Part shown: positions 1 to 56,014 of the stretch, in pieces
Numbering within the stretch: position 1 is the stretch's first letter
Layout: each line of letters opens with the position of its first letter
DNA from: Methylobacterium sp.
GTDB taxonomy: Bacteria > Pseudomonadota > Alphaproteobacteria > Rhizobiales > Beijerinckiaceae
Direction of reading: 5' to 3'
Assembly (NCBI RefSeq): GCF_019750675.1
Contig: NZ_JAIEOF010000164.1
Coordinates: 1-56,014, forward strand
DNA length: 56,014 bases
Position numbers and translations under genes: made by a program
Notes under the pieces: model-generated
The model's database searches: none
Seen by the model: only the letters and a program-made list of their open reading frames with translations
What the model was told of the DNA's origin: nothing

Positions 1-378
1 GGGCACATCAATCTGTCGATCCTCGGCGCCATGCAGGTGGCGGAGAACGGCGATCTGGCCAACTGGATGATCCCGGGCAAGATGGTGAAGGGCATGGGCG
101 GCGCCATGGATCTCGTGGCCGGCGTCAAGAAGGTGGTGGTGGTGATGGAGCACACCGCCAAGGGCAAGGACGGCTCGGAGAGCCCCAAGCTGCTGGCCGC
201 CTGCGACCTGCCCCTCACCGGCACCCACGTGGTCGACATGGTCATCACCGATCTCGGCGTCTTCACCATCGACAAGAAGGGTGAGGGCGGGATGACCCTG
301 GTCGAGCTCGCCGACGGCGTCACCGAGGACGAGGTCCGCCGGAAGACGACGGCGCGCTTCACCACCAAGCTCGCCTGA
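1..378 (+). CDS. scoB: 3-oxoacid CoA-transferase subunit B, 5' truncated by the window edge
   Basis: C-terminal part of the beta subunit of a succinyl-CoA:3-ketoacid (or 3-oxoadipate) CoA-transferase, which moves CoA between succinyl-CoA and a 3-oxo acid. The open frame enters at base 1 ([13 protein letters not shown]), so the N-terminus with the catalytic Glu region lies outside the window. What is visible is typical of the B subunit: the [19 protein letters not shown] glycine-rich stretch, a VVVVMEH strand, and the end [18 protein letters not shown]. The A subunit would be expected just upstream, off the window. ScoB and PcaJ cannot be told apart from this fragment. The ATG at 31 in the ORF track is internal, not the start. 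Confidence 0.9.
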
Positions 379-403
379 ACCGAACCGCGCTCGATCCGCG
401 ACC

Positions 404-436
404 AACCCGGCCGGTCTCGGCCGCGACGGGTTTTTC
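404..436 (+). terminator. Rho-independent terminator after scoB
   Basis: A GC-rich inverted repeat (AACCCG ... CGGGTT, with inner GGCC pairs) runs straight into a T run, 26 bases after the scoB stop codon. It closes the CoA-transferase operon before the small gene at 509. Confidence 0.7.
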
Positions 437-508
437 GCGGCACGCCGGTCCCCGGATCGTGGCGGCGCTCTACCTGTCCTGCGGGGGGCAACACAGGAGT
501 GCCGAGAC

Positions 509-682
509 ATGACCGTGGTTTCAAAGACCGTGATGGAAGAGGGCAAGGCCGCCAAGCTGGCTGGATTGCCCGATTCCGAGAACCCGTACCCCGCCGGTTC
601 GCAGAACAGCGCGGACTGGCTGGAGGGTTATACCTTCGACGAGGCCGAACAGAACGTCGATCGTCCGGGGAGCGACGGCTAA
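509..682 (+). CDS. RMF/CrpP-like small protein (57 aa)
   Basis: Too short for the ORF track, and the longer frames listed over it are shadows. Translation begins MTVVSKTVMEEGKAAKLAG and contains ENPYPAGS followed by WLEGY. That layout (a helix with GxxAxxAG, then NPY..GS, then WxxGY) matches the ribosome modulation factor / CrpP family, in which RMF binds the 30S subunit and drives 100S ribosome dimers in stationary phase. The tail DEAEQNVDRPGSDG is acidic, unlike the basic enterobacterial RMF, so ribosome binding is not assured. The start has AGGAG 10 bases upstream. It stands alone between two terminated units. Family call from motif recognition only. Confidence 0.7.
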   Translation: MTVVSKTVMEEGKAAKLAGLPDSENPYPAGSQNSADWLEGYTFDEAEQNVDRPGSDG

Positions 683-864
683 CGCCTGTTGGGTCATACG
701 AGCCGTTGGGCGGTCATACCCGAATGGCAAGTTTTGCCGTATCGGCCGCAAAATATCCGGCCACCGATACAGCGTGTCGCCGTCGAATTAACCGGCCGAT
801 GAACGTAAGAAAATCGGACGTACCTTCGAAAAATCTTGAGACTGTCGCGTCCGAATTTTGCGAT

Positions 865-889
865 GAACGAATGCTGGACTCGACGCGTT
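865..889 (+). promoter_or_regulatory. EcfG-like general-stress promoter candidate
   Basis: GAAC at 865-868 and CGTT at 886-889 are separated by exactly 17 bases, and CGTT lies 37 bases before the ATG at 927. The alphaproteobacterial PhyR/EcfG consensus is GGAAC-N16/17-CGTT; here only the first G differs (TGAAC). The same arrangement occurs before two other genes in this window (2818 and 23765). Confidence 0.45.
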
Positions 890-926
890 AAGTTTCCAAG
901 TTGATAACAACAGGAGACAACGCACC

Positions 927-1220
927 ATGTCGATCAAAACCTTAGTCGTTGCTGGATCGCTCGCCCTCGCCCTCACGGGTTCCGCCTTCGCCCAGAACGC
1001 GGCCGGCGGCGGCTCCGCCACGGGCAACATGAACAATCCGGGCAGCGTGAAGAGCGACGGCGAGAAGGCCATGGAACGTACGGGCGCACCGGCGGCCACC
1101 GGTTCCACCATGGCGCCGGCCGGCACCTCCGGCGGTCCGAGCACGGCGACGCAGGGTGCCCCCGGCGGAACCGGTGGCAACGGCGTGACCGGCAGCGGCG
1201 CGGCCCCCAGCGGCAAGTAA
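927..1220 (+). CDS. Small secreted Gly/Ser/Thr-rich protein (97 aa)
   Basis: No known function. Residues 1-22 form a clear Sec signal peptide (MSIKTLVVAG..., cleavage after SAFA), followed by a low-complexity mature chain rich in Gly, Ser, Thr, Ala and Pro with no Cys and no aromatic residue, so it is probably disordered in the periplasm or outside the cell. The start has CAGGAGACAACGCACC upstream, a good ribosome site. It resembles the protein at 23765 (both have signal peptide, MNNPG and GVTGS motifs), so the two look like paralogues. An EcfG-like promoter precedes it and a terminator follows 35 bases after the stop, so it is a single-gene unit, probably stress-induced. Confidence 0.8.
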   Translation: MSIKTLVVAGSLALALTGSAFAQNAAGGGSATGNMNNPGSVKSDGEKAMERTGAPAATGSTMAPAGTSGGPSTATQGAPGGTGGNGVTGSGAAPSGK

Positions 1221-1255
1221 AGTCGGCGCGCCGGTCTTCTCCAAACGACACGTCC

Positions 1256-1286
1256 AGCCCCGCAGCCTCACGGCGCGGGGCTTTCG
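1256..1286 (+). terminator. Rho-independent terminator
   Basis: AGCCCCGC (1256-1263) pairs with GCGGGGCT (1275-1282), followed by TTCGCTT. It sits between the convergent genes 927 (+) and 1306 (-) and could serve either; the T-rich side favours the plus strand. Confidence 0.7.
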
Positions 1287-1305
1287 CTTGTCGACGGTGC
1301 GGATC

Positions 1306-1800
1306 TCAGGCGCCGGTATAGCCCAGGGCGATCGCGGCAGCCTTCAGGCGTTGGAACGCCGTCGCGTAGCGCTCGCGCTGGGCCGCCCCGTCCGGGAGGG
1401 TTCGATCCGGGCTCAGATTGTCCTCGGTATCCGACATCTTGATGAGAATCGCGCCGAGATGGCCCTCGCCGATGAGACGGGTCATGCGCGCATCGTAGGG
1501 CATCGGCTCCGGCGACTTCGTCAGCAGCCGGACCATCGCGACCACGGGCTCCGCGAAGCCCTCCGCGCGCAGGCCGACCGGGGTGGTCGGCGTATCCTCG
1601 AGCACATCGTGGAGGATCGCGGCCTGCATCACCTCCATCGGGTCGATCGGCAGGCGGTCCACGGATTTGGCATGGCCGGCGCGGACGACGGAGGCGTTCG
1701 CGACCCGCTCGAGGTGCCGGATGTAGGGTTGCCCGCCCTTATCGATCTGGCCCGCATGGGCGAGGATCGCAAAGCTGTGCGCTTCGAAGATGGATGCCAT
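1306..1800 (-). CDS. HD-domain protein, candidate small alarmone hydrolase (164 aa)
   Basis: Single HD domain of the RelA/SpoT hydrolase (Mesh1/SAH) type, which removes the 3'-pyrophosphate of (p)ppGpp. Visible in order: FAILAHAGQIDKGGQPYIRH near residue 10-29 (first metal His and the GQ.RK.G.PY.H signature), AILHDVLEDT at 61-70 (the HD pair and Glu-Asp), and KMSDTEDNLS at about 121-130 (final metal Asp). There is no synthetase, TGS or ACT domain, so it is a stand-alone hydrolase or related phosphohydrolase. The start is the ATG at 1800; the longer frame back to 2562 runs through gene 2035 and lacks support. Substrate is inferred from family, not shown. Confidence 0.75.
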   Translation of the reverse strand: MASIFEAHSFAILAHAGQIDKGGQPYIRHLERVANASVVRAGHAKSVDRLPIDPMEVMQAAILHDVLEDTPTTPVGLRAEGFAEPVVAMVRLLTKSPEPMPYDARMTRLIGEGHLGAILIKMSDTEDNLSPDRTLPDGAAQRERYATAFQRLKAAAIALGYTGA

Positions 1801-2034
1801 CGCGTCGCCTCGCAGGCTCGGTCGCCGACCCCGATCGACGAGGCCTCTCACTGCCTCAGATGCCCGCGCGGGTAAACCGCAGCGCCGCGTTCCGGCGCGT
1901 CCGATCCGCTCCGTCCACGAAACCGGGACGGCACAGGCCGCCAGCGTTAGCGGGGCATTAAGCGGAACCGTCGAAATCAGGGGAAGGCCGGAGGCGTTCC
2001 CCGGCCCTCGGGCGTATCGCGAGGATGATGGCGT

Positions 2035-2442
2035 ATGGGTAGCGTTCCGGCGACGATGGACAATGTCGTTCCCTTCCGGCGCACGGCCCCCCGGCCGCAG
2101 CGGCCCGAGACCCCGGTACCGGGCAGCGTCGCGGCCCGGCGGAGCGAGCAGCGAGCCCTGATGGACGCGGTCTACGCGACCGGCAGCCTGGCGGTGGCGG
2201 CCGGCGACCGCGAGACCAAACTCATCGCCTCGCGCCTGCAGGTCTATGGCTTCCTCCTCGTTGAAGAGATCGGGGCCGACGGGACGCCCCGGCGCCTGCG
2301 CCCATCGGAAGCGATCCGCGCCCGGACGGACTTCCCCTGGCGGCTGTCCAAGGCGCGCTACGGCGCAGGCACCGGCCTTGCCGTCACCATTCCGGCGGTG
2401 GACAACTTCCTGTTCGATCTGCCCTCCGGCCTGCCGGCCTGA
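2035..2442 (+). CDS. Hypothetical protein (135 aa)
   Basis: Not recognised. No signal peptide or membrane segment. An Arg/Pro-rich, probably disordered N-terminus (to about residue 35) leads to a compact region with MDAVYATGSLAVAAGDRETKLIASRLQVYGFLLVEEIG and an end rich in aromatic and small residues (VDNFLFDLPSGLPA). The ATG at 2035 follows a GAGGATGATGG stretch; an alternative start is the ATG at 2056 (MDNVVPFRR). It is divergent to the HD-domain gene, about 235 bases apart. Codon use and GC at third positions fit the neighbours, supporting a real gene. Confidence 0.6.
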   Translation: MGSVPATMDNVVPFRRTAPRPQRPETPVPGSVAARRSEQRALMDAVYATGSLAVAAGDRETKLIASRLQVYGFLLVEEIGADGTPRRLRPSEAIRARTDFPWRLSKARYGAGTGLAVTIPAVDNFLFDLPSGLPA

Positions 2443-2582
2443 AGCGGTTCGGGCGGACGCGCCGCGTCTCTGTGGCGGCCGGGAGACATCGGCAATTTCC
2501 TCGCTGTGGACAGCGTCGCGGTCATCGAATTCCAAGCGTGGGCGTGAGATAAACGGGCTCATCCCACACCCGGCCGATTGCC

Positions 2583-2696
2583 ATGCTGACCGCCTCAGAA
2601 AACCTCGTCATCCAACACCGTGAGATCGTCGCCATCCTGGTGACCTACGCCCTGTTCTTCGCGGGCGTGATCGCGATGGCTTGGCTGATCGCCTGA
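2583..2696 (+). CDS. Very small single-pass membrane protein (37 aa)
   Basis: Below the ORF-track cutoff. Translation is MLTASENLVIQHREIVAIL... ending GVIAMAWLIA, with a short polar N-terminus and one hydrophobic helix from about residue 16 to the end. It has no recognisable family. The upstream ribosome site is weak, so the call rests on the clean membrane-helix composition and on the stop codon lying directly after the helix. Another tiny membrane protein of the same design is at 30614. Confidence 0.5.
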   Translation: MLTASENLVIQHREIVAILVTYALFFAGVIAMAWLIA

Positions 2697-2759
2697 GCGC
2701 CGGGCAGGGGACGCGAGGAAGGCACACGGGGAGGCGGCCGCCGCGCCCCGTTCGAGCAT

Positions 2760-2785
2760 GGAACTCCCGGAAACGCAGTCGGGTT
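2760..2785 (+). promoter_or_regulatory. EcfG-like promoter candidate for the DUF3140 gene
   Basis: GGAAC (2760-2764), a 17-base spacer, then GGTT (2782-2785), 32 bases before the ATG at 2818. The -35 matches the EcfG consensus perfectly and the -10 has one mismatch (GGTT for CGTT). If used, transcription starts after the ATG at 2758, which supports the shorter start. Confidence 0.4.
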
Positions 2786-2817
2786 TCTCGGCCGATCACC
2801 CGGGAGACGACGCGCGA

Positions 2818-3171
2818 ATGGCAGACCGAGCCGACGATCACGCCGAGACCTACGCGGCTTTCCGCGAGGCCGTGAACATGCCCCCCGCCAAGCTGGAAGC
2901 CTTCCTCGAGACCGACGAGAGCAAGTCCGTCGGCCAGAAGAAGGATGGCGGCGAGGCGACGGGCCACCGCGAGGGGCGTCGCATCGTCGAACTTCTGCGC
3001 ACGAAGAAGGCCGACCTCACCGACGACGACTACGCCCACATGGCCAAGGTCGTCGGATACGTTCGCCGCCACCTCAAGCAGGGCGGACCGGACGACAAGG
3101 CCAAGGTGAAGGATTCGGCCTGGCGGCTGTCCCTGATGAACTGGGGACACGACCCGCTCAAGGACGACTGA
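2818..3171 (+). CDS. DUF3140 domain protein (117 aa)
   Basis: Small soluble protein of the DUF3140 family, function unknown. Family-like features are FREAVNMPPAKLEAFLETDES, then SVGQKKDGGEATGHREGRRIVELL, then YAHMAKVVGYVRRHLKQGG and an end WRLSLMNWGHDPLKDD. Charged residues dominate and there is no signal or membrane segment. I chose the ATG at 2818 (MADRADDH) with GGGAGACGACGCGCGA before it, rather than the track's 2758, because the candidate stress promoter overlaps 2758-2785. Members are often found near DNA-repair or stress genes; the function remains open. Confidence 0.75.
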   Translation: MADRADDHAETYAAFREAVNMPPAKLEAFLETDESKSVGQKKDGGEATGHREGRRIVELLRTKKADLTDDDYAHMAKVVGYVRRHLKQGGPDDKAKVKDSAWRLSLMNWGHDPLKDD

Positions 3172-3272
3172 CGCATCTCGTCTTACGAGGCGCCCGCTGC
3201 GCCGAGCGGTCTGAACGATATGACAACCACCGATGTCTCACCCGGGGCGAAAACCCGTCCCTGGGGGAAACC

Positions 3273-3348
3273 TGGTGGAGCTGAGCGGGATCGAACCGCT
3301 GACCTCCGCAGTGCGATTGCGGCGCTCTCCCATCTGAGCTACAGCCCC
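3273..3348 (-). tRNA. tRNA-Ala (anticodon CGC)
   Basis: The reverse complement starts GGGGCTGTAGCTCAGATGGG and ends with the T arm GGTTCGATCC and an encoded CCA. The acceptor stem GGGGCTG pairs with CAGCTCC (one G-U). The anticodon stem CCGCA/TGCGG encloses loop ATCGCAC, so the anticodon is CGC, decoding GCG. The GGGGCTG acceptor end is typical of alanine tRNA. Confidence 0.95.
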
Positions 3349-3470
3349 GTTCCGGGGTGCCGGCCTTTTAGGCTCGCGCACGCCGGCCTGTCAATTCCAG
3401 AAATCCTGCGGCTTTGCGTGCGCGTGATGCGCCCTGCGAGCGCGGGGCCACGAGGACTTCGTTTCCGCGC

Positions 3471-3773
3471 ATGAACGCCTTCATCTGGCTCTTCGACACC
3501 GTCGTGCAGCTCTACATCTACGTCCTCATCGCCAGCGCCGTGCTGAGCTGGCTCGTGGCGTTCAACGTGGTGAACGTCCGCAATCCCATCGTCTCCCAGA
3601 TCGGCGAGGTGCTCTACCGCCTCACCGAGCCGGTGCTGCGCCCGATCCGCAACATCCTGCCCAATCTGGGCGGCGTCGACCTTTCGCCGATCGTGCTCGT
3701 CCTGCTGCTGCTGTTCGCGAGCCGGCTGCTGCACGAATTCGTGCCGACGCAGACCACCATCTACACGCGCTGA
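3471..3773 (+). CDS. YggT family membrane protein (100 aa)
   Basis: Integral inner-membrane protein with two hydrophobic segments (about residues 10-32 and 70-88) separated by the family loop VRNPIVSQIGEVLYRLTEPVLRPIR, the YggT hallmark. Members often lie near pyrroline-carboxylate reductase, ftsZ or division genes and have been linked to osmotic stress and membrane organisation; the exact role is unresolved. The ATG at 3471 was chosen over 3414 because it begins at the normal family N-terminus (MNAFIWLFDTV). Confidence 0.85.
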   Translation: MNAFIWLFDTVVQLYIYVLIASAVLSWLVAFNVVNVRNPIVSQIGEVLYRLTEPVLRPIRNILPNLGGVDLSPIVLVLLLLFASRLLHEFVPTQTTIYTR

Positions 3774-3879
3774 GCCGCACGCGCCGGGCCGAAGAGCCGG
3801 CGAGGGGCAGGGCACGACGACGGCCCGCCCCACACAAGAAACCGTTGCGCCACCGCGCCGCCCTGGGGACGAGACCGCC

Positions 3880-4926
3880 ATGAAGACCAATCCCGGCCGA
3901 TTCTTCGAGGATTACCGCCTCGGGGAGACCATCCGCCACGCCACGCCCCGCACCGTCACCCTCGGCGACGTCGCGCTCTACACCGCGCTCTACGGGCCCC
4001 GCTTCGCCGTTCAATCCTCGGACGCCTTCGCACGCGCCATCGGCTATCCGCGGAGCCCCCTCGACGACCTGCTCACCTTCCACGTCGTCTTCGGCAAGAC
4101 CGTGCCGGACATCTCCCTCAACGCCCTTGCCAATCTCGGCTATGCCGAGGGTGGCTTCCGCCGGCCGGTCTATCCCGGCGAGACGCTCTCGACGGTGTCG
4201 GAGGTGATCGGCCTCAAGGAGAGCTCGAACCGGCAGACCGGCGTGGTCTACGTGCGCTCCACCGGCTCGGACGCCGACGGCGAGACCGTGCTGAGCTATT
4301 GCCGCTGGGTGCTGGTCAAGAAGCGCGATCCAGCGGCGGTCATCGCCCAGGAGCACGTGCCGACCTTCGCCAAGGTGGTGGACCCCGCCGACCTCGCCGG
4401 CGCCCTGCCGTCCCTCAACGCCGGCGCCTACGATTGCGAACTCGCCGGCTCGCCTCACCGCTTCGGCGACTACGTGGTGGGCGAGCGGATCGACCACGTC
4501 GACGGGATGACCGTCGAAGAGGCCGAGCACCAGATCGCCACGCGCCTCTACCAAAACACCGCCAAGGTGCACTTCGACGGCTACGCGGCCAAGGACACCC
4601 GCTTCGGCCGCCGGCTGATCTACGGGGGCGTCGTCATCTCGCTGGCCCGGGCGCTCAGCTTCAACGGCCTGGCGAACGCCTTCGCGCTCGCGGGCATCAA
4701 TGCCGGCCGCCACGTCGCGCCGCTGTTCGCCGGCGACACGGTCTATGCCTGGAGCGAGGTGCTGGAGACCGCCGAATTGCCCGGCCGCAGCGACATCGGG
4801 GCGCTGCGCCTGCGCACGGTGGCCACCAAGAACCAGCCCTGCGGCAACCACCCGGACAAGGTCGGCGATGCCTATGACCCGTCCGTAATCCTCGACCTCG
4901 ACTACTGGGCCTTCATGCCGCGCTGA
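3880..4926 (+). CDS. mch: Mesaconyl-CoA hydratase (beta-methylmalyl-CoA dehydratase), MaoC-like (348 aa)
   Basis: Reversible hydration of mesaconyl-C1-CoA to beta-methylmalyl-CoA in the ethylmalonyl-CoA pathway, which regenerates glyoxylate for the serine cycle in methylotrophs lacking isocitrate lyase. Two tandem hot-dog domains are seen: MKTNPGRFFEDYRLGETIRH with a FAVQSSDAFARAIGYPRSP hydratase segment, and a second half beginning about residue 195 (HRFGDYVVGERIDHVDG) with NTAKVHFDGYAAKD and RLIYGGVVISLARALSF. Length fits the Rhodobacter and Methylobacterium enzymes. The ATG at 3880 follows GACGAGACCGCC. It appears monocistronic. The same gene may be named mcd or meaC in other annotations. 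Confidence 0.85.
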   Translation: MKTNPGRFFEDYRLGETIRHATPRTVTLGDVALYTALYGPRFAVQSSDAFARAIGYPRSPLDDLLTFHVVFGKTVPDISLNALANLGYAEGGFRRPVYPGETLSTVSEVIGLKESSNRQTGVVYVRSTGSDADGETVLSYCRWVLVKKRDPAAVIAQEHVPTFAKVVDPADLAGALPSLNAGAYDCELAGSPHRFGDYVVGERIDHVDGMTVEEAEHQIATRLYQNTAKVHFDGYAAKDTRFGRRLIYGGVVISLARALSFNGLANAFALAGINAGRHVAPLFAGDTVYAWSEVLETAELPGRSDIGALRLRTVATKNQPCGNHPDKVGDAYDPSVILDLDYWAFMPR

Positions 4927-5098
4927 GGTCCCGTCGCCGCGCGGGCGGCCTCGAGAGGGCCGCCCGTGATTGTGCTGTCGTTATCCGGACGCGTCCGGAG
5001 GATGATGGGCAGTGGTTGCAGAGCCGACCAAGGGGCCCGCCTGCCCCTTTCCGTCGTTCGGAATCAGCCCCCGCGATCCGTGGATCGCGCGGCGCCGG

Positions 5099-5899
5099 TC
5101 AGCCGCCGAACAGGCCGAGCACGGTCCGCCGCAGGGGATTGGCCGGATCGGAGAGCAGTCGCAGCGCCATCAGGCACGCGATCGTCACGAGAAGCGGGCG
5201 GATCAACCGGGCCCCCATCCGGATCGCGAGGCGCGAGCCGATCTGCGCCCCGAGAAAGGCGCCGACCGCCATCGTCAGGCCGATCGCCCAGACCACGTGA
5301 CCGCCGATCGCGAAGAGGGCGAGGCTGCCGAGATTACTCGCAGCGTTGGCGAGCTTGGTATGGGCGGTACCCTTCACCACGCCGAGGCCCAGCAGGGTCA
5401 CGAAACCGATCATGTAGAACGCACCGGCGCCGGGACCGAACACGCCATCGTAGAAACCGACCGCCGGGGCCCATGTCAGGGCGAACCAGTTCGGCGTCAT
5501 CCGCGCGGCCGCGTCCTCGTTGCTCATGCGCTTGGCGGTAGCGAAGTAGATGGCGATCGCGACGAGCAGGATCGGCACCGCGGCGTCCAGCACGGCGCGC
5601 GGCAGCAGGCTGACGCAGAGCGCGCCCGCGATCGAGGCGCAGCCGGCGCTCACCGCGATCTTCCAGGCATCCGGCCAGTGGATCAGGCGGCGCCGGGCGA
5701 AGGCGAGGGTGGAGGAGATCGCTCCGGCGCTGCCCTGAAGCTTGTTCGTCGCGATCGCCGCCACGGGATCGAGCCCCGCGAGCAGCAGGGCCGGTACCGT
5801 GAGCAGGCCGCCGCCGCCCGCGATCGCGTCGACGCAGCCGGCCGCGACGGCCATCGCGAACAGACCCGCGATCAGGCCGATATCCACCCCGAAGATCAT
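5099..5899 (-). CDS. TSUP/TauE-SafE family membrane transporter (266 aa)
   Basis: Inner-membrane permease of the TauE/SafE (UPF0721, YfcA-like) family, members of which export sulfite, sulfoacetate or related small anions. The N-terminal helix carries the glycine-rich AIAGGGGLLTVPALLLAGLDP motif followed by AIATNKLQGSAGAISSTLAF, both diagnostic. The second repeat half has FYDGVFGPGAGAFYMIGFVTLLG and KLANAASNLGSLALF. About eight hydrophobic segments. Substrate cannot be deduced; there are no sulfur genes beside it. It is convergent with the hydratase gene at 3880. Confidence 0.88.
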   Translation of the reverse strand: MIFGVDIGLIAGLFAMAVAAGCVDAIAGGGGLLTVPALLLAGLDPVAAIATNKLQGSAGAISSTLAFARRRLIHWPDAWKIAVSAGCASIAGALCVSLLPRAVLDAAVPILLVAIAIYFATAKRMSNEDAAARMTPNWFALTWAPAVGFYDGVFGPGAGAFYMIGFVTLLGLGVVKGTAHTKLANAASNLGSLALFAIGGHVVWAIGLTMAVGAFLGAQIGSRLAIRMGARLIRPLLVTIACLMALRLLSDPANPLRRTVLGLFGG

Positions 5900-5976
5900 A
5901 CCGTCCTCACGTCATGGTCCAGTGAAGACCGACTGGAGGCGGGATGGAGGATGGGGGCGGGCGCCGGATCAGCGTC

Positions 5977-6549
5977 TCAGTTGCGGACGACGACCCGGGT
6001 GCCGACCTTGGCGCGATCGTAGAGGTCGACCACGTCCTTGTTCGTCATGCGGATGCAGCCCGAGGAAACGGCGGCGCCCATGGTCTCGGGCTCGTTCGAA
6101 CCGTGGATGCGGTAGAGCGACGAACCGAGGTAGAGGGCGCGGGCGCCGAGGGGGTTGTCCTGCCCTCCGGCCATGAAGCGCGGCAGGTCGGGCCGGCGGG
6201 CCAGCATCTGCGACGGCGGGCGCCAATCCGGCCATTCCTTCTTCATCGTCACGCGCTTCTCGCCGGACCAGGAGAAGCCCTGGCGGCCGACGCCGACGCC
6301 GTAGCGCACGGCCTGACCGCCGCCGAGCACGTAGTAGAGCCGGCGCTGGCTCGTCGAGACCACGATGGTGCCGGGCTTCTCGGCGCCCTTCCAGGCGACG
6401 GTCTCGCGCGGGATCGCCTGCTCCTTGAAGATGTTCATGAAGTCGGCGATCGGCCCGCTGTCGAACGGGTTTCCGGCGAAGGCCGGGCCGGTCGATCCGG
6501 TGAGGGCCGCCGCCAGGGCGGCTGCGGCGAGAACGCGGCGCGTCTGCAT
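5977..6549 (-). CDS. L,D-transpeptidase, YkuD domain (190 aa)
   Basis: Periplasmic enzyme that makes 3-3 crosslinks in peptidoglycan or attaches proteins to it. A signal peptide (MQTRRVLAAAALAAALTG, ending near FAG) is followed by a YkuD domain: IVVSTSQRRLYYVLGGGQAVRYGVGVG, then LYRIHGSNEPETMGAAVSSGCIRM, with the catalytic His and Cys of the HG...S.GC.R motif. The ATG at 6549 was preferred to 6567 because GGAGGACAGACC lies just before it. Single gene, divergent to the membrane protein at 6821. Alphaproteobacteria usually carry many such paralogues. Confidence 0.92.
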   Translation of the reverse strand: MQTRRVLAAAALAAALTGSTGPAFAGNPFDSGPIADFMNIFKEQAIPRETVAWKGAEKPGTIVVSTSQRRLYYVLGGGQAVRYGVGVGRQGFSWSGEKRVTMKKEWPDWRPPSQMLARRPDLPRFMAGGQDNPLGARALYLGSSLYRIHGSNEPETMGAAVSSGCIRMTNKDVVDLYDRAKVGTRVVVRN

Positions 6550-6820
6550 GGTCTGTCCTCCAGCCAAAACAGGCTCCGGGGGCCATTCTGGGCCCCGAAG
6601 CCATCAGGCTCATGGTCGGGGGCAGGAGCCTTGACGGCGCACGGGGAGGTGGTCAACCGAGCCGACCACGTTCGCGCGCCTCTGTGTGATCCCCGCAACG
6701 CCGTCCGATTCAGCCGCCGAAGGGCCTTCGGAACACCTGACACAATGCCGCAGGAACTTGCGGCGCCGCCGGCGCAGCCCCAGAGTCCGGGACGTGAGAA
6801 GCTTGGCCCCCCACTTCGCG

Positions 6821-7225
6821 ATGCGTGTCGACCCGTTCGGTCGCATCGGCGCATCGTGGCCCGGACATGGTCCCCACGCCGCCCTGCGGACCGTGGTTGC
6901 GGCCGGATATGGGCTGCTGGGCCTGCTGTCTCTTGTCTGCGCCCTGCTGCCCCTGCTTCACGTCGCCGTGGATGTGCCCCGCGGCTTCGAAGTCCGACCC
7001 GTGCTCGCGCATTCGGCGGGACTTCCCGCGTCGGACGCCGGCGCCCGCATCGCGAGTACGCTCCTCGATCTCGACGAGGCCTGCGAGGAGGCGGTCCAGC
7101 CCCGCGTCGGCGCTCTGGTGGTCGCGCGGCTGCCGCGCCCCGCCTTGCCGCGCTCGACCGGTGTGCTCAAGGTTGCCGCCGCCATCCCCCTCGACCGCCC
7201 GCCGAGGCCGCGCCCGGCCGGCTGA
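6821..7225 (+). CDS. Hypothetical protein with one membrane segment (134 aa)
   Basis: Not recognised. An N-terminal cytoplasmic stretch (MRVDPFGRIGASWPG) is followed by a single hydrophobic helix at about residues 22-45 (VVAAGYGLLGLLSLVCALLPLL), then a soluble region with STLLDLDEACEEAVQPRVGALVVARL and a Pro/Arg-rich tail. Start uncertain: ATG at 6821 or an in-frame GTG at 6794; the frame remains open back to 6686. Support is moderate because both strands are open here, but the helix makes the plus frame the more convincing one. Confidence 0.45.
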   Translation: MRVDPFGRIGASWPGHGPHAALRTVVAAGYGLLGLLSLVCALLPLLHVAVDVPRGFEVRPVLAHSAGLPASDAGARIASTLLDLDEACEEAVQPRVGALVVARLPRPALPRSTGVLKVAAAIPLDRPPRPRPAG

Positions 7226-7452
7226 ACGCCCGGCGCGCCGCCTATCCCTGCGTGGTCCCGGACGGCCGGGTGCAACCCGTGTCGTTGGATTGCCAAGATT
7301 GTGCGGCATCCAGGGCGTCGCCGTCAGCGATCTCGATCCGGTCGATGGCGGGCTCTCCGAACCGGGGATGGCTCCACCACCCCTCGAACACGGCCCCCGC
7401 AGCGTCGATGCTGGCGTGATGCCGGCCGTGGCCCGCCGCTTGCCAGAGGGCG

Positions 7453-7470
7453 GATCCGATTACGGATCCC
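7453..7470. promoter_or_regulatory. Palindromic operator candidate upstream of the RND operon
   Basis: GGATCCG-ATTA-CGGATCC is a perfect inverted repeat with 7-base arms, 82 bases upstream of the adaptor GTG. Its size and position suit a TetR- or MarR-type repressor site. The 327-base region 7226-7552 has no convincing gene; apart from this palindrome and the AGGAG at 7538-7542 I see nothing else in it. Confidence 0.4.
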
Positions 7471-7552
7471 GGCTCCCTGGACCCTGAACACGGTGATGCC
7501 GGCTCGCCCCGCGAGCGTCATCGAACCGCCATTTCGCAGGAGCGAAGTAATC

Positions 7553-8926
7553 GTGACGTCTCTCACCACCCGCCTGTTCCGGGCCCGGCCGGCTTCCCTC
7601 GCCGCCGGCTTCGTGCTGGTCGCTCTTTCGGCGTGCAACCAGAAGCAACAGGCGGCCGCACCCGTTCCCGGTCCGGCGCCCGAAGTCGGGATCGTGACCG
7701 TCCGCGAGCAGCCGATCCCCTACGTGCGGGACCTGCCGGGGCGGGTCGCGCCCTTGCGCATCGCCGAGGTGCGCTCGCGGGTGTCCGGCCTCGTGGTCAA
7801 GCGGACCTTCGAGCAGGGCAGCCTCGTGAAGGAGGGCGACGTCCTCTACAAGATCGATCCGGCCCCCTTCGAGGTCGAACTCCTGAGCGCGGAGGCGGCG
7901 CTGGCGCGCACGGAGGCCGCGCAGGTCCTCGCGTCCCAGCAGGCCGACCGCCTGGAGCAGCTGCTCTCGCGCCAGACCGCGAGCCAGGCGCAGTACGATG
8001 CCGCCTATGCGGGGCTGAAGCAGGCCCAGGCCGAGGTCGCCGGCGCCAAGGCGACCCGTGACCGGGCCAAGCTCAACCTCGGCTACACGGATGTCCGCGC
8101 GCCCATCTCGGGCCGCATCGGCCGCGCGCTCCTCACCGAGGGCACCCTGGTGGAGCAGGGGGGAACCGCCAACCTCGCGACCATCCAGCAGCTCGACCCG
8201 ATCTACGTCGACATCACCCAGTCGGTGGGCGAGCTGAACAAGCTGCGCCGGGATCTCGCCAGCGGCGAACTCTCGCGGCTCTCGGCCGACACCGCGAACG
8301 TCCACCTCATCATGGATGACGGCTCGCTCTACGGCTCGGCCGGCAAGTTGCTGTTCTCCGACGTCACCGCCGACCCCAGCACCGGCCAGGTGACCCTGCG
8401 CGTACTGTTCCCGAATCCGCACGACGAGCTGTTCCCCGGCATGTATGTCCGCGCCCGCATCAAGCAGGGCATCGACACCGACGCGCTCGCGGTGCCGCAG
8501 CAGGCGATCCAGCGCACCAGCGACGGCAAGGCCGAGGTCTGGGTCGTCCGCGACGACAGCAAGGTGATGCTCCAGCCCGTGGAGGTCGGCTCCGTGGTCG
8601 GCAACCAGTGGATCATCCGCTCCGGCCTCAAGGCCGGCGACCGGGTCGTGGTCGAGGGCGTGCAGAAGATCGCCGCCGGCCAGGAGGTGAAGACCGTCGA
8701 ACTGAAGACGGCCACCGAGGACCACGAGCCGAAGCCGCGCGACACCGATGTCGCGGACGCCGAGGCCAAGCCACGCCAGCCCAAGGGGGAGGCGGCCAAG
8801 ACCGACACGGCCAAGACCGATACGGTGAAGACCGACGCGCCCAGGTCCGAAGCTGCCAAACCCGATGCGGCCAAGACCGACAAGGCCAAGCCCGACACGG
8901 CCAAGCCCGTTTCGCAGGTGCGCTGA
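7553..8926 (+). CDS. RND efflux periplasmic adaptor subunit, lipoprotein (457 aa)
   Basis: Membrane fusion protein of the MexA/AcrA type that links an inner-membrane RND pump to an outer-membrane channel. The GTG at 7553 has AGGAG upstream and opens a lipoprotein signal (FVLVALSAC lipobox, Cys about residue 29). The barrel-sandwich half GLVVKRTFEQGSLVKEGDVLYKIDP, a coiled-coil hairpin rich in Ala/Gln (about 115-170), the second lipoyl half NLGYTDVRAPISGRIGR and the beta-barrel GMYVRARIKQGIDTDALAVPQQAI follow. The last 70 or so residues are an unusual Lys/Asp/Ala repeat tail (KTDTAKTDTVKTD...) absent from standard adaptors. The pump gene follows after 3 bases. Confidence 0.93.
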   Translation: MTSLTTRLFRARPASLAAGFVLVALSACNQKQQAAAPVPGPAPEVGIVTVREQPIPYVRDLPGRVAPLRIAEVRSRVSGLVVKRTFEQGSLVKEGDVLYKIDPAPFEVELLSAEAALARTEAAQVLASQQADRLEQLLSRQTASQAQYDAAYAGLKQAQAEVAGAKATRDRAKLNLGYTDVRAPISGRIGRALLTEGTLVEQGGTANLATIQQLDPIYVDITQSVGELNKLRRDLASGELSRLSADTANVHLIMDDGSLYGSAGKLLFSDVTADPSTGQVTLRVLFPNPHDELFPGMYVRARIKQGIDTDALAVPQQAIQRTSDGKAEVWVVRDDSKVMLQPVEVGSVVGNQWIIRSGLKAGDRVVVEGVQKIAAGQEVKTVELKTATEDHEPKPRDTDVADAEAKPRQPKGEAAKTDTAKTDTVKTDAPRSEAAKPDAAKTDKAKPDTAKPVSQVR

Positions 8927-8929
8927 ACC

Positions 8930-11900
8930 ATGGCCCGTTTCTTCATCGACCGTCCGGTCTTCGCGTGGGTCGTCGCCCTCTTCATCATCCTCGGCGGCGC
9001 GCTCTCCCTGCCCATGCTGCCGGTGGCGCAGTACCCCGTGATCGCGCCGCCCTCGATCGCCCTCTCCACCGCCTTCCCGGGCGCCTCGGTGGAGAGCCTC
9101 TACACCGGCACCACCCGGCTCATCGAGGATGAGTTGAACGGGGCGGCCAACATCATGAGCTTCGAGTCGACCACCGACTCGTTCGGCTCGATCAATATCA
9201 CCGCGACCTTCCTGCCCGGCACCGACCCGGCGCTGGCCTCCGTCGAAGTCCAGAACCGCCTCAAGCGCGTGGAGGCGCGCCTGCCGGCGGAAGTCCGCCA
9301 GCAGGGCATCCTGGTCGAGGAGGCCTCGGCCGCGACGCTCAACATCATCACGCTGGTCTCGACCGACGGGAAGATGGACGAGATCGGCCTCGGCGACTTC
9401 CTGATCCGCAACGTCATCAACGAGATCCGGCGCGTGCCCGGCGTCGGGCGCGCGACACTCTACTCGACGGAGCGCAGCCTGCGCGTCTGGGTCGATCCCG
9501 ACAAGCTGCGCGGCCTGTCGCTGACCCCCGAGGACGTCACCGACGCGATCCGCAACCAGAACATCCAGATCGCCTCCGGGGCGGTCGGCGCCCAGCCGAG
9601 CCCGAGCAAGCATCCGGTCTTCGCGCCGATCGTCGTGAAGGGCCAGCTCAACACCGTCGAGGATTTCGGCGCCATCGTCCTGCGGGCGAATTCCGACGGC
9701 TCGAACGTGCGGCTGCGCGACGTATCCCGGATCGAACTCGGCGGCGACGCCTACCAGTTCTCGACCCGCCTCAACGGCGGCGAGGCGGCCGGCATTTCCG
9801 TCACCCTGGCCCCCGACGGCAACGCCCTCGAGACCGCCCAGGCCATCCGCGCCAAGATGGAGGAGCTGTCGCAGTTCTTCCCGCCCGGCCTGAAATGGGA
9901 CATTCCCTACGACATCACCCCGGCGGTTCAGGCCTCGATCAAGAAGGTCCTGATGACCCTGGTCGAGGCGGTGGTGCTGGTGTTCGTGGTGATGTTCCTA
10001 TTCCTGCAGAACATCCGCTACACCCTGATCCCCACCATCGTGGTCCCGATCGCGCTGCTCGGCACCGTCACGGTGATGCTGTTGTCCGGGTTCTCGATCA
10101 ACGTTCTGACCATGTTCGGCATGGTGCTGGCCATCGGCATCCTCGTCGACGACGCCATCGTGGTGGTGGAGAACGTCGAGCGCATCATGAACGAGGAGGG
10201 CCTCTCGCCGAAGGAGGCCACCCGCAAGGCGATGAGCCAGATCACCGGTGCCATCATCGGCATCACCCTGGTGCTCGTCGCGGTGTTCATTCCGATGGCG
10301 TTCTTCCCGGGCTCGGTCGGCATCATCTACCGGCAGTTCTCCATCGCGATGGTGACCTCCATCGGCTTCTCGGCGCTCCTCGCCCTGTCTCTGACCCCGG
10401 CGCTCTGCGCGACCCTGCTGAAGCCGATCGAGAAGGGCCACGGCCATTCGAAGGGCGGGTTCTTCGGCTGGTTCAACCGGATCGTCGACCGCGAAACCGC
10501 GCGCTACGGCCGCGGCGTCGCGGCGCTGATCAAGCGTTCCGGCAAGGTGATGATGGTCTACCTCGCCCTGCTGGTCGGGGTCGGCTTCGCCTTCCTGCGC
10601 CTGCCCGAGGGCTTCCTGCCCGTGGAGGACCAGGGCTTCTTCACGGTGGACATCCAGACGCCGCCCGGCGCCTCGTTCAACCGCACCCAGACGGCGGTGC
10701 GCGAGGTGGAGCAGTATCTCCTCGCCCGGCCCGGCGTCGCCACCGTGACGATGCTCAACGGATTCTCGTTCTCGGGCCAGGGCCCGAACCTGAGCCAAGC
10801 CTTCGTGACCCTGAAGCCCTGGAGCGAGCGCGACGCGGCCAATTCCGCCAGCGCCCTGGTGGCCGACACCAACGCGGCCCTCGCCGGCTACCGCGACGCC
10901 ATCATCGACGCGCAGGAGCCGCCGCCGGTGGACAACCTCGGCAACGCCGCCGGCTTCTCGTTCCGCCTCCAGGACCGGGCCCAGCGCGGCTACTCGGCCC
11001 TCACGGCGGCCGAGTCGCAGCTGCTGACCCTCGCGAAGAAGAGCCCCATCCTGCAGAAGATGAAGATCGAGGGCCTGTCCCCGACGCCGCAGGCGGAGCT
11101 GATCATCGACCGCGAGAAGGCCGCCGCCCTCGGGGTGAAGTTCGAGGACATCAACAGCACGATCCAGGTCAACCTGGGCTCGGTCTACACCAACGACTTC
11201 CCCAACCAGGGCAAGATGCAGCGCGTCTACGTCCAGGCGGAACAGCTCCAGCGCATGCAGGCGCCCGACCTGCTGAACTACGGGGTGAAGAACGCCTCGG
11301 GCACGATGGTGCCGATGTCGTCCTTCGCCGATCTGAAATGGGGCGTCGGCCCCTCGCAGATCGTCGGCTTCAACGGCTACCAGTCGGTCCGCTTCACCGG
11401 CGAGCCGGCCGCGGGCTACACCTCGGGCGACGCCATCGCGGAGATGGAACGCCTGATGCAGCAATTGCCGAAGGGCTTCGGCTACGCCTGGACCGGTCAG
11501 TCGCTGCAGGAAAAGCAGGCGGGCTCCCAGGCCTCGCTGCTCCTCGGCCTCTCGATCCTGATCGTGTTCCTGTGTCTCGCGGCGCTCTACGAGAGCTGGT
11601 CGATCCCGTTCTCGGTGCTGCTCGTCATCCCGCTCGGCATCATCGGCTCGGTGGCGGCCGTGTACCTCCGGGGGCTGCCCAACGACGTCTACTTCAAGAT
11701 CGGCATCATCACGATCATCGGTCTCTCGGCCAAGAACGCGATCCTCATCGTGGAATTCGCCAAGGACCTGTGGAAGCCGGGCAAGTCCCTGGTCGACGCC
11801 ACCATCGAGGCCTCGGCCCTGCGCTTCCGCCCCATCGTGATGACCTCGCTCGCCTTCATCTTCGGCGTGGTGCCGCTGGCCATCGCCACCGGTGCCGCCT

Positions 11901-12094
11901 CGAAGAGCCAGCAGGCGATCGGTACCGGCGTGCTCGGTGGCATGATCTCGGCCACGATTCTGGCGGTGCTGTTCGTGCCGGTGTTCTTCGTGGTGGTGAT
12001 GCGGATCTTCCGCCGCAAGGACGCCTACGAGGGCATCCAGCCCGAGGCGGAGCCCGGCGCGGTACACGTGCCGCACCACGCGCCGGCCGAGTAG
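8930..12094 (+). CDS. RND multidrug efflux pump, HAE1 family (AcrB/MexB-like, 1054 aa)
   Basis: Proton-driven inner-membrane exporter of hydrophobic and amphiphilic compounds. The N-terminus MARFFIDRPVFAWVVALFII is the HAE1 hallmark. The transmembrane helix GMVLAIGILVDDAIVVVENV carries the Asp-Asp proton relay, and the C-terminal half has LCLAALYESWSIPFSVLLVIPLG and GLSAKNAILIVEFAKDL with its relay Lys. Two large periplasmic loops follow TM1 and TM7, giving the full 12-helix layout and normal length. Cotranscribed with the adaptor (3-base gap). No outer-membrane channel gene and no regulator are adjacent, so it probably uses a TolC-like protein encoded elsewhere. Substrates are unknown. Confidence 0.95.
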   Translation: MARFFIDRPVFAWVVALFIILGGALSLPMLPVAQYPVIAPPSIALSTAFPGASVESLYTGTTRLIEDELNGAANIMSFESTTDSFGSINITATFLPGTDPALASVEVQNRLKRVEARLPAEVRQQGILVEEASAATLNIITLVSTDGKMDEIGLGDFLIRNVINEIRRVPGVGRATLYSTERSLRVWVDPDKLRGLSLTPEDVTDAIRNQNIQIASGAVGAQPSPSKHPVFAPIVVKGQLNTVEDFGAIVLRANSDGSNVRLRDVSRIELGGDAYQFSTRLNGGEAAGISVTLAPDGNALETAQAIRAKMEELSQFFPPGLKWDIPYDITPAVQASIKKVLMTLVEAVVLVFVVMFLFLQNIRYTLIPTIVVPIALLGTVTVMLLSGFSINVLTMFGMVLAIGILVDDAIVVVENVERIMNEEGLSPKEATRKAMSQITGAIIGITLVLVAVFIPMAFFPGSVGIIYRQFSIAMVTSIGFSALLALSLTPALCATLLKPIEKGHGHSKGGFFGWFNRIVDRETARYGRGVAALIKRSGKVMMVYLALLVGVGFAFLRLPEGFLPVEDQGFFTVDIQTPPGASFNRTQTAVREVEQYLLARPGVATVTMLNGFSFSGQGPNLSQAFVTLKPWSERDAANSASALVADTNAALAGYRDAIIDAQEPPPVDNLGNAAGFSFRLQDRAQRGYSALTAAESQLLTLAKKSPILQKMKIEGLSPTPQAELIIDREKAAALGVKFEDINSTIQVNLGSVYTNDFPNQGKMQRVYVQAEQLQRMQAPDLLNYGVKNASGTMVPMSSFADLKWGVGPSQIVGFNGYQSVRFTGEPAAGYTSGDAIAEMERLMQQLPKGFGYAWTGQSLQEKQAGSQASLLLGLSILIVFLCLAALYESWSIPFSVLLVIPLGIIGSVAAVYLRGLPNDVYFKIGIITIIGLSAKNAILIVEFAKDLWKPGKSLVDATIEASALRFRPIVMTSLAFIFGVVPLAIATGAASKSQQAIGTGVLGGMISATILAVLFVPVFFVVVMRIFRRKDAYEGIQPEAEPGAVHVPHHAPAE

Positions 12095-12100
12095 GTCCGG

Positions 12101-12193
12101 GCGCCGGGGCTCTCCCGTGGGGAGCCCCGGCGCAGCGAGATGCGGACATGAAGAAGGGGCGCGCGGTCTAATCGACCGCGCGCCCCTTCTTTC
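12101..12193 (+). terminator. Tandem terminator hairpins after the RND operon
   Basis: The first hairpin is a 12-base stem GCGCCGGGGCTC/GAGCCCCGGCGC (12101-12133) without a T run. The second is a perfect 15-base stem AAGGGGCGCGCGGTC/GACCGCGCGCCCCTT with loop TAATC (12154-12188) followed by CTTTC. The second is a strong intrinsic terminator and could work on both strands. Confidence 0.85.
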
Positions 12194-12245
12194 GTCCGGC
12201 GTCGGTCGACGCCGAGCCCGAGTCTGTTCGAGCGGAGCCCGCTCA

Positions 12246-12423
12246 TATGGTTTCCGGTTGATGGCTTCGTTCTGGCAGGGCGCGACATGCTCCCTCTCCT
12301 GGAAGGAGAGGGTCGGGGTGAGGTGTGGTCCACATCCGGAAAGGTCACCCACCTCACCCTGTCCCTCTCCTTCCAGGAGAGGGAACCCGCGCCAGAACCC
12401 CGAACGATTCAGCCGGAAACCAT
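12246..12423. repeat. Long palindromic intergenic repeat, copy 1
   Basis: About 178 bp. Outer arms ATGGTTTCCGG / CCGGAAACCAT enclose two inner hairpins: CCCTCTCC-tggaa-GGAGAGGG near 12292 and CCCTCTCC-ttcca-GGAGAGGG near 12363, linked by GGGTGAGGTG ... CACCTCACCC, so the entire element can fold as one cruciform. It lies between the convergent RND and sdh operons and stops 2 bases before the sdhB stop codon. The same core recurs at 39487 and 51999. It occupies most of the 330-base gap that the terminators do not. Confidence 0.85.
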
Positions 12424-12424
12424 G

Positions 12425-13228
12425 TCAGACCTCGCGGGCGATCATCATCTTTTTGATCTCGGCGATGGCCTTGGCCGGGTTCAGGCTCTTCGGGCAGGTG
12501 TTGGCGCAGTTCATGATCGTGTGGCAGCGATACAGCCGGAAGGGATCGTGCAGGGCGTCGAGGCGCTCGCCGGTGTTCTCGTCGCGGCTGTCGATCAGCC
12601 AGCGATAGGCCTGGAGCAGGGCCGCCGGACCGAGGAAGCGATCGCCGTTCCACCAGTAGCTCGGGCACGAGGTCGTGCAGCAGGCGCACAGGATGCACTC
12701 GTAGAGGCCGTCGAGCTGGGCGCGGTCCTCCGGTGTCTGCTTCCACTCGCCCTCGGGGGCCGGCGTCTCGGTCTGGAGCCAGGGCTCGATCGAGGCGTGC
12801 TGGGCGAAGAAGTTCGTCAGGTCCGGCACGAGGTCCTTCAGCACCGGCATGTGCGGTAGCGGATAGATCCGCACCGCGCCGGTCTTCTTGCCCTTGGCGT
12901 GCTCCTGGCACTCGTCGATGCCCATGGTGCAGGCCAGCGCGTTCTGGCCCTCGATGTTCATGGCGCAGGAGCCGCAGATGCCCTCGCGGCAGGAGCGGCG
13001 GAACACCAGGGTCGAGTCGACCTTGCTCTTGATCCACAGAAGGGCGTCGAGCACCATCGGGCCGCAATCGTCCCGATCGACCTGATAGACGTCGACGCGC
13101 GGGTTCTTCCCGTCATCGGGGTTCCAGCGATAGATCCGGAACTCCTGCAGGTTGTTGGCCCCCTGCGGCCGAGGCCAGGTCTTGCCCTCGGTGATCTGAG
13201 AGTTCTTGGGTAGATTAAATTGAGCCAT
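12425..13228 (-). CDS. sdhB: Succinate dehydrogenase iron-sulfur subunit (267 aa)
   Basis: Electron-transfer subunit of complex II, passing electrons from the flavoprotein to ubiquinone. All three clusters are visible: the [2Fe-2S] ligands in [13 protein letters not shown] with a later ALAC Cys, the [4Fe-4S] motif [12 protein letters not shown] and the [3Fe-4S] region [17 protein letters not shown]. It is the last gene of sdhCDAB, 62 bases after sdhA, and ends against a palindromic repeat. The ATG at 13228 gives the normal family length and N-terminus ([10 protein letters not shown]). Confidence 0.97.
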
Positions 13229-13290
13229 GGTTTGGCGTGCCTAAATCCGTCTCGTGAGAACCAATCCGGGGAACGACAACAGCCGTTTCC

Positions 13291-15111
13291 TCAGTACACG
13301 CGCGCCTTCGGCTCGATGTACTGGATCTCGTTCGACATCGTGTAGGTGTGGACCGGGCGGTAATCGATGCTGACCTGCTTGGAGGTGTCATCCATCCAGG
13401 CCAGCGTGTGCTTCATCCACTCCTTGTCGTCGCGATCCGGGAAGTCCTCGCGGGCATGCGCGCCGCGGCTTTCCTTGCGATTGGCGGCGGATTCCATGGT
13501 GACGACGGCCTGACCGATCAGGTTGTCGAATTCCAGCGTCTCGAGGAGATCGGTGTTCCAGATCAGCGAGCGGTCGTTGACGTGGATGTCGGGAATGCCG
13601 GCGGCGACCTTGTGGATGAGGGACTTGCCCTCTTCCAGCACCTCGCCGGTGCGGAACACGGCGCAGTTGTTCTGCATCGTCTTCTGCATCTCGGCGCGAA
13701 GCTGCGCCGTCGGTGTGCCGCCATTGGCGTAGCGGAAGCGATCGAGGCGCCCGAGGGCCTTGTCGGCGGAATCCTTCGGAAGCTCCATCTGGCGGGCGCC
13801 CGCCTCGACGATCTCGGCGCAGCGCAGGCCCGCCGCGCGGCCGAAGACCACGAGGTCGATCAGCGAGTTCGAGCCGAGGCGGTTGGCTCCGTGCACCGAG
13901 ACGCAGGCCGCCTCGCCCAGTGCCATCAGGCCCGGCACCACCGTGTCGGGGTTGCCGTTCTTCAGGGTCAGCACCTCGCCGTGATAGTTCGTCGGGATGC
14001 CGCCCATGTTGTAGTGGACCGTCGGCAGCACCGGGATCGGCTCCTTGGTGACGTCGACGCCGGCGAAGATCTTGGCAGATTCCGAGATGCCCGGCAGGCG
14101 CTGGTGCAGGATCGCCGGGTCGAGATGGTCGAGATGCAGGTAGATGTGGTCGTTGGACTTGCCGACGCCCCGTCCGGCCCGGATCTCCATGGTCATCGAG
14201 CGGGAGACCACGTCGCGCGAGGCGAGGTCCTTGGCGCTCGGAGCGTAGCGCTCCATGAAGCGCTCACCCTCGGAATTGGTCAGGTAGCCACCCTCGCCCC
14301 GCGCCCCCTCGGTGATGAGGCAGCCGGCGCCGTAGATGCCGGTGGGGTGGAACTGCACGAACTCCATGTCCTGCAGGGGCAGGCCGGCGCGCAGAACCAT
14401 GGCGTTGCCGTCGCCGGTGCAGGTGTGGGCGGAGGTGGCCGAGAAGTACGAGCGGCCGTAGCCGCCGGTGGCCAAAATCGTCATCTGCGCGCGGAAGCGG
14501 TGGATCTCGCCTGAGGCCTGGTCGATGGCGATGACGCCGAGGCAGCGGCCCTCCTCGTCCATGATGAGGTCGAGGGCGAAGTACTCGATGAAGAAATTGG
14601 TGTGGTTCTTCACCGCCTGCCCGTAGAGGGTGTGCAGCATGGCGTGGCCGGTGCGGTCGGCCGCCGCGCAGGTGCGCTGGGCGGTGCCCTTGCCGTAATC
14701 GGTGGTCATGCCGCCGAACGGGCGCTGGTAGATCTTGCCCTCTTCCGTGCGCGAGAACGGCACGCCCCAGTGCTCAAGCTCGTAGACCGCGGCGGGCGCG
14801 TTGCGCACGAGGTACTCGATCGCGTCCTGGTCGCCGAGCCAGTCGGACCCCTTCACGGTGTCGTACATGTGCCAGCGCCAGTCGTCCGGGCCCATGTTGC
14901 CGAGCGAGGCCGAGATGCCGCCCTGCGCCGCCACGGTGTGCGAGCGAGTGGGAAACACCTTCGAGATGCAGGCGGTGCGCAGGCCGGCCTGCGAGCAGCC
15001 CACCGTGGCGCGCAGGCCCGCGCCGCCGGCGCCCACCACCACCACGTCGAAGGTATGGTCGTTGATCGTGTAGGCGGGAGCGCCGTTGCCGTTGGTTCCG
15101 TTGGTGGCCAT
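13291..15111 (-). CDS. sdhA: Succinate dehydrogenase flavoprotein subunit (606 aa)
   Basis: Catalytic subunit oxidising succinate to fumarate. An FAD dinucleotide fold ([18 protein letters not shown]) begins near residue 24, and the covalent-FAD His is in [20 protein letters not shown]. The substrate and capping regions include [26 protein letters not shown] and the active-site Arg stretch [14 protein letters not shown]. The C-terminus carries [24 protein letters not shown]. It lies between sdhD and sdhB in a four-gene operon transcribed leftwards. Normal length. Confidence 0.97.
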
Positions 15112-15140
15112 GGGCAGATCCTTCGGGTTCGGGGGGCGGG

Positions 15141-15554
15141 TCAGACGAGCTTGCCGAGGCCGACGCGTAGGATCGCGTACAGGCAGGCCACGGCGACGAT
15201 GACCGCGTAGAAATTGTTGGCGAGCAGGCTCAAGAGCTTGAGCGTCTTGTCATGGACGTAGTCCTCGATGATGACCTGCATCCCGATCCTCATATGGGCC
15301 GTGACCGAGATCACGGCGAGGATCAGGATCAGCGCCACCACCGGGTGCGACATCAGCGCGATGGCCTCCGGGTAGGGCCGGTTCGCCATCAGCGCGACGA
15401 TGACCACGAAGGCCAGCATCAGCGGCGCGTTGGCGGCGGCGGTCAGGCGCTGGGTCCAGAAATGGCCAGCGCCGTGGCCCGAGGCCCCGAGGCCCTTCAC
15501 CCGGGCGCGGGGCGTGCGCATGGTGACGTTCGTGTTCTGGCGGTTGTCGGCCAT
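15141..15554 (-). CDS. sdhD: Succinate dehydrogenase membrane anchor subunit (137 aa)
   Basis: Membrane anchor that with SdhC binds heme b and forms the quinone site. A polar N-terminus (to about residue 30) is followed by three hydrophobic helices. The second to third region has [21 protein letters not shown], which holds the heme-ligand His and the conserved ED.VH motif. It follows sdhC by 12 bases and precedes sdhA by 29 bases. Length and layout match alphaproteobacterial SdhD. Confidence 0.93.
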
Positions 15555-15566
15555 CGGTCCGTCTCC

Positions 15567-15968
15567 TCAGCGCAGGGTCAGGGCGAGCGCCCAGATCAGG
15601 ACGGTCAGGATGACGGAGCCGATCAGGGTCGCGCGGGCGAGGCCCATGCGCTGGGCGCGGTCGAAGCCGTAGCCGAGATCCCAGATGAAGTGGCGCAAGC
15701 CCCCCAGCATGTGGTGCATCAGGATCCAGGTGTAGACGAACAGCACCAGGCGGCCGACGATCGAGCCGAAGAACCACGAGACGGTGCCGTAGGCGGACGG
15801 GCCGGAGGCGAGGGCCACCAGCCAGATCGCCACCAGAGCCGAGCCGCCGTAGAGGGCGGTGCCGGTGATGCGGTGAAACACCGACATCGCCATGGTCCAG
15901 GTCCACCGATAGATCTGGAGGTGGGGCGAGAGCGGCTGGGCGACCGTGGGACGGACGGTTGGAGCCAT
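15567..15968 (-). CDS. sdhC: Succinate dehydrogenase cytochrome b556 subunit (133 aa)
   Basis: First gene of the operon. RPLSPHLQIYRW-type N-terminus (PLSPHLQIYRWTWTMAMSVFHRITG) with the quinone-site Ser and Arg, and LMHHMLGGLRHFIWDLG with the heme His in helix 2. Three membrane helices. I start it at the ATG at 15968 (MAPTVRPTV), which gives the family N-terminus; the track's 16058 start would add 30 residues with no family match and would cover the upstream hairpin. A GAGGA lies 13 bases ahead. Confidence 0.93.
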   Translation of the reverse strand: MAPTVRPTVAQPLSPHLQIYRWTWTMAMSVFHRITGTALYGGSALVAIWLVALASGPSAYGTVSWFFGSIVGRLVLFVYTWILMHHMLGGLRHFIWDLGYGFDRAQRMGLARATLIGSVILTVLIWALALTLR

Positions 15969-15998
15969 CGTGCTGAAGGTCCTCGACTGGGCGGCACC

Positions 15999-16034
15999 AT
16001 CCAATTTTGAGATGGGCCTCAGAAAAATTTGGAT
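15999..16034 (-). promoter_or_regulatory. Inverted repeat in the sdh leader
   Basis: ATCCAATTTTGAG ... CTCAGAAAAATTTGGAT forms an imperfect AT-rich hairpin around GATGGGC, 31-66 bases upstream of the sdhC start. AT-rich dyads are rare in this GC-rich sequence. It may be an operator or an RNA structure in the leader. Confidence 0.3.
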
Positions 16035-16134
16035 CGTCTCTAAAGTGCTAGCGGGCACGCGCCAATGCGCAACCCCGCCTTGCCGCAGCGCACATGCGAC
16101 ACAGGGGCCGAATCGTCATTCCCTTCCTTCCGCC

Positions 16135-17457
16135 TCATGGCAGCCATCCGAGCGCACGCCACCAGAGATAATCCAGGGGTGCGACGACGAGGAGGGAGGC
16201 AAGCCCGGTCGCGAGGGTCAGCTTGGTCGCTGCCCGCAGCGGCACCTTGCCGAGATCCACCGCGAGGACGATCGGCGGGGCCTGATAGGGCAGGAACAGG
16301 GTCGAGTAGCCGACTACCTGGATCATCACCACCGCCATGAGGTCGAGGCCGCTCGCGCGCGCCATCTCACCGGCGAGCGCCGTGTAGAGCGCGGGGGCAC
16401 CGTTCGCGGTGACGGCAAGCGTGAGGATCGCCGCCAGTCCTGTCAAAATTGCGAAGTTGTAGCCCGGCGCATCCGGTGTCAGCGGCGCGACGTGAAGCAG
16501 GGCATGGCCGAGGCGAGCGCCGAGACCGGTCTCGTTCACGGTGGCGACGAGGCCGAGCAGGGCGGCGACGTAGAAGCAGGTGCGCAGGTTCACCGCCCCG
16601 AAGGCTTCGGCCGGCAGCACGCCGATGCGGGGCATCAGGCAGAGGATCGCGGCGACGAGGCCGACCCAGGCCGGGGCGATGCCGTGCAGGCTGTCGGTGA
16701 CCCAGAGGCCAAGGGTACCGGCCAGGATCACCGCGAGGCGGCGCGCCTCCGGCCGCAGGGGCTCCTTCGCGAGGGCGGCCCCGTTCTCGCCATGGTCGAG
16801 CCGATCCGGGAACAGCCGGACGATCGCCAGGACGAGGAGGACGCCCTTCACCAGGGCCAGCACCGGCGCGTGCAGCAGGAGGTAGGGCAGATAGGCGATG
16901 TGGAGGCCGTACTGCGTCTCGGCGGTGCCGGCCATGACGAGGTTCGGCACGTTCGCGGGTAGGATCGCGGCGGAGAGGATCGGCGTGGCAAGACCCACCG
17001 CGAGCACCGCCCCGTGCCGGCCCGGCCGGCCGGCACCGAGGCCGAATGCGTCGCAGAGGGCGAGCACCACGGGTACAAGCAGGGCGATGCGGCCGAGGTT
17101 CGACGGCATCACGAAGGCGACGGCGAAGGACAAGGCGACGATGCCGGCGACGAAGGCGGGGTAGGAGGCCGAGAGGTGCCCCGACAGACTTCGCGCCAGA
17201 CGGTCGCCGAGGCCCGAGCGCGTCATGGCGAGGCCCACCACCATGCCGCTGAGCACCAGCCAGAAGGCCGAGGAGGCGAAGCCCGAGAACACGGTCGCGG
17301 CGGGCGCGAGGCGAAACAACATCGCCCCCGCGAAGAACAGCATCGCGGTGACGATCTCGGCGATCAGCCCGCTCGCCCAAAGCCCCATGCAGAGCACGAG
17401 CAGGAGCGCGGTCACCACGACCGTCGCCTCCCCGCCCATCAACGCCCCTGCCGGCAT
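16135..17457 (-). CDS. SLC13/DASS-type anion permease (440 aa)
   Basis: Polytopic inner-membrane transporter with about 11-12 hydrophobic segments. Family-like stretches are [23 protein letters not shown] in the first half, the discontinuous helix [20 protein letters not shown] (SNxx-type sodium/carboxylate motif) and [13 protein letters not shown], with a second-half [12 protein letters not shown] region. DASS members carry dicarboxylates, citrate or sulfate, usually with sodium; the substrate here is unknown. Start at 17457, or Met7 at 17439. It is downstream of the sdh promoter region on the same strand but separated from it, so it is likely its own unit. Confidence 0.75.
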
Positions 17458-17533
17458 CGCGTGATTCCATCCCGCTGGTTCGCCGGGACAATGGTCCTAC
17501 CTTGGAGCGGTTCGCAATTCGGACTTTGCAGCG

Positions 17534-17560
17534 TGAGCCTTCGCCGACGACGAAGGCTCA
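17534..17560 (-). terminator. Hairpin at the end of the glycosyltransferase gene
   Basis: TGAGCCTTCG / CGAAGGCTCA form a perfect 10-base stem with a 7-base loop. The minus-strand stop TGA (17560-17558) is part of the stem. No T run follows, so termination is plausible but unproven. Confidence 0.45.
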
Positions 17561-19783
17561 GAACCGGGCCGGATCGAGCTCGAAGGTCGGCGGCAGGGCC
17601 TCGAACCATTCGCCGTAATAGGGATCGCGGGGGAGCTTCGCCGCCCAGCGATCGCGAAAGCGCTGATGCTCGTCCGGGTCGACGGTGCGGGCGCGGTTGC
17701 GGCTCTCGTAATGGTAGAGGCTCGCCTGTGCGCAGTAGACGCTGCGCAGGCCCCGCTCCCGCAGCCGCAGGCAGAGGTCGATGTCGTTGTAATTGACGGC
17801 AAAGCCCTCGTCGAACCCGCCGACGGCCTCGAACTCCGCTCGCCGCACCATCAGGCAGGCACCAGTCACCGCGAGGTAGTTGCGGTTGCCGACGGTGGAG
17901 AAATAGTGCCCCGGATCGTCGCCGGGATAACCGCGCCGGACATGGTCGGGCGTCGCGTCGACGATCGACACGCCGGCATGCTGGATCTCGCCGGTCTCGA
18001 AAAGGAGCTTCGGCGCGACCGCGCCGACGCCGGGGATCTGGAGTTGCGCCAACAGTGCCTCGATCCAGTCGGGGCTGATCACCGCGATGTCGTCATTGAG
18101 AAAGACCAGGACTGCGCCGCGCGCGGCCCGTGCGCCGAGGTTCATCTTGGCGGCCACGTTGAAGACCGGCTCGGACCAGGTCACGCGCTCGGCGCCGTGG
18201 CGCTCCAGGGCCGCCAGGGTGCCCGGCCGCAGGTCGCCGTTGTCGACCACCACGAACGCGATGCGCGGATAGGTGCTGAGAGCGGCGACGCTGTCGAGGC
18301 AGGCGGCCAGCAGATCGACCGTGCGGCCGCCGACGGTGCTGTCGCGGCCGGCGGTCGGGATCACGATCGAGACGAGGGGGCGGTCGGTCAGCTTTCGCCG
18401 CAACGCGAAGCAGCCCTTGAACGCGGTGGAACGGGCGAAGTCGAGTTCGCCCGTGCGCCGGGCCCGGTCCTCCAGGCCGCGGATCGCCGCCGCGATGACG
18501 TAGTCCTTGTTGTCCATCGTCTGGGCGGTGGAGCCGGGAATGGCGCGCCAGTGGTAGAGCACCTTCGGCACGTGGACGACGTTGCGGACGTGCTCGGTGT
18601 AGCGCAGGGCGAAATCGTAATCCTGGGCGCCGTTGCAGGCGTCGCGAAACCCGCCGATCCGCTCCACGATGTCCATGCGGTAGAGCGCGAGGTGCGCCGT
18701 GTACATGCAGGCCTCGAGGGCCTCGGGCGACCAGTCCGGCTTGAAGAACGGCTCGTAGCGCACCCCGTCGATGGAGATCTTGTCCTCGTCCGAATAGATG
18801 AAGTCGACGCTCTCGTCGGCGTTCAGGATGCGGACGAACTCGTAGAGCGCGTTGTCGGGGATCGCGTCGTCGTGGTCCATCAGGGTCATGTAGCGGCCGG
18901 TAGCCAGGCCCATGGCGTCGTTGGAGGCGGCCGAGATCCGGCCGTTGCTCCGGCGGCGGTGGAGCTTGATCCGGGGATCGGCCGCCGCGTAGGCCTGGAG
19001 CATGGGCCAGACATGGGGCGCCGACGAGTTGTCGTCGCAGAGGCAGAGTTCCCAATCCTCGTAGGCCTGTGCCCGTACGGAGGCGATGGCCGCCTCGAGC
19101 CAGCGCTTGGGCGTATCGTAGACCGGCATGATGATGGAGATGCGCGGCCGGAACGGATAACCGGCGACCTCGGCGCGCATCGCCGCGACCGAGAGCCGGG
19201 CGGGCGCCTCCACGGTCTCGATCCAGGCCATGTAGGACGCCGGCACCGGCCGCGGCCGGGCGCTTGCGAAGAAGTCCTGCCAGAGTGCGGCGAGCCCCCG
19301 CTCGCGGGCGAGCGCCTTGATGCGAGCGAGGAGCGGACCCGGCCGGCGCTCGGCCTCCGGCAGGCGCGCGAGGAGTCGGCGCGCGATCTCCGCCACCGCG
19401 CCGACGCGGCCAAGGTAAGTCAACTCGACATGGCCGAGGCGGAACCGGCCGACGCCGCTCAGGGGATCGAGGCGCAGGCCCCGGACGCGGCGCGGCAGCC
19501 GAACGAGGTTGTCGATGCCGTTCGCGTCGAGTTCGAGGGGAACGGTCAGGGTCTCGCGAAAGCCCTTGCCGTCATCGACGTAGAGCAGGGGCGTCAGCTT
19601 CGCCCGGTCGACGACTTTGAGGTCTGCCCGCAGGCGCACCCAGCCGCCGCGATGGCGCTTGCGGCCCTGCGGCGGCCACAGGCGGAAGTTCGGGTCGGTG
19701 CCCGTCGCGCGCCACGCATCGGGTGCCCCATCCGCCTCGATCTGGGTGGCGGGGTCAAGACGGCAGCGAAGGGTACGACGCAA
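17558..19783 (-). CDS. Family 2 glycosyltransferase with two catalytic domains (741 aa)
   Basis: Probably builds a surface polysaccharide or O-antigen. An N-terminal beta-rich region of about 200 residues is followed by a GT-A fold beginning PRISIIMPVYDTPKRWLEAA, with LCDDNSS and the metal motif TLMDHDDAIP. A second GT-A domain starts about residue 465 (RPLVSIVIPTAGRDS), with VVVDNGD, VFLNDDIAVI and GGFDEGFAVNYNDIDLCLRLRERG. Two-domain GT2 proteins of this size resemble rhamnan or O-chain synthases. There is no membrane helix. Neighbours are unrelated, so sugar donor and acceptor remain unknown. Confidence 0.88.
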   Translation of the reverse strand: MRRTLRCRLDPATQIEADGAPDAWRATGTDPNFRLWPPQGRKRHRGGWVRLRADLKVVDRAKLTPLLYVDDGKGFRETLTVPLELDANGIDNLVRLPRRVRGLRLDPLSGVGRFRLGHVELTYLGRVGAVAEIARRLLARLPEAERRPGPLLARIKALARERGLAALWQDFFASARPRPVPASYMAWIETVEAPARLSVAAMRAEVAGYPFRPRISIIMPVYDTPKRWLEAAIASVRAQAYEDWELCLCDDNSSAPHVWPMLQAYAAADPRIKLHRRRSNGRISAASNDAMGLATGRYMTLMDHDDAIPDNALYEFVRILNADESVDFIYSDEDKISIDGVRYEPFFKPDWSPEALEACMYTAHLALYRMDIVERIGGFRDACNGAQDYDFALRYTEHVRNVVHVPKVLYHWRAIPGSTAQTMDNKDYVIAAAIRGLEDRARRTGELDFARSTAFKGCFALRRKLTDRPLVSIVIPTAGRDSTVGGRTVDLLAACLDSVAALSTYPRIAFVVVDNGDLRPGTLAALERHGAERVTWSEPVFNVAAKMNLGARAARGAVLVFLNDDIAVISPDWIEALLAQLQIPGVGAVAPKLLFETGEIQHAGVSIVDATPDHVRRGYPGDDPGHYFSTVGNRNYLAVTGACLMVRRAEFEAVGGFDEGFAVNYNDIDLCLRLRERGLRSVYCAQASLYHYESRNRARTVDPDEHQRFRDRWAAKLPRDPYYGEWFEALPPTFELDPARF

Positions 19784-19897
19784 ACCCGGATCCTCTCGGG
19801 GGCCGGCGCGCGCGGCGCGCGGCTCATCGGCAGATCGCCCGACCTGCCGAGGCGAGGTTTAGGGCAAGCCCGCTTCCCCCCGCAAGGTCGGCGCAGA

Positions 19898-21703
19898 TCA
19901 GGGCTGGTTGGCGGCGAGGTAGGCGCGCCAGCCCCCGTGATGGGTGATCTCCGGGGCGCCCGCCACCGCGTGCGCCTCGCACAGGAAGCCGGAGGCCGTC
20001 TCGCCATCGGCCAGGGTGATCTTGCCGATGCCGAGGGGGGCGGGGATCGCGGCGGCGAAGCGCCCGAAGCTCGCCGGATCGAGGCTCCAGACCTCGACCT
20101 CCAGGCCCGGCCCGGGATGGCCGGGCTCGCGCACGAGGCCGGGTTTGGCCGGCACCGTGCCGGGCAGGGCGAAGAGGCGGTAATCGGCCGCCGTGCGGGT
20201 GGCCCGCAGGAAGCGCGCGCCGAGATCCTGGAGTTGGTGGTTGAGGGCGAGGCCCGTGAGGTGGGCGCCCACCACCACGAGCGGAATCGCATCGGGCTCG
20301 GCCGCCGGCACGAGGCTCGCCGCCGGCAGGGCGGCGGCCCGGTCGAGTCCCATGCCGCCCGCGAGCGCACGGTGCAGGGCGTCGGCCCATGGACTGAGCG
20401 CCTCGTCCGTGAAGCCCGGCGCCACCAGCATCACGCCCGCCGGCAGCCCGTCCCGGCGAAATCCCGCCGGAACCGCGATGGCGGCCATGCCGAGCAGGTT
20501 GGCGAAGTTCGTGTAGCGCCCAAAATGACTGTTGCGGAGGATAGGTTCCGCCTGCATCTCGGCCACCGAATAGGTGGTGGGCGAGGTGGGCAGCAACAGG
20601 ATGTCGAGTTCGCCCAGGATCATGTCCGTGCGGCGCTTGCACGCCTCAAAGGCGTAGCGCCCCCTGAACGCGTCGACGGCGCTGTAGCGCTTGGCGGACT
20701 CGACGATGGCGCGGACGCTCGGGTCCATGGCGGCCGCGTGATCCGCGTGGAACGTCTCGATGGCCGCCAGCCGCTCGGCCACCCAGGGGCCGTCGTAGAG
20801 CAAGGCAGCGATCTCGCGGAACGGGGCATAGTCAAACGGCACCGCCACGCCGCCAAGCCCTCCCAGCCGGGCGATGGCGGCGTCGTAGAGCGCCGCGGTC
20901 TCGGCATCGCCGTAGAACTCGCGCTCGGCGGGCGCCAGCACGCCGAAGCGCAGACCTGTGGCCGGCAGCGCCCGCGGAACCGCCATCCGCGAATAGGGAT
21001 CGGCGGGATCGAACCCCTCCGCCACGCGGCGCACCGCGATGCCATCGCCCACGGTGGCGGAAAACACCGTGATGCAGTCGAGGCTGCGGCAGGCGGGGAC
21101 GAGGCCGGTGGTGCTGAGCGCCCCCGGGGTTGGCTTGATGCCCACGATGTTGTTGAAGGCCGCCGGCACGCGGCCGGACCCGGCCGTATCGGTGCCGAGA
21201 CTGAAGCAGGCGAGCCCGGCCGCCACCGCCACGGCCGAACCGGAGCTCGACCCACCGGAGACGTGCTCGGCGCTGAACACGCTGCGCGGCGCCCCGTAGG
21301 GCGAGCGCGTGCCGTTGAGACCGGTGGCGAACTGGTCGAGATTGGTCTTGCCCGTCACTAAGGCACCGGCCGCCTTCAGGCGCGCCACCACGACCGCGTC
21401 CGCCTCGGGCGTGTAAGCGAAGGCCGGGCAAGCGGCGGTCGTGGGCAAGCCCGCCACGTCGATGTTGTCCTTGACCGCGAAGGGCAGGCCCCACAGCGGC
21501 AGCGAATTCGGGACCGGATGGCGCTCGATGAGGTCGCGGGCGGCCGCGACGAGGTCGTCCCGGTTCACCATCGTGATGAAGATCGCCGGATCGGCGGAGG
21601 TCGCCATGCGGTCCGCGACGATGCCGGCCACGGCAACGGGATCGAGGGCCCCGGACGCGTAGGCCGCGCGCAGGGTCGCGGCATCGAGGATGGTGGGCAG
21701 CAT
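19898..21703 (-). CDS. atzF: Allophanate hydrolase (601 aa)
   Basis: Hydrolyses allophanate to ammonia and CO2, the second step of the urea carboxylase route and the last step of s-triazine breakdown. The amidase signature domain (residues 1 to about 440) has LPFAVKDNIDVAGLPTTAAC with the catalytic Lys, GGSSSGSAVAVAAGLACFSLG and TDTAGSGRVPAAFNNIVGIKP with the Ser-cisSer pair. The C-terminal allophanate-hydrolase domain (about 460-601) contains VVVGAHLTGLALNHQL. GAGGAG precedes the ATG. No urea carboxylase gene is adjacent; ureD lies 170 bases upstream on the same strand, so both urea routes meet here. Confidence 0.93.
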   Translation of the reverse strand: MLPTILDAATLRAAYASGALDPVAVAGIVADRMATSADPAIFITMVNRDDLVAAARDLIERHPVPNSLPLWGLPFAVKDNIDVAGLPTTAACPAFAYTPEADAVVVARLKAAGALVTGKTNLDQFATGLNGTRSPYGAPRSVFSAEHVSGGSSSGSAVAVAAGLACFSLGTDTAGSGRVPAAFNNIVGIKPTPGALSTTGLVPACRSLDCITVFSATVGDGIAVRRVAEGFDPADPYSRMAVPRALPATGLRFGVLAPAEREFYGDAETAALYDAAIARLGGLGGVAVPFDYAPFREIAALLYDGPWVAERLAAIETFHADHAAAMDPSVRAIVESAKRYSAVDAFRGRYAFEACKRRTDMILGELDILLLPTSPTTYSVAEMQAEPILRNSHFGRYTNFANLLGMAAIAVPAGFRRDGLPAGVMLVAPGFTDEALSPWADALHRALAGGMGLDRAAALPAASLVPAAEPDAIPLVVVGAHLTGLALNHQLQDLGARFLRATRTAADYRLFALPGTVPAKPGLVREPGHPGPGLEVEVWSLDPASFGRFAAAIPAPLGIGKITLADGETASGFLCEAHAVAGAPEITHHGGWRAYLAANQP

Positions 21704-21873
21704 CGGTACGGGTCTCCTCGATCGGCGCGGCGGGCTTTTCGCCGTGCCGCGTGCGGCCCGCGGCGGCGGGTTTCGATGGTCCGGCTAGAGGTCGGGGCGC
21801 CCCTGCGGCCGAGGTTGCATCCTCCGTGCCGACGCGGCGGCCGAGCGCGCGGTGACGGGCGTTCGCGACACCC

Positions 21874-22740
21874 TCAGGCCTGCCAGACCCGCGGGAGCGG
21901 CTGCCCGCGATAGGCGGTCAGGAGACGCTGTGCCAGCGTCCGGAGCGCATCCGGATCGGCGGCGAGGCACCGCACGACGAGATGACCGTTCCAGGCGGAG
22001 GCCGCCGCCGTGACGCCGGCCATCGCGACGTCGTCGAGGATCGCGCGGGCCTGCTCCAGGCGGCCCTCCGCCTCGGGGGAGACGTCGAGCAGGGTCGCCA
22101 TGGCCCGGGCGCCTCCGCCGATCGCCGCGCGCGCGAGCTGGGCCGAGAGATCGCCGTCGAGGCGCACGGAATCCGCATAGACCAGACGCCCTCCGCGCCG
22201 GATGCGCCAGATATCGGTGAGATGCCCCCGCGTGATCGGCTCCCGGCGCGCCGTGCGCCCGAACGTGACGGCCTCGAAAGCGAGGAGCCGCGCATCCGGC
22301 GCCAGATCCGCCGAGAATCGCCGCTCCAGGGTGGCCTGGTCGAACAGGATCGTCTCCTGCGGCAGGAAGGCGAGGCGCCCCCCGGCCGCGAGGGTGGTGC
22401 ACGTCGTCAGGCGGCTGACCGGGCCATCGGAGCGGTAGATCTTCTCGGCGGCCGTCGTCGTCAGGACGAGATCGGCACCGGCCCCGACTTCGACCGTCAC
22501 GTCGAAGGTGTCGCCGCAGGCGATGCCCCCGGCCGTGTTGAGGAGGACGGCCTCGCAGGGACCGCGCATCCGGCGCGGCAGGCGCAGGCGGGCCGGGCCC
22601 GCCTCCGCGATGTCGCGGATGCGGGTGTCGTGGCCGTCCGCGCAGTCGACACTGAGGTGAATGCGCCCGCGCGAGCGCTGACGCTCGGGCGCCGCGACGG
22701 GCAGGGGCGAACGGTCCGGATCGAGCAAGACGGCGCTCAC
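21874..22740 (-). CDS. ureD: Urease accessory protein UreD (288 aa)
   Basis: Scaffold that binds apo-urease with UreF and UreG for nickel insertion. Family landmarks are LPRRMRGPCEAVLLNTAGGIACGDTF, LTTTAAEKIYRS, LAFLPQETILFDQATLERRF and LAFEAVTFGRTARREPI. The start is the GTG at 22740, giving a GTGA overlap with the stop of the sulfurtransferase gene (translational coupling). The track's ATG at 22782 lies inside that gene and has no support. No ureABC, ureE, ureF or ureG gene lies within this window, so it is detached from the usual urease operon. Confidence 0.9.
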   Translation of the reverse strand: MSAVLLDPDRSPLPVAAPERQRSRGRIHLSVDCADGHDTRIRDIAEAGPARLRLPRRMRGPCEAVLLNTAGGIACGDTFDVTVEVGAGADLVLTTTAAEKIYRSDGPVSRLTTCTTLAAGGRLAFLPQETILFDQATLERRFSADLAPDARLLAFEAVTFGRTARREPITRGHLTDIWRIRRGGRLVYADSVRLDGDLSAQLARAAIGGGARAMATLLDVSPEAEGRLEQARAILDDVAMAGVTAAASAWNGHLVVRCLAADPDALRTLAQRLLTAYRGQPLPRVWQA

Positions 22741-23585
22741 GCCGGACCGGTCGCCACGGGACGGGCGGGATCGGCCCCCCATTCCGACCAGGAGCCGTCG
22801 TAGAGCGCGCGCTGAGGGCGTCCCAGGGTCTCCAGGGCCAGACCGACGATCGCCGCGGTGACGCCGGATCCGCAGGTTGTGACCACGGGCCGGTTCACGT
22901 CGACGCCGGCTTCGGCGAAGACCGCCCGCAGGGCCTCCGGGTCCTTCAGGCGTCCCTCGGATTGAAGCGCGGCGTAATGGACGTTGCGGGCGCCCGGCAT
23001 GTGGCCGGGGCGGACGCCGGGACGAGGCTCCGCCTCCTCGCCGCGGAAGCGCGGCGCGGAGCGAGCGTCCACCAGTTGCGCGGTGCCGGTCTCGAGGGCG
23101 CGTGCGACGTCGCCGGCATCGGCCACGGCGCCGTGGTCGAGGCGGGCGGTGAAGTGACGCCGGGTACGCGGGCGCCCCTCGCCCTCCTCCACGGGGTAGC
23201 CGGCCGCGATCCAGGCCGGCAGGCCGCCCTCGAGGATCTCGACGTCGCGCACCCCGAAGGTCTGCAGCATCCAGCGCACCCGCGGCGCCGAGAACAGGCC
23301 CATCCCGTCATAGACCACGATGTGCGCCCCGTCGCCGATGCCCAGCGCCCGCATGCGGGACGCGAAGACCTCCGGGCGCGGAAGCGTGTGGGGGAGGGGC
23401 GAGGTCTCATCGCTCATCGTGTCGATGTCGAAGCGGATCGCGCCGGGGATGTGCCCGGCCAGGTACTCGCCGCGCGCGTCGCGACCCTGGGCCGGCAGGT
23501 ACCAGGACGCGTCGAGGATCACGATGTCGGGTGCGCCGAGGCGGGCGTGGAGCCATTCGGCCGTGACAAAGGGCGTCGTCGCCAT
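22737..23585 (-). CDS. sseA: 3-mercaptopyruvate sulfurtransferase (282 aa)
   Basis: Transfers sulfur from 3-mercaptopyruvate to thiophilic acceptors. There are two rhodanese domains: an inactive one (residues about 8-130, with LDASWYLPAQGRDARGEYLAGHIPGA) and a catalytic one ending VVTTCGSGVTAAIVGLAL, whose CGSGVT loop is the mercaptopyruvate type rather than the thiosulfate type. RSAPRFRGEEAEPRPGVRPGHMPGARNV is the typical interdomain segment. The start is the ATG at 23585 (MATTPFVTAEWL), the family N-terminus, not 23630. Its stop overlaps ureD. Confidence 0.93.
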   Translation of the reverse strand: MATTPFVTAEWLHARLGAPDIVILDASWYLPAQGRDARGEYLAGHIPGAIRFDIDTMSDETSPLPHTLPRPEVFASRMRALGIGDGAHIVVYDGMGLFSAPRVRWMLQTFGVRDVEILEGGLPAWIAAGYPVEEGEGRPRTRRHFTARLDHGAVADAGDVARALETGTAQLVDARSAPRFRGEEAEPRPGVRPGHMPGARNVHYAALQSEGRLKDPEALRAVFAEAGVDVNRPVVTTCGSGVTAAIVGLALETLGRPQRALYDGSWSEWGADPARPVATGPA

Positions 23586-23707
23586 GGTGTTCTCTGTTCG
23601 ATGGGCCGGGGGGGACTCCGGCCGGGACACGCCCTCGGGCGCTCACGAACCGGCACCAAACCACATCCGGACAGGTGTTGCACGCCCGGCTGGCGCGCCG
23701 ACCAACC

Positions 23708-23732
23708 GAACCCGCAACTTCGCGACGGCGTT
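23708..23732 (+). promoter_or_regulatory. EcfG-like promoter candidate
   Basis: GAAC (23708-23711), 17-base spacer, CGTT (23729-23732), 32 bases before the ATG at 23765. It has the same form as the element before the paralogous gene at 927, with one mismatch (CGAAC) to the GGAAC consensus. Confidence 0.45.
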
Positions 23733-23764
23733 GACACCCGGTAGATCGACCTCAGGAGCCCCTC

Positions 23765-24136
23765 ATGCGCATCGCGATCATCCTGCTCACCGCCTCGACC
23801 CTGGCCCTCGGCGCGGCGGCCGCCCAAGCGCAGACCGGCGGGTCGGGAAGTACCGGCGGCATGAACAATTCTGGCATGAGCAGTCCTGGCATGAGCAGTC
23901 CTGGCATGAGCAGTCCTGGCATGAGCAGTTCCGGCGTGAACAATCCCGGCATGAACAATCCCGGCATGGGCAGTCCGGGCGGCGTCGGCAGCACCGGCGG
24001 CGCGGGGGTGACCGGCAGCACGGGTGGGGTCGGACCGGGGACCGGCGCCGCGCGGAATCCGAGTGCGGCCCCTATCCCGAGCACCGGAGGCGGCATCAGG
24101 TCCGGTGGCGCGCCGGCGGGTGCGCTGCCGCGCTGA
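23765..24136 (+). CDS. Secreted repeat protein, Met/Ser/Asn/Pro/Gly-rich (123 aa)
   Basis: Unknown function. Signal peptide MRIAIILLTASTLALGAAAA with cleavage near AQAQ, then a central array of pentapeptides (MNNSG, MSSPG x3, MSSSG, VNNPG, MNNPG, MGSPG) and a Gly/Thr/Val-rich tail with GVTGSTGG. No Cys; probably disordered. Similar to the protein at 927 in signal peptide, MNNPG/GVTGS motifs and promoter form. The start has CAGGAG 9 bases upstream. A cell-envelope or secreted stress protein is a reasonable guess only. Confidence 0.8.
   Translation: MRIAIILLTASTLALGAAAAQAQTGGSGSTGGMNNSGMSSPGMSSPGMSSPGMSSSGVNNPGMNNPGMGSPGGVGSTGGAGVTGSTGGVGPGTGAARNPSAAPIPSTGGGIRSGGAPAGALPR
23861..23980 (+). repeat. 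In-gene 15-bp tandem repeat (8 units)
   Basis: Eight head-to-tail 15-base units of form ATGAGCAGTCCTGGC; units 2-4 are identical and the others diverge by a few bases. Each encodes one pentapeptide, so unit gain or loss keeps the frame. Recently expanded, given the identical units. Confidence 0.95.
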
Positions 24137-24250
24137 GATCCATCGCGCCGGCCTTTTTCGTCGCAGCCGGGCGACGCACGGTGCCAAGGCGGAGAGCGGC
24201 GGCTATGGAGGAAGCGGCACCGCTACCGCAGAACGCCCCCAGGACATGCT

Positions 24251-24505
24251 TTGACCCCGCGCGAGACCTATCACATCGAAGTGCTCGCCTCGGAGGACGA
24301 GGCCGGCGCGCGCGGCGAGGACCCGGTGAGCCAGCGCATCTCCGTGCGGACCGGCTCCGTCGAGGCCGCCAAGGAGCGGGCCCTCTCGGTGTTCGCCCGG
24401 GCCCGCGCGCCGCAGCGCTCGGGCGCGCCGGCCGAGGCGGTGCGGGTGATCGACGGCGCCGGCACGGAAGTGTTCCGCTGGAGCCGGTTCGACGAGCGGA
24501 CCTGA
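24251..24505 (+). CDS. Hypothetical protein (84 aa)
   Basis: Not recognised. Small soluble alpha/beta-like protein: YHIEVLASEDE, then QRISVRTGSVEAAKERALSVFARAR, then EAVRVIDGAGTEVFRWSRFDE. The strand-helix-strand order with a long Ala/Arg helix suggests one compact domain. The start is a TTG at 24251 with AGGA 7 bases upstream; no ATG or GTG is available near the right place. It is 16 bases from the next gene, so the two are probably cotranscribed. Confidence 0.65.
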   Translation: MTPRETYHIEVLASEDEAGARGEDPVSQRISVRTGSVEAAKERALSVFARARAPQRSGAPAEAVRVIDGAGTEVFRWSRFDERT

Positions 24506-24521
24506 GGGATCGAGACCCGGC

Positions 24522-24878
24522 ATGCGGCGCGCCCTGATCCTTCCGACTCTGGTTCTCGTCTTCGCGGCCCTGTTCCTGCGCAGCTACACCGTGCCGCCGG
24601 CCCCCGACCGCCGCGGCGGCACGGTGGTCTCGCTGAACTGGCCGAACCGCCCCCTGTTCGGCAGCCCGCGCGGCGCGTGCCTCGATCTCGCGGAGGGCCA
24701 GCCGGTGATCGCCTGCCTGATCGCCTCCGTGGCGCAGGCGCGTCAGGACGGCATCCCCCTGCTGCAGCTCGGGTTCTGCGCCACCTGCTACGGGCTCTCG
24801 CAGCGCCTCGCCACCCTCGGGCGCGACGAGGCCGCGACCCGGGCGCGCCTCGCCGAGATCGGGCGCTTCGGCTGGTGA
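24522..24878 (+). CDS. Hypothetical exported or membrane-anchored protein (118 aa)
   Basis: Not recognised. The N-terminus MRRALILPTLVLVFAALFLRS is a signal anchor or signal peptide. The remainder contains four Cys, including a CATC pair in LGFCATCYGLSQRL and ones at GACLDL and IACLIAS, so periplasmic disulfides or metal binding are possible. Short gap to the preceding gene at 24251. No homologous neighbour gives a clue. Confidence 0.6.
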   Translation: MRRALILPTLVLVFAALFLRSYTVPPAPDRRGGTVVSLNWPNRPLFGSPRGACLDLAEGQPVIACLIASVAQARQDGIPLLQLGFCATCYGLSQRLATLGRDEAATRARLAEIGRFGW

Positions 24879-24953
24879 GGCCTGGATCGCGTCGGTGCCA
24901 CGCGGCTTACCACGGACCCCGCACAGGTGCGGGATCGCGCGGCGTGAGGGGGC

Positions 24954-26162
24954 TCAGACCGGGTCGCCGGCGTCGGTTTGCCGGCGGGCGCGCAGGCGGT
25001 CGCGCCAGCCCTTGACCCGGACGTTGGCGGCGGCGCGCGCCCGCTCCAGGCGCGCGGCGAGGGGAAAGAGCGGATCGCCGCCCCGGGTTTCGACGAGGAT
25101 GTGGGCGAGGGCCAGGCGCTCGGTCCAGAAGGTCTCCGGCAGGGTGTAGTTCGGCGGCGCGCAGGAATCCGCGCTGGCGATCGCGGGGTCGGCGACGAGG
25201 TCCTGGGTGAGCTGGTGGAAGGCGAGGGCGCCGGGGGAATGCCGGGCGACCGACGCGTCGTAGGAAATCTTCAGGCTCCAGAGCCGCTTACCGGTGACGA
25301 AGCTGACCACCGCCGCCAGCGTGCGCCCGTCGCGGCGCAGGCGGTCGATCCGGACGTCGCCGCGGGCGCCGAAGGCCGCGATGGCCGCGCGCATCATCGC
25401 GGCCTGGCGGGGATCGTCAGCGATGGCGGTGCCGCGCCGCCCCTTCCAGCCGGCGCTCTCCAGGGCGATGTAGTCGTCGATGGCGGCGGGCAGGTCGGCC
25501 GGATCGCGGATCGTCTCGACGCTGACCGGCCCGTCCGCGTTGAGACGCTCCCAGGCTTGGCGCAGCTTGCGGCGCTTTCGGGACGAAAGATGCGCGAGGT
25601 ATGCAGTCCGCGCCGCGGAATCGCGCCCCGTCAGGTCGAGGAGGGCGCGCTCGTGCGCCCAGAACCGGGCGTGGCGGAGCCGGTTGCGGTCGAGCCAGCC
25701 GGAGAGGAGTTCGGCGAAGGGGCCTTGCGTGGGCACGTGGGTCAGCATCAGGCGCGGACCGATCAGGTGGCGCAGGCCGAGGAACAGGGCGTCGAGGGCG
25801 CGGGCCGGTTCGGCGGCGTCGAGGAGGGGCACCCCGAAGACTCCGAACTCGTGCATCCATCCCATCGTGAGGACGAGGGGCAGGCCCCAGCGCAGGCGCC
25901 TGACCCGCACCGGCCAGGCGCCGAGGAGATGCAGGCCCGGCTCCTCCGGCGCCCGGTCGCCCACCAGGGCCACCTGCACGCCGTGGCCGAAGGCGCCCGA
26001 GGCCGGCAGGGCGAAGTCGGGGTCGTAGAACAGGTTGTCGACGAGGGGCCGGCGGCTGAGGTCGCGCCAGGCCGCGATCCAGGGGGCGTTCGCCTCGAGG
26101 GGGCGCAGGGCGACCACGAGGCCGTCCGGCGTCACCACGCTGCGGGACCGGATCTGTCGCAT
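24954..26162 (-). CDS. GNAT-like acyltransferase, BioF2/CelD type (402 aa)
   Basis: Double-GNAT fold protein related to those that transfer acyl or aminoacyl groups in exopolysaccharide and peptidoglycan pathways. Family features: HLSSRKRRKLRQAWERL (the signature basic helix), IDDYIALESAGWKGRRGTAI with the conserved W.G, and LWSLKISYDASVARHSPGALAFHQL near the C-terminus. The start is the ATG at 26162, which overlaps the flippase stop by one base (TGATG); the track's upstream extension is a shadow. The tight coupling to a polysaccharide flippase suggests it decorates the transported glycan. Confidence 0.75.
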   Translation of the reverse strand: MRQIRSRSVVTPDGLVVALRPLEANAPWIAAWRDLSRRPLVDNLFYDPDFALPASGAFGHGVQVALVGDRAPEEPGLHLLGAWPVRVRRLRWGLPLVLTMGWMHEFGVFGVPLLDAAEPARALDALFLGLRHLIGPRLMLTHVPTQGPFAELLSGWLDRNRLRHARFWAHERALLDLTGRDSAARTAYLAHLSSRKRRKLRQAWERLNADGPVSVETIRDPADLPAAIDDYIALESAGWKGRRGTAIADDPRQAAMMRAAIAAFGARGDVRIDRLRRDGRTLAAVVSFVTGKRLWSLKISYDASVARHSPGALAFHQLTQDLVADPAIASADSCAPPNYTLPETFWTERLALAHILVETRGGDPLFPLAARLERARAAANVRVKGWRDRLRARRQTDAGDPV

Positions 26163-27577
26163 CAGGCGGCTCGCTTGAAGCGGCGGGCCGTGAGGTCGGC
26201 CACGCCGAGGATGTTGAAGGCCCAGCCCGTCGCGACCGAGACCACGGCGAGGCAGGCGAGCTTGAGGGCGAGGCCCGCGCGCGGATCGAGGGGCAGGCGG
26301 TCGAGGCCCGCCAGGATGAGGCCGCACAGGAGCGCGGCGCAGACGATGATCGCCACGTCCCGCACCGGCACCGGCATGCGGCTGCCGCCGCGCGAGCCGA
26401 ACAGGAACACGAGGCAGGCGAGGCCCTGGCCGACCGCCATGGCGAGCGCCGCTCCCTCGACGCCGTAGCGGGGCACCAGCACGGCCGAGAGGGCGCCGAT
26501 GGCGACCAGCAACGTCACCGAGGCCACCGCATCGAGGTGGCTCGTGGGCGTGAAGTAGATCACCTGTCCGAAGTAATAGGCGCGCAGCATCTGCAGGATG
26601 CTCGCGGTCACCAAGAGGGGCGCCACTCGCAGGGCCGTCTCACGGTAATCCGGCCCGAGCAGAATGCCGACGAGGACGTCGTCGAAGGACAGGAAGAACA
26701 CCGCCCCGAAGGCCGCGATCACCGTGAGGAGTCGGGCCGCGTCCTCCAGCACGGGCCGCGCGGCGGGCAGGCCCCCCTCCCGGGCCTCGCGCTTGGCGAT
26801 GGAGACCAGGGCGAGGGCGATGCTGTCGCCGAACACCACGAAGCTCTGGCGCAGGAAGTCGGCGAAGGCCCCGTAGGCGCCGAGTTCACCCACACCGATG
26901 CTGGCCCCGATGATGAGGCGGTCCAGGGTCTGCGCCAGGGCGGCGGCCGCGAAGGACAGCACCAGGGGCCAGCCATAGACCAGCAGGCGCCGGGCCTCGG
27001 CGCGGTCGCCCGGCCCGCGCAGCAGGGCCCGGATGGCGACGAGGGAGGGGATCGCCGCCAGCATGTTGGCGAGCGCCGTCGCCACCAGGAGCGCGACGGC
27101 CTCGCCCCCGCCGAGCAGAGCGGCGCTGCCGAGGCCGAGCACCAGCACGGACCGCAGCACGATGGAAAGGGCGACGGCGCTGACTTCGAGGCGGGTTCGG
27201 GCGATCTCGGCGGCCCCCTCGAAGGCCGTCATGCCGACGACCGCGACGAGGATGGCGGCGGCCGCGCGCGGGGCGATGAGACCCGCCATCGCCGCTCCGG
27301 CCGCGCCGAGGCCGGCCAGCAGCAGCATGCCGCCGAGGAGCCGGACCACCGTGCCGACCTGCAGCGCCGCCCGATCCTCGGCATAGAGGGCGAAGAACGA
27401 GAACTTCGGCCATTGGCAGGTGGCGCTGTAGAGCACCAGCGCCCAGGACAGGACCAGCAGGTAGAGACCGAAAACGTCGGTCGGCGCGAGGCGGGTGAAC
27501 ACCGCCAGGGCCGCCATGTTCAGGGCGGCGGCAAAGCCCCGCGAACCCACATAGGTCAGGGTGTGGCGCGCGATCAT
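26162..27577 (-). CDS. Polysaccharide/lipid-linked oligosaccharide flippase, MOP superfamily (471 aa)
   Basis: Integral membrane protein with about 12-14 hydrophobic helices, of the Wzx/polysaccharide transporter type that flips undecaprenyl-linked sugar units. The N-terminus MIARHTLTYVGSRGFAAALNMAALAVFTRLAPTDVFGLYLL is the typical opening, and QTLDRLIIGASIGVGELGAYG is the usual central motif. The ATG at 27577 was chosen because the 44 residues upstream in the track are not family-like. It ends overlapping the acyltransferase gene. Sugar substrate unknown; no polymerase lies beside it. Confidence 0.85.
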   Translation of the reverse strand: MIARHTLTYVGSRGFAAALNMAALAVFTRLAPTDVFGLYLLVLSWALVLYSATCQWPKFSFFALYAEDRAALQVGTVVRLLGGMLLLAGLGAAGAAMAGLIAPRAAAAILVAVVGMTAFEGAAEIARTRLEVSAVALSIVLRSVLVLGLGSAALLGGGEAVALLVATALANMLAAIPSLVAIRALLRGPGDRAEARRLLVYGWPLVLSFAAAALAQTLDRLIIGASIGVGELGAYGAFADFLRQSFVVFGDSIALALVSIAKREAREGGLPAARPVLEDAARLLTVIAAFGAVFFLSFDDVLVGILLGPDYRETALRVAPLLVTASILQMLRAYYFGQVIYFTPTSHLDAVASVTLLVAIGALSAVLVPRYGVEGAALAMAVGQGLACLVFLFGSRGGSRMPVPVRDVAIIVCAALLCGLILAGLDRLPLDPRAGLALKLACLAVVSVATGWAFNILGVADLTARRFKRAA

Positions 27578-28005
27578 GGGTCCCCAGGGCGCAACCAGCC
27601 CGGCCGGTCGCTCCGGCCTCGTTCGCCTGCGGTAACACGCCAACGTTGCCGACACGTCAACGGTCCCGGAGCGAAGGCACGGCGAGGGCGCCTCATGCGC
27701 CTGACGCATGAGGGCCGGTCGGACGACGCCGCGTGGCGGTGCTTCGATTGACTTCGCAAGCGCGAAGGCTCATATCGCGACTGCAGCGTCAGCGGCCGTC
27801 ATGGTTCCGCTTGAGAGGGCTGCGTGACGGATCGCCGGATCGCATCAGCGGGCCCCGAGCGACCTGAGCCCCTCTCTTCAACGTGCATGCACCCGGACTG
27901 CCCCCGCACGCGGGCGGCTCCAGCTCAACGGACCGACCATCGTCTTCGATGACGCGCCTCGCCACGAGGTCGTCCGGCACGGTCCCGCTGCCTGAAAGTT
28001 ATTCC
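27578..28005. other. Gene-free region between divergent flippase and helicase genes
   Basis: 428 bases with no convincing gene. It holds a perfect 9-base dyad CCTCATGCG-cctga-CGCATGAGG (27691-27713) and a shorter CTTCGC/GCGAAG dyad near 27752. Both lie between divergent promoters and could be operators. The small minus ORF 27789-27980 has no supporting feature. The helicase frame is open through the last 123 bases, so a longer helicase N-terminus cannot be ruled out. Confidence 0.4.
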
Positions 28006-29505
28006 TTGACCCAATTCACCGATTTCGGCCTCGCCCAGCCCGTGCTGCGGGCGCTGGAGGAGGCCGGCTACAAGAGCCCGACCCCGATCCAGGCGCAGGC
28101 CATCGCCCCCGCCATGCAGGGCCGCGACCTCTGCGGCATCGCCCAGACGGGCACCGGCAAGACCGCGGCCTTCGCGCTGCCGATCCTGCACCGCCTCGCC
28201 GAGACCCCGCGCCGGCCCATCCGCCGCGGCTGCCGCGTGCTCGTGCTCTCGCCGACACGCGAACTCGCCAACCAGATCGCCGAAAACTTCTCCGACTACG
28301 GGAAATACCTGTCGTTCACCAACACCGTGGTGTTCGGCGGGGTCACCATCTCCCGTCAGGAGAAGGCGCTGGCCAACGGCGTCGACATCCTGGTCGCCAC
28401 GCCGGGCCGCCTCATGGACCTCATCGAGCGCCGCTCGCTGACCCTCGAGGCCGTCGAGATCCTCGTCCTCGACGAGGCCGACCAGATGCTCGACCTCGGC
28501 TTCATCCACGCCCTCAAGCGCATCGTGAAGATGCTGCCGAAGGAGCGCCAGAGCCTGTTCTTCTCGGCCACCATGCCGAAGAACATCGCCAGCCTCGCCG
28601 ACCAGTATCTGCGTGATCCGGTCCAGGTCGCCGTCACGCCGGTCGCCACCACCGCCGAGCGCGTGACACAGGAGGTCATCTTCGCCCATACGGGCGCCAA
28701 GCAGGCGCTGCTGAACCACATCCTGCGCGATCCGGGAATCGAGCGCGTGCTCGTCTTCACCCGGACCAAGCACGGCGCCGACCGCGTGGTGCGCGGCCTG
28801 GAGAAGGTCTCGATCAACGCCTCCGCCATCCACGGCAACAAGTCCCAGCCGCAGCGCGAGCGGGCGCTGGCCGCCTTCAAGGACGGCTCCTGCCGGGTTC
28901 TTGTCGCCACCGACATCGCGGCACGCGGCATCGACGTCGAGGCCGTGAGCCACGTCATCAACTACGATCTGCCGAACGTGCCGGAGAGCTACGTCCACCG
29001 CATCGGCCGCACCGCGCGCGCCGGGGCGAACGGGCTCGCGATCTCGTTCTGCAACGACGAGGAGAAGGCCTACCTGCGGGATATCGAGCGCACCACGCGC
29101 CAGAAGATCCCCGTGGCGGGCTTCCCCGAGGGCTTCAGCCCGCCCTCCCGCCAGGAAGCGGCGGACAACGCCCAGGCCGAGGAGCGTCGCCCCGCGCCGA
29201 ACGGCCAGCGTCCCGGCCAGCGCCAGGGCCAGCGTCCGAGCAGCCGCCCCGGCGGCCGGCCCGGCCAGGGCCGTGGCTTCGAGGGTCGCGGCGGCGAGAA
29301 CCGCGGCGGCGCCGGGCGCCCGGCCCGTGCCGACGGAGCGCCCCGTCCGCAGGAGAACCGGGGTGAGCCGCGCGGCGAGCGCCGCCAGGCCGCTCCGGCC
29401 GAGCATCGCTCCGAGCCCCGTGGCGAGCGCCCCCGGGCACCGCGCCCGCAGGGTGGCGGCGAAGGCCGCGCCATCGGTTGGCTGGATCGCGGCCCGCGCT
29501 CCTGA
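28006..29505 (+). CDS. DEAD-box ATP-dependent RNA helicase (RhlE-like, 499 aa)
   Basis: Unwinds RNA duplexes in ribosome assembly, mRNA decay or cold adaptation. Motifs in order: [19 protein letters not shown] (Q-motif Phe), [17 protein letters not shown] (motif I), PTRELANQI (Ia), TPGRL (Ib), [10 protein letters not shown] (DEAD, II), FFSATM (III), [12 protein letters not shown] (IV), [12 protein letters not shown] (V) and [10 protein letters not shown] (VI). The C-terminal 120 residues are a disordered Arg/Gly/Pro/Gln tail. The best family start is TTG at 28006; ATG at 27949 or 27883 would add 19 or 41 unconserved residues. A strong terminator follows. Confidence 0.93.
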
Positions 29506-29531
29506 ACCCGACCAGCCTCTGACCAGAGATC

Positions 29532-29563
29532 ACGCCGCCCCGGCCAGCCGGGGCGGCGTTTTT
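29532..29563 (+). terminator. Rho-independent terminator of the helicase gene
   Basis: Perfect 12-base stem ACGCCGCCCCGG/CCGGGGCGGCGT with loop CCAG, followed by five T. Starts 26 bases after the stop codon. Confidence 0.92.
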
Positions 29564-29686
29564 CGTCCTGGCATCGGGTGGCTCGACGGGCATGGTCGAG
29601 TCGGCCCAACGACCATTGCCAAGTCGGGCCCGAAGGCCATCTCAAAGGAGCCGGGCCCCTGCGTCCGGCCTTACCGGAGGCGAGCG

Positions 29687-29872
29687 ATGCGGTTTGAACT
29701 GTACCGGGATTCGGCGGGCGGCTGGCGCTGGCGCCTGCGGACCCAGAACGGCAACGTGGTCGCGGATTCCGCCGAAGCCTACGTCCGCCGCGAGGATTGC
29801 GAGCACGGCATCGCGCTGGTGAAGGGCAGCGCCGAGGCGGCGATCGTCGATATGACCCTCAGGATCGCCTGA
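29687..29872 (+). CDS. DUF1508/YegP-like protein (61 aa)
   Basis: Single YegP-type repeat (PF07411): FELYRDSAGGWRWRLRTQNGNVVADSAEAYVRREDCEHGI. The WRWRL.. NG.VVADS pattern is the family signature; function is unknown, although members are small stress-associated proteins. Most relatives carry one or two copies and this has one. CCGGAGGCGAGCG precedes the ATG at 29687, a strong ribosome site. Stand-alone gene after the helicase terminator. Confidence 0.85.
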   Translation: MRFELYRDSAGGWRWRLRTQNGNVVADSAEAYVRREDCEHGIALVKGSAEAAIVDMTLRIA

Positions 29873-30109
29873 GGCGGACGCGTACCGGACCGCGATGAGC
29901 GTCACCCCGCGCGGTCGGCCGGCGCGGCCGCCGAATTTCAGCGGCCCGGGATCGGATCGCAGGGCTTCGTTGACCATTCCACGCAAGCCGCGCGATGCGC
30001 CCGCAACGCTTTCGGCCACTCGTGCGTTTGATGCGACCGGGTTCGGATCGCGAAAGGATTTCGCGCGGGCACGGATATCGAACTCGACAGATTCCAAGGA
30101 GTTGAGAAC

Positions 30110-30403
30110 GTGCTGAGGAAACTCGTGCTGGCCGCGCTGCTGGCCTTAGGCTTCGCCGCCATGGCACCCCAGGGCGCTTCAGCCGCCCCGATCGGTCCTG
30201 CCCTCGCCCTTCAGAGCGAGGCAGCCCCGGCCGCCGTGCAGACGGTTCAGTATTACGGCTACCGTCGCCGCTTCTACGGCCCGCGCCGTTTCTATGGCCC
30301 GCGTCCCTTCTACGGCCGCCGCTACTATGGTCCGCGTCGCTTCTACGGCCCGCGTCCCTATTACGGCCGTCGCTTCTACGGCCCGCGCCGCTTCTACTAC
30401 TAA
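30110..30403 (+). CDS. Exported Tyr/Arg/Gly/Pro repeat protein (97 aa)
   Basis: Unknown function. GTG start with AAGGAG 9 bases upstream; signal peptide LRKLVLAALLALGFAAMAPQGASA. From residue 50 the chain is made only of Tyr, Phe, Arg, Gly and Pro, in two complete 17-residue units (RFYGPRRFYGPRPFYGR and RYYGPRRFYGPRPYYGR) and a partial third. The mature protein is strongly basic and aromatic, with about one Arg in three residues, which suggests binding to anionic polymers (polysaccharide, DNA or teichoic-like surface) or self-association. A terminator follows at 30451. The Tyr/Gly/Pro-rich secreted family is common in methylobacteria but uncharacterised to my knowledge. Confidence 0.8.
   Translation: MLRKLVLAALLALGFAAMAPQGASAAPIGPALALQSEAAPAAVQTVQYYGYRRRFYGPRRFYGPRPFYGRRYYGPRRFYGPRPYYGRRFYGPRRFYY
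30269..30400 (+). repeat. In-gene 51-bp tandem repeat
   Basis: Two 51-base units (30269-30319, 30320-30370) and a 30-base partial (30371-30400), each with an internal FYGPR hexapeptide sub-repeat. The arrangement encodes the basic aromatic domain and is not a CRISPR array (no unique spacers). Confidence 0.9.
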
Positions 30404-30450
30404 GACACAGAAGACCTTTGAGACGTCTGGACGGCGCCTTCGCGTCGTTC

Positions 30451-30490
30451 CGGCCCGGTTCCCGCTCACGCGGGGGCCGGGCCGTTTCGT
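30451..30490 (+). terminator. Rho-independent terminator
   Basis: CGGCCCGG (30451-30458) pairs with CCGGGCCG (30477-30484), with an inner CCGC/GCGG pair, followed by TTTCGTTTC. It ends the repeat-protein gene. Confidence 0.8.
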
Positions 30491-30613
30491 TTCGGGCGGG
30501 TTGTGCGGCGGCACTAAATTTCGCGATTGCGGCTGGGAAGCCGGAAGTCCATGCGATAAGTTGCCGGATGCGAGACGGCCCGCGTCAGATCGGGCTGCTC
30601 CGGAGGATAAGCC

Positions 30614-30742
30614 ATGAACGCCATCGCCGAACGGCGCGCGCCCGCCTGCGCGCCCTGGAAGTCGCTTCCCCTCGAGTTCCTGATGTCGGCCTTCGCCATC
30701 ATCCTCGCCGGCGGCCTGAAATGGGCCGGTGCGCTGCCCTGA
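30614..30742 (+). CDS. Small single-pass membrane protein (42 aa)
   Basis: Missed by the ORF track because of length. Translation MNAIAERRAPACAPWKSLPLEF then a hydrophobic segment LMSAFAIILAGGLKWAGALP. A consensus ribosome site CGGAGGATAAGCC sits right before the ATG, which is the main support. No family recognised. It resembles the 37-residue protein at 2583 in design (short polar head, one helix, stop directly after it) but not in sequence. Confidence 0.6.
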   Translation: MNAIAERRAPACAPWKSLPLEFLMSAFAIILAGGLKWAGALP

Positions 30743-30830
30743 TCCACCCGGTCACGGATGGGCGGCCCCGCCGCCTTCGTCCTATGGTGGAGCCGGCCGG
30801 GATCCGGCGCGCGCGCAGACGGGTGAGATC

Positions 30831-31226
30831 ATGACCGAAACGGACGGGGCACCGCTCCCCCGGGGCGACCTGACGGTGCGCACCATCGCGATGCCGGCTG
30901 ACACGAACGCAAACGGCGACATCTTCGGCGGCTGGGTCATGTCGCAGATGGACCAGGCCGGCGGCATCGCGGCCGTGGAGCGCGCGCAGGGCAGGGCGGT
31001 CACCGTCGCGGTGAACGCGATGACTTTCATCCGCCCCGTGCGCGTCGGCGACGTGCTCTGCGTCTATACGCGGATCGACCGCGTCGGGCGCACGTCGATG
31101 AAGATCGAGGTCGAGGCCTGGGCCCGGCGCTTCCGCACCCAGGTGCGCGAGAAGGTGACGGAGGCGACCTTCACCTTCGTGTCCATCGACGACGAGGGCC
31201 GACCCCGGCCCCTGGACACGCCCTGA
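30831..31226 (+). CDS. Acyl-CoA thioesterase, YciA-like hot-dog fold (131 aa)
   Basis: Hydrolyses acyl-CoA. The TVRTIAMPADTNANGDIFGGWVMSQMDQAGGIAAVERAQG stretch holds the catalytic Asp (N.NGDIFGGW) and the TIAMPADTN motif of the YciA/BFIT branch, followed by AVNAMTFIRPVRVGDVL (the FIRPV.VGD motif). The ATG at 30831 was chosen over 30729; it gives the family length. Convergent with the peptidase gene, 4 bases apart. Substrate chain length is unknown. Confidence 0.92.
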   Translation: MTETDGAPLPRGDLTVRTIAMPADTNANGDIFGGWVMSQMDQAGGIAAVERAQGRAVTVAVNAMTFIRPVRVGDVLCVYTRIDRVGRTSMKIEVEAWARRFRTQVREKVTEATFTFVSIDDEGRPRPLDTP

Positions 31227-31230
31227 TCCG

Positions 31231-32379
31231 TCAGGCGTTGGGCGCGGCCACTTTCTGGCGCAGCCCCGTGATCACCGCCTTCAGGATGTCGGCATCGGAA
31301 TCGCTGCTGGCCATGCAGCGCACGGTCTCGATGCGCTCGTGCACGAAGGAGAGCTTGGCGATCACCGCCGGCGTCAGCTTGAACGGGAACAGGGCCGGCT
31401 GGCCCATGCTGCGGCTCAGCGAATTGACCGCGTAGGTCAGGGGCAGCCACGCCTCGACGATCCGGCTGAAATCGGTGGTCCGGTAGGGATCGAAGTCGAT
31501 CACCACCGGCTCGGCCGGGCCGTGGCGCAGGCGCGGGCGCACGTGCATCTCGAAGGTGCTGGCGGTCTCCAGGGTATCGACGATGTGGAGGTACTGCGCC
31601 CAGGTCTCGGCGAAATCCTCCCACGGGTGGGCCGTGGCGTAGGCGCTGACGTAGGTGTCCTCCCAGTCCGCCGGCGCGCCCTGCGAATAGTGGCGCTGGA
31701 GCGCGCCCGAATAGTTCAGCCGCTCGTCGCCGAACAGCGAGCGGAAGGTCCAGAGGCTCTGGTCGAAGCGCACCAGGACGTTCCAGAAATAGTGCCCGAT
31801 CTCGTGGCGGAAGTGCCCCAGCAGGGTGCGGTAGTACTCGCCGAACAGCATCCGGCGGCGTTCGCGCTCGACGTCGTCGGCCTCGGCGATGTTCAGGGTG
31901 ATGAGGCCGCTGCGGTGGCCCGTCAGCACCGGCGGACCGATCTGGTAGCTCTCGGAGGGATCGACCAGGAAATCGAAGGCGAGGCCCGTGGTCGGGTTCT
32001 CGTCCCGGGTCATCAGCGGCAGGTCGAGGCGCAGGAGCGAGTAGAACAACCGGTGCTTGGCCGCCTCGATCTGGCGCCAGCGCGTCAGGTTCCAGGCGAT
32101 CGAGAGGTCCGGCACCACGTGGTTGTGCCGGCAGGTGAAGCAGTATCGATCCGGGGAATCTTCCGGCACGAGCCAGTTGCAGGCGTCGTATTGGGCATTG
32201 GCGCAGAACCGGTAGCGCCGCGCCGGGTCGGCATAGGCGTGCCAGACCTGGCCCACCGGCTCCAGGGCCGACATCTCGTGGATGGCGCAGACGTAGCCGA
32301 GCCGGCGCTGACAGCTCTCGCAATGCGTGCTCTCGAAGCTGATCGGCTGGTCACAGGCCTGGCACTGGAAGATCTTCAT
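31231..32379 (-). CDS. Zinc-ribbon metallopeptidase-like protein (382 aa), amidoligase-cluster associated
   Basis: Putative zinc peptidase (DUF2248 / Peptidase_Mx type). The N-terminus has paired Cys ribbons: MKIFQCQACDQPISFESTHCESCQRRLG, with further CNW and CFTCRH Cys motifs by residue 85. The catalytic zinc motif is HFRHEIGHYFW (HExxH) at about residue 190, followed by FAETWAQYLHIVDTLETA that may supply the third ligand. No signal peptide, so cytosolic. Divergently transcribed from the transglutaminase/ATP-grasp operon, and the same gene set is recurrent in proteobacteria, so it probably cleaves or trims the product of that pathway. Reaction not established. Confidence 0.85.
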   Translation of the reverse strand: MKIFQCQACDQPISFESTHCESCQRRLGYVCAIHEMSALEPVGQVWHAYADPARRYRFCANAQYDACNWLVPEDSPDRYCFTCRHNHVVPDLSIAWNLTRWRQIEAAKHRLFYSLLRLDLPLMTRDENPTTGLAFDFLVDPSESYQIGPPVLTGHRSGLITLNIAEADDVERERRRMLFGEYYRTLLGHFRHEIGHYFWNVLVRFDQSLWTFRSLFGDERLNYSGALQRHYSQGAPADWEDTYVSAYATAHPWEDFAETWAQYLHIVDTLETASTFEMHVRPRLRHGPAEPVVIDFDPYRTTDFSRIVEAWLPLTYAVNSLSRSMGQPALFPFKLTPAVIAKLSFVHERIETVRCMASSDSDADILKAVITGLRQKVAAPNA

Positions 32380-32464
32380 GAACCCGTCGCGGGACGCCTC
32401 GCCTGTTACATCCAGCGTCGCACGCCGCTCGTGAAGGAACCGTCATAGCGGATCGGCGCGCGTC

Positions 32465-32665
32465 CCGGTGGCAAAGCGTACGCCACCGGCGAAGTTCCGG
32501 GCGCCGCTCGCCCGGCGTGCATCGAACGCCCGATGCACGAAACTTGCAAGCCCGCCCCTCGGGCGTGCCCTCGTGATGCCGCCGCGTGAAGGCCATCGCA
32601 CAAGGGTCCGTGTTCGCGTATGTCATAGCGAAGCTTCCTCCGGGACACCGCAGGGCGGTGCCCCG
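32465..32665. promoter_or_regulatory. Three inverted repeats in the divergent promoter region
   Basis: Within the 350-base gap 32380-32729: CCGGTGGC-aaagcgtac-GCCACCGG (32465-32489), CGTGCATCG-aacgcc-CGATGCACG (32516-32539), and a terminator-like CGGGACACCG-caggg-CGGTGCCCCG followed by TTTCT (32641-32670). The first two are perfect and could be operators or RNA stem-loops; the third could attenuate the plus-strand operon 65 bases ahead of its start. Confidence 0.45.
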
Positions 32666-32729
32666 TTTCTCCGCCGCCGGTGCGCGCCCTTCGCGCCCGG
32701 CGCCCTGTCCAGCTACAGCGGGAGCCCCC

Positions 32730-35700
32730 GTGTCGATCAAAGCCGCCCTGCACCACGTCACGCACTACACCTACGACCGGCCGATCTCCCTCGGCCCGCA
32801 GGTGATCCGGCTGCGCCCGGCGCCCCATACGCGCACCGCCGTGCCGGCCTATTCGCTGAAGGTGCTGCCCGAGAACCACTTCATCAACTGGCAGCAGGAC
32901 CCGAACGGCAACTGGCTGGCCCGGCTGGTGTTTCCGGAAAAGACCTCCGAGCTGAAGATCGAGGTCGACCTCATCGCCGACATGTCGGTGATCAATCCAT
33001 TCGACTTCTTCGTGGAGGACTACGCCCAGACGCGCGGGTTCGCCTACGCGGAAGATCTCACCGCCGAGCTGAAGCCCTACCTCGTCCTCGACGACGCCCT
33101 TTGCCCGGAGGTCGACGCCTTCCTGGAGCGGCTGCCCACCGAGACGAACACCGTGCTGTTCCTGGTGGCGCTCAACGCCCAGGTGGCGGGCGAGATCACC
33201 TACGGCGTGCGCATGGAGCCCGGGGTCCAGAGTGCGGCCGAGACCCTGACGCTCAAGAGCGGCTCCTGCCGCGACTCCGCCTGGCTCATGGTGCAGATCC
33301 TGCGCCGCCTCGGCATGGCCGCCCGCTTTGTCTCGGGCTACCTGATCCAGCTCATCCCCGACACCACCGCGGTGGACGGCCCGGCCGGCACCAGCACCGA
33401 CTTCACCGACCTGCACGCCTGGGCCGAGGTCTACCTCCCCGGCGCCGGCTGGATCGGCCTCGACGCCACCTCCGGCCTCCTCTGCGGCGAGGGCCACATC
33501 CCGCTGGCCGCGACCCCGCACTACGCCTCCGCCGCGCCGATCGCGGGCTTGGCCGAGCCGGCCGAGGTCACGTTCGGCTTCGAGATGTCGGTGACCCGCG
33601 TGGCCGAGGCGCCTCGCATCACCAAGCCCTTCTCCGAGGAGGTCTGGGCGGCGATGGACGCGCTGGGCGACCGCATCGACACCGACCTCGCCGAGCAGGA
33701 CGTCCGCCTGACCATGGGCGGCGAGCCCACCTTCGTCTCCATCGACGACTTCGAGTCGGCCGAATGGAACGCCGCCGCCGTCGGCCCGACCAAGCGCGGC
33801 CTCGCCGACAAGCTGATCCGGCGCCTGCGCACCCGCTTCGCGCCGGGCGGCATGCTGCATTACGGCCAGGGCAAGTGGTATCCGGGCGAGAGCCTGCCGC
33901 GCTGGGCCTTCGCCCTGTACTGGCGCCGGGACGGTGTTCCGGTCTGGAAGGACGCCGACCTCATCGCCGCCGAGGACGGCCCGCGCGACGCCACCATCCA
34001 CAGGGCCAAGGACCTCATGGACGGCGTCGCCCGGCGCCTGGGCCTCGGCGCCTACGTGTTCCCGGCCTTCGAGGACCCGGTCTACTGGACCGAGAAGCGC
34101 GACGAGCTACCCGTCAACGTCACCACCGCCGAGCCGCATTTCCCGAACCCCGAGGCCAATGCCCGGATGGCGCGGGTGTTCGAGCGGGGCCTGGGGGAGG
34201 CGGCCGGCTACGCGCTGCCGCTGGCAAGCCTGCCCACCGGCAAGGACGGCGATGCCGAGCGGGCCTGGATCTCGGAGCCCTGGGAGTTCCGGCGCGGCCA
34301 CGCTTTCCTCACGCCGGGCGATTCACCCGTCGGCTACCGCCTGCCGCTCTCCTCGCTGCCCTACGTGCCGCCGGAGCACTACCCCTACTACCAGCCCCAG
34401 GACACCCTGGAGGAGCGGCCGGCCCTGCCCGAGGGCCATCCGGGCACGCGGACCGTCAACGGCTCGGGCGTCACCGGGGTCGCGGTGCGCACGGCCTTCG
34501 CGGTGGAGCCGCGCAACGGCATCCTGCACGTCTTCATGCCGCCGCTGCAGCGGGTGGACGAGTACCTCGAACTCCTCGGGCACTTGGAGGCGGCCGCCGC
34601 CGAGTTGAAGCAGCCCCTGCACATCGAGGGCTACGAGCCCCCCTTCGATCCGCGCCTCAACGTCATCAAGGTCACGCCCGATCCCGGCGTGATCGAGGTG
34701 AACGTACACCCGGCCCCGTCCTGGCGGGAGGCCGTGCGGATCACCACCGACCTCTACGAGGATGCCCGCCAGACCCGCCTCGGCGCGCAGAAGTTCATGA
34801 CCGACGGCCGCCACACCGGGACCGGGGGCGGCAACCACGTGGTGCTGGGCGGCGCCACGCCGGACGATTCGCCGTTCCTGCGCCGGCCCGACCTCCTGAA
34901 GAGCCTCGTGCTGTACTGGCAGCGCCACCCGGCGATGTCCTACCTGTTCTCGGGCCTCTACATCGGCCCGACGAGCCAGGCCCCGCGCATGGACGAGGCG
35001 CGCCACGACGGGCTCTACGAGCTCGAGATCGCGATGGCGCAGGTGCCCAAACCCGACGCGCCCAACATCCCGCGCTGGCTCGTGGACCGCATCTTCCGCA
35101 ACATCCTCGTGGACGTGACGGGCAACACCCACCGCTCCGAGATCTGCATCGACAAGCTCTACTCGCCGGACGGCCCCACGGGCCGACTTGGACTCCTCGA
35201 GTTCCGCTCCTTCGAGATGCCGCCGGACCCGCGCATGAGCCTCGCGCAGCAGCTTCTCCTGCGCGCCATCGTCGCCTGGCTCTGGCGCGAGCCGCAGGAG
35301 GGCGGCTGTGTCCGCTGGGGCACGGGCCTGCACGATCGTTTCATGCTGCCCCACTTCCTGTGGGCCGATTTCCTCGGCGTGCTGGAAGACCTCCGGGGGG
35401 CCGGCTACGACTTCGACCCGGCGGCCTTCGTGGCGCAGCGCGAGTTCCGCTTCCCCGTCTTCGGGACGGTGGAGCAGGGCGGCGTGAAGCTCGAACTCCG
35501 CCAGGCCCTGGAGCCCTGGCACGTGCTGGGCGAGGAGGGCGCGATCGGGGGAACCGTGCGCTACGTGGACTCGTCGGTGGAGCGGCTGCAGGTGAAGGTC
35601 GAGGGCTACGTGCCCGGCCGGCACATCATCGCCTGCAACGGCCGGCGCCTGCCCATGACCGGCACCGGCACCTCCGGCGAGGCGGTGGCGGGCCTGCGCT

Positions 35701-36029
35701 TCAAGGCCTGGCAGCCGGCCTCCTCGCTGCACCCGACGATTCCCGCGCACTCGCCGCTGACCATCGACATCCTGGACGCCTGGAGCGGCCGGTCCCTGGG
35801 CGGCTGCCGCTACCATGTCAGCCATCCGGGCGGGCGCAACTACGAGACCTTCCCGGTCAACACCTACGAGGCGGAGGGGCGCCGCCTCGCCCGCTTCCAG
35901 CCGCACGGCCACACCGCCGGCCCGGTCGCGATGCCCGTGGAAGAACTCAACCGGGAGTTCCCGATGACCCTCGACCTGCGTACGCCGGTGCCCCCGGGCT
36001 ACACGCCCCCGGGCGCGACCGCGCCATGA
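32730..36029 (+). CDS. Transglutaminase-like / DUF2126 fusion protein (1099 aa)
   Basis: Large cytosolic protein (COG1305 + COG4196). An N-terminal beta domain ([28 protein letters not shown]) and a transglutaminase core follow, with the Cys in [21 protein letters not shown], His in [13 protein letters not shown] and Asp in WIGLDATSG (about residues 175-250). The DUF2126 region starts near 325 with [16 protein letters not shown] and includes [20 protein letters not shown] and [29 protein letters not shown], suggestive of a glutamine-synthetase-like or COOH-NH2 ligase fold. The start is the GTG at 32730 with GGGAG upstream. Its stop overlaps the next gene (ATGA). Product unknown. Confidence 0.9.
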
Positions 36030-38545
36030 CCGAGGCGGCCGCAGGGGAGGTTCAGGGTCGGGCCGAGCGCCTCGCGCGCTGGACCTCCGCCTACCGGCCG
36101 CAGGCAGGGGTGCCGGACGAGTTCATGGATGCGGACGGCCGGCCTAAGGGTGCGTGGCCGCGCTTCCTCGACCGCCTCGGCGCCCTCGACGAACTGGAGA
36201 TCGGAGCCCGCTTCGTCTCGGCGGTCCGGCGCATCCGCGACACCGGCATCTCCTACCGGATCTACGGCGACAAGCGCGAGCATGCCTGGCCGCTGGGCTC
36301 CCTGCCGCTGGTCATCGAGCAGGACGACTGGGAGGCCTTGAGCGCCGGCATCGTCGAGCGGGCCGGGGTGATGGAATCGATCCTCGCCGACATCTACGGC
36401 GACGGGCGCCTCGTGGCGCAGGGGCTGCTGCCGGCCGCCGCCGTGGCGGGCAGCCCCGAATTCATGCGCCCCCTCGTCGGGGTGACGCCGCCCGGCGGAC
36501 GCTTCCTCAAGCTCTACGCCGCCGACGTCACCCGCGGTCCCGACGGGCGCTGGCGGGTGCTGGCCGACCGCACCCAATCCCCCTCCGGGCCCGGCTACGC
36601 CCTGGAGAACCGCCTCGTCCTCACCCGCGCCTTCCCGGACCTGCACGCCGACCTGCAGGTGGAACGCCTTGCGGCCTTCTTCCAGGCTTTTCGCGACGGC
36701 CTCGCCGTGGGGGCCGAGCGCAGCGACCCGCGCATCTGCCTGCTCACCTCCGGGGTGTTCAGCTCGACCTACGTGGAGCAAGCCGCGCTCGCCCGCTACC
36801 TCGGCCTGCTCCTGGTGGAGGGCGACGACCTCGTGATGCAGGACGGCGCCCTGCACATCCGCACGGTGTCGGGCCTCAAGCGGGCGGACGTGCTTTGGCG
36901 GCGCATCGATTCCGACTACATCGACCCCCTCGAACTCAACCCGGCCTCGCGCCTCGGCGTGCCCGGCCTCGTGGAGGCCCTGCGCAACGGCAGCCTCGTC
37001 GTCGGCAACATGCCGGGCTCCGGCATCCTCGAATCCGGGGCGCTCGCCGCCTATCTGCCGAACATCGCCCGGCACCTCCTCGGGCGGGACCTCCGGCTCG
37101 ACGGCCCAAAGACCTGGTGGTGCGGCGATCCGGACGGCCTGGCGGAAGTCCGCGACAACCTCGGTGCCCTGAGCCTGCGCCCGGTAGCGACCCCGCCGAA
37201 GGGCGCCGTCCGCGACGCGATCCTGGCGCCCCACGCCCTCGATGCCGAGCGGGACCACCTCCTCGCCGCCCTGCGCGACCGGCCCTTCGACTACGTCGCC
37301 CAGGAAACCATGCCGTTGGCCACCATGCCGGCCTGGGACCGCACGGGCGGCGCCTTGCGGCTGGTGCCGCGCCCCTTCGTGCTGCGGGTCTTCGCGGCGG
37401 CCACGCCGGAGGGCTGGCGCGTGATGCCGGGCGGGTTCTGCCGCATCTCGGAGCGGCCCGACGTCGAACCCCTGGAGATGCGGGCCGGCATCAAGTCGGC
37501 CGATGTCTGGATCCTGTCGCGCGATCCCGTCGAGGCGGTCTCGCTGATCCAGCCCGGCTCGACCCGGGTCCGGCGGATCGCCGGGCACCTGCCGTCGCGG
37601 GCCGCCGACAACCTATTCTGGTTCGGGCGCTACGTGGAGCGGGCGGAGGCGGTGATCCGCCTCGTCATCGCGCATCTCGGCAGCGTCGGCTCGGCCGTGA
37701 TCGCCGACATGGCGGGCGACGCCAAGGCGCCGACGGCTCTGCGCATCCGCGCGCTCCTCGACGAATGGGGGGCCATCGAGGCGCCAGACCTGCCGACCGC
37801 CACCCTGGCGCAGCAGGCTCTGAGCGGGCGCGACGCCTACGGCTCGGCCCTGCGCCACAGCCTGTCGGCCCGGGCCAACGCCGCCACCCTGCGCGAGCGC
37901 CTCTCGGGCGAGGCGTGGCGGGCGCTGGCCGACCTCCGGGATCTTCTCGAGATCGACGCGACCCAGGCCCTGCCCGAGGCCCAGCTGCTCGGCCTCGCCG
38001 AGCGGGCCCTCAGCCACATCGCGGCCCTCTCCGGCCTCGCGCAGGAGAACATGAACCGCACCGCCGGCTGGCACTTCGTCGATCTCGGGCGGCGCATCGA
38101 GCGGGCGATCAACACCCTCAGCTTCGCCACGCGCTTTGCCCGCGACGCGGCCACGGCGGAGGATCTCGGCGTGATGCTGTCGCTCTGCGACGCCCACGTC
38201 TCGTTCGGCGCGCGCTATCTCCAGGGCGTCGCCCTCGATCCCGTGCGCGACATGGTGCTGCTCGATCCGTTCAACCCGCGCTCGGTGGCCTTCCAGGTGG
38301 AGGCGATCGCCCGGCATCTCGGCCAGTTGCCGGTGCTGCGGGCCGACGGCCTGCCCGAACCGCACCAGCGTCTCGCCTCCCGGCTCGCGGCGGAGTTCGC
38401 CACCGGCGAGGCGGCGGAATTCGACGGCGCCGCCCTGACCCGCCTGGAGAACGAGGTGGAACGCCTCGCCGACGCCATCGCGACCCGCTACTTTCCCAAC
38501 GGACCGCACGCCCTGCGCCCGGAAAAGCTCGTGGGACTCGCGTGA
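36026..38545 (+). CDS. Circularly permuted ATP-grasp fused to alpha-E domain (839 aa)
   Basis: N-terminal residues 1-505 are a circularly permuted ATP-grasp ligase (COG2308): [84 protein letters not shown] and [10 protein letters not shown]. From about 522 an alpha-E helical domain (COG2307) begins [20 protein letters not shown] and continues with [31 protein letters not shown]-grasp ligases join an acid to an amine via acylphosphate, so this is the likely peptide- or amide-bond former. In many genomes these are two separate genes; here they are one. ATGA overlap with the upstream gene and GTGA with the downstream gene. Confidence 0.9.
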
Positions 38546-39459
38546 TCTACACGCTGCGCCACCTCACCACCTACCGCTACACGCGGCCCGTGCGCTTCGC
38601 GCGCTGCGCCCTGCGCCTGCGACCGCGCGACGGCGAGGGCCAGACGGTGCTGGAGAGCGCCCTGACCATCAGCCCGGACCCGAGCCTGCGGGTGGTCCGG
38701 CGCGACTATTTCGGCCTTGACGTGGTCTCGGTGACGATCGACGCGCCCCATACCGAGTTGCGGGTGGAGGCCCTCTCGCGTGTCCGCGTCGAGCGCGATC
38801 CGCTGCCCGCGCCGGAATCCGGCCCGGCCTGGGAGACGGTGCGCGACCGCGCGGTGACGGGGCAGGGGCTCGACCCCGAACGGCCCGTGCATTTCCAGTT
38901 CCCCAGCGTGCGCGTGCCCCTGGTGCCTGCGGTGACGGACTACGCCCGGGCGAGCTTCCCCCCCGGCCGCAGCGCCTATGGCGGAGCCGTCGACCTGATG
39001 CGCCGCATCCGGGCCGATTTCACCTTCGATTCGAAGGCCACCACCGTCCACACGCCGCTGGCGGAGGCCTTCGCCCTGCGGGCCGGGGTCTGCCAGGACT
39101 TCACCCACATCATGATCGCGGGCCTGCGCGGCCTCGGCCTGCCGGCGGCCTACGTGAGCGGCTACCTGCGCACCATCCCTCCGGCGGGTCGGCCGCGCCT
39201 GCGCGGCGCCGATGCCAGCCACGCCTGGGTCTCGGTCTGGTGCGGGGAGGGCTGGATCGGCCTCGACCCCACCAACGGCATCGGCATGTGCGACGACCAC
39301 ATCGTCGTGGCGCGGGGGCGCGACTACACCGACGTCTCGCCCATCGACGGCATCGTCTCGGCCTCCGGTCCGCAGAAGCTCAAGGTCGAGGTCGACGTGG
39401 TACCGGACGGCGAGCCCATGCCCGAGCACACGGAGACCGCGCTCGCCGCGTCCGCCTGA
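38542..39459 (+). CDS. Transglutaminase-like cysteine peptidase (305 aa)
   Basis: COG1305-type protein with an N-terminal beta domain ([28 protein letters not shown]) and a papain-like transglutaminase core. Catalytic Cys in LRAGVCQDFTHIMIAGLRGLGLPAAYVSGYL (about residue 190), His in ADASHAWVSVWCGEGW and Asp in GLDPTNGIGMCDDH. GTG start overlapping the ATP-grasp stop. Probably cleaves or ligates peptide bonds to the product of the operon; bacterial members of this type are usually peptidases. It is the last gene before a long palindrome. Confidence 0.9.
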   Translation: MIYTLRHLTTYRYTRPVRFARCALRLRPRDGEGQTVLESALTISPDPSLRVVRRDYFGLDVVSVTIDAPHTELRVEALSRVRVERDPLPAPESGPAWETVRDRAVTGQGLDPERPVHFQFPSVRVPLVPAVTDYARASFPPGRSAYGGAVDLMRRIRADFTFDSKATTVHTPLAEAFALRAGVCQDFTHIMIAGLRGLGLPAAYVSGYLRTIPPAGRPRLRGADASHAWVSVWCGEGWIGLDPTNGIGMCDDHIVVARGRDYTDVSPIDGIVSASGPQKLKVEVDVVPDGEPMPEHTETALAASA

Positions 39460-39486
39460 AGAGGCTCCGCGCCTCATACGTTTATC

Positions 39487-39661
39487 GGGCTGATCCATTC
39501 GCATTCTGGCGCGGGTCCCCTCTCCTTCGGGAGAGGGACAGGGTGAGGTGTGTGATCTTTCCGGAGATGGACCACACCTCACCCCAGCCCTCTCCTTTCA
39601 GGAGAGGGGGCGCGTCGCGCGCCGTCAGACCGAAGCATTCAAGCAAAAATTGGATCAGCCC
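39487..39661. repeat. Long palindromic intergenic repeat, copy 2
   Basis: About 175 bp with perfect 11-base ends GGGCTGATCCA/TGGATCAGCCC. Inner hairpins CCCCTCTCC-ttc-GGGAGAGGG (near 39517) and CCCTCTCC-ttt-caGGAGAGGG (near 39589), joined by GGGTGAGGTGTG ... CACACCTCACCCC. The right arm includes the mntR stop codon. Between convergent genes; same family as 12246 and 51999. Confidence 0.85.
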
Positions 39662-40107
39662 ATCCGCTCGGTGAAGAGCCGGAACGCCTCCAGGGTCTCG
39701 GCGCTGACATGGTGCTCGATGCCCTCGGCGTCGCGGCGCGCGATCTCGGGCCTGACGCCGAGGGCGCACAGGAACTGCTCGACGATGCGGTGGCGCTCGC
39801 GGCTCTGCACGGCCAGGGCCTGGCCCGCCTCGGTGAGGAACACGCCCCGGTAGGGCCGCTGCTGCACGAGGCCGTCCTCGGCCAGGCGCTTGAGCATCTT
39901 GGCGACGGTGGGCTGGGCGACGCCGAGCCGGGCCGCGATGTCGACCTGGCGGGCCTCGCCGCCGTCGCCGATCAGGTCGGCGATCAGCTCCACGTAATCT
40001 TCCACGAGTTCGAGGCGGCGCGCCTCGCGGGCCTGCCGGAAGCTTTCCACGTGGACGTCGGGGTCGACGAGGGCCGTATCGGGCGCGGAGGAGGTCGAAT
40101 CCTGCAT
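39655..40107 (-). CDS. mntR: Manganese-responsive transcriptional regulator MntR (150 aa)
   Basis: DtxR/MntR-type repressor of manganese uptake. A winged-helix DNA-binding domain ([50 protein letters not shown]) is followed by the metal-binding and dimerisation region with [13 protein letters not shown] and [17 protein letters not shown], the latter carrying the usual Glu/His metal ligands. There is no SH3-like C-terminal domain, as in MntR rather than DtxR. The ATG at 40107 was chosen; the track's longer frame is unsupported. No mntH transporter is adjacent. Confidence 0.9.
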
Positions 40108-40210
40108 CTGGCCGGCGAACTCCCCCCGTTCGGCGCGCCGAACGGCGCCCGAGCCGGGTTGTAGCCAAGCGCGGCCCCGGATGGGAGCCCCCCGGGGCCC
40201 GAAAGCCGGA

Positions 40211-41098
40211 TCAGCCCCGGAGTTGGGCCACGAAATCCCGCGTGAAGCGGGGCAGGGCGTCGAGGTCGCGCACGCAGATGGTGAGGTCGCGCAGGGCCCA
40301 GGCATCCTCCAGGGGCACGATCGCCAGCGGCATGGTGCGGGCCGCCCGCGCCGCCGTGGTCTCGGGCACGATGCCGAGGCCGACGTCGCAGGCCACCAGC
40401 CGGCAGATCGCGTCGAAGCTGCGCAGCTGCACCCGCAGCCGCATGGGCGGGCGCCCCGTGCGCGCGGCCTTGTCGGCGAGGAAGCGGGTCAGGGCGCTGG
40501 TCCGGTCGAGGCCGACCAGCGGGTGCTCGATCACCTCCGCGAAGGCTACGCAGGTCCGCCCCGCCAGGGGGTGCCCGGTCGCCGCCACCATGACGAAGCG
40601 GTCCTGCCGGAACGGATAGGTCTCCAGCGCGCCGGTATCGACGGTGCCGGCCACGATGCCGAGATCGGCCGAGCCCTCCGCCACCAGCCCCACGATCTCG
40701 TCCGAGGTCCGCTCCTCGATGTCGACACTGACGCCGGTCTGACGCGCCAGGAAGGCGCTCAGGACCTCGGGCAGGAATTCGGTGAGCGCGTTGGTGTTCG
40801 AGACGAGGCGGATCTGCCCCACCGTGCCGCCCGAGAACGCGGCCAGATCCTCCTGCATGCGGTCGATGCGCTCGAGGAGCCCGCGCGCATGGGCGAGGAG
40901 CGAGCGCCCCGCCGGCGTCGGCACCACGCCCTGGCGCCCGCGCGTGAGGAGTGCCGCCCCGAGGGTCTCCTCCATGGCGCGGATGCGCACGGAGGCGGCG
41001 GCCAGCGCGAGGTTGGCGCGCCCCGCGCCGTGGGTGATCGAGCCCGCCTCCACCACGTGCCGGAACAGCGAGAGGTCGACGAGGTCGAAGCGCATCAT
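40211..41098 (-). CDS. LysR family transcriptional regulator (295 aa)
   Basis: An N-terminal helix-turn-helix, [50 protein letters not shown], is a LysR DNA-binding domain; the effector-binding domain covers about 90-295 ([37 protein letters not shown]). Divergent to ftsB, 78 bases apart, and beside no obvious metabolic target, so its regulon and ligand are unknown. The start could also be Met2 at 41095. Divergent LysR targets are usually the neighbouring gene, but ftsB is an unlikely target. Confidence 0.9.
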
Positions 41099-41176
41099 CG
41101 ACGTGGGCCCTTCTGCATGGCGGTGTCTCCCCGCGGCGTCAGCACTTTCTTAACCCTGTGCGCGCATCCTGCCGGC

Positions 41177-41488
41177 ATGGTGGTTCGTCGTCGCGTCCGT
41201 GCTGTCCTGATGCCCCTCGGCCTCTACGCCGTGTCGGGCCTCGTCGTGGGCTACTTCGTGCATCAGGCCGAGAGCGGCAACCGCGGCCTCGAGGCGAAGC
41301 GCGCCCTCAAGATCCAGGCGCGGGCGCTGAACCAGGAGCTCACGGCCGCCAAGGCCGACCGAGCGATCTGGGAGCACCGCGTCGCCCTCCTGCGCAGCGA
41401 GCAGATCGACCGCGACCTGCTGGAGGAGCGCGCCCGCGTCATGCTCGGCCGCGTCCACGCCAACGACGTCGTGATCATCGATCCGTAA
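41177..41488 (+). CDS. ftsB: Septum formation initiator FtsB-like protein (103 aa)
   Basis: Small bitopic cell-division protein of the FtsB/DivIC family that bridges FtsL and FtsQ. A short basic head, one membrane helix (residues 9-27, LMPLGLYAVSGLVVGYFVHQ) and a coiled coil (GLEAKRALKIQARALNQELTAAKADRAIWEHRV), ending with the conserved DRDLLEERARVMLGRV. The ATG at 41177 was preferred; the long track frame from 40181 is a shadow. It sits just before pdhA, as it does in many Rhizobiales. Confidence 0.92.
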   Translation: MVVRRRVRAVLMPLGLYAVSGLVVGYFVHQAESGNRGLEAKRALKIQARALNQELTAAKADRAIWEHRVALLRSEQIDRDLLEERARVMLGRVHANDVVIIDP

Positions 41489-41630
41489 GGCCGCCCAGAG
41501 GGCAAAACCCTTCGCCGACGCAGGGGCTTCGCAACTGACAACTTCCCCGTTCTGTCGGGCCGGCGGCCTCGCTTTCCCCGGAGGCGTGCCCTAGAACCCC
41601 GGGTGAACAGATGGTCCCGGGGAGTTGCCG

Positions 41631-42725
41631 ATGGATGCCGCGAAGGATGCAGGCCAAGCCGCCTCCGATACGAGCCGGGCGGGAGCCAAGCGCTCCGCGG
41701 GGGCGAAGTCCGGAGGTGCGGCCGAGACCCACGCGCCGGCCCCGAACGCGCCGCAGTTCACCCGTGAGGAAGATCTCCACGCCTATCACGAGATGCTGCT
41801 GATCCGGCGCTTCGAGGAGAAGGCCGGCCAGCTCTACGGCATGGGCCTGATCGGCGGTTTCTGCCACCTCTATATCGGCCAGGAAGCCGTCGTGATCGGC
41901 ATGCAGATGGCCTCCGTCGAGGGCGATCAGGTCATCACCGGCTACCGTGACCACGGCCACATGCTGGCCTGCGGCATGGACCCGAAGGGCGTGATGGCCG
42001 AATTGACCGGTCGGCGCGGCGGCTACAGTCGCGGCAAGGGGGGCTCGATGCACATGTTCAGCCGCGAGAAGCAGTTCTTCGGCGGTCACGGCATCGTCGG
42101 CGCCCAGGTCTCCCTCGGCACCGGGCTCGCCTTCGCCGACGCCTACCGGAAGAACGGCAACGTCAGCCTGACCTACATGGGCGACGGCGCCGCCAACCAG
42201 GGCCAGGTCTACGAGAGCTTCAACATGGCGCAGCTCTGGAAGCTGCCCGTGGTCTACGTGATCGAGAACAACCGCTACGCCATGGGCACGTCGGTCGCCC
42301 GTGCCTCGGCCCAGACCGACTTCTCCAAGCGCGGCATCTCGTTCGGCATCCCCGGCGAGCAGGTGGACGGCATGGATGTCCGCACCGTGCGTGAGGCCGC
42401 GACCCGGGCGATCGAGCACGCCCGGTCAGGCCAGGGCCCCTACATCCTCGAGATGCAGACCTACCGCTATCGCGGTCACTCGATGTCCGACCCGGCCAAG
42501 TACCGGACCAAGGACGAAGTCTCGAAGATGCGCGAGGAGCACGACCCCATCGAGATGGTGCGCAAGCGCCTGATCGAGATGCACGGCGTGCCCGAGGCCG
42601 ATCTCAAGGCCACCGACGCGAAGGTGCGCGAGACCGTGAACGAATCCGCCGAGTTCGCCACGCACGATCCCGAGCCGGATCCGGCCGAGCTGTGGACCGA
42701 CATCCTGCTGGAAGCCCGCGCCTGA
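41631..42725 (+). CDS. pdhA: Pyruvate dehydrogenase E1 component, alpha subunit (364 aa)
   Basis: Thiamine-diphosphate enzyme that decarboxylates pyruvate with PdhB. An Ala/Ser-rich N-terminal 40-residue extension is followed by the core: [49 protein letters not shown], the TPP motif [31 protein letters not shown] and the phospho-loop-like [14 protein letters not shown]. The ATG at 41631 has GGGGAG 6 bases upstream. First gene of the pdhA-pdhB-DUF5076-pdhC-(DUF559)-lpdA cluster. Confidence 0.96.
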
Positions 42726-42825
42726 GCCCCATCACGCGCCGGAGGCCGGGCGCGCACGCCGCGCCAGCGGCTGCGCCCCTGCCTCCGACGGGCTGACCGC
42801 CTCATCCTCGATCGACGAGTATTTC

Positions 42826-44268
42826 ATGGCGACCGACATCCTGATGCCCGCCCTCTCTCCGACCATGGAGGAGGGCAAGCTCTCGAAGTGGCTGAAGAAA
42901 GCGGGTGATCCGGTCAAATCCGGGGACGTGCTGGCCGAGATCGAGACCGACAAGGCGACCATGGAGGTCGAGGCCATCGACGAGGGCGTGCTCGCCAAGA
43001 TCCTGGTCGAGGAAGGCACCGAGGGCGTGAAGGTCAACACGCCGATCGCCATCATCGCGGCCGAGGGCGAGGACGTCTCGGCGGCTTCCGCCGGCGGCGG
43101 CACCCCGAAGCCGGAGGCCTCCGCCCAACCCGCCCCGGCGCCCGACATGCAGGCCGAGGGCCAGGCGGAGAAGCCCGCCCCGAGCGCCAAGACCGGCGAA
43201 GACGCGCCGAAGGCCCCGGCGGCGCCCGCCACCATCACCAACAAGGCGCCCGCGCCGGTGATGGAGGAATTTCCGAAGGGCACCGAGATGGTCACCACGA
43301 CCGTCCGCGAGGCCCTGCGCGACGCGATGGCCGAGGAGATGCGCCGGAGCGACGACGTCTTCGTGATGGGCGAGGAGGTCGCCGAGTACCAGGGCGCCTA
43401 CAAGATCACGCAGGGGCTGCTGCAGGAATTCGGGGCGCGGCGGGTGGTCGACACCCCGATCACCGAGCACGGCTTCGCCGGCATCGGCGTCGGCGCGGCC
43501 TTCACGGGCCTGCGGCCCATCGTCGAGTTCATGACCTTCAACTTCGCCATGCAGGCGATCGACCACATCATCAACTCGGCGGCCAAGACCCTCTACATGT
43601 CCGGCGGCCAGCTCGGCTGCCCCATCGTGTTCCGCGGCCCCAACGGCGCGGCCGCCCGCGTCGGCGCGCAGCACAGCCACGACTACTCGGCCTGGTACTC
43701 CAACGTGCCCGGCCTCAAGGTCATCGCGCCCTACACCGCCTCGGACGCCAAGGGCCTGCTGAAGGCCGCGATCCGCGACCCGAACCCGGTCATCTTCCTC
43801 GAAAACGAGATCCTGTACGGCCAGAGCTTCCCGGTGCCGAAGCTCGACGACTTCGTGCTGCCCATCGGCAAGGCGCGCATCCACCGCACCGGCAAGGACG
43901 TGACCATCGTGTCGTTCTCGATCGGCATGACCTACGCCCTCAAGGCGGCGCAGGCGCTGGCCGAGGAGGGCATCGAGGCGGAGGTGATCGACCTGCGCAC
44001 CCTGCGCCCGATGGACACCGACACGGTGGTGGAATCGGTGAAGAAGACGGGCCGCTGCGTCACCGTCGAGGAGGGCTTTCCGCAATCGGGTATCGGCGCC
44101 GAGATCTCGGCCCGGCTGATGGTCGACGCCTTCGACTACCTCGACGCCCCCGTCCTGCGCGTCACCGGCAAGGATGTGCCGATGCCGTATGCGGCCAACC
44201 TCGAGAAGCTGGCGCTGCCCAACGTCGCAGAGGTCATCGAGGCGGTGAAGGCGGTCTGCTACCGCTGA
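42826..44268 (+). CDS. pdhB: Pyruvate dehydrogenase E1 beta subunit with N-terminal lipoyl domain (480 aa)
   Basis: Residues 1-80 are a lipoyl domain ([24 protein letters not shown], with the modified Lys in [15 protein letters not shown]), then an Ala/Pro/Glu linker to about 155, then the E1-beta core ([82 protein letters not shown]). The lipoyl-E1-beta fusion is typical of alphaproteobacteria and absent from most other bacteria. LipA further downstream makes its cofactor. Spacing to pdhA is 100 bases; only a weak ribosome site (GACGAG) is seen. Confidence 0.96.
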
Positions 44269-44291
44269 GGCCCGCACGCGTTCACCTCCAA

Positions 44292-44312
44292 CTCTCCCCC
44301 TGCCGGGGAGAG
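44292..44312. repeat. Single GC-rich hairpin repeat upstream of DUF5076 gene
   Basis: CTCTCCCC-ctgcc-GGGGAGAG (8-base arms), 12 bases before the ATG at 44325. It is like one half of the palindrome at 46152 and probably a degenerate member of the same repeat class; it may also affect translation of the gene that follows. Confidence 0.6.
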
Positions 44313-44324
44313 ACCGGAGACGAG

Positions 44325-44609
44325 ATGATGACCCAGAAATTCGAAGAACTTTCCGCCCCGCCGGATGCCATCGAGAACGGTGGCATCGAGGTGCTTCGCG
44401 CCAGCGTCGTCGACGGCGCGGTGAGCATCGCCCTGCGCCGGTCCTTCGACGATCCAGCGACCTGGGGCCGTCTTCTGGCCGACCTCGCCCGCCAGGCGGC
44501 GCGGGTCTACGCGCTGGAGACGGAGATGGCCGAGGACGAAGCCTTCGCGCGCATCAGCGCCGGCTTCGAAGCCGAGAGCCTCGACCCCGACGCCCCGATT
44601 CTGAACTGA
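44325..44609 (+). CDS. DUF5076 domain protein (94 aa)
   Basis: Small acidic soluble protein. Visible features are EVLRASVVDGAVSIALRRSFDDPATWGRLLADLARQAARVYALETEMAEDEAFARISAGFEAE. Family function unknown, but its place between pdhB and pdhC is repeated in Rhizobiales, so a role in pyruvate dehydrogenase control or assembly is a reasonable idea. ATG at 44325 or Met2 at 44328. A small hairpin is in its leader. 45 bases to pdhC. Confidence 0.8.
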   Translation: MMTQKFEELSAPPDAIENGGIEVLRASVVDGAVSIALRRSFDDPATWGRLLADLARQAARVYALETEMAEDEAFARISAGFEAESLDPDAPILN

Positions 44610-44654
44610 CCGCCGCCCCCCGACCTAGCCCGCTGACGATCAGGATTTCACCCC

Positions 44655-46127
44655 ATGCCGATCAACGTCCTGATGCCCGCCCTGTCGCCCACGATGGAGA
44701 AGGGCAACCTCGCCAAGTGGCTCAAGAAGGAGGGGGATGCGGTGAAATCCGGCGACGTGCTCGCCGAGATCGAGACCGACAAGGCGACGATGGAGGTCGA
44801 GGCCATCGACGAGGGCGTGCTCGCCAAGATCCTGGTGGCCGAGGGCACGGCCGACGTGCCGGTGAACGACCTCATCGCGATCATCGCGGCGGACGGCGAG
44901 GACCCGGCCAGCATCCAGGCCCCGGGCGGCGCCGAAGCTCCCAAGGCCGAGGCTCCCAAGACCGAGGCTCCCAAGACCGAAGCCCCGAGGGCGGACGCCA
45001 GGGCCGAGGCTTCCGCCGAGAACGCGACCCCAGGCGGCGGGACGATGTCCTACGCCCGCGTCGACGCGGCGCCGGACGGCGCGAAGCCCGATCGCGGCAA
45101 GGGCGCGGAGACTGCCGGCGCCGCGTCGGCCCCCGGGGCCGAGGGTGGGCGCGTCTTCGCCTCGCCGCTGGCCCGCCGCATCGCCAAGCAGGAGGGCGTC
45201 GACCTGGCGGTGGTGACAGGCTCCGGCCCCCGTGGCCGGGTGATCGAGCGCGACGTGCGCGCGGCGCTCGCCGCCGGTACCGGCAAGGCCCCCCCGGCTG
45301 CCGCGCCGAAGCCCGCCGAAGCCGCGCAGCCCGCCGGAGCCCCGAAGGCCGCCCCGGTGCCGGCCGCTCCGCCCAAGGCCAGCGGGCTCACCACGGATCA
45401 GGTCCGGGGCTTCTACGCCAAGGGCACCTACGAGGAAGTGCCCCTCGACGGCATGCGCAAGACCATCGCCAAGCGCCTCACCGAGGCGATGCAGGTGGCC
45501 CCACACTTCTACCTGACGGTGGATTGCGAGCTCGATGCGCTGATGGCCCTGCGCGAGCAGCTGAACAAGAGCGCCGGTACGACCAAGGACGGCAAGCCGC
45601 TGTTCAAGCTCTCGGTGAACGATTTCGTCATCAAGGCGATGGGCCTCGCCCTGATGCGGGTGCCGGCGGCGAATGCCGTCTGGGCCGAGGACCGCATCTT
45701 GCGCTTCGACAACGCCGAGGTCGGCGTGGCGGTGGCCATCGACGGCGGCCTGTTCACGCCCGTCATCCGCCGGGCCGACCAGAAGACGGTCTCCACCATC
45801 TCCAACGAGATGAAGGACTTCGCGGCCCGCGCACGAGCCAAGAAGCTGAAGCCCGAGGAATACCAGGGCGGCGTCACCTCGGTGTCCAACCTCGGCATGT
45901 TCGGCATCAAGCACTTCACGGCGGTGATCAACCCGCCGCAATCCTCGATCCTCGCGGTGGGTGCGGGCGAGAAGCGCGTCGTGGTGCGGGACGGGGCCCC
46001 CGCCGTCGCGCAGGTCATGACCGCGACGCTGTCCTGCGACCACCGGGTGCTCGACGGGGCGCTCGGCGCCGAGCTGATCTCGGCGTTCAAGGCGCTGATC
46101 GAGAACCCGATGGGGATGCTGGTGTGA
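44655..46127 (+). CDS. pdhC: Dihydrolipoamide acetyltransferase (E2) of pyruvate dehydrogenase (490 aa)
   Basis: Core of the complex that transfers acetyl from the lipoyl group to CoA. A single lipoyl domain ([28 protein letters not shown] with [15 protein letters not shown]), a linker with APK-TEAPK repeats to about 150, a peripheral subunit-binding domain ([36 protein letters not shown]) and the catalytic domain from about 255 ([31 protein letters not shown] ... [18 protein letters not shown], with the active-site His and Asp). Length is normal. It follows DUF5076 by 45 bases. Confidence 0.96.
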
Positions 46128-46151
46128 GCGACACATCGAGCCGCGCGCACC

Positions 46152-46260
46152 TCTCCTCCCCCTTGCGGGGAGGAGCCGGAGGTGGGGGTGGGGTCGGATG
46201 GATCGGTCACGGTGCCTTCTGCACCACCCCCACCCTGACCCTCCCCGCAAGGGGGAGGGA
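46152..46260. repeat. Palindromic repeat, second class, between pdhC and the DUF559 gene
   Basis: Two hairpins, CTCCTCCCC-cttgc-GGGGAGGAG (46153-46175) and CCCTCCCC-gcaag-GGGGAGGG (46239-46259), joined by GGTGGGGGTGGGG ... CCACCCCCACCC arms, so it can fold as a cruciform of about 109 bp. It is like the 12246-class element in design (hairpin, G-rich bridge, C-rich bridge, hairpin) but differs in sequence. Confidence 0.8.
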
Positions 46261-46311
46261 AGCGCTTGGTCGATGGGCCGTCGCGCGGGCGGACACGGGT
46301 GGACATCGGTG

Positions 46312-46728
46312 ATGTCCTGGAACGAGCATTCCAGGAAAGCGATCACACCACGCGCGGCGTCGCATGCGAACATCCTTCGCACGAGCATGACGGAACCCGA
46401 GAAGCGGCTCTGGTGGCATCTCCGGCATCGTCTTTCCCTCGCACGATCGCACTTTCGGCGTCAGGTCGCGCTCGGTCCCTACGTTGCCGATTTCTGCTGC
46501 CTGGCTGAACGACTGATCGTCGAGGTCGATGGCGGACATCACACACACGCACGTGAAGTCGATTATGATTCGCGGCGCGACGCCTACCTGAACGAGAGCG
46601 GCTACCGGGTCCTGCGCGTCACGAACACCGACGTGATGCAGCGGGTCGACGACGTCCTCGAGACGGTCCACGCCGCCCTCGCGATCATCCCATCCCCGAC
46701 CCATGGCCCCGCCGAACGCGGGGCGTAG
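46312..46728 (+). CDS. DUF559 endonuclease-like protein (138 aa)
   Basis: Small protein of the DUF559 (COG2852) family, with a restriction-endonuclease-like fold related to Vsr. Signature: MTEPEKRLWWHLRHRLSLARSHFRRQVALGPYVADFCCLAERLIVEVDGGHH, then YDSRRDAYLNESGYRVLRVTNTDVMQRVDDVLETV. Putative catalytic Asp and Glu in ADF...VEVDGGHH are intact. The start at 46312 (MSWNEHSRK) lies 52 bases after the palindromic repeat; the track's 46198 start reads through the repeat. Inserted between pdhC and lpdA, 8 bases from the latter. Biological role unknown. Confidence 0.85.
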   Translation: MSWNEHSRKAITPRAASHANILRTSMTEPEKRLWWHLRHRLSLARSHFRRQVALGPYVADFCCLAERLIVEVDGGHHTHAREVDYDSRRDAYLNESGYRVLRVTNTDVMQRVDDVLETVHAALAIIPSPTHGPAERGA

Positions 46729-46736
46729 GAGCGCAC

Positions 46737-48176
<1,440 letters not shown>

Positions 48177-48513
48177 TCGTAAAACCGCATCCGAAACAAA
48201 GGCTTAGGGGTACCGACGCTCACGTGAATCGATCCTTCGGACAATGATCCGTTCGGCCGCGTCAGACTGGTTCATGCCCCTTCGCGCGCGGCACGCGTGA
48301 CCGGTTCTCGTCGAGGGCCGAAACACGCCGGAGATCGGAAGCCTCACGACGGCGAATGTGTGAGCGGCGACCGACCCGTATGGAGCCGCGATGTCGTCGG
48401 CTTCTCCCGTCGACGGGTTGATCCCGGAAAGGTCCGGCGGAAGCGGACGCTCCGTGTGGAATGAGATCGGTTCGCACCTCCCGCCGACCAGCCGGTTCGG
48501 CGGGAAGGGTCGC
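48177..48513. other. Gene-free region after lpdA
   Basis: 337 bases without a convincing gene. There is an 8-base hairpin CCCGCCGA/TCGGCGGG (48480-48504) just past the stop of the minus-strand gene that ends at 48514, which may terminate that gene, although no T run follows. I see nothing else. Confidence 0.5.
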
Positions 48514-49404
48514 TCATTCGGGAATGGCCTGCAGCGCGAAACCCGCCTTCAGCAATGGGCTGAGCGGGACAGACATCGGGTCGAACCACTTGGCGTAGAG
48601 ACGTGCGGCATCGCCCGAACGGAAAACCCCCGCGAGCGCTTTCGTGACGACCAAGCGGAATTCCGGATCATCACGGCGGAACATGATCCCGTAGGGATCG
48701 TAGGTGAGAAACCGGCCCGTCACCTCGAGTTCGCTGTGCTTGGGGGACTTCGAGAGCAAACCGAAGAGAACGATGTCGTCCGTCGCAAACGCATCCGACC
48801 TCCGCGTTTCGAGGGTCGCGAGACCTTCGGCATAGTCCTTCACGCTCAGAACGGCCGCGCGTTCGACAATCCCGTTGTCGACGAGCGCCTTGACGGCTTT
48901 TTCGTTTGTCGAACCGCCGACGACGGCGATTGTTCTACCGACAAGATTTTCGATCTCCTTGATGCCGTCCCGTTTCCAAGTCAGCAAACGTGTCCCGGTC
49001 GTGAAGAAAACCGCCGAGAAATCGACTTGCTGCTGACGGGCGAGCGTATTCGTCGTGGATCCGCATTCGAGGTCGACATGGCCATCCACGACCATCCGAA
49101 TTCGATTCTGAGGATTGACCGCGACATATCGCACGGCAATCTCGGAACGTTGCAGTGCGGCCCTCACTTCATCGACGATCTTGAGACATAGATCGACGGA
49201 ATATCCCACCGGCCGCTTGTTTTCATCGAGATAGGAAAACGGAATCGACGCTTCGCGGTGCCCGATGACGATGGATCCGGCCTCCTTGACCTTCCTGAGC
49301 GTCCCACTCAGATCTTCGGATCGCGCCGATTTCTGCAAAGATCCCGATACGGCAAGCAGGGCGATGCCTATCACGAAACAACGAACTTGTTTTCGATAGG
49401 ACAT
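48514..49404 (-). CDS. Amino-acid-type ABC transporter substrate-binding protein (296 aa)
   Basis: Periplasmic binding protein of the family 3 (GltI/glutamate-aspartate) type. A signal peptide MSYRKQVRCFVIGIALLAVSG is followed by GTLRKVKEAGSIVIGHREASIPFSYLDENKRPVGYSVDLCLKIVDEVRA (the canonical family opening), RIRMVVDGHVDLECGSTTNT and VGRTIAVVGGSTNE. The ATG at 49404 has GAGGAGG upstream. No permease or ATPase gene is adjacent, so it is an orphan. Its GC content appears lower and its codon use less biased than the neighbours by eye, and it sits between lpdA and lipA, which suggests acquisition from outside. Confidence 0.9.
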   Translation of the reverse strand: MSYRKQVRCFVIGIALLAVSGSLQKSARSEDLSGTLRKVKEAGSIVIGHREASIPFSYLDENKRPVGYSVDLCLKIVDEVRAALQRSEIAVRYVAVNPQNRIRMVVDGHVDLECGSTTNTLARQQQVDFSAVFFTTGTRLLTWKRDGIKEIENLVGRTIAVVGGSTNEKAVKALVDNGIVERAAVLSVKDYAEGLATLETRRSDAFATDDIVLFGLLSKSPKHSELEVTGRFLTYDPYGIMFRRDDPEFRLVVTKALAGVFRSGDAARLYAKWFDPMSVPLSPLLKAGFALQAIPE

Positions 49405-49619
49405 CTCTGCCTCCTCAAGCATTTTGGTATTGAGGTTTGCTCTGAGACCAATTGCTCAAATCGGCCTTGCGCTGGATCAAATCGATACGAAGGCGATGTC
49501 ATCCGCCGCACACGAACTGAATCACTGATGACGTCGATGGCAGCGCATTCGGGATCGAGCGCGGCAAGCACGACCTTCTCGGTTCCTGAGATTGGGGTGG
49601 GATACGCTTCGATAGGCAT
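49371..49619 (-). pseudogene. Possible short gene or remnant (82 aa from the internal ATG)
   Basis: In the 410-base gap 49405-49814 one minus-strand frame reads like real protein (AIDPRKVRFGPFVSNADGDLRDMPIEAYPTPISGTEKVVLAALDPECAAIDVI), continuing to a stop at 49371 inside the start of the binding-protein gene. No good start with a ribosome site is seen, the frame upstream passes into the antisense of glsB, and there is no recognised family. It may be the remains of a gene lost when the binding protein arrived. Confidence 0.25.
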
Positions 49620-49814
49620 GTCCCGAAGGTCGCCATCGGCGTTGCTGACGAATGGCCCGAAGCGGACTTTCCGAGGGTCGATCGCGCAAGCCCGAAACGC
49701 GCGTCGCAAAGATGTCGCGGGAGATCCGGCGCGCGCGGTTGAATCCGAACGGCGCCAAAGGCATCTGAGCCCGCTGGGGGATGCGGGCCGGGACCCGCTC
49801 TGGGGAGAATCACG

Positions 49815-50099
49815 ATGGACGGACACGTCTACGGCGCCATGGGTCAACCCGGCGTCGGCTTTCTGATGGCGATCGTGATCGGGGCGCTGGCGGGATGGCT
49901 CGCCGAGCGGTTCACGGCGGCGAATATGGGGCTCATCGCCAACATCGTGATGGGCATCCTCGGCGGCCTGCTCGGCAACTACCTCGCGCACAAGCTGCAC
50001 ATCCCGGTCTTCGGGTTCTGGCGCAACCTGATCTCGGCGACGGTGGGCGCCGTCATCATCATCACCATCTACCGGGCGATCGCCGGGCGCCGATACTGA
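49815..50099 (+). CDS. GlsB/YeaQ/YmgE family membrane protein (94 aa)
   Basis: Small integral membrane protein of the transglycosylase-associated (GlsB/YeaQ/YmgE) family, often induced in general stress. It contains IVIGALAGWLAERFTAANMGLIANIVMGILGGLLGNYLAHKL, with the glycine-rich helix pair typical of the family, and a third helix LISATVGAVIIITIYRAI. The ATG at 49815 has GGGGAG 9 bases upstream. It lies between the binding-protein gene and lipA. Function is not known. Confidence 0.85.
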   Translation: MDGHVYGAMGQPGVGFLMAIVIGALAGWLAERFTAANMGLIANIVMGILGGLLGNYLAHKLHIPVFGFWRNLISATVGAVIIITIYRAIAGRRY

Positions 50100-50228
50100 T
50101 CGATAGGGCGCCTGACGAACCGTGCCCCCTGTCGCGCCATCCCGTCGCGGCGGGTTTGCGGTCGCGGGCGTCACGGCTTAAGTCGTTGACACGCGCCGGC
50201 GTCTCCCGGGCGAATCCCGTGGATTGTC

Positions 50229-51191
50229 ATGGCCGTCGTCCTCGACCTCCTTCGCAACGATCAGCGTCCGCGCCACCCCGAGAAGGCGCACCGGCCCGAC
50301 AAGCCGATCCAGCGCAAGCCCGACTGGATCCGCGTGAAGGCGCCGGGCTCCAAGGGCTGGGAGGACACGCGCAAGATCGTGCACGAGCACGGTCTCGTCA
50401 CGGTCTGCGAGGAGGCGGGCTGCCCCAACATCGGTGAGTGCTGGGAGAAGAAGCACGCCACCTTCATGATCATGGGCGACACCTGCACGCGGGCCTGCGC
50501 CTTCTGCAACGTGCGCACCGGCCTGCCGGAGGGCCTCGATGCGGGTGAGCCCGACAAGGTCGCGGATTCGGTGGCCAAGCTCGGCCTGCACCACGTCGTC
50601 ATCACCTCGGTGGACCGCGACGATCTCGGCGATGGCGGCGCCGAGCACTTCGCCCGCACCATCCGGGCGATCCGGGCGCGCAGCCCCGCCACCACCATCG
50701 AGGTGCTGACCCCGGACTTCCTGCGCAAACCCGGCGCCCTCGAAGTCGTGGTCGCGGCCCGGCCCGACGTGTTCAACCACAACATGGAGACGGTACCGGG
50801 CAACTACCTCACGGTCCGCCCGGGCGCGCGCTACTTCCATTCGGTGCGTCTGCTCCAGCGGGTCAAGGAACTCGACCCGACCATCTTCACCAAGTCGGGC
50901 ATCATGGTGGGCCTCGGCGAGGAGCGGAACGAGGTCGTGCAGCTCATGGACGACCTGCGCTCGGCCGATGTCGACTTCCTGACCATCGGCCAGTATCTCC
51001 AGCCGACCAAGAAGCACCACGAGGTGGTGCGCTTCGTGCCCCCGGACGAGTTCAAGGGCCTGGAGACCACCGCCTACACCAAGGGCTTCCTTCTCGTCTC
51101 GGCGACGCCCCTGACCCGCTCCTCCCACCACGCCGGTGAGGATTTCGCAAAGCTGAAAGCGGCCCGTCTCGCCCGCATCGCCAACGCCTAG
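50229..51191 (+). CDS. lipA: Lipoyl synthase (320 aa)
   Basis: Radical-SAM enzyme that inserts two sulfurs into octanoyl-lysine on the lipoyl domains of E2, PdhB and H protein. Both clusters are visible: [13 protein letters not shown] (the auxiliary cluster C-x4-C-x5-C) and [13 protein letters not shown] (CxxxCxxC). [23 protein letters not shown] and [11 protein letters not shown] are the usual family motifs, and SHHAGEDF lies at the C-terminus. Downstream of lpdA in a conserved neighbourhood that supplies its protein substrates. ATG at 50229; the ratA gene follows 7 bases on. Confidence 0.96.
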
Positions 51192-51198
51192 AGTCTCG

Positions 51199-51654
51199 AT
51201 GCCCTCATTCCGGATCAACCGCGCGGTGCGGCACTCGCCGCGCCAGATGTACGACCTCGTGGCCGACGTGGAGCGCTACCCGGATTTCCTGCCGCTGTGC
51301 GAATCCCTGCGCGTGCTCCGGCGCCAGCCGGGAGCGGACAGCACGGAGGTGCTCGTGGCCGAGATGGGCGTCGGCTACAAGGCGATCCGCGAGCGCTTCA
51401 CCACCCGCGTCACCCTCGATCCCGAGAATCTGCGCATCGTGGCCGAATACATCGACGGCCCGTTCCGCCACTTGGAGAACCGCTGGAACTTCAAGGCGGG
51501 CGACGGCGGGGGCTGCACGGTCGACTTCTTCATCACCTACGAATTCAAGAGCCGCACCCTCGGCATGCTCATGGGCACGATGTTCGACCGGGCCTTCCGC
51601 AAGTTCACCGACGCCTTCGAGGCGCGGGCGAACCGGGTCTACGGCGCCGCCTGA
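51199..51654 (+). CDS. RatA/COQ10-type SRPBCC protein (151 aa)
   Basis: START-like (SRPBCC) lipid-binding protein related to Coq10, which escorts ubiquinone, and to E. coli RatA. Features: SFRINRAVRHSPRQMYDLVADVERYPDFLPLCESLRVL (the family N-terminus with YP.FLP.C), ESAEMGVGYKAIRERFTTRVTLD and HLENRWNFKAGDGGGCTVDFFITYEF. It is a single compact domain with no signal peptide. Follows lipA by 7 bases, as in most alphaproteobacteria, so the two are cotranscribed. The quinone role is inferred from the family; a toxin role is less likely here. Confidence 0.9.
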   Translation: MPSFRINRAVRHSPRQMYDLVADVERYPDFLPLCESLRVLRRQPGADSTEVLVAEMGVGYKAIRERFTTRVTLDPENLRIVAEYIDGPFRHLENRWNFKAGDGGGCTVDFFITYEFKSRTLGMLMGTMFDRAFRKFTDAFEARANRVYGAA

Positions 51655-51657
51655 ACG

Positions 51658-51990
51658 TCAGCGCAGGTGCGGCGTCACGCGGGCGCGCAACAGCCGCACG
51701 AGATCCGGGTCCATGAAGCCATAGACGTCGGGGATGTCGAGGCAAACGAGGCGCGCGTGCTTCAGGCTCGCGCGGAAGCGGCGCTGCAGCAGCGCCCGGT
51801 GCCGGTTCTCCATCACCACGATCAGATCGGCCCAGGCGAGCCACTCCGCCGAGACCGGCTCGTCGGCCGCGGCATCCGTCCCCGCCGAGGCGACCTCCAG
51901 ATCGGGCCAGTCCGAGAACACCTGCTCGGCGGTCGGGCTGCGCAGCCGGTTTCGGCTGCACACGAAGAGCACGCGCCGCGCGCGTTTCAC
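51658..51990 (-). CDS. Low-molecular-weight protein tyrosine phosphatase-like protein (110 aa)
   Basis: LMW-PTP fold, smaller than the usual 150 residues. The catalytic P-loop CSRNRLRS (CX5RS) is intact near the N-terminus (RVLFVCSRNRLRSPTAEQVF), and the end has DIPDVYGFMDPDLVRLL, where the DPD replaces the usual DPY acid loop. Start at GTG 51990, because the track's longer N-terminus (HPNPLPNGRG) is read from the palindromic repeat. Its GGAG ribosome site lies at the edge of that repeat. Convergent with ratA, 3 bases apart. Substrate unknown. Confidence 0.82.
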   Translation of the reverse strand: MKRARRVLFVCSRNRLRSPTAEQVFSDWPDLEVASAGTDAAADEPVSAEWLAWADLIVVMENRHRALLQRRFRASLKHARLVCLDIPDVYGFMDPDLVRLLRARVTPHLR

Positions 51991-51998
51991 GCCAGCTC

Positions 51999-52165
51999 CG
52001 GTTGATCGCTTCGGTCGTCTTGGTCGGGACGGGCCCCCTCTCCCGTTTGGGAGAGGGTTGGGGTGAGGGGCGTGCCCCATCCGGAAAGGTCACACACCTC
52101 TCCCCAACCCTTTCCTTCCAGGAGAGGGAGCACGGAGCGCGCACGCAGACCGAAGCCATCGACCG
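51999..52165. repeat. Long palindromic intergenic repeat, copy 3
   Basis: About 167 bp with outer arms CGGTTGATCGCTTCGGTC / GACCGAAGCCATCGACCG and the same inner hairpins: CCCTCTCCC-gttt-GGGAGAGGG near 52030 and CCCTTTCC-ttcca-GGAGAGGG near 52108, with GGGGTGAGGGGC and CACCTCTCCCCAACC bridges. It is between two minus-strand genes and begins 9 bases upstream of the phosphatase start. Confidence 0.85.
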
Positions 52166-52174
52166 AAAACAGTA

Positions 52175-53962
52175 TCACGCCTTCACCACCCCGCCGGCCT
52201 GGCGCTCGAACAGGGCGCGGTAGCGCCCCTCCGGCCGGACCAGCAGGTCGTCGTGGCTGCCGTCCTCCACGATGCGGCCGCTCTCGAAGACGAGGATGCG
52301 GTCGAGGGCCCGCACGGTGGAGAGCCGGTGCGCGATGACGATGGCCGTGCGCCCGCGCATCAGGCGCTCCATCGCCTCCTGGATCAGCGCCTCCGATTCC
52401 GAATCGAGGCTCGAGGTGGCCTCGTCGAGGATCAGGATCGGCGCATCGGCCAGGAAGGCACGGGCGAGCGCCACCCGCTGGCGTTCGCCGCCCGAGAGCT
52501 TGACGCCGCGCTCACCCACCAGGGTGGCGTAGCCCTGGGGCAGGCGGGCGATGAAGTCGTGCGCGTTGGCGAGGCGCGCGGCGCGCGCGATCGCCTCCGC
52601 CGAAGCGCCGGGGCGCGCATACGCGATGTTCTCGGCCAGCGACCGGTGAAACAGCACCGGCTCCTGGGGCACGATGGCGATGTGCGCGCGCAACGACGCT
52701 TGCGTCACCCCGGACACGTCGCGCCCGTCGATGCGGATGCAGCCCCCGGTGACGTCGTAGAGGCGCTGCACCAGCTTGACGAAGGTGGTCTTGCCCGAGC
52801 CCGAGCGGCCGACGAGGCCGACCCGCTGCCCGGCCGGGATGTGCACCGAGAGGTCGCGGTAGAGGGGCGTCTCGTGCCCGGCATAGTGGAAGGTCACGTG
52901 CTCGAACCGCAGGTCGCCGTTCGTCGCGGCGAGCGCCGTGGCGCCCGGCCGATCGGCGACGCCGTAGGGCTCGGCCTCGAGGGCGACGAGTTCCTCCATC
53001 TCGTTGACGCCCCGCTGGACCCGGTTGATGTGGCTGCCGATGTCGCGCAGGTAGCCGTGCACCACGAAGTAGGTGGTCAGCACGTAGGCGACGTCGCCGG
53101 GGCTCGCCGCCCCCGTCCACCAGAGCCAGAGCGCCGTGCCCACGATGGCGGTGCGCAGCACCAGGAGCAGCGCGAACTGCGCCGTGATGCTCCAGGTGAT
53201 CCGCATCCAGGTCCGGTGGGTGCGCCGGTTCCACTTGCCGAGCAGCCGGGCGAGGCGCGCATCCTCACGGGCCTCGGCCCCGAAGGCCTTCACCACCGCG
53301 TTGGCGCCGACGGCGTCGCTGAGCGCACCGCCGAGGCGCGAATCCCAGACGTTGGAGAGCTGGGCCGCGGGCGCGATGACCCGGGTTGCGAGCATCACCA
53401 CGATGCCGAGATAGACCAGCGAGCCGAGGCCGATCACCAGCCCCATCACGGGCCATTGCAGGCCGAGCAGGATCATGGTGCCGAGGAGCACCGTGAAGGC
53501 CGGCAGCAGTTCCAGCAGCAGCGTGTCGTTCAGCCCTTCGAGGGCCCACATGCCGCGCGAGACCTTGCGCACGGTGGAGCCCGCGAAGCTGTTGGCGTGC
53601 CAGTCGGTCGAGAGGCGCTGGACCCGGTGGAAGCCGGCCTGCGCCACCGCCTGCATGGTCGAGAGGGTCAGCGGTACGACCAGGGCCCAGGCCACGTGGC
53701 GCAGGCCCAGGGTGATGAGGCCAAGCCCGGCCATCGCCGCGAAGGCGAGAAGGGCATCCCCGCGCGCCGCCATGCGGTCGGCGACCGAGAGCGCGTCGAC
53801 CAGCAGTCCGGCGAACAGGGGCAGGAACACGTCGCCGAGGGTCGCGCCGACGATCGCCGCGACGACACCGGCGACGAGGGGGAGGCGCGTCCGCCACTGG
53901 CGGACGAGGAAGGCGAGGACGGCCCGGTAGGCCTCCGCGCCGTGCAGGCGGTCGAGGAGCAT
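52175..53962 (-). CDS. ABC exporter, fused permease and ATPase (595 aa)
   Basis: MsbA-like half transporter, probably working as a dimer. Six membrane helices in residues 20-300 ([35 protein letters not shown] ...), then the nucleotide-binding domain: [16 protein letters not shown] (Walker A), [22 protein letters not shown] (Q loop), [18 protein letters not shown] (signature), [16 protein letters not shown] (Walker B) and [14 protein letters not shown] (H loop). The ATG at 53962 is used; an in-frame GTG at 53974 adds four residues. No ribosome site is clear. Lipid, peptide or drug export cannot be decided from sequence. Single gene. Confidence 0.9.
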
Positions 53963-54257
53963 GGATGCGATCACGGCGCGGAGCGGGCGCCGACTCCGTG
54001 GACGGCGCGGACGCGCGGGCGACCGGCCGAGGATTCAAAGAGGTGCGGGGAGGGGACGGGCGCGGCGCGCTCGGGCGCGCGGCGGCGTCAGGCCGGCAGG
54101 CGCGAAGAGCGCGGGCGGGCGGGCAGATGCGCGGAGCGCGGACGGACTGAGGAGGCGAACGATACCGATGTCATGCAGCCTCCCCAATGGATCGCGGGCG
54201 AACCCGGCGCGCAACGACGCGCCGTGATTCGGAACCTGACGATCGAGCGTGTCGGTT
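53963..54257. other. Gene-free region between ABC exporter and cinA
   Basis: About 295 bases, very GC-rich, with no convincing gene in either strand. It should hold the ABC exporter promoter. No clear hairpin terminator for the cinA-ispDF unit was found. Confidence 0.4.
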
Positions 54258-54761
54258 TCAAGACGTCGGTACGAGGACCGATTCGAGCAGACCCAGCGCA
54301 TCGCCCACCGCCTGCCGGCGGATCTCGGTGCGGCCGAGATCGCCGTAGCGACGCTCGAGGTGGCGTACCCCCGCGCCCTTCGCGGCCAGGCCGAAATGCA
54401 CGAGGCCGACCGGCTTGTCCGCGCTGCCGCCGCCGGGACCGGCGATGCCCGTGATGGCCACGGCGACATCGGCCCGCGCGTGCGACAGGGCGCCCTCGGC
54501 CATGGCGCGGGCGACGTCCATGCTCACCGCGCCCTGCGCCGCGATGAGGTCGGCGGGCACGCCGAGGCACTCGGCCTTCGCGGCGTTCGAGTAGGTGACG
54601 AAGCCGCGCTCGACCACCGCCGAGGAGCCGGGGATCGCGGTGAGCAGTCCGGCGACGAGGCCGCCGGTGCAAGATTCGGCCGTGGCGACCGTCAGCCCCG
54701 CCGCCGCGTAGGCGGCGACGAGCGCCTCCGCACGGGCGAGCAGGGCGGGATCGTCGATCAC
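54258..54761 (-). CDS. CinA C-terminal amidohydrolase family protein, NMN deamidase-like (167 aa)
   Basis: Stand-alone CinA-C (PncC) domain, which deamidates nicotinamide mononucleotide in pyridine-nucleotide recycling. Motifs: VATAESCTGGLVAGLLTAIPGSSAVVERGFVTYSNAAKAECLGV and VAITGIAGPGGGSADKPVGLVHFGLA, with the conserved Ser of AESCTGG. The N-terminal MoaB-like domain of full CinA is absent, as usual for this family in alphaproteobacteria. The start is the GTG at 54761, overlapping the ispDF stop as GTGA, so it is translationally coupled to ispDF. Confidence 0.92.
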   Translation of the reverse strand: MIDDPALLARAEALVAAYAAAGLTVATAESCTGGLVAGLLTAIPGSSAVVERGFVTYSNAAKAECLGVPADLIAAQGAVSMDVARAMAEGALSHARADVAVAITGIAGPGGGSADKPVGLVHFGLAAKGAGVRHLERRYGDLGRTEIRRQAVGDALGLLESVLVPTS

Positions 54762-56014
54762 GCGCGGCGCTCGGCCGTCTCGTCGGCGGCGTTCAGGGGG
54801 GCGGCCTCCGGCAGCCGCACGGTCGCGGCGGCCTGGGCGGCGAGGCCCTCGGCGCGGCCGACGAAGCCGAGCTTCTCGGTGGTGGTCGCCTTGATCGAGA
54901 CCGAACTCAGCGGCACGCCCGCGATCTCGGCGATGCGGGCGCGGATCGCCTCCCGATGGGCGCCGATCCGGGGCGCTTCGGCCAGGACCGTGATGTCGAG
55001 ATGGTCGATCTTGCCGCCGCGCGCCCGCACCAGCTCCACCGCGTGCGCCAGGAAGCGATCGGACGAGGCGCCGCGCCACTGCTCGTCGCTCGGCGGGAAG
55101 TGCGTGCCGATATCGCCGTCCGCGATGGCGCCGAGGAGCGCGTCGGTGAGGGCGTGCAGGGCCACGTCGCCGTCGGAATGGGCCAGCACGCCCCGGTCGG
55201 CGGGGATCTTCACGCCGCCGAGCCAGACATGGTCGCCTTCCGTGAAGGCGTGGACGTCGAAGCCGGTGCCGAGGCGGGTGACGTAGGTGGTCATGGGATG
55301 GGCCTCGCTCAGGGCGTCGGGGGTTTGGCCGGAGAAGCCGCGATCGGCCTCGATCAGGTCGGCCGGCTGGGTGATCTTGCGGTTGCGCGGGTCGCCCTCG
55401 AACACGACGACGGCGAGGCCGGCCCATTCGGCGAGGGCCCCGTCGTCGGTGAAGGCGTGGAGATCGGCTCCTGCCGCCCGGCGGTGGGCGTCGCGCAAGG
55501 GGCCGTAGGCGAAGGACTGGGGCGTCTGCACGGCGCGGAGATGCTCGCGCGCCGGCGTCTCGCGAACCCGCCCGGTGCCGTCGCCGAGATCCTCCACCAC
55601 CTTGATGGTGTCGGTGACGGCGATGCCCGGCACGGCGGCGCCGTGGTCGCGCCCGGCCACCAGCGCACGCTCAATCAGCGCGCGGTCCACGTGTGGGCGG
55701 GCGGCGTCGTGGACGAGAACGAGGTCCGGCGCGTCCGCGCCGTCCAGGGCCTCGAGCCCGGCGCGGACCGATTGCTGCCGGGTGGCCCCGCCGGGGACCG
55801 GCTCGGCGAGCTTGTCCCGGGTCGCGGCGTCGAGGTCGTCGAGGCAGGCGCGGTAGAAGTCGGCGGCGTCCGGCGCGATCACGGGCTGGATGCGGGCGAT
55901 GCCCGGATGGGCGGCCAGGGCCGCCAGCGTCCGGGTCAGCACGGCCTGGCCGCCGACGCGGCGGTACTGCTTCGGGGTGTCGCCGCCGATGCGGATACCG
56001 CGACCGGCCGCGAC
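54758..56014 (-). CDS. ispDF: Bifunctional IspD-IspF enzyme of MEP isoprenoid synthesis, start lies past the window
   Basis: N-terminal IspD (MEP cytidylyltransferase): AAGRGIRIGGDTPKQYRRVGGQAV (nucleotide loop and KQY) and VLVHDAARPHVDRALIERAL. C-terminal IspF (MECDP synthase), starting about residue 260: GTGFDVHAFTEGDHVWLGG (metal Asp and His), HSDGDVALHALTDALLGAIADGDIGTHFPP and EKLGFVGRAEG. The frame is open to the last base, and the residues before VAAGRG are missing, so only a few codons of the N-terminus are lost. The track's ATG at 55942 is internal. Adjacent to cinA in the usual alphaproteobacterial order. Confidence 0.94.
   Translation of the reverse strand, partial: VAAGRGIRIGGDTPKQYRRVGGQAVLTRTLAALAAHPGIARIQPVIAPDAADFYRACLDDLDAATRDKLAEPVPGGATRQQSVRAGLEALDGADAPDLVLVHDAARPHVDRALIERALVAGRDHGAAVPGIAVTDTIKVVEDLGDGTGRVRETPAREHLRAVQTPQSFAYGPLRDAHRRAAGADLHAFTDDGALAEWAGLAVVVFEGDPRNRKITQPADLIEADRGFSGQTPDALSEAHPMTTYVTRLGTGFDVHAFTEGDHVWLGGVKIPADRGVLAHSDGDVALHALTDALLGAIADGDIGTHFPPSDEQWRGASSDRFLAHAVELVRARGGKIDHLDITVLAEAPRIGAHREAIRARIAEIAGVPLSSVSIKATTTEKLGFVGRAEGLAAQAAATVRLPEAAPLNAADETAERRA

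Follow-up and report, generated by a model that had tools for sequence, protein, structure and literature searches.

The target duplication usually given for IS630 elements is TA. Among alphaproteobacteria, RIME (Rhizobium intergenic mosaic element) and Bru-RS of Brucella are intergenic palindromic mosaics. A search of open papers for RIME and Methylobacterium repeats found nothing. Some eukaryotic pogo/Fot elements of the IS630-Tc1-mariner group are reported to make 3-bp TAA duplications (PMC7386202). MiniMdi3, a MITE of Methylobacterium extorquens AM1 and DM4, is about 400 bp long and related to ISMdi3 (PMC2680597). For its part, the TM motif of Escherichia coli (TMECO), one of the TM/PIT repeats, has been reported without association with mobile elements (PMC4666352).

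The elements described here lie in a 56,014-nucleotide stretch of Methylobacterium sp. DNA (contig NZ_JAIEOF010000164.1), the whole of which is called the window. They resemble MITEs derived from insertion sequences (ISs) of the IS630-Tc1-mariner group in that their terminal inverted repeats (TIRs) equal those of IS630-family copies with DDE_3 and winged-helix domains, and in being short, noncoding and flanked by a direct target duplication. They differ in that the duplication is TNA instead of TA, the TA here belonging to the element, and in that the interior is a foreign palindromic repeat and not a deleted transposase gene. With TMECO and other TM/PIT repeats (PMC4666352) they share the Y-R-R plan of hairpin and bridge, the paired inverted motifs, the short centre and the intergenic position; in contrast to E. 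coli TM/PIT, the Methylobacterium core rides inside a MITE. Like MiniMdi3, they are nonautonomous MITEs of this genus, although its description, as an ISMdi3 relative of about 400 bp, sets it apart.

Materials and methods

The genome that carries the window (hereafter the source genome) is a 4.92-Mb draft in 469 contigs, with 70% G+C in the part read. A total of 2.6 Mb of it was read for the comparison of copies and for training the hexamer gene finder whose gene calls were used in the position tests. The identities of the genes next to the window copies were taken from Pfam. The relatives compared were Methylobacterium sp. J-078 (G001) and M. goesingense (G047, ∼97% identical), and their empty sites were read from match coordinates, not from the letters of the relatives' sequences.

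Three elements of one plan

The same plan was found in all three palindromes of the window: an outer arm, a CCCTCTCC hairpin, a GGGGTGAGG bridge, a TCCGGA centre, a CCTCACCC bridge, a hairpin and an outer arm. The copies align with one another and with their own reverse complements, and their exact limits (12246-12424, 39477-39654 and 51990-52174) were set by the flanking duplications and the empty sites. A first-pass annotation had described them as one palindromic family in intergenic space next to stop codons, with two members between convergent genes. The family is real, and these positions agree with ours: each element abuts, at its right end, the stop of the gene that faces it (TCA at 12425, 39655 and 52175), copies 1 and 2 separate convergent genes, and copy 3 lies between two minus-strand genes. 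Its start for copy 1 was exact, whereas those for copies 2 and 3 fell about 10 bases inside the true ends. The features are as follows.

12243-12245, left target-site duplication of copy 1, TCA
12246-12424, MITE copy 1, 179 bp; AcrB-family gene (+) to the left, gene for an SdhB-like iron-sulfur subunit (-) to the right
12246-12291 (+), copy 1 outer arm B, IS630-type terminal inverted repeat, TATGGTTTCCGGTTGATGGCTTCG...
12292-12312, copy 1 hairpin 1, CCCTCTCCTGGAAGGAGAGGG: pyrimidine arm, loop and purine arm of the TM/PIT motif
12315-12323, copy 1 bridge GGGGTGAGG, paired with 12352-12359 and a candidate for the third strand in the triplex motif
12335-12340, copy 1 centre, TCCGGA
12352-12359, copy 1 bridge CCTCACCC
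12363-12383, copy 1 hairpin 2, CCCTCTCCTTCCAGGAGAGGG
12384-12424 (-), copy 1 outer arm A, the other terminal inverted repeat
12425-12427 (-), right target-site duplication of copy 1, TCA = TGA stop of gene 12425-13228 (-)
39474-39476, left target-site duplication of copy 2, TCA; the G001 and G047 empty sites overlap by exactly these 3 bp
39477-39654, MITE copy 2, 178 bp; transglutaminase-like gene (+) to the left, gene for an iron-dependent (DtxR-type) repressor (-) to the right
39518-39537, copy 2 hairpin 1
39588-39608, copy 2 hairpin 2
39655-39657 (-), right target-site duplication of copy 2, TCA = stop codon of gene 39655-40305 (-)
51987-51993, left flank of copy 3, TCACGCC, repeated at 52175-52181; minimal duplication TCA, 51987-51989
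51990-52174, MITE copy 3, 185 bp, left end diverged; LMW-phosphatase-like gene (-) to the left, ABC-transporter gene (-) to the right
52036-52057, copy 3 hairpin 1
52108-52128, copy 3 hairpin 2
52175-52177 (-), right target-site duplication of copy 3, TCA = stop of ABC-transporter gene 52175-53974 (-)

The left terminal bases of copy 3 no longer match the TIR consensus. Its left flank is TTTCACGCC, which on the minus strand reads GGCGTGAAA. There the TGA that ends the ABC-transporter gene probably overlaps, in GTGA, the GTG at which the phosphatase-like gene likely starts; the insertion would have parted the two genes, the 7-bp repeat preserving both the stop and the start.

The family in the genome and beyond

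Full units start with TACNNTTTCCGG and end with CCGGAAANNGTA, the consensus of their imperfect terminal inverted repeats. The TIR is of the type TACNNTTTCCGGYTGANNNNTTCGG, with about 25 recognizable bp, and occurs in the outer arms in two related versions, A and B. The window elements are MITEs of 178 to 185 bp bounded by such repeats, which sets them outside the REP/RAYT class. BLAST with copy 1 returned 56 matches at about 30 separate places of the source genome, and profile searches also recovered the family. The counter-case named in the first-pass annotation, three copies and no more in the whole genome, is thus false. Some of these places hold the whole 178- to 185-bp unit and others the central core alone. 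MITE units mostly measure 171 to 185 bp; short forms of 107 to 109 bp with a single hairpin were found in contigs C469 and C402 and in M. goesingense (L218 and L220), and seem to have arisen by deletion between the two hairpins. At one site a long form in the source genome corresponds to a short one in M. goesingense.

When named genomes were scanned with one arm, these ends also appeared in Methylobacterium sp. J-078, J-090 and NEAU 140, in M. goesingense, in Methylorubrum aminovorans, in Blastochloris and in several proteobacterial MAGs. A minimal 41-bp element in Blastochloris sulfoviridis (L201, 170-210) is made up of two IS630-type ends joined back to back. Both the source genome (C427; L096, 6388-6600) and J-078 (L187/L214) carry a MITE at one orthologous site, in opposite orientations; the source genome also retains a remnant, CGTATCA, such as might be left if one copy had taken the place of another or come after it.

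Target duplication and empty sites

A 3-bp direct repeat of the form TNA (TCA/TCA, TGA/TGA, TAA/TAA or TTA/TTA) flanks 27 of the 39 MITE and IS copies examined, against 31% expected with independent ends (p = 8e-7). The remaining 12 lack an exact direct repeat, 3 of them being in palindromic register and 9 in neither; the direct register prevails over the palindromic one with p = 8e-6. The triplet is a target-site duplication of the form TNA, and it is TNA instead of the usual TA of IS630 that stands at the MITEs as well as at both full IS copies.

All three window copies are missing at the orthologous sites of J-078 and M. goesingense. The copy 2 region matches each relative in two pieces, one reaching window position 39476 and the other starting from 39655, that overlap by exactly 3 bases; by these match coordinates, a single TCA stands in both relatives where two stand here. 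At copy 3 the overlap is 7 bp (TCACGCC), and at copy 1 the spacer of the relatives is slightly diverged. The reverse case is seen in J-090, where a MITE sits exactly on a TGA stop and the corresponding gene of the source genome ends with a plain TGA. The window copies are therefore recent insertions in the lineage of the source genome.

The window varies elsewhere too. Roughly 1.6 kb at ∼48180-49810, including a solute-binding-protein gene (48514-49422, minus strand), is missing in J-078, which has 111 bp there, and is replaced by about 4.2 kb in M. goesingense.

Stop codons and gene ends

The TNA duplication is the exact stop codon of a neighboring gene in 9 of 15 copies of the source genome, among them the three window copies (at the SdhB-like, DtxR-type repressor and ABC-transporter genes), and in 18 of 37 over all genomes. 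Stops make up 15.1% of all noncoding TNA sites, stops included, giving p = 9e-5 for the source genome and p = 2e-6 for all. Enrichment at the 3' ends of convergent genes, a check proposed in the first-pass annotation, was seen as well: 9 of 13 copies of the source genome fall in convergent gaps, where TNA sites predict 18%, and 0 of 13 in divergent gaps, where they predict 26%. With convergent gaps alone as background, the stop excess is 5 of 9 versus 27% (p = 0.07), which is only suggestive.

A probable IS630-family driver

A complete IS630-family element of 1,172 bp with the same ends, encoding winged-helix and DDE_3 open reading frames, is carried by a Methylocystis rosea plasmid, pGW6_1. 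Its ends read TCA|TACGGTTTCCGGTTGATTACTTCGG and ..CCGTA|TCA, with a TCA/TCA duplication. A second full IS with these ends, of 1,031 bp and flanked by TGA/TGA, was found in M. iwaonis. The arms of copy 1 and of a J-078 copy match the end of the M. rosea IS at 21 of 24 bases, compared to 7 for shuffled ends. Of the 13 best full-length matches to the transposase within the genus, 10 have the TIR motif where it is expected, by a by-eye count from two tables: about 7 to 35 bp behind the gene or ∼600 to 620 bp before it, and in one genome (G089, C65, 6881-8045) both TIR ends flank the transposase.

An IS630-family IS with these ends is thus the probable driver of the window MITEs. Neither an IS630-type transposase nor any DDE_3 gene was found in the source assembly, although a draft of 469 contigs could hide one; the driver of this genome would have been lost or left unassembled. 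In J-078, transposase fragments lie at contig ends, and multi-copy ISs usually break assemblies at such places. An IS5/IS1031-type origin, considered on account of the TNA duplication, was set aside: the full elements with these ends belong to the IS630 family (DDE_3). The source genome has two DDE_Tnp_1 matches.

The core and other interiors

The core is the inner 92 bp, from CCCTCTCC to GGAGAGGG, with two CCCTCTCC hairpins and two bridges. Its order is a pyrimidine arm, a loop, a purine arm, a short loop and a mirror-image purine stretch (GGGTGAGG), and set against Table 1 of PMC4666352 it shows the TM/PIT sequence plan (CCCTCTCC / GGAGAGGG / GGGTGAGG). At the level of sequence, then, the interior of the MITE matches the published TM/PIT (potential intrastrand triplex) motif. 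The core also occurs without IS630 ends in the source genome and widely in the genus; one such core-only place (C467, 31530) is absent in J-078 and another (C467, 28749) is common to both. At 164.5 kb, E. coli MG1655 has the same paired core plan, but without the central TCCGGA. This E. coli pair (L228, 249-336) also has the outer GGGGACC of the Methylobacterium core. A common origin of the E. coli and Methylobacterium cores is possible.

The same ends enclose another interior, CGTCATCGCGAGCC..., in NEAU 140, and yet another, of the GTTCGACAGGCTCACCATGAGG type, in proteobacterial MAGs. The IS630 ends thus look like a shell that took up different palindromic repeats.

A second intergenic palindromic repeat lies in the window at 46150-46262, with the same plan in other bases (CTCCTCCCCCTTGCGGGGAGGAG, a AGGTGGGGGTGG bridge, CCACCCCCACCC and CCCTCCCCGCAAGGGGGAGGG). 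Relatives of it occur elsewhere in the genus, and in contigs C387 and C455 of the source genome elements of this type stand at intergenic sites where other species have the TM/PIT core or a similar palindrome.

Folding and covariation

Folding z-scores against shuffled sequence were -11.3, -8.5 and -5.3 for copies 1, 2 and 3, and the window holds 12 hairpin-pattern matches, versus 0.4 expected. Rfam gave no family match at the three elements. In the consensus fold of 20 full copies, 4 of the 47 pairs show any two-sided change (covariation term, +0.38), so that the signal of a selected RNA structure is essentially nil. The statement of the first-pass annotation that the outer arms differ but keep pairing is only weakly true, the arms being TIR versions A and B; the selection on structure that it drew from this did not hold up, and the lack of compensatory changes that it had named as counterevidence is close to what was found. 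The MITE is a palindrome because it joins inverted transposon ends to a captured palindromic repeat.

Discussion

The three window palindromes are recent copies of a small mobile element with IS630-type ends and a palindromic repeat as cargo. The first-pass annotation had also suggested spread as a nonautonomous element, and this is borne out by the terminal repeats, the 3-bp target duplications, the empty sites in relatives and the matching IS630 element. We consider it highly probable that each element is explained as an IS630-derived MITE of two layers, a TIR shell and a TM/PIT core: the outer layer is a pair of TIRs like those at the ends of an IS630-family insertion sequence, and the inner one a palindromic TM/PIT repeat also present in the genome without those ends. 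Under the proposed model, an IS630-family transposase supplied in trans, its gene now missing from the source genome, would recognize the TIRs, excise or copy the unit and insert it into a TNA triplet, whose three bases would thereby be duplicated. Since the stop codons TGA and TAA fit TNA, insertion on a stop would regenerate the stop on the gene's side, and with the gene untouched the insertion would survive. On the other side stand the 12 of 39 copies without an exact direct repeat, copy 3 with its diverged left end and 7-bp repeat, the TNA duplication where TA is usual for IS630, the weaker stop-codon excess over a background of convergent gaps alone, and the lack of an IS630-type transposase in the assembled source genome.

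When a TGA enters the insertion and a TGA comes out of it, the gene is unharmed. The simplest reading of the stop-codon enrichment would thus be survival, a TNA insertion on TGA rebuilding TGA and sparing both gene and promoter; such rebuilding would account for the positions at stop codons and 3' ends and for the emptiness of divergent gaps. Gene ends may instead be targeted actively.

Palindromic, extragenic and dispersed multi-copy elements are also what REP/BIME repeats spread by a RAYT would look like, but the size, ends and target duplication differ. Single-strand Y1 transposition leaves no target duplication, whereas the unit here, of 178 to 185 bp, has TIRs and a 3-bp one. The first-pass annotation had proposed a search for a REP-associated tyrosine transposase, and no Y1_Tnp (PF01797) match was obtained in the source genome, controls being detected; nor was any GTAG-type REP sequence found of those tabulated in PMC2817692. 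Spread by a RAYT is accordingly very improbable. The same can be said of ancient conserved intergenic structures lost in the relatives: the family is old in the genus, yet two relatives have an uninterrupted copy 2 site with one TCA, and loss of exactly the inserted unit and one target copy in both is hard to credit.

Bidirectional terminators or mRNA 3'-end stabilizers, kept for ending or protecting the transcripts of convergent genes, would agree with the 3'-end position (9 of 13 in convergent gaps) and with the very stable fold. That position is, however, also explained by survival of insertions, the covariation signal is absent, and the insertions are recent, the genes of two close relatives doing without them. 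At copy 1, moreover, there is no suitable terminator-type T run, and a strong hairpin with a T-rich tail already stands at 12150-12195, behind the AcrB gene. We regard this function as improbable. Somewhat less so, though still unlikely, is a TM/PIT core that is itself mobile and enters a pre-existing palindrome now seen as the outer arms. The core does occur without these arms in the same genome and in the genus, one core-only place (C467, 31530) is absent in J-078, and the plan recurs in E. coli; but what the empty sites lack is the complete unit with its arms, and it is beyond those arms that the target is duplicated. A mobile core may be how the chimera arose; it does not explain how the window copies move today.

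Returning to the IS630-derived MITE, its interiors differ by lineage: the TM/PIT core in the clade of the window, the CGTCATCGCGAGCC type in Methylobacterium NEAU 140 and the GTTCGACAGGCTCACCATGAGG type in proteobacterial MAGs. We tentatively propose, at a little under even confidence, that one type of IS630 end is a reusable shell that captured unrelated palindromes in different lineages and carries them to stop codons, where duplication of the TNA target restores the stop. If true, the shell would be one vehicle for the spread of such palindromic intergenic repeats. Finding a TM/PIT repeat inside recent insertions with transposon ends and target duplications makes its route of spread testable, and the overlap of the TNA target with stop codons (TGA, TAA) offers a simple reason for such elements to gather at gene ends.

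Follow-up and report, generated by a model that had tools for sequence, protein, structure and literature searches.

A lone ureD behind sseA and an atzF probably left by a lost guanidine operon lie side by side in Methylobacterium

Three minus-strand genes, sseA, ureD and atzF, stand in a row in the stretch of Methylobacterium sp. DNA analysed here (the window, 56,014 nucleotides, contig C466 of the genome G000, a draft assembly of 4.92 Mb in 469 contigs). Their open reading frames are as originally predicted, with 170 bp between the ureD stop and the atzF start, and with their flanks the features of the locus are:

17558 to 19783, minus strand: glycosyltransferase gene, the conserved flank at the atzF side and outside the unit; the same neighbour is found in Leaf117 and J-068.
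19898 to 21703, minus strand: atzF, full-length allophanate hydrolase of 601 aa (TIGR02713), probably the final gene of a lost guanidine operon.
21704 to 21873, minus strand: the ureD-atzF interval of 170 bp, the last ~50 nt of which (21704 to about 21758) appear to be left over from the 3' end of a guanidine carboxylase gene.
21874 to 22743, minus strand: ureD, urease accessory protein (Pfam PF01774), with the GTG at 22743 as a possible start.
22740 to 23585, minus strand: sseA, 3-mercaptopyruvate sulfurtransferase of 282 aa (NCBIfam NF008557 and the motif CGSGVTA).
24251 to 24878, plus strand: a pair of conserved small ORFs of 84 and 118 aa, the divergent flank at the sseA side, which mark the sseA site.

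All three proteins are clear members of their families. SseA scores 316.8 bits against the NCBIfam 3-mercaptopyruvate sulfurtransferase model (cut-off 250), UreD 181 bits against its Pfam model (gathering cut-off 27) and AtzF 774 bits against TIGR02713 (cut-off 511), the last with its C-terminal AH_C domain (PF21986) also matched and with the amidase signature motifs of the Ser-cisSer-Lys type (GKTNLDQ, SGGSSSGSA and GTDTAGSGR) intact when aligned with PDB entries 4gyr and 4cp8. Ratios of dN/dS indicate purifying selection on sseA, ureD and atzF alike, with values of 0.12-0.28 for ureD and of 0.13-0.18 for atzF among the species of the clade that hold only this gene of the operon (0.13-0.16 for the window against the other atzF-only species). 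Profile searches bore out that the window is devoid of a urease subunit, of UreF and of urea carboxylase, UreC being found on contig C108 only.

The origin of atzF is best seen in Methylobacterium sp. Leaf117, where flanks identical to those of the window enclose a ureD-atzF distance of about 10.9 kb by contig coordinates, as against 170 bp in the window. The order there is sdh, DASS transporter, glycosyltransferase, atzF, carboxylase, cgdB, cgdA and GlnT, and further on ureD and sseA; the sseA side carries ureD, sseA, the small ORFs and a helicase gene in the same order as in the window, and what lies between atzF and ureD encodes a guanidine carboxylase, CgdB, CgdA, GlnT, a creatininase-like protein and an ABC transporter. 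By blastn positions 15001-21758 of the window align unbroken with Leaf117, through atzF and 55 bases beyond it, and the match ends within the 3' end of the carboxylase gene; positions 21880-23631 then align to ureD-sseA of Leaf117. A scar of the carboxylase 3' end in front of the window's atzF argues that the operon was deleted and atzF left. Thus a guanidine-assimilation operon made up of the ABC transporter, the creatininase-like protein, GlnT, a guanidine-II riboswitch, CgdA/CgdB, guanidine carboxylase and atzF would once have separated ureD from the glycosyltransferase gene, and the lineage of the window would have deleted the whole of it except atzF. Compared with the intact GC-CgdAB-AtzF operon, the window retains an AtzF orthologous to the last gene in Leaf117 and Leaf91, in the same place, but lacks the transporter, GlnT, CgdA, CgdB, the carboxylase and the riboswitch, so that atzF and a short 3' scar are what remain. 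Neither a guanidine-I nor a guanidine-II riboswitch was detected in the window, also at a relaxed threshold around the genes, and no guanidine-II remnant was seen; no CgdB ortholog and no full-length match to TIGR02712 (urea/guanidine carboxylase) reaching the cut-off were found in G000. In J-068 the loss has gone further, atzF itself being gone and the glycosyltransferase neighbour kept. A concatenated tree joins Leaf117 with Leaf104/125/465 (support 100/100) and separates them from the goesingense side. With the AtzF tree in agreement, at least two separate deletions must have spared atzF, unless Leaf117 regained the operon.

That the operon of the relatives serves guanidine rather than urea is suggested by several of its features. 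Guanidine-I and/or guanidine-II riboswitches accompany it, and its CgdA and CgdB match UAAP1 and UAAP2 above cut-off. On alignment the relatives' carboxylases have an Asp in the stretch DFTGD where the yeast urea carboxylase has an Asn, a column which we take to be Asn1330 of the yeast enzyme and the one meant in the review literature. There Asp is given as typical of guanidine carboxylases and Asn of urea carboxylases, and the chain runs from guanidine via carboxyguanidine and allophanate to ammonia (PMC12186494). Two candidates in G000 were set aside: the matches to TIGR02712 as urea carboxylase are partial only (biotin-carboxylase and 5-oxoprolinase-type domains), and a DUF1989 gene on contig C237, considered as CgdA/B, falls far below the UAAP model cut-offs and is an unrelated single gene. 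None of the papers searched dealt with Methylobacterium carrying a guanidine carboxylase. The original prediction had seen two urea-degrading routes side by side, a reading that is not supported, since the genome has no urea carboxylase and atzF belonged to a guanidine-carboxylase operon whose other genes, once between it and ureD, have been deleted; the likeness to urea amidolyase (urea carboxylase with allophanate hydrolase) is one of AtzF domain type, the difference being that G000 is without urea carboxylase and that the relatives' carboxylases carry the guanidine-type Asp.

Why atzF outlived its operon seems to be answered by biuret and triuret. G000 encodes a biuret hydrolase, BiuH, on contig C352 (419.7 bits, curated cut-off 370, with the triad Asp, Lys and Cys visible in the sequence), which is 88% identical to the BiuH of J-090, a genome in which biuH and atzF are about 3 kb apart; a second, triuret-hydrolase-like protein with ~52-55% identity to BiuH is encoded elsewhere in G000, and its relative in Leaf104 has its closest match in the triuret hydrolase TrtA, whose structure is solved (6XIX). 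Across 111 genomes of the genus atzF is present in 33/35 of those with BiuH and in 45/76 of those without (Fisher p=1e-4), and when genomes without CgdB are taken the figures are 24/26 and 31/61 (p=2e-4), while within 16 clade genomes it accompanies BiuH or the TrtA-like protein in 13 of 13 and is found in none of the 3 that have neither, all of these being counts that ignore relatedness. AtzF would then split allophanate derived from biuret or triuret to CO2 and ammonia, its likely role being the step from allophanate to ammonia in the use of biuret, and its retention under purifying selection would most likely be owed to BiuH, with the TrtA-like hydrolase, delivering allophanate from other loci. 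The nitrogen scavenging that was first proposed for the locus is accordingly likely for atzF by way of biuret and triuret, and does not extend to urea. TrtA, BiuH and AtzF are encoded in operons in both species of one study (PMC7948467), and G000 resembles that pathway in having BiuH above cut-off and a TrtA-like protein; the difference is that in G000 this atzF and biuH are at separate loci and that the atzF stems from the guanidine operon.

Alternatively atzF could be a remnant in decay that no longer has a function, which we judge improbable though the best placed of the competing explanations. The operon partners of atzF and the riboswitch are gone, J-068 and others have lost the gene altogether, and two close species, Leaf104 (G097) and G067, hold atzF without a BiuH of at least 80% identity and without carboxyguanidine deiminase; Leaf104 has the TrtA-like protein only, and G067 was left out of the TrtA-like count. 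However, a gene in decay would hardly show the low dN/dS noted above among atzF-only species, the full length and the intact motifs, nor would it be expected to survive two or more separate deletions and to track the presence of BiuH or the TrtA-like protein. Retention for biuret and triuret breakdown fits these features better. A further step, that several lineages deleted the guanidine operon independently with the cut just before atzF, because atzF was already shared with biuret/triuret breakdown encoded elsewhere, so that a gene was handed between nitrogen pathways through the loss of its own operon, is about evenly balanced between being right and wrong.

The direction of change could also be turned around, with the guanidine operon inserted between ureD and atzF in Leaf117 and the window showing the ancestral state, and in favour of such a gain it can be said that atzF alone is found in most inner-clade species. 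It is nonetheless very improbable. Leaf91 and E-045, both outside the inner clade, have the first genes of the operon right after ureD, Leaf91 having the whole operon with atzF as its last gene, and the AtzF of Leaf117 groups with that of its neighbours. Relics of the carboxylase 3' end are moreover found before atzF in the atzF-only species: in local alignments of the atzF leader to the carboxylase 3' end, with the region of the ribosome binding site included, the real score beat all 500 shuffles in 7/7 such species. When the last 20 nt of the leader are removed, none of 500 shuffles scores as high at the loci L118 and L121, and p is 0.002 for L119 and 0.55 for the window, whose own scar is short, so that the sequence case for deletion is stronger in L118, L119 and L121.

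Deletion of the operon accounts for atzF; the history of ureD appears to be a separate one. The UreD of the window, 97% identical to that of Methylobacterium goesingense (the nearest named species by UreD), is the only UreD match in G000, and G001 (the close relative J-078) likewise has one. In G000 ureAB and the start of ureC lie on a separate 3.3-kb contig, C108, at the end of which ureC is truncated, ureA and ureB being fused in the urease genes located elsewhere in the genome; with ureD on C466 it thus does not adjoin ureAB-C, and yet a urease for it to mature is encoded in the same genome. J-078 shows the arrangement more fully, with a ureAB-ureC-ureE-ureF-ureG cluster without ureD and a single ureD at the same site as in the window, and UreC is encoded elsewhere in 16/16 clade genomes examined. 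A genome-wide search of G000 across its 469 contigs gave no match to UreF, an absence put down to a gap in the assembly, given that the 3.3-kb contig C108 breaks off within ureC and that G001 has UreE, UreF and UreG. No intact urease operon containing a ureD of its own was found genome-wide, and the proposal of a broken-up urease locus is upheld by the window's ureD being the only one in the genome, with the urease operon elsewhere lacking one. Set against the usual bacterial urease operon (ureDABCEFG), the ureD of the window is a normal one and the remaining operon genes exist elsewhere; the difference lies in its standing alone behind sseA, where in Methylorubrum and Microvirga it heads ureAB. 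From this gene content UreD presumably still serves, in trans, the distant urease, which it would help to mature. The titles and abstracts searched for ureD placement in Methylobacterium gave nothing relevant.

The place behind sseA seems to have been there before ureD reached it. Directly upstream of ureD, sseA is found in at least 16 Methylobacterium species by named loci, and the sseA-ureD arrangements form a single branch of the UreD tree (support 97/91). The 84-aa ORF and sseA are present without ureD in G005, G009, G016 and G018, G005 and G016 are among the relatives with helicase-h84-sseA and no ureD, both small ORFs are kept beside sseA across the clade, and ureD heads ureAB in Methylorubrum, Microvirga and others. 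Since sseA stands beside the 84-aa ORF without ureD in some genomes and ureD heads ureAB in others, ureD entered an existing sseA site, of which sseA is, on this comparison of gene orders, the long-standing occupant. The move into the older helicase-h84-sseA site appears to have been made once, in the clade of at least 16 species, and the ancestor of the goesingense/bullatum/gossipiicola group would be the one in which ureD moved from the urease operon to its place immediately after sseA. On the mesophilicum/fujisawaense side there is a second set of species in which ureD is away from ureAB yet not at sseA.

The sseA-ureD adjacency is tight, real and conserved, and the GTGA overlap of the two genes, one of the initial observations, is indeed in the window, where the TGA of sseA overlaps the possible GTG start of ureD; it is found in the window alone. 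Of the nine species in the immediate clade, the other eight lack the GTG needed for the overlap, and all nine have in common a TTG 6-10 nt past the stop codon of sseA, after which the reading frame is conserved; in the window this TTG lies 8 nt after the stop, in frame and four codons downstream of the GTG at 22743. From these starts TTG is the likelier one for ureD and the 4-base overlap itself is probably due to chance. Beyond adjacency no support was found for a functional link of SseA with UreD, and the suggestion of a coupled persulfide donor is not supported, since relatives whose ureD still belongs to the urease operon also have sseA at the helicase-h84 site, and the GTGA is unconserved. 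That the three genes are a co-transcribed nitrogen unit, with SseA aiding the maturation of urease by sulfur supply or redox chemistry and AtzF providing a second route for urea, is the least probable explanation of all, as their shared strand, the tight sseA-ureD spacing across the clade and the selection on all three are outweighed by sseA keeping its site without ureD in other Methylobacterium, by the missing atzF of J-068 and the whole guanidine operon of Leaf117 in its stead, by the want of a urea carboxylase in G000 and by UreD not being known to require sulfur.

Overall the locus is best read, with a probability of about 0.8, as a composite of two rearrangements and not as one functional unit, in which a relocated sole ureD has come to lie by an atzF that is the remnant of a guanidine operon and was probably kept for biuret and triuret. 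A likely misreading is thereby corrected, in that the pairing of an allophanate hydrolase with a urease gene gives the impression of two routes for urea, and comparison shows the scar of a guanidine operon. A possible answer is also offered for Rhizobium leguminosarum, for whose BiuH no atzF near the gene is reported (PMC5806882), namely that an allophanate hydrolase inherited from guanidine metabolism may be encoded at an unrelated locus. The locus further indicates that ureD can at least be maintained outside the urease operon, if not function there, and the sister species, with the full operon, with atzF only or with nothing, form a ready series on how shared enzymes survive the loss of an operon.

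A further AtzF group, 50-57% identical, occurs in 49 of the 111 genus genomes searched, and at the thresholds used 26 of those 49 carry neither a carboxyguanidine deiminase nor the biuret hydrolase BiuH. Four genomes have ureC and the gene for a triuret-hydrolase-like (TrtA-like) protein on one contig, with some 25-30 kb between them (G044:C3, G045:C11, G046:C4 and G055:C8, as genome and contig). A single DUF1989 gene in the genome of the window adjoins an RNase H-like gene, and the pair is kept in most clade genomes, with or without guanidine genes:

G000:C237:5154-6131 (locus L252), DUF1989 gene

Within the window itself, the protein encoded at 24954-26327 gives a weak match to the NCBIfam BspF crotonyl transferase model, at 138.5 bits and so far under the cut-off of 775.

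At the junction of ureD and the guanidine transporter gene, Leaf117 and Leaf91 each carry, antisense and between the two, a regulator with a NikR_C domain:

L120:10872-11471, antisense, NikR_C-domain regulator of Leaf117
L069:8850-9386, antisense, NikR_C-domain regulator of Leaf91

Judged by eye against E. coli NikR, the Leaf117 protein appears to retain the His-x-His of the nickel site and to have the Cys substituted. For M. sp. 10 (loci L248 and L122) a block of around a dozen kilobases parts ureD-sseA from the guanidine operon, an arrangement that looks as if an inversion had occurred with one breakpoint adjoining ureD.

The urease gamma and beta subunits are encoded as a fusion in a single ORF, ureAB:

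L091:9260-9961, ureAB

In a second set of Methylobacterium species (loci L130-L134, L136-L139, L142-L145, L147-L148, L150, L152-L153 and L155) ureD lies apart from ureAB and also not at sseA. The UreD tree does not group this set with the sseA set, and this suggests that its ureD left ureAB in a separate detachment event.
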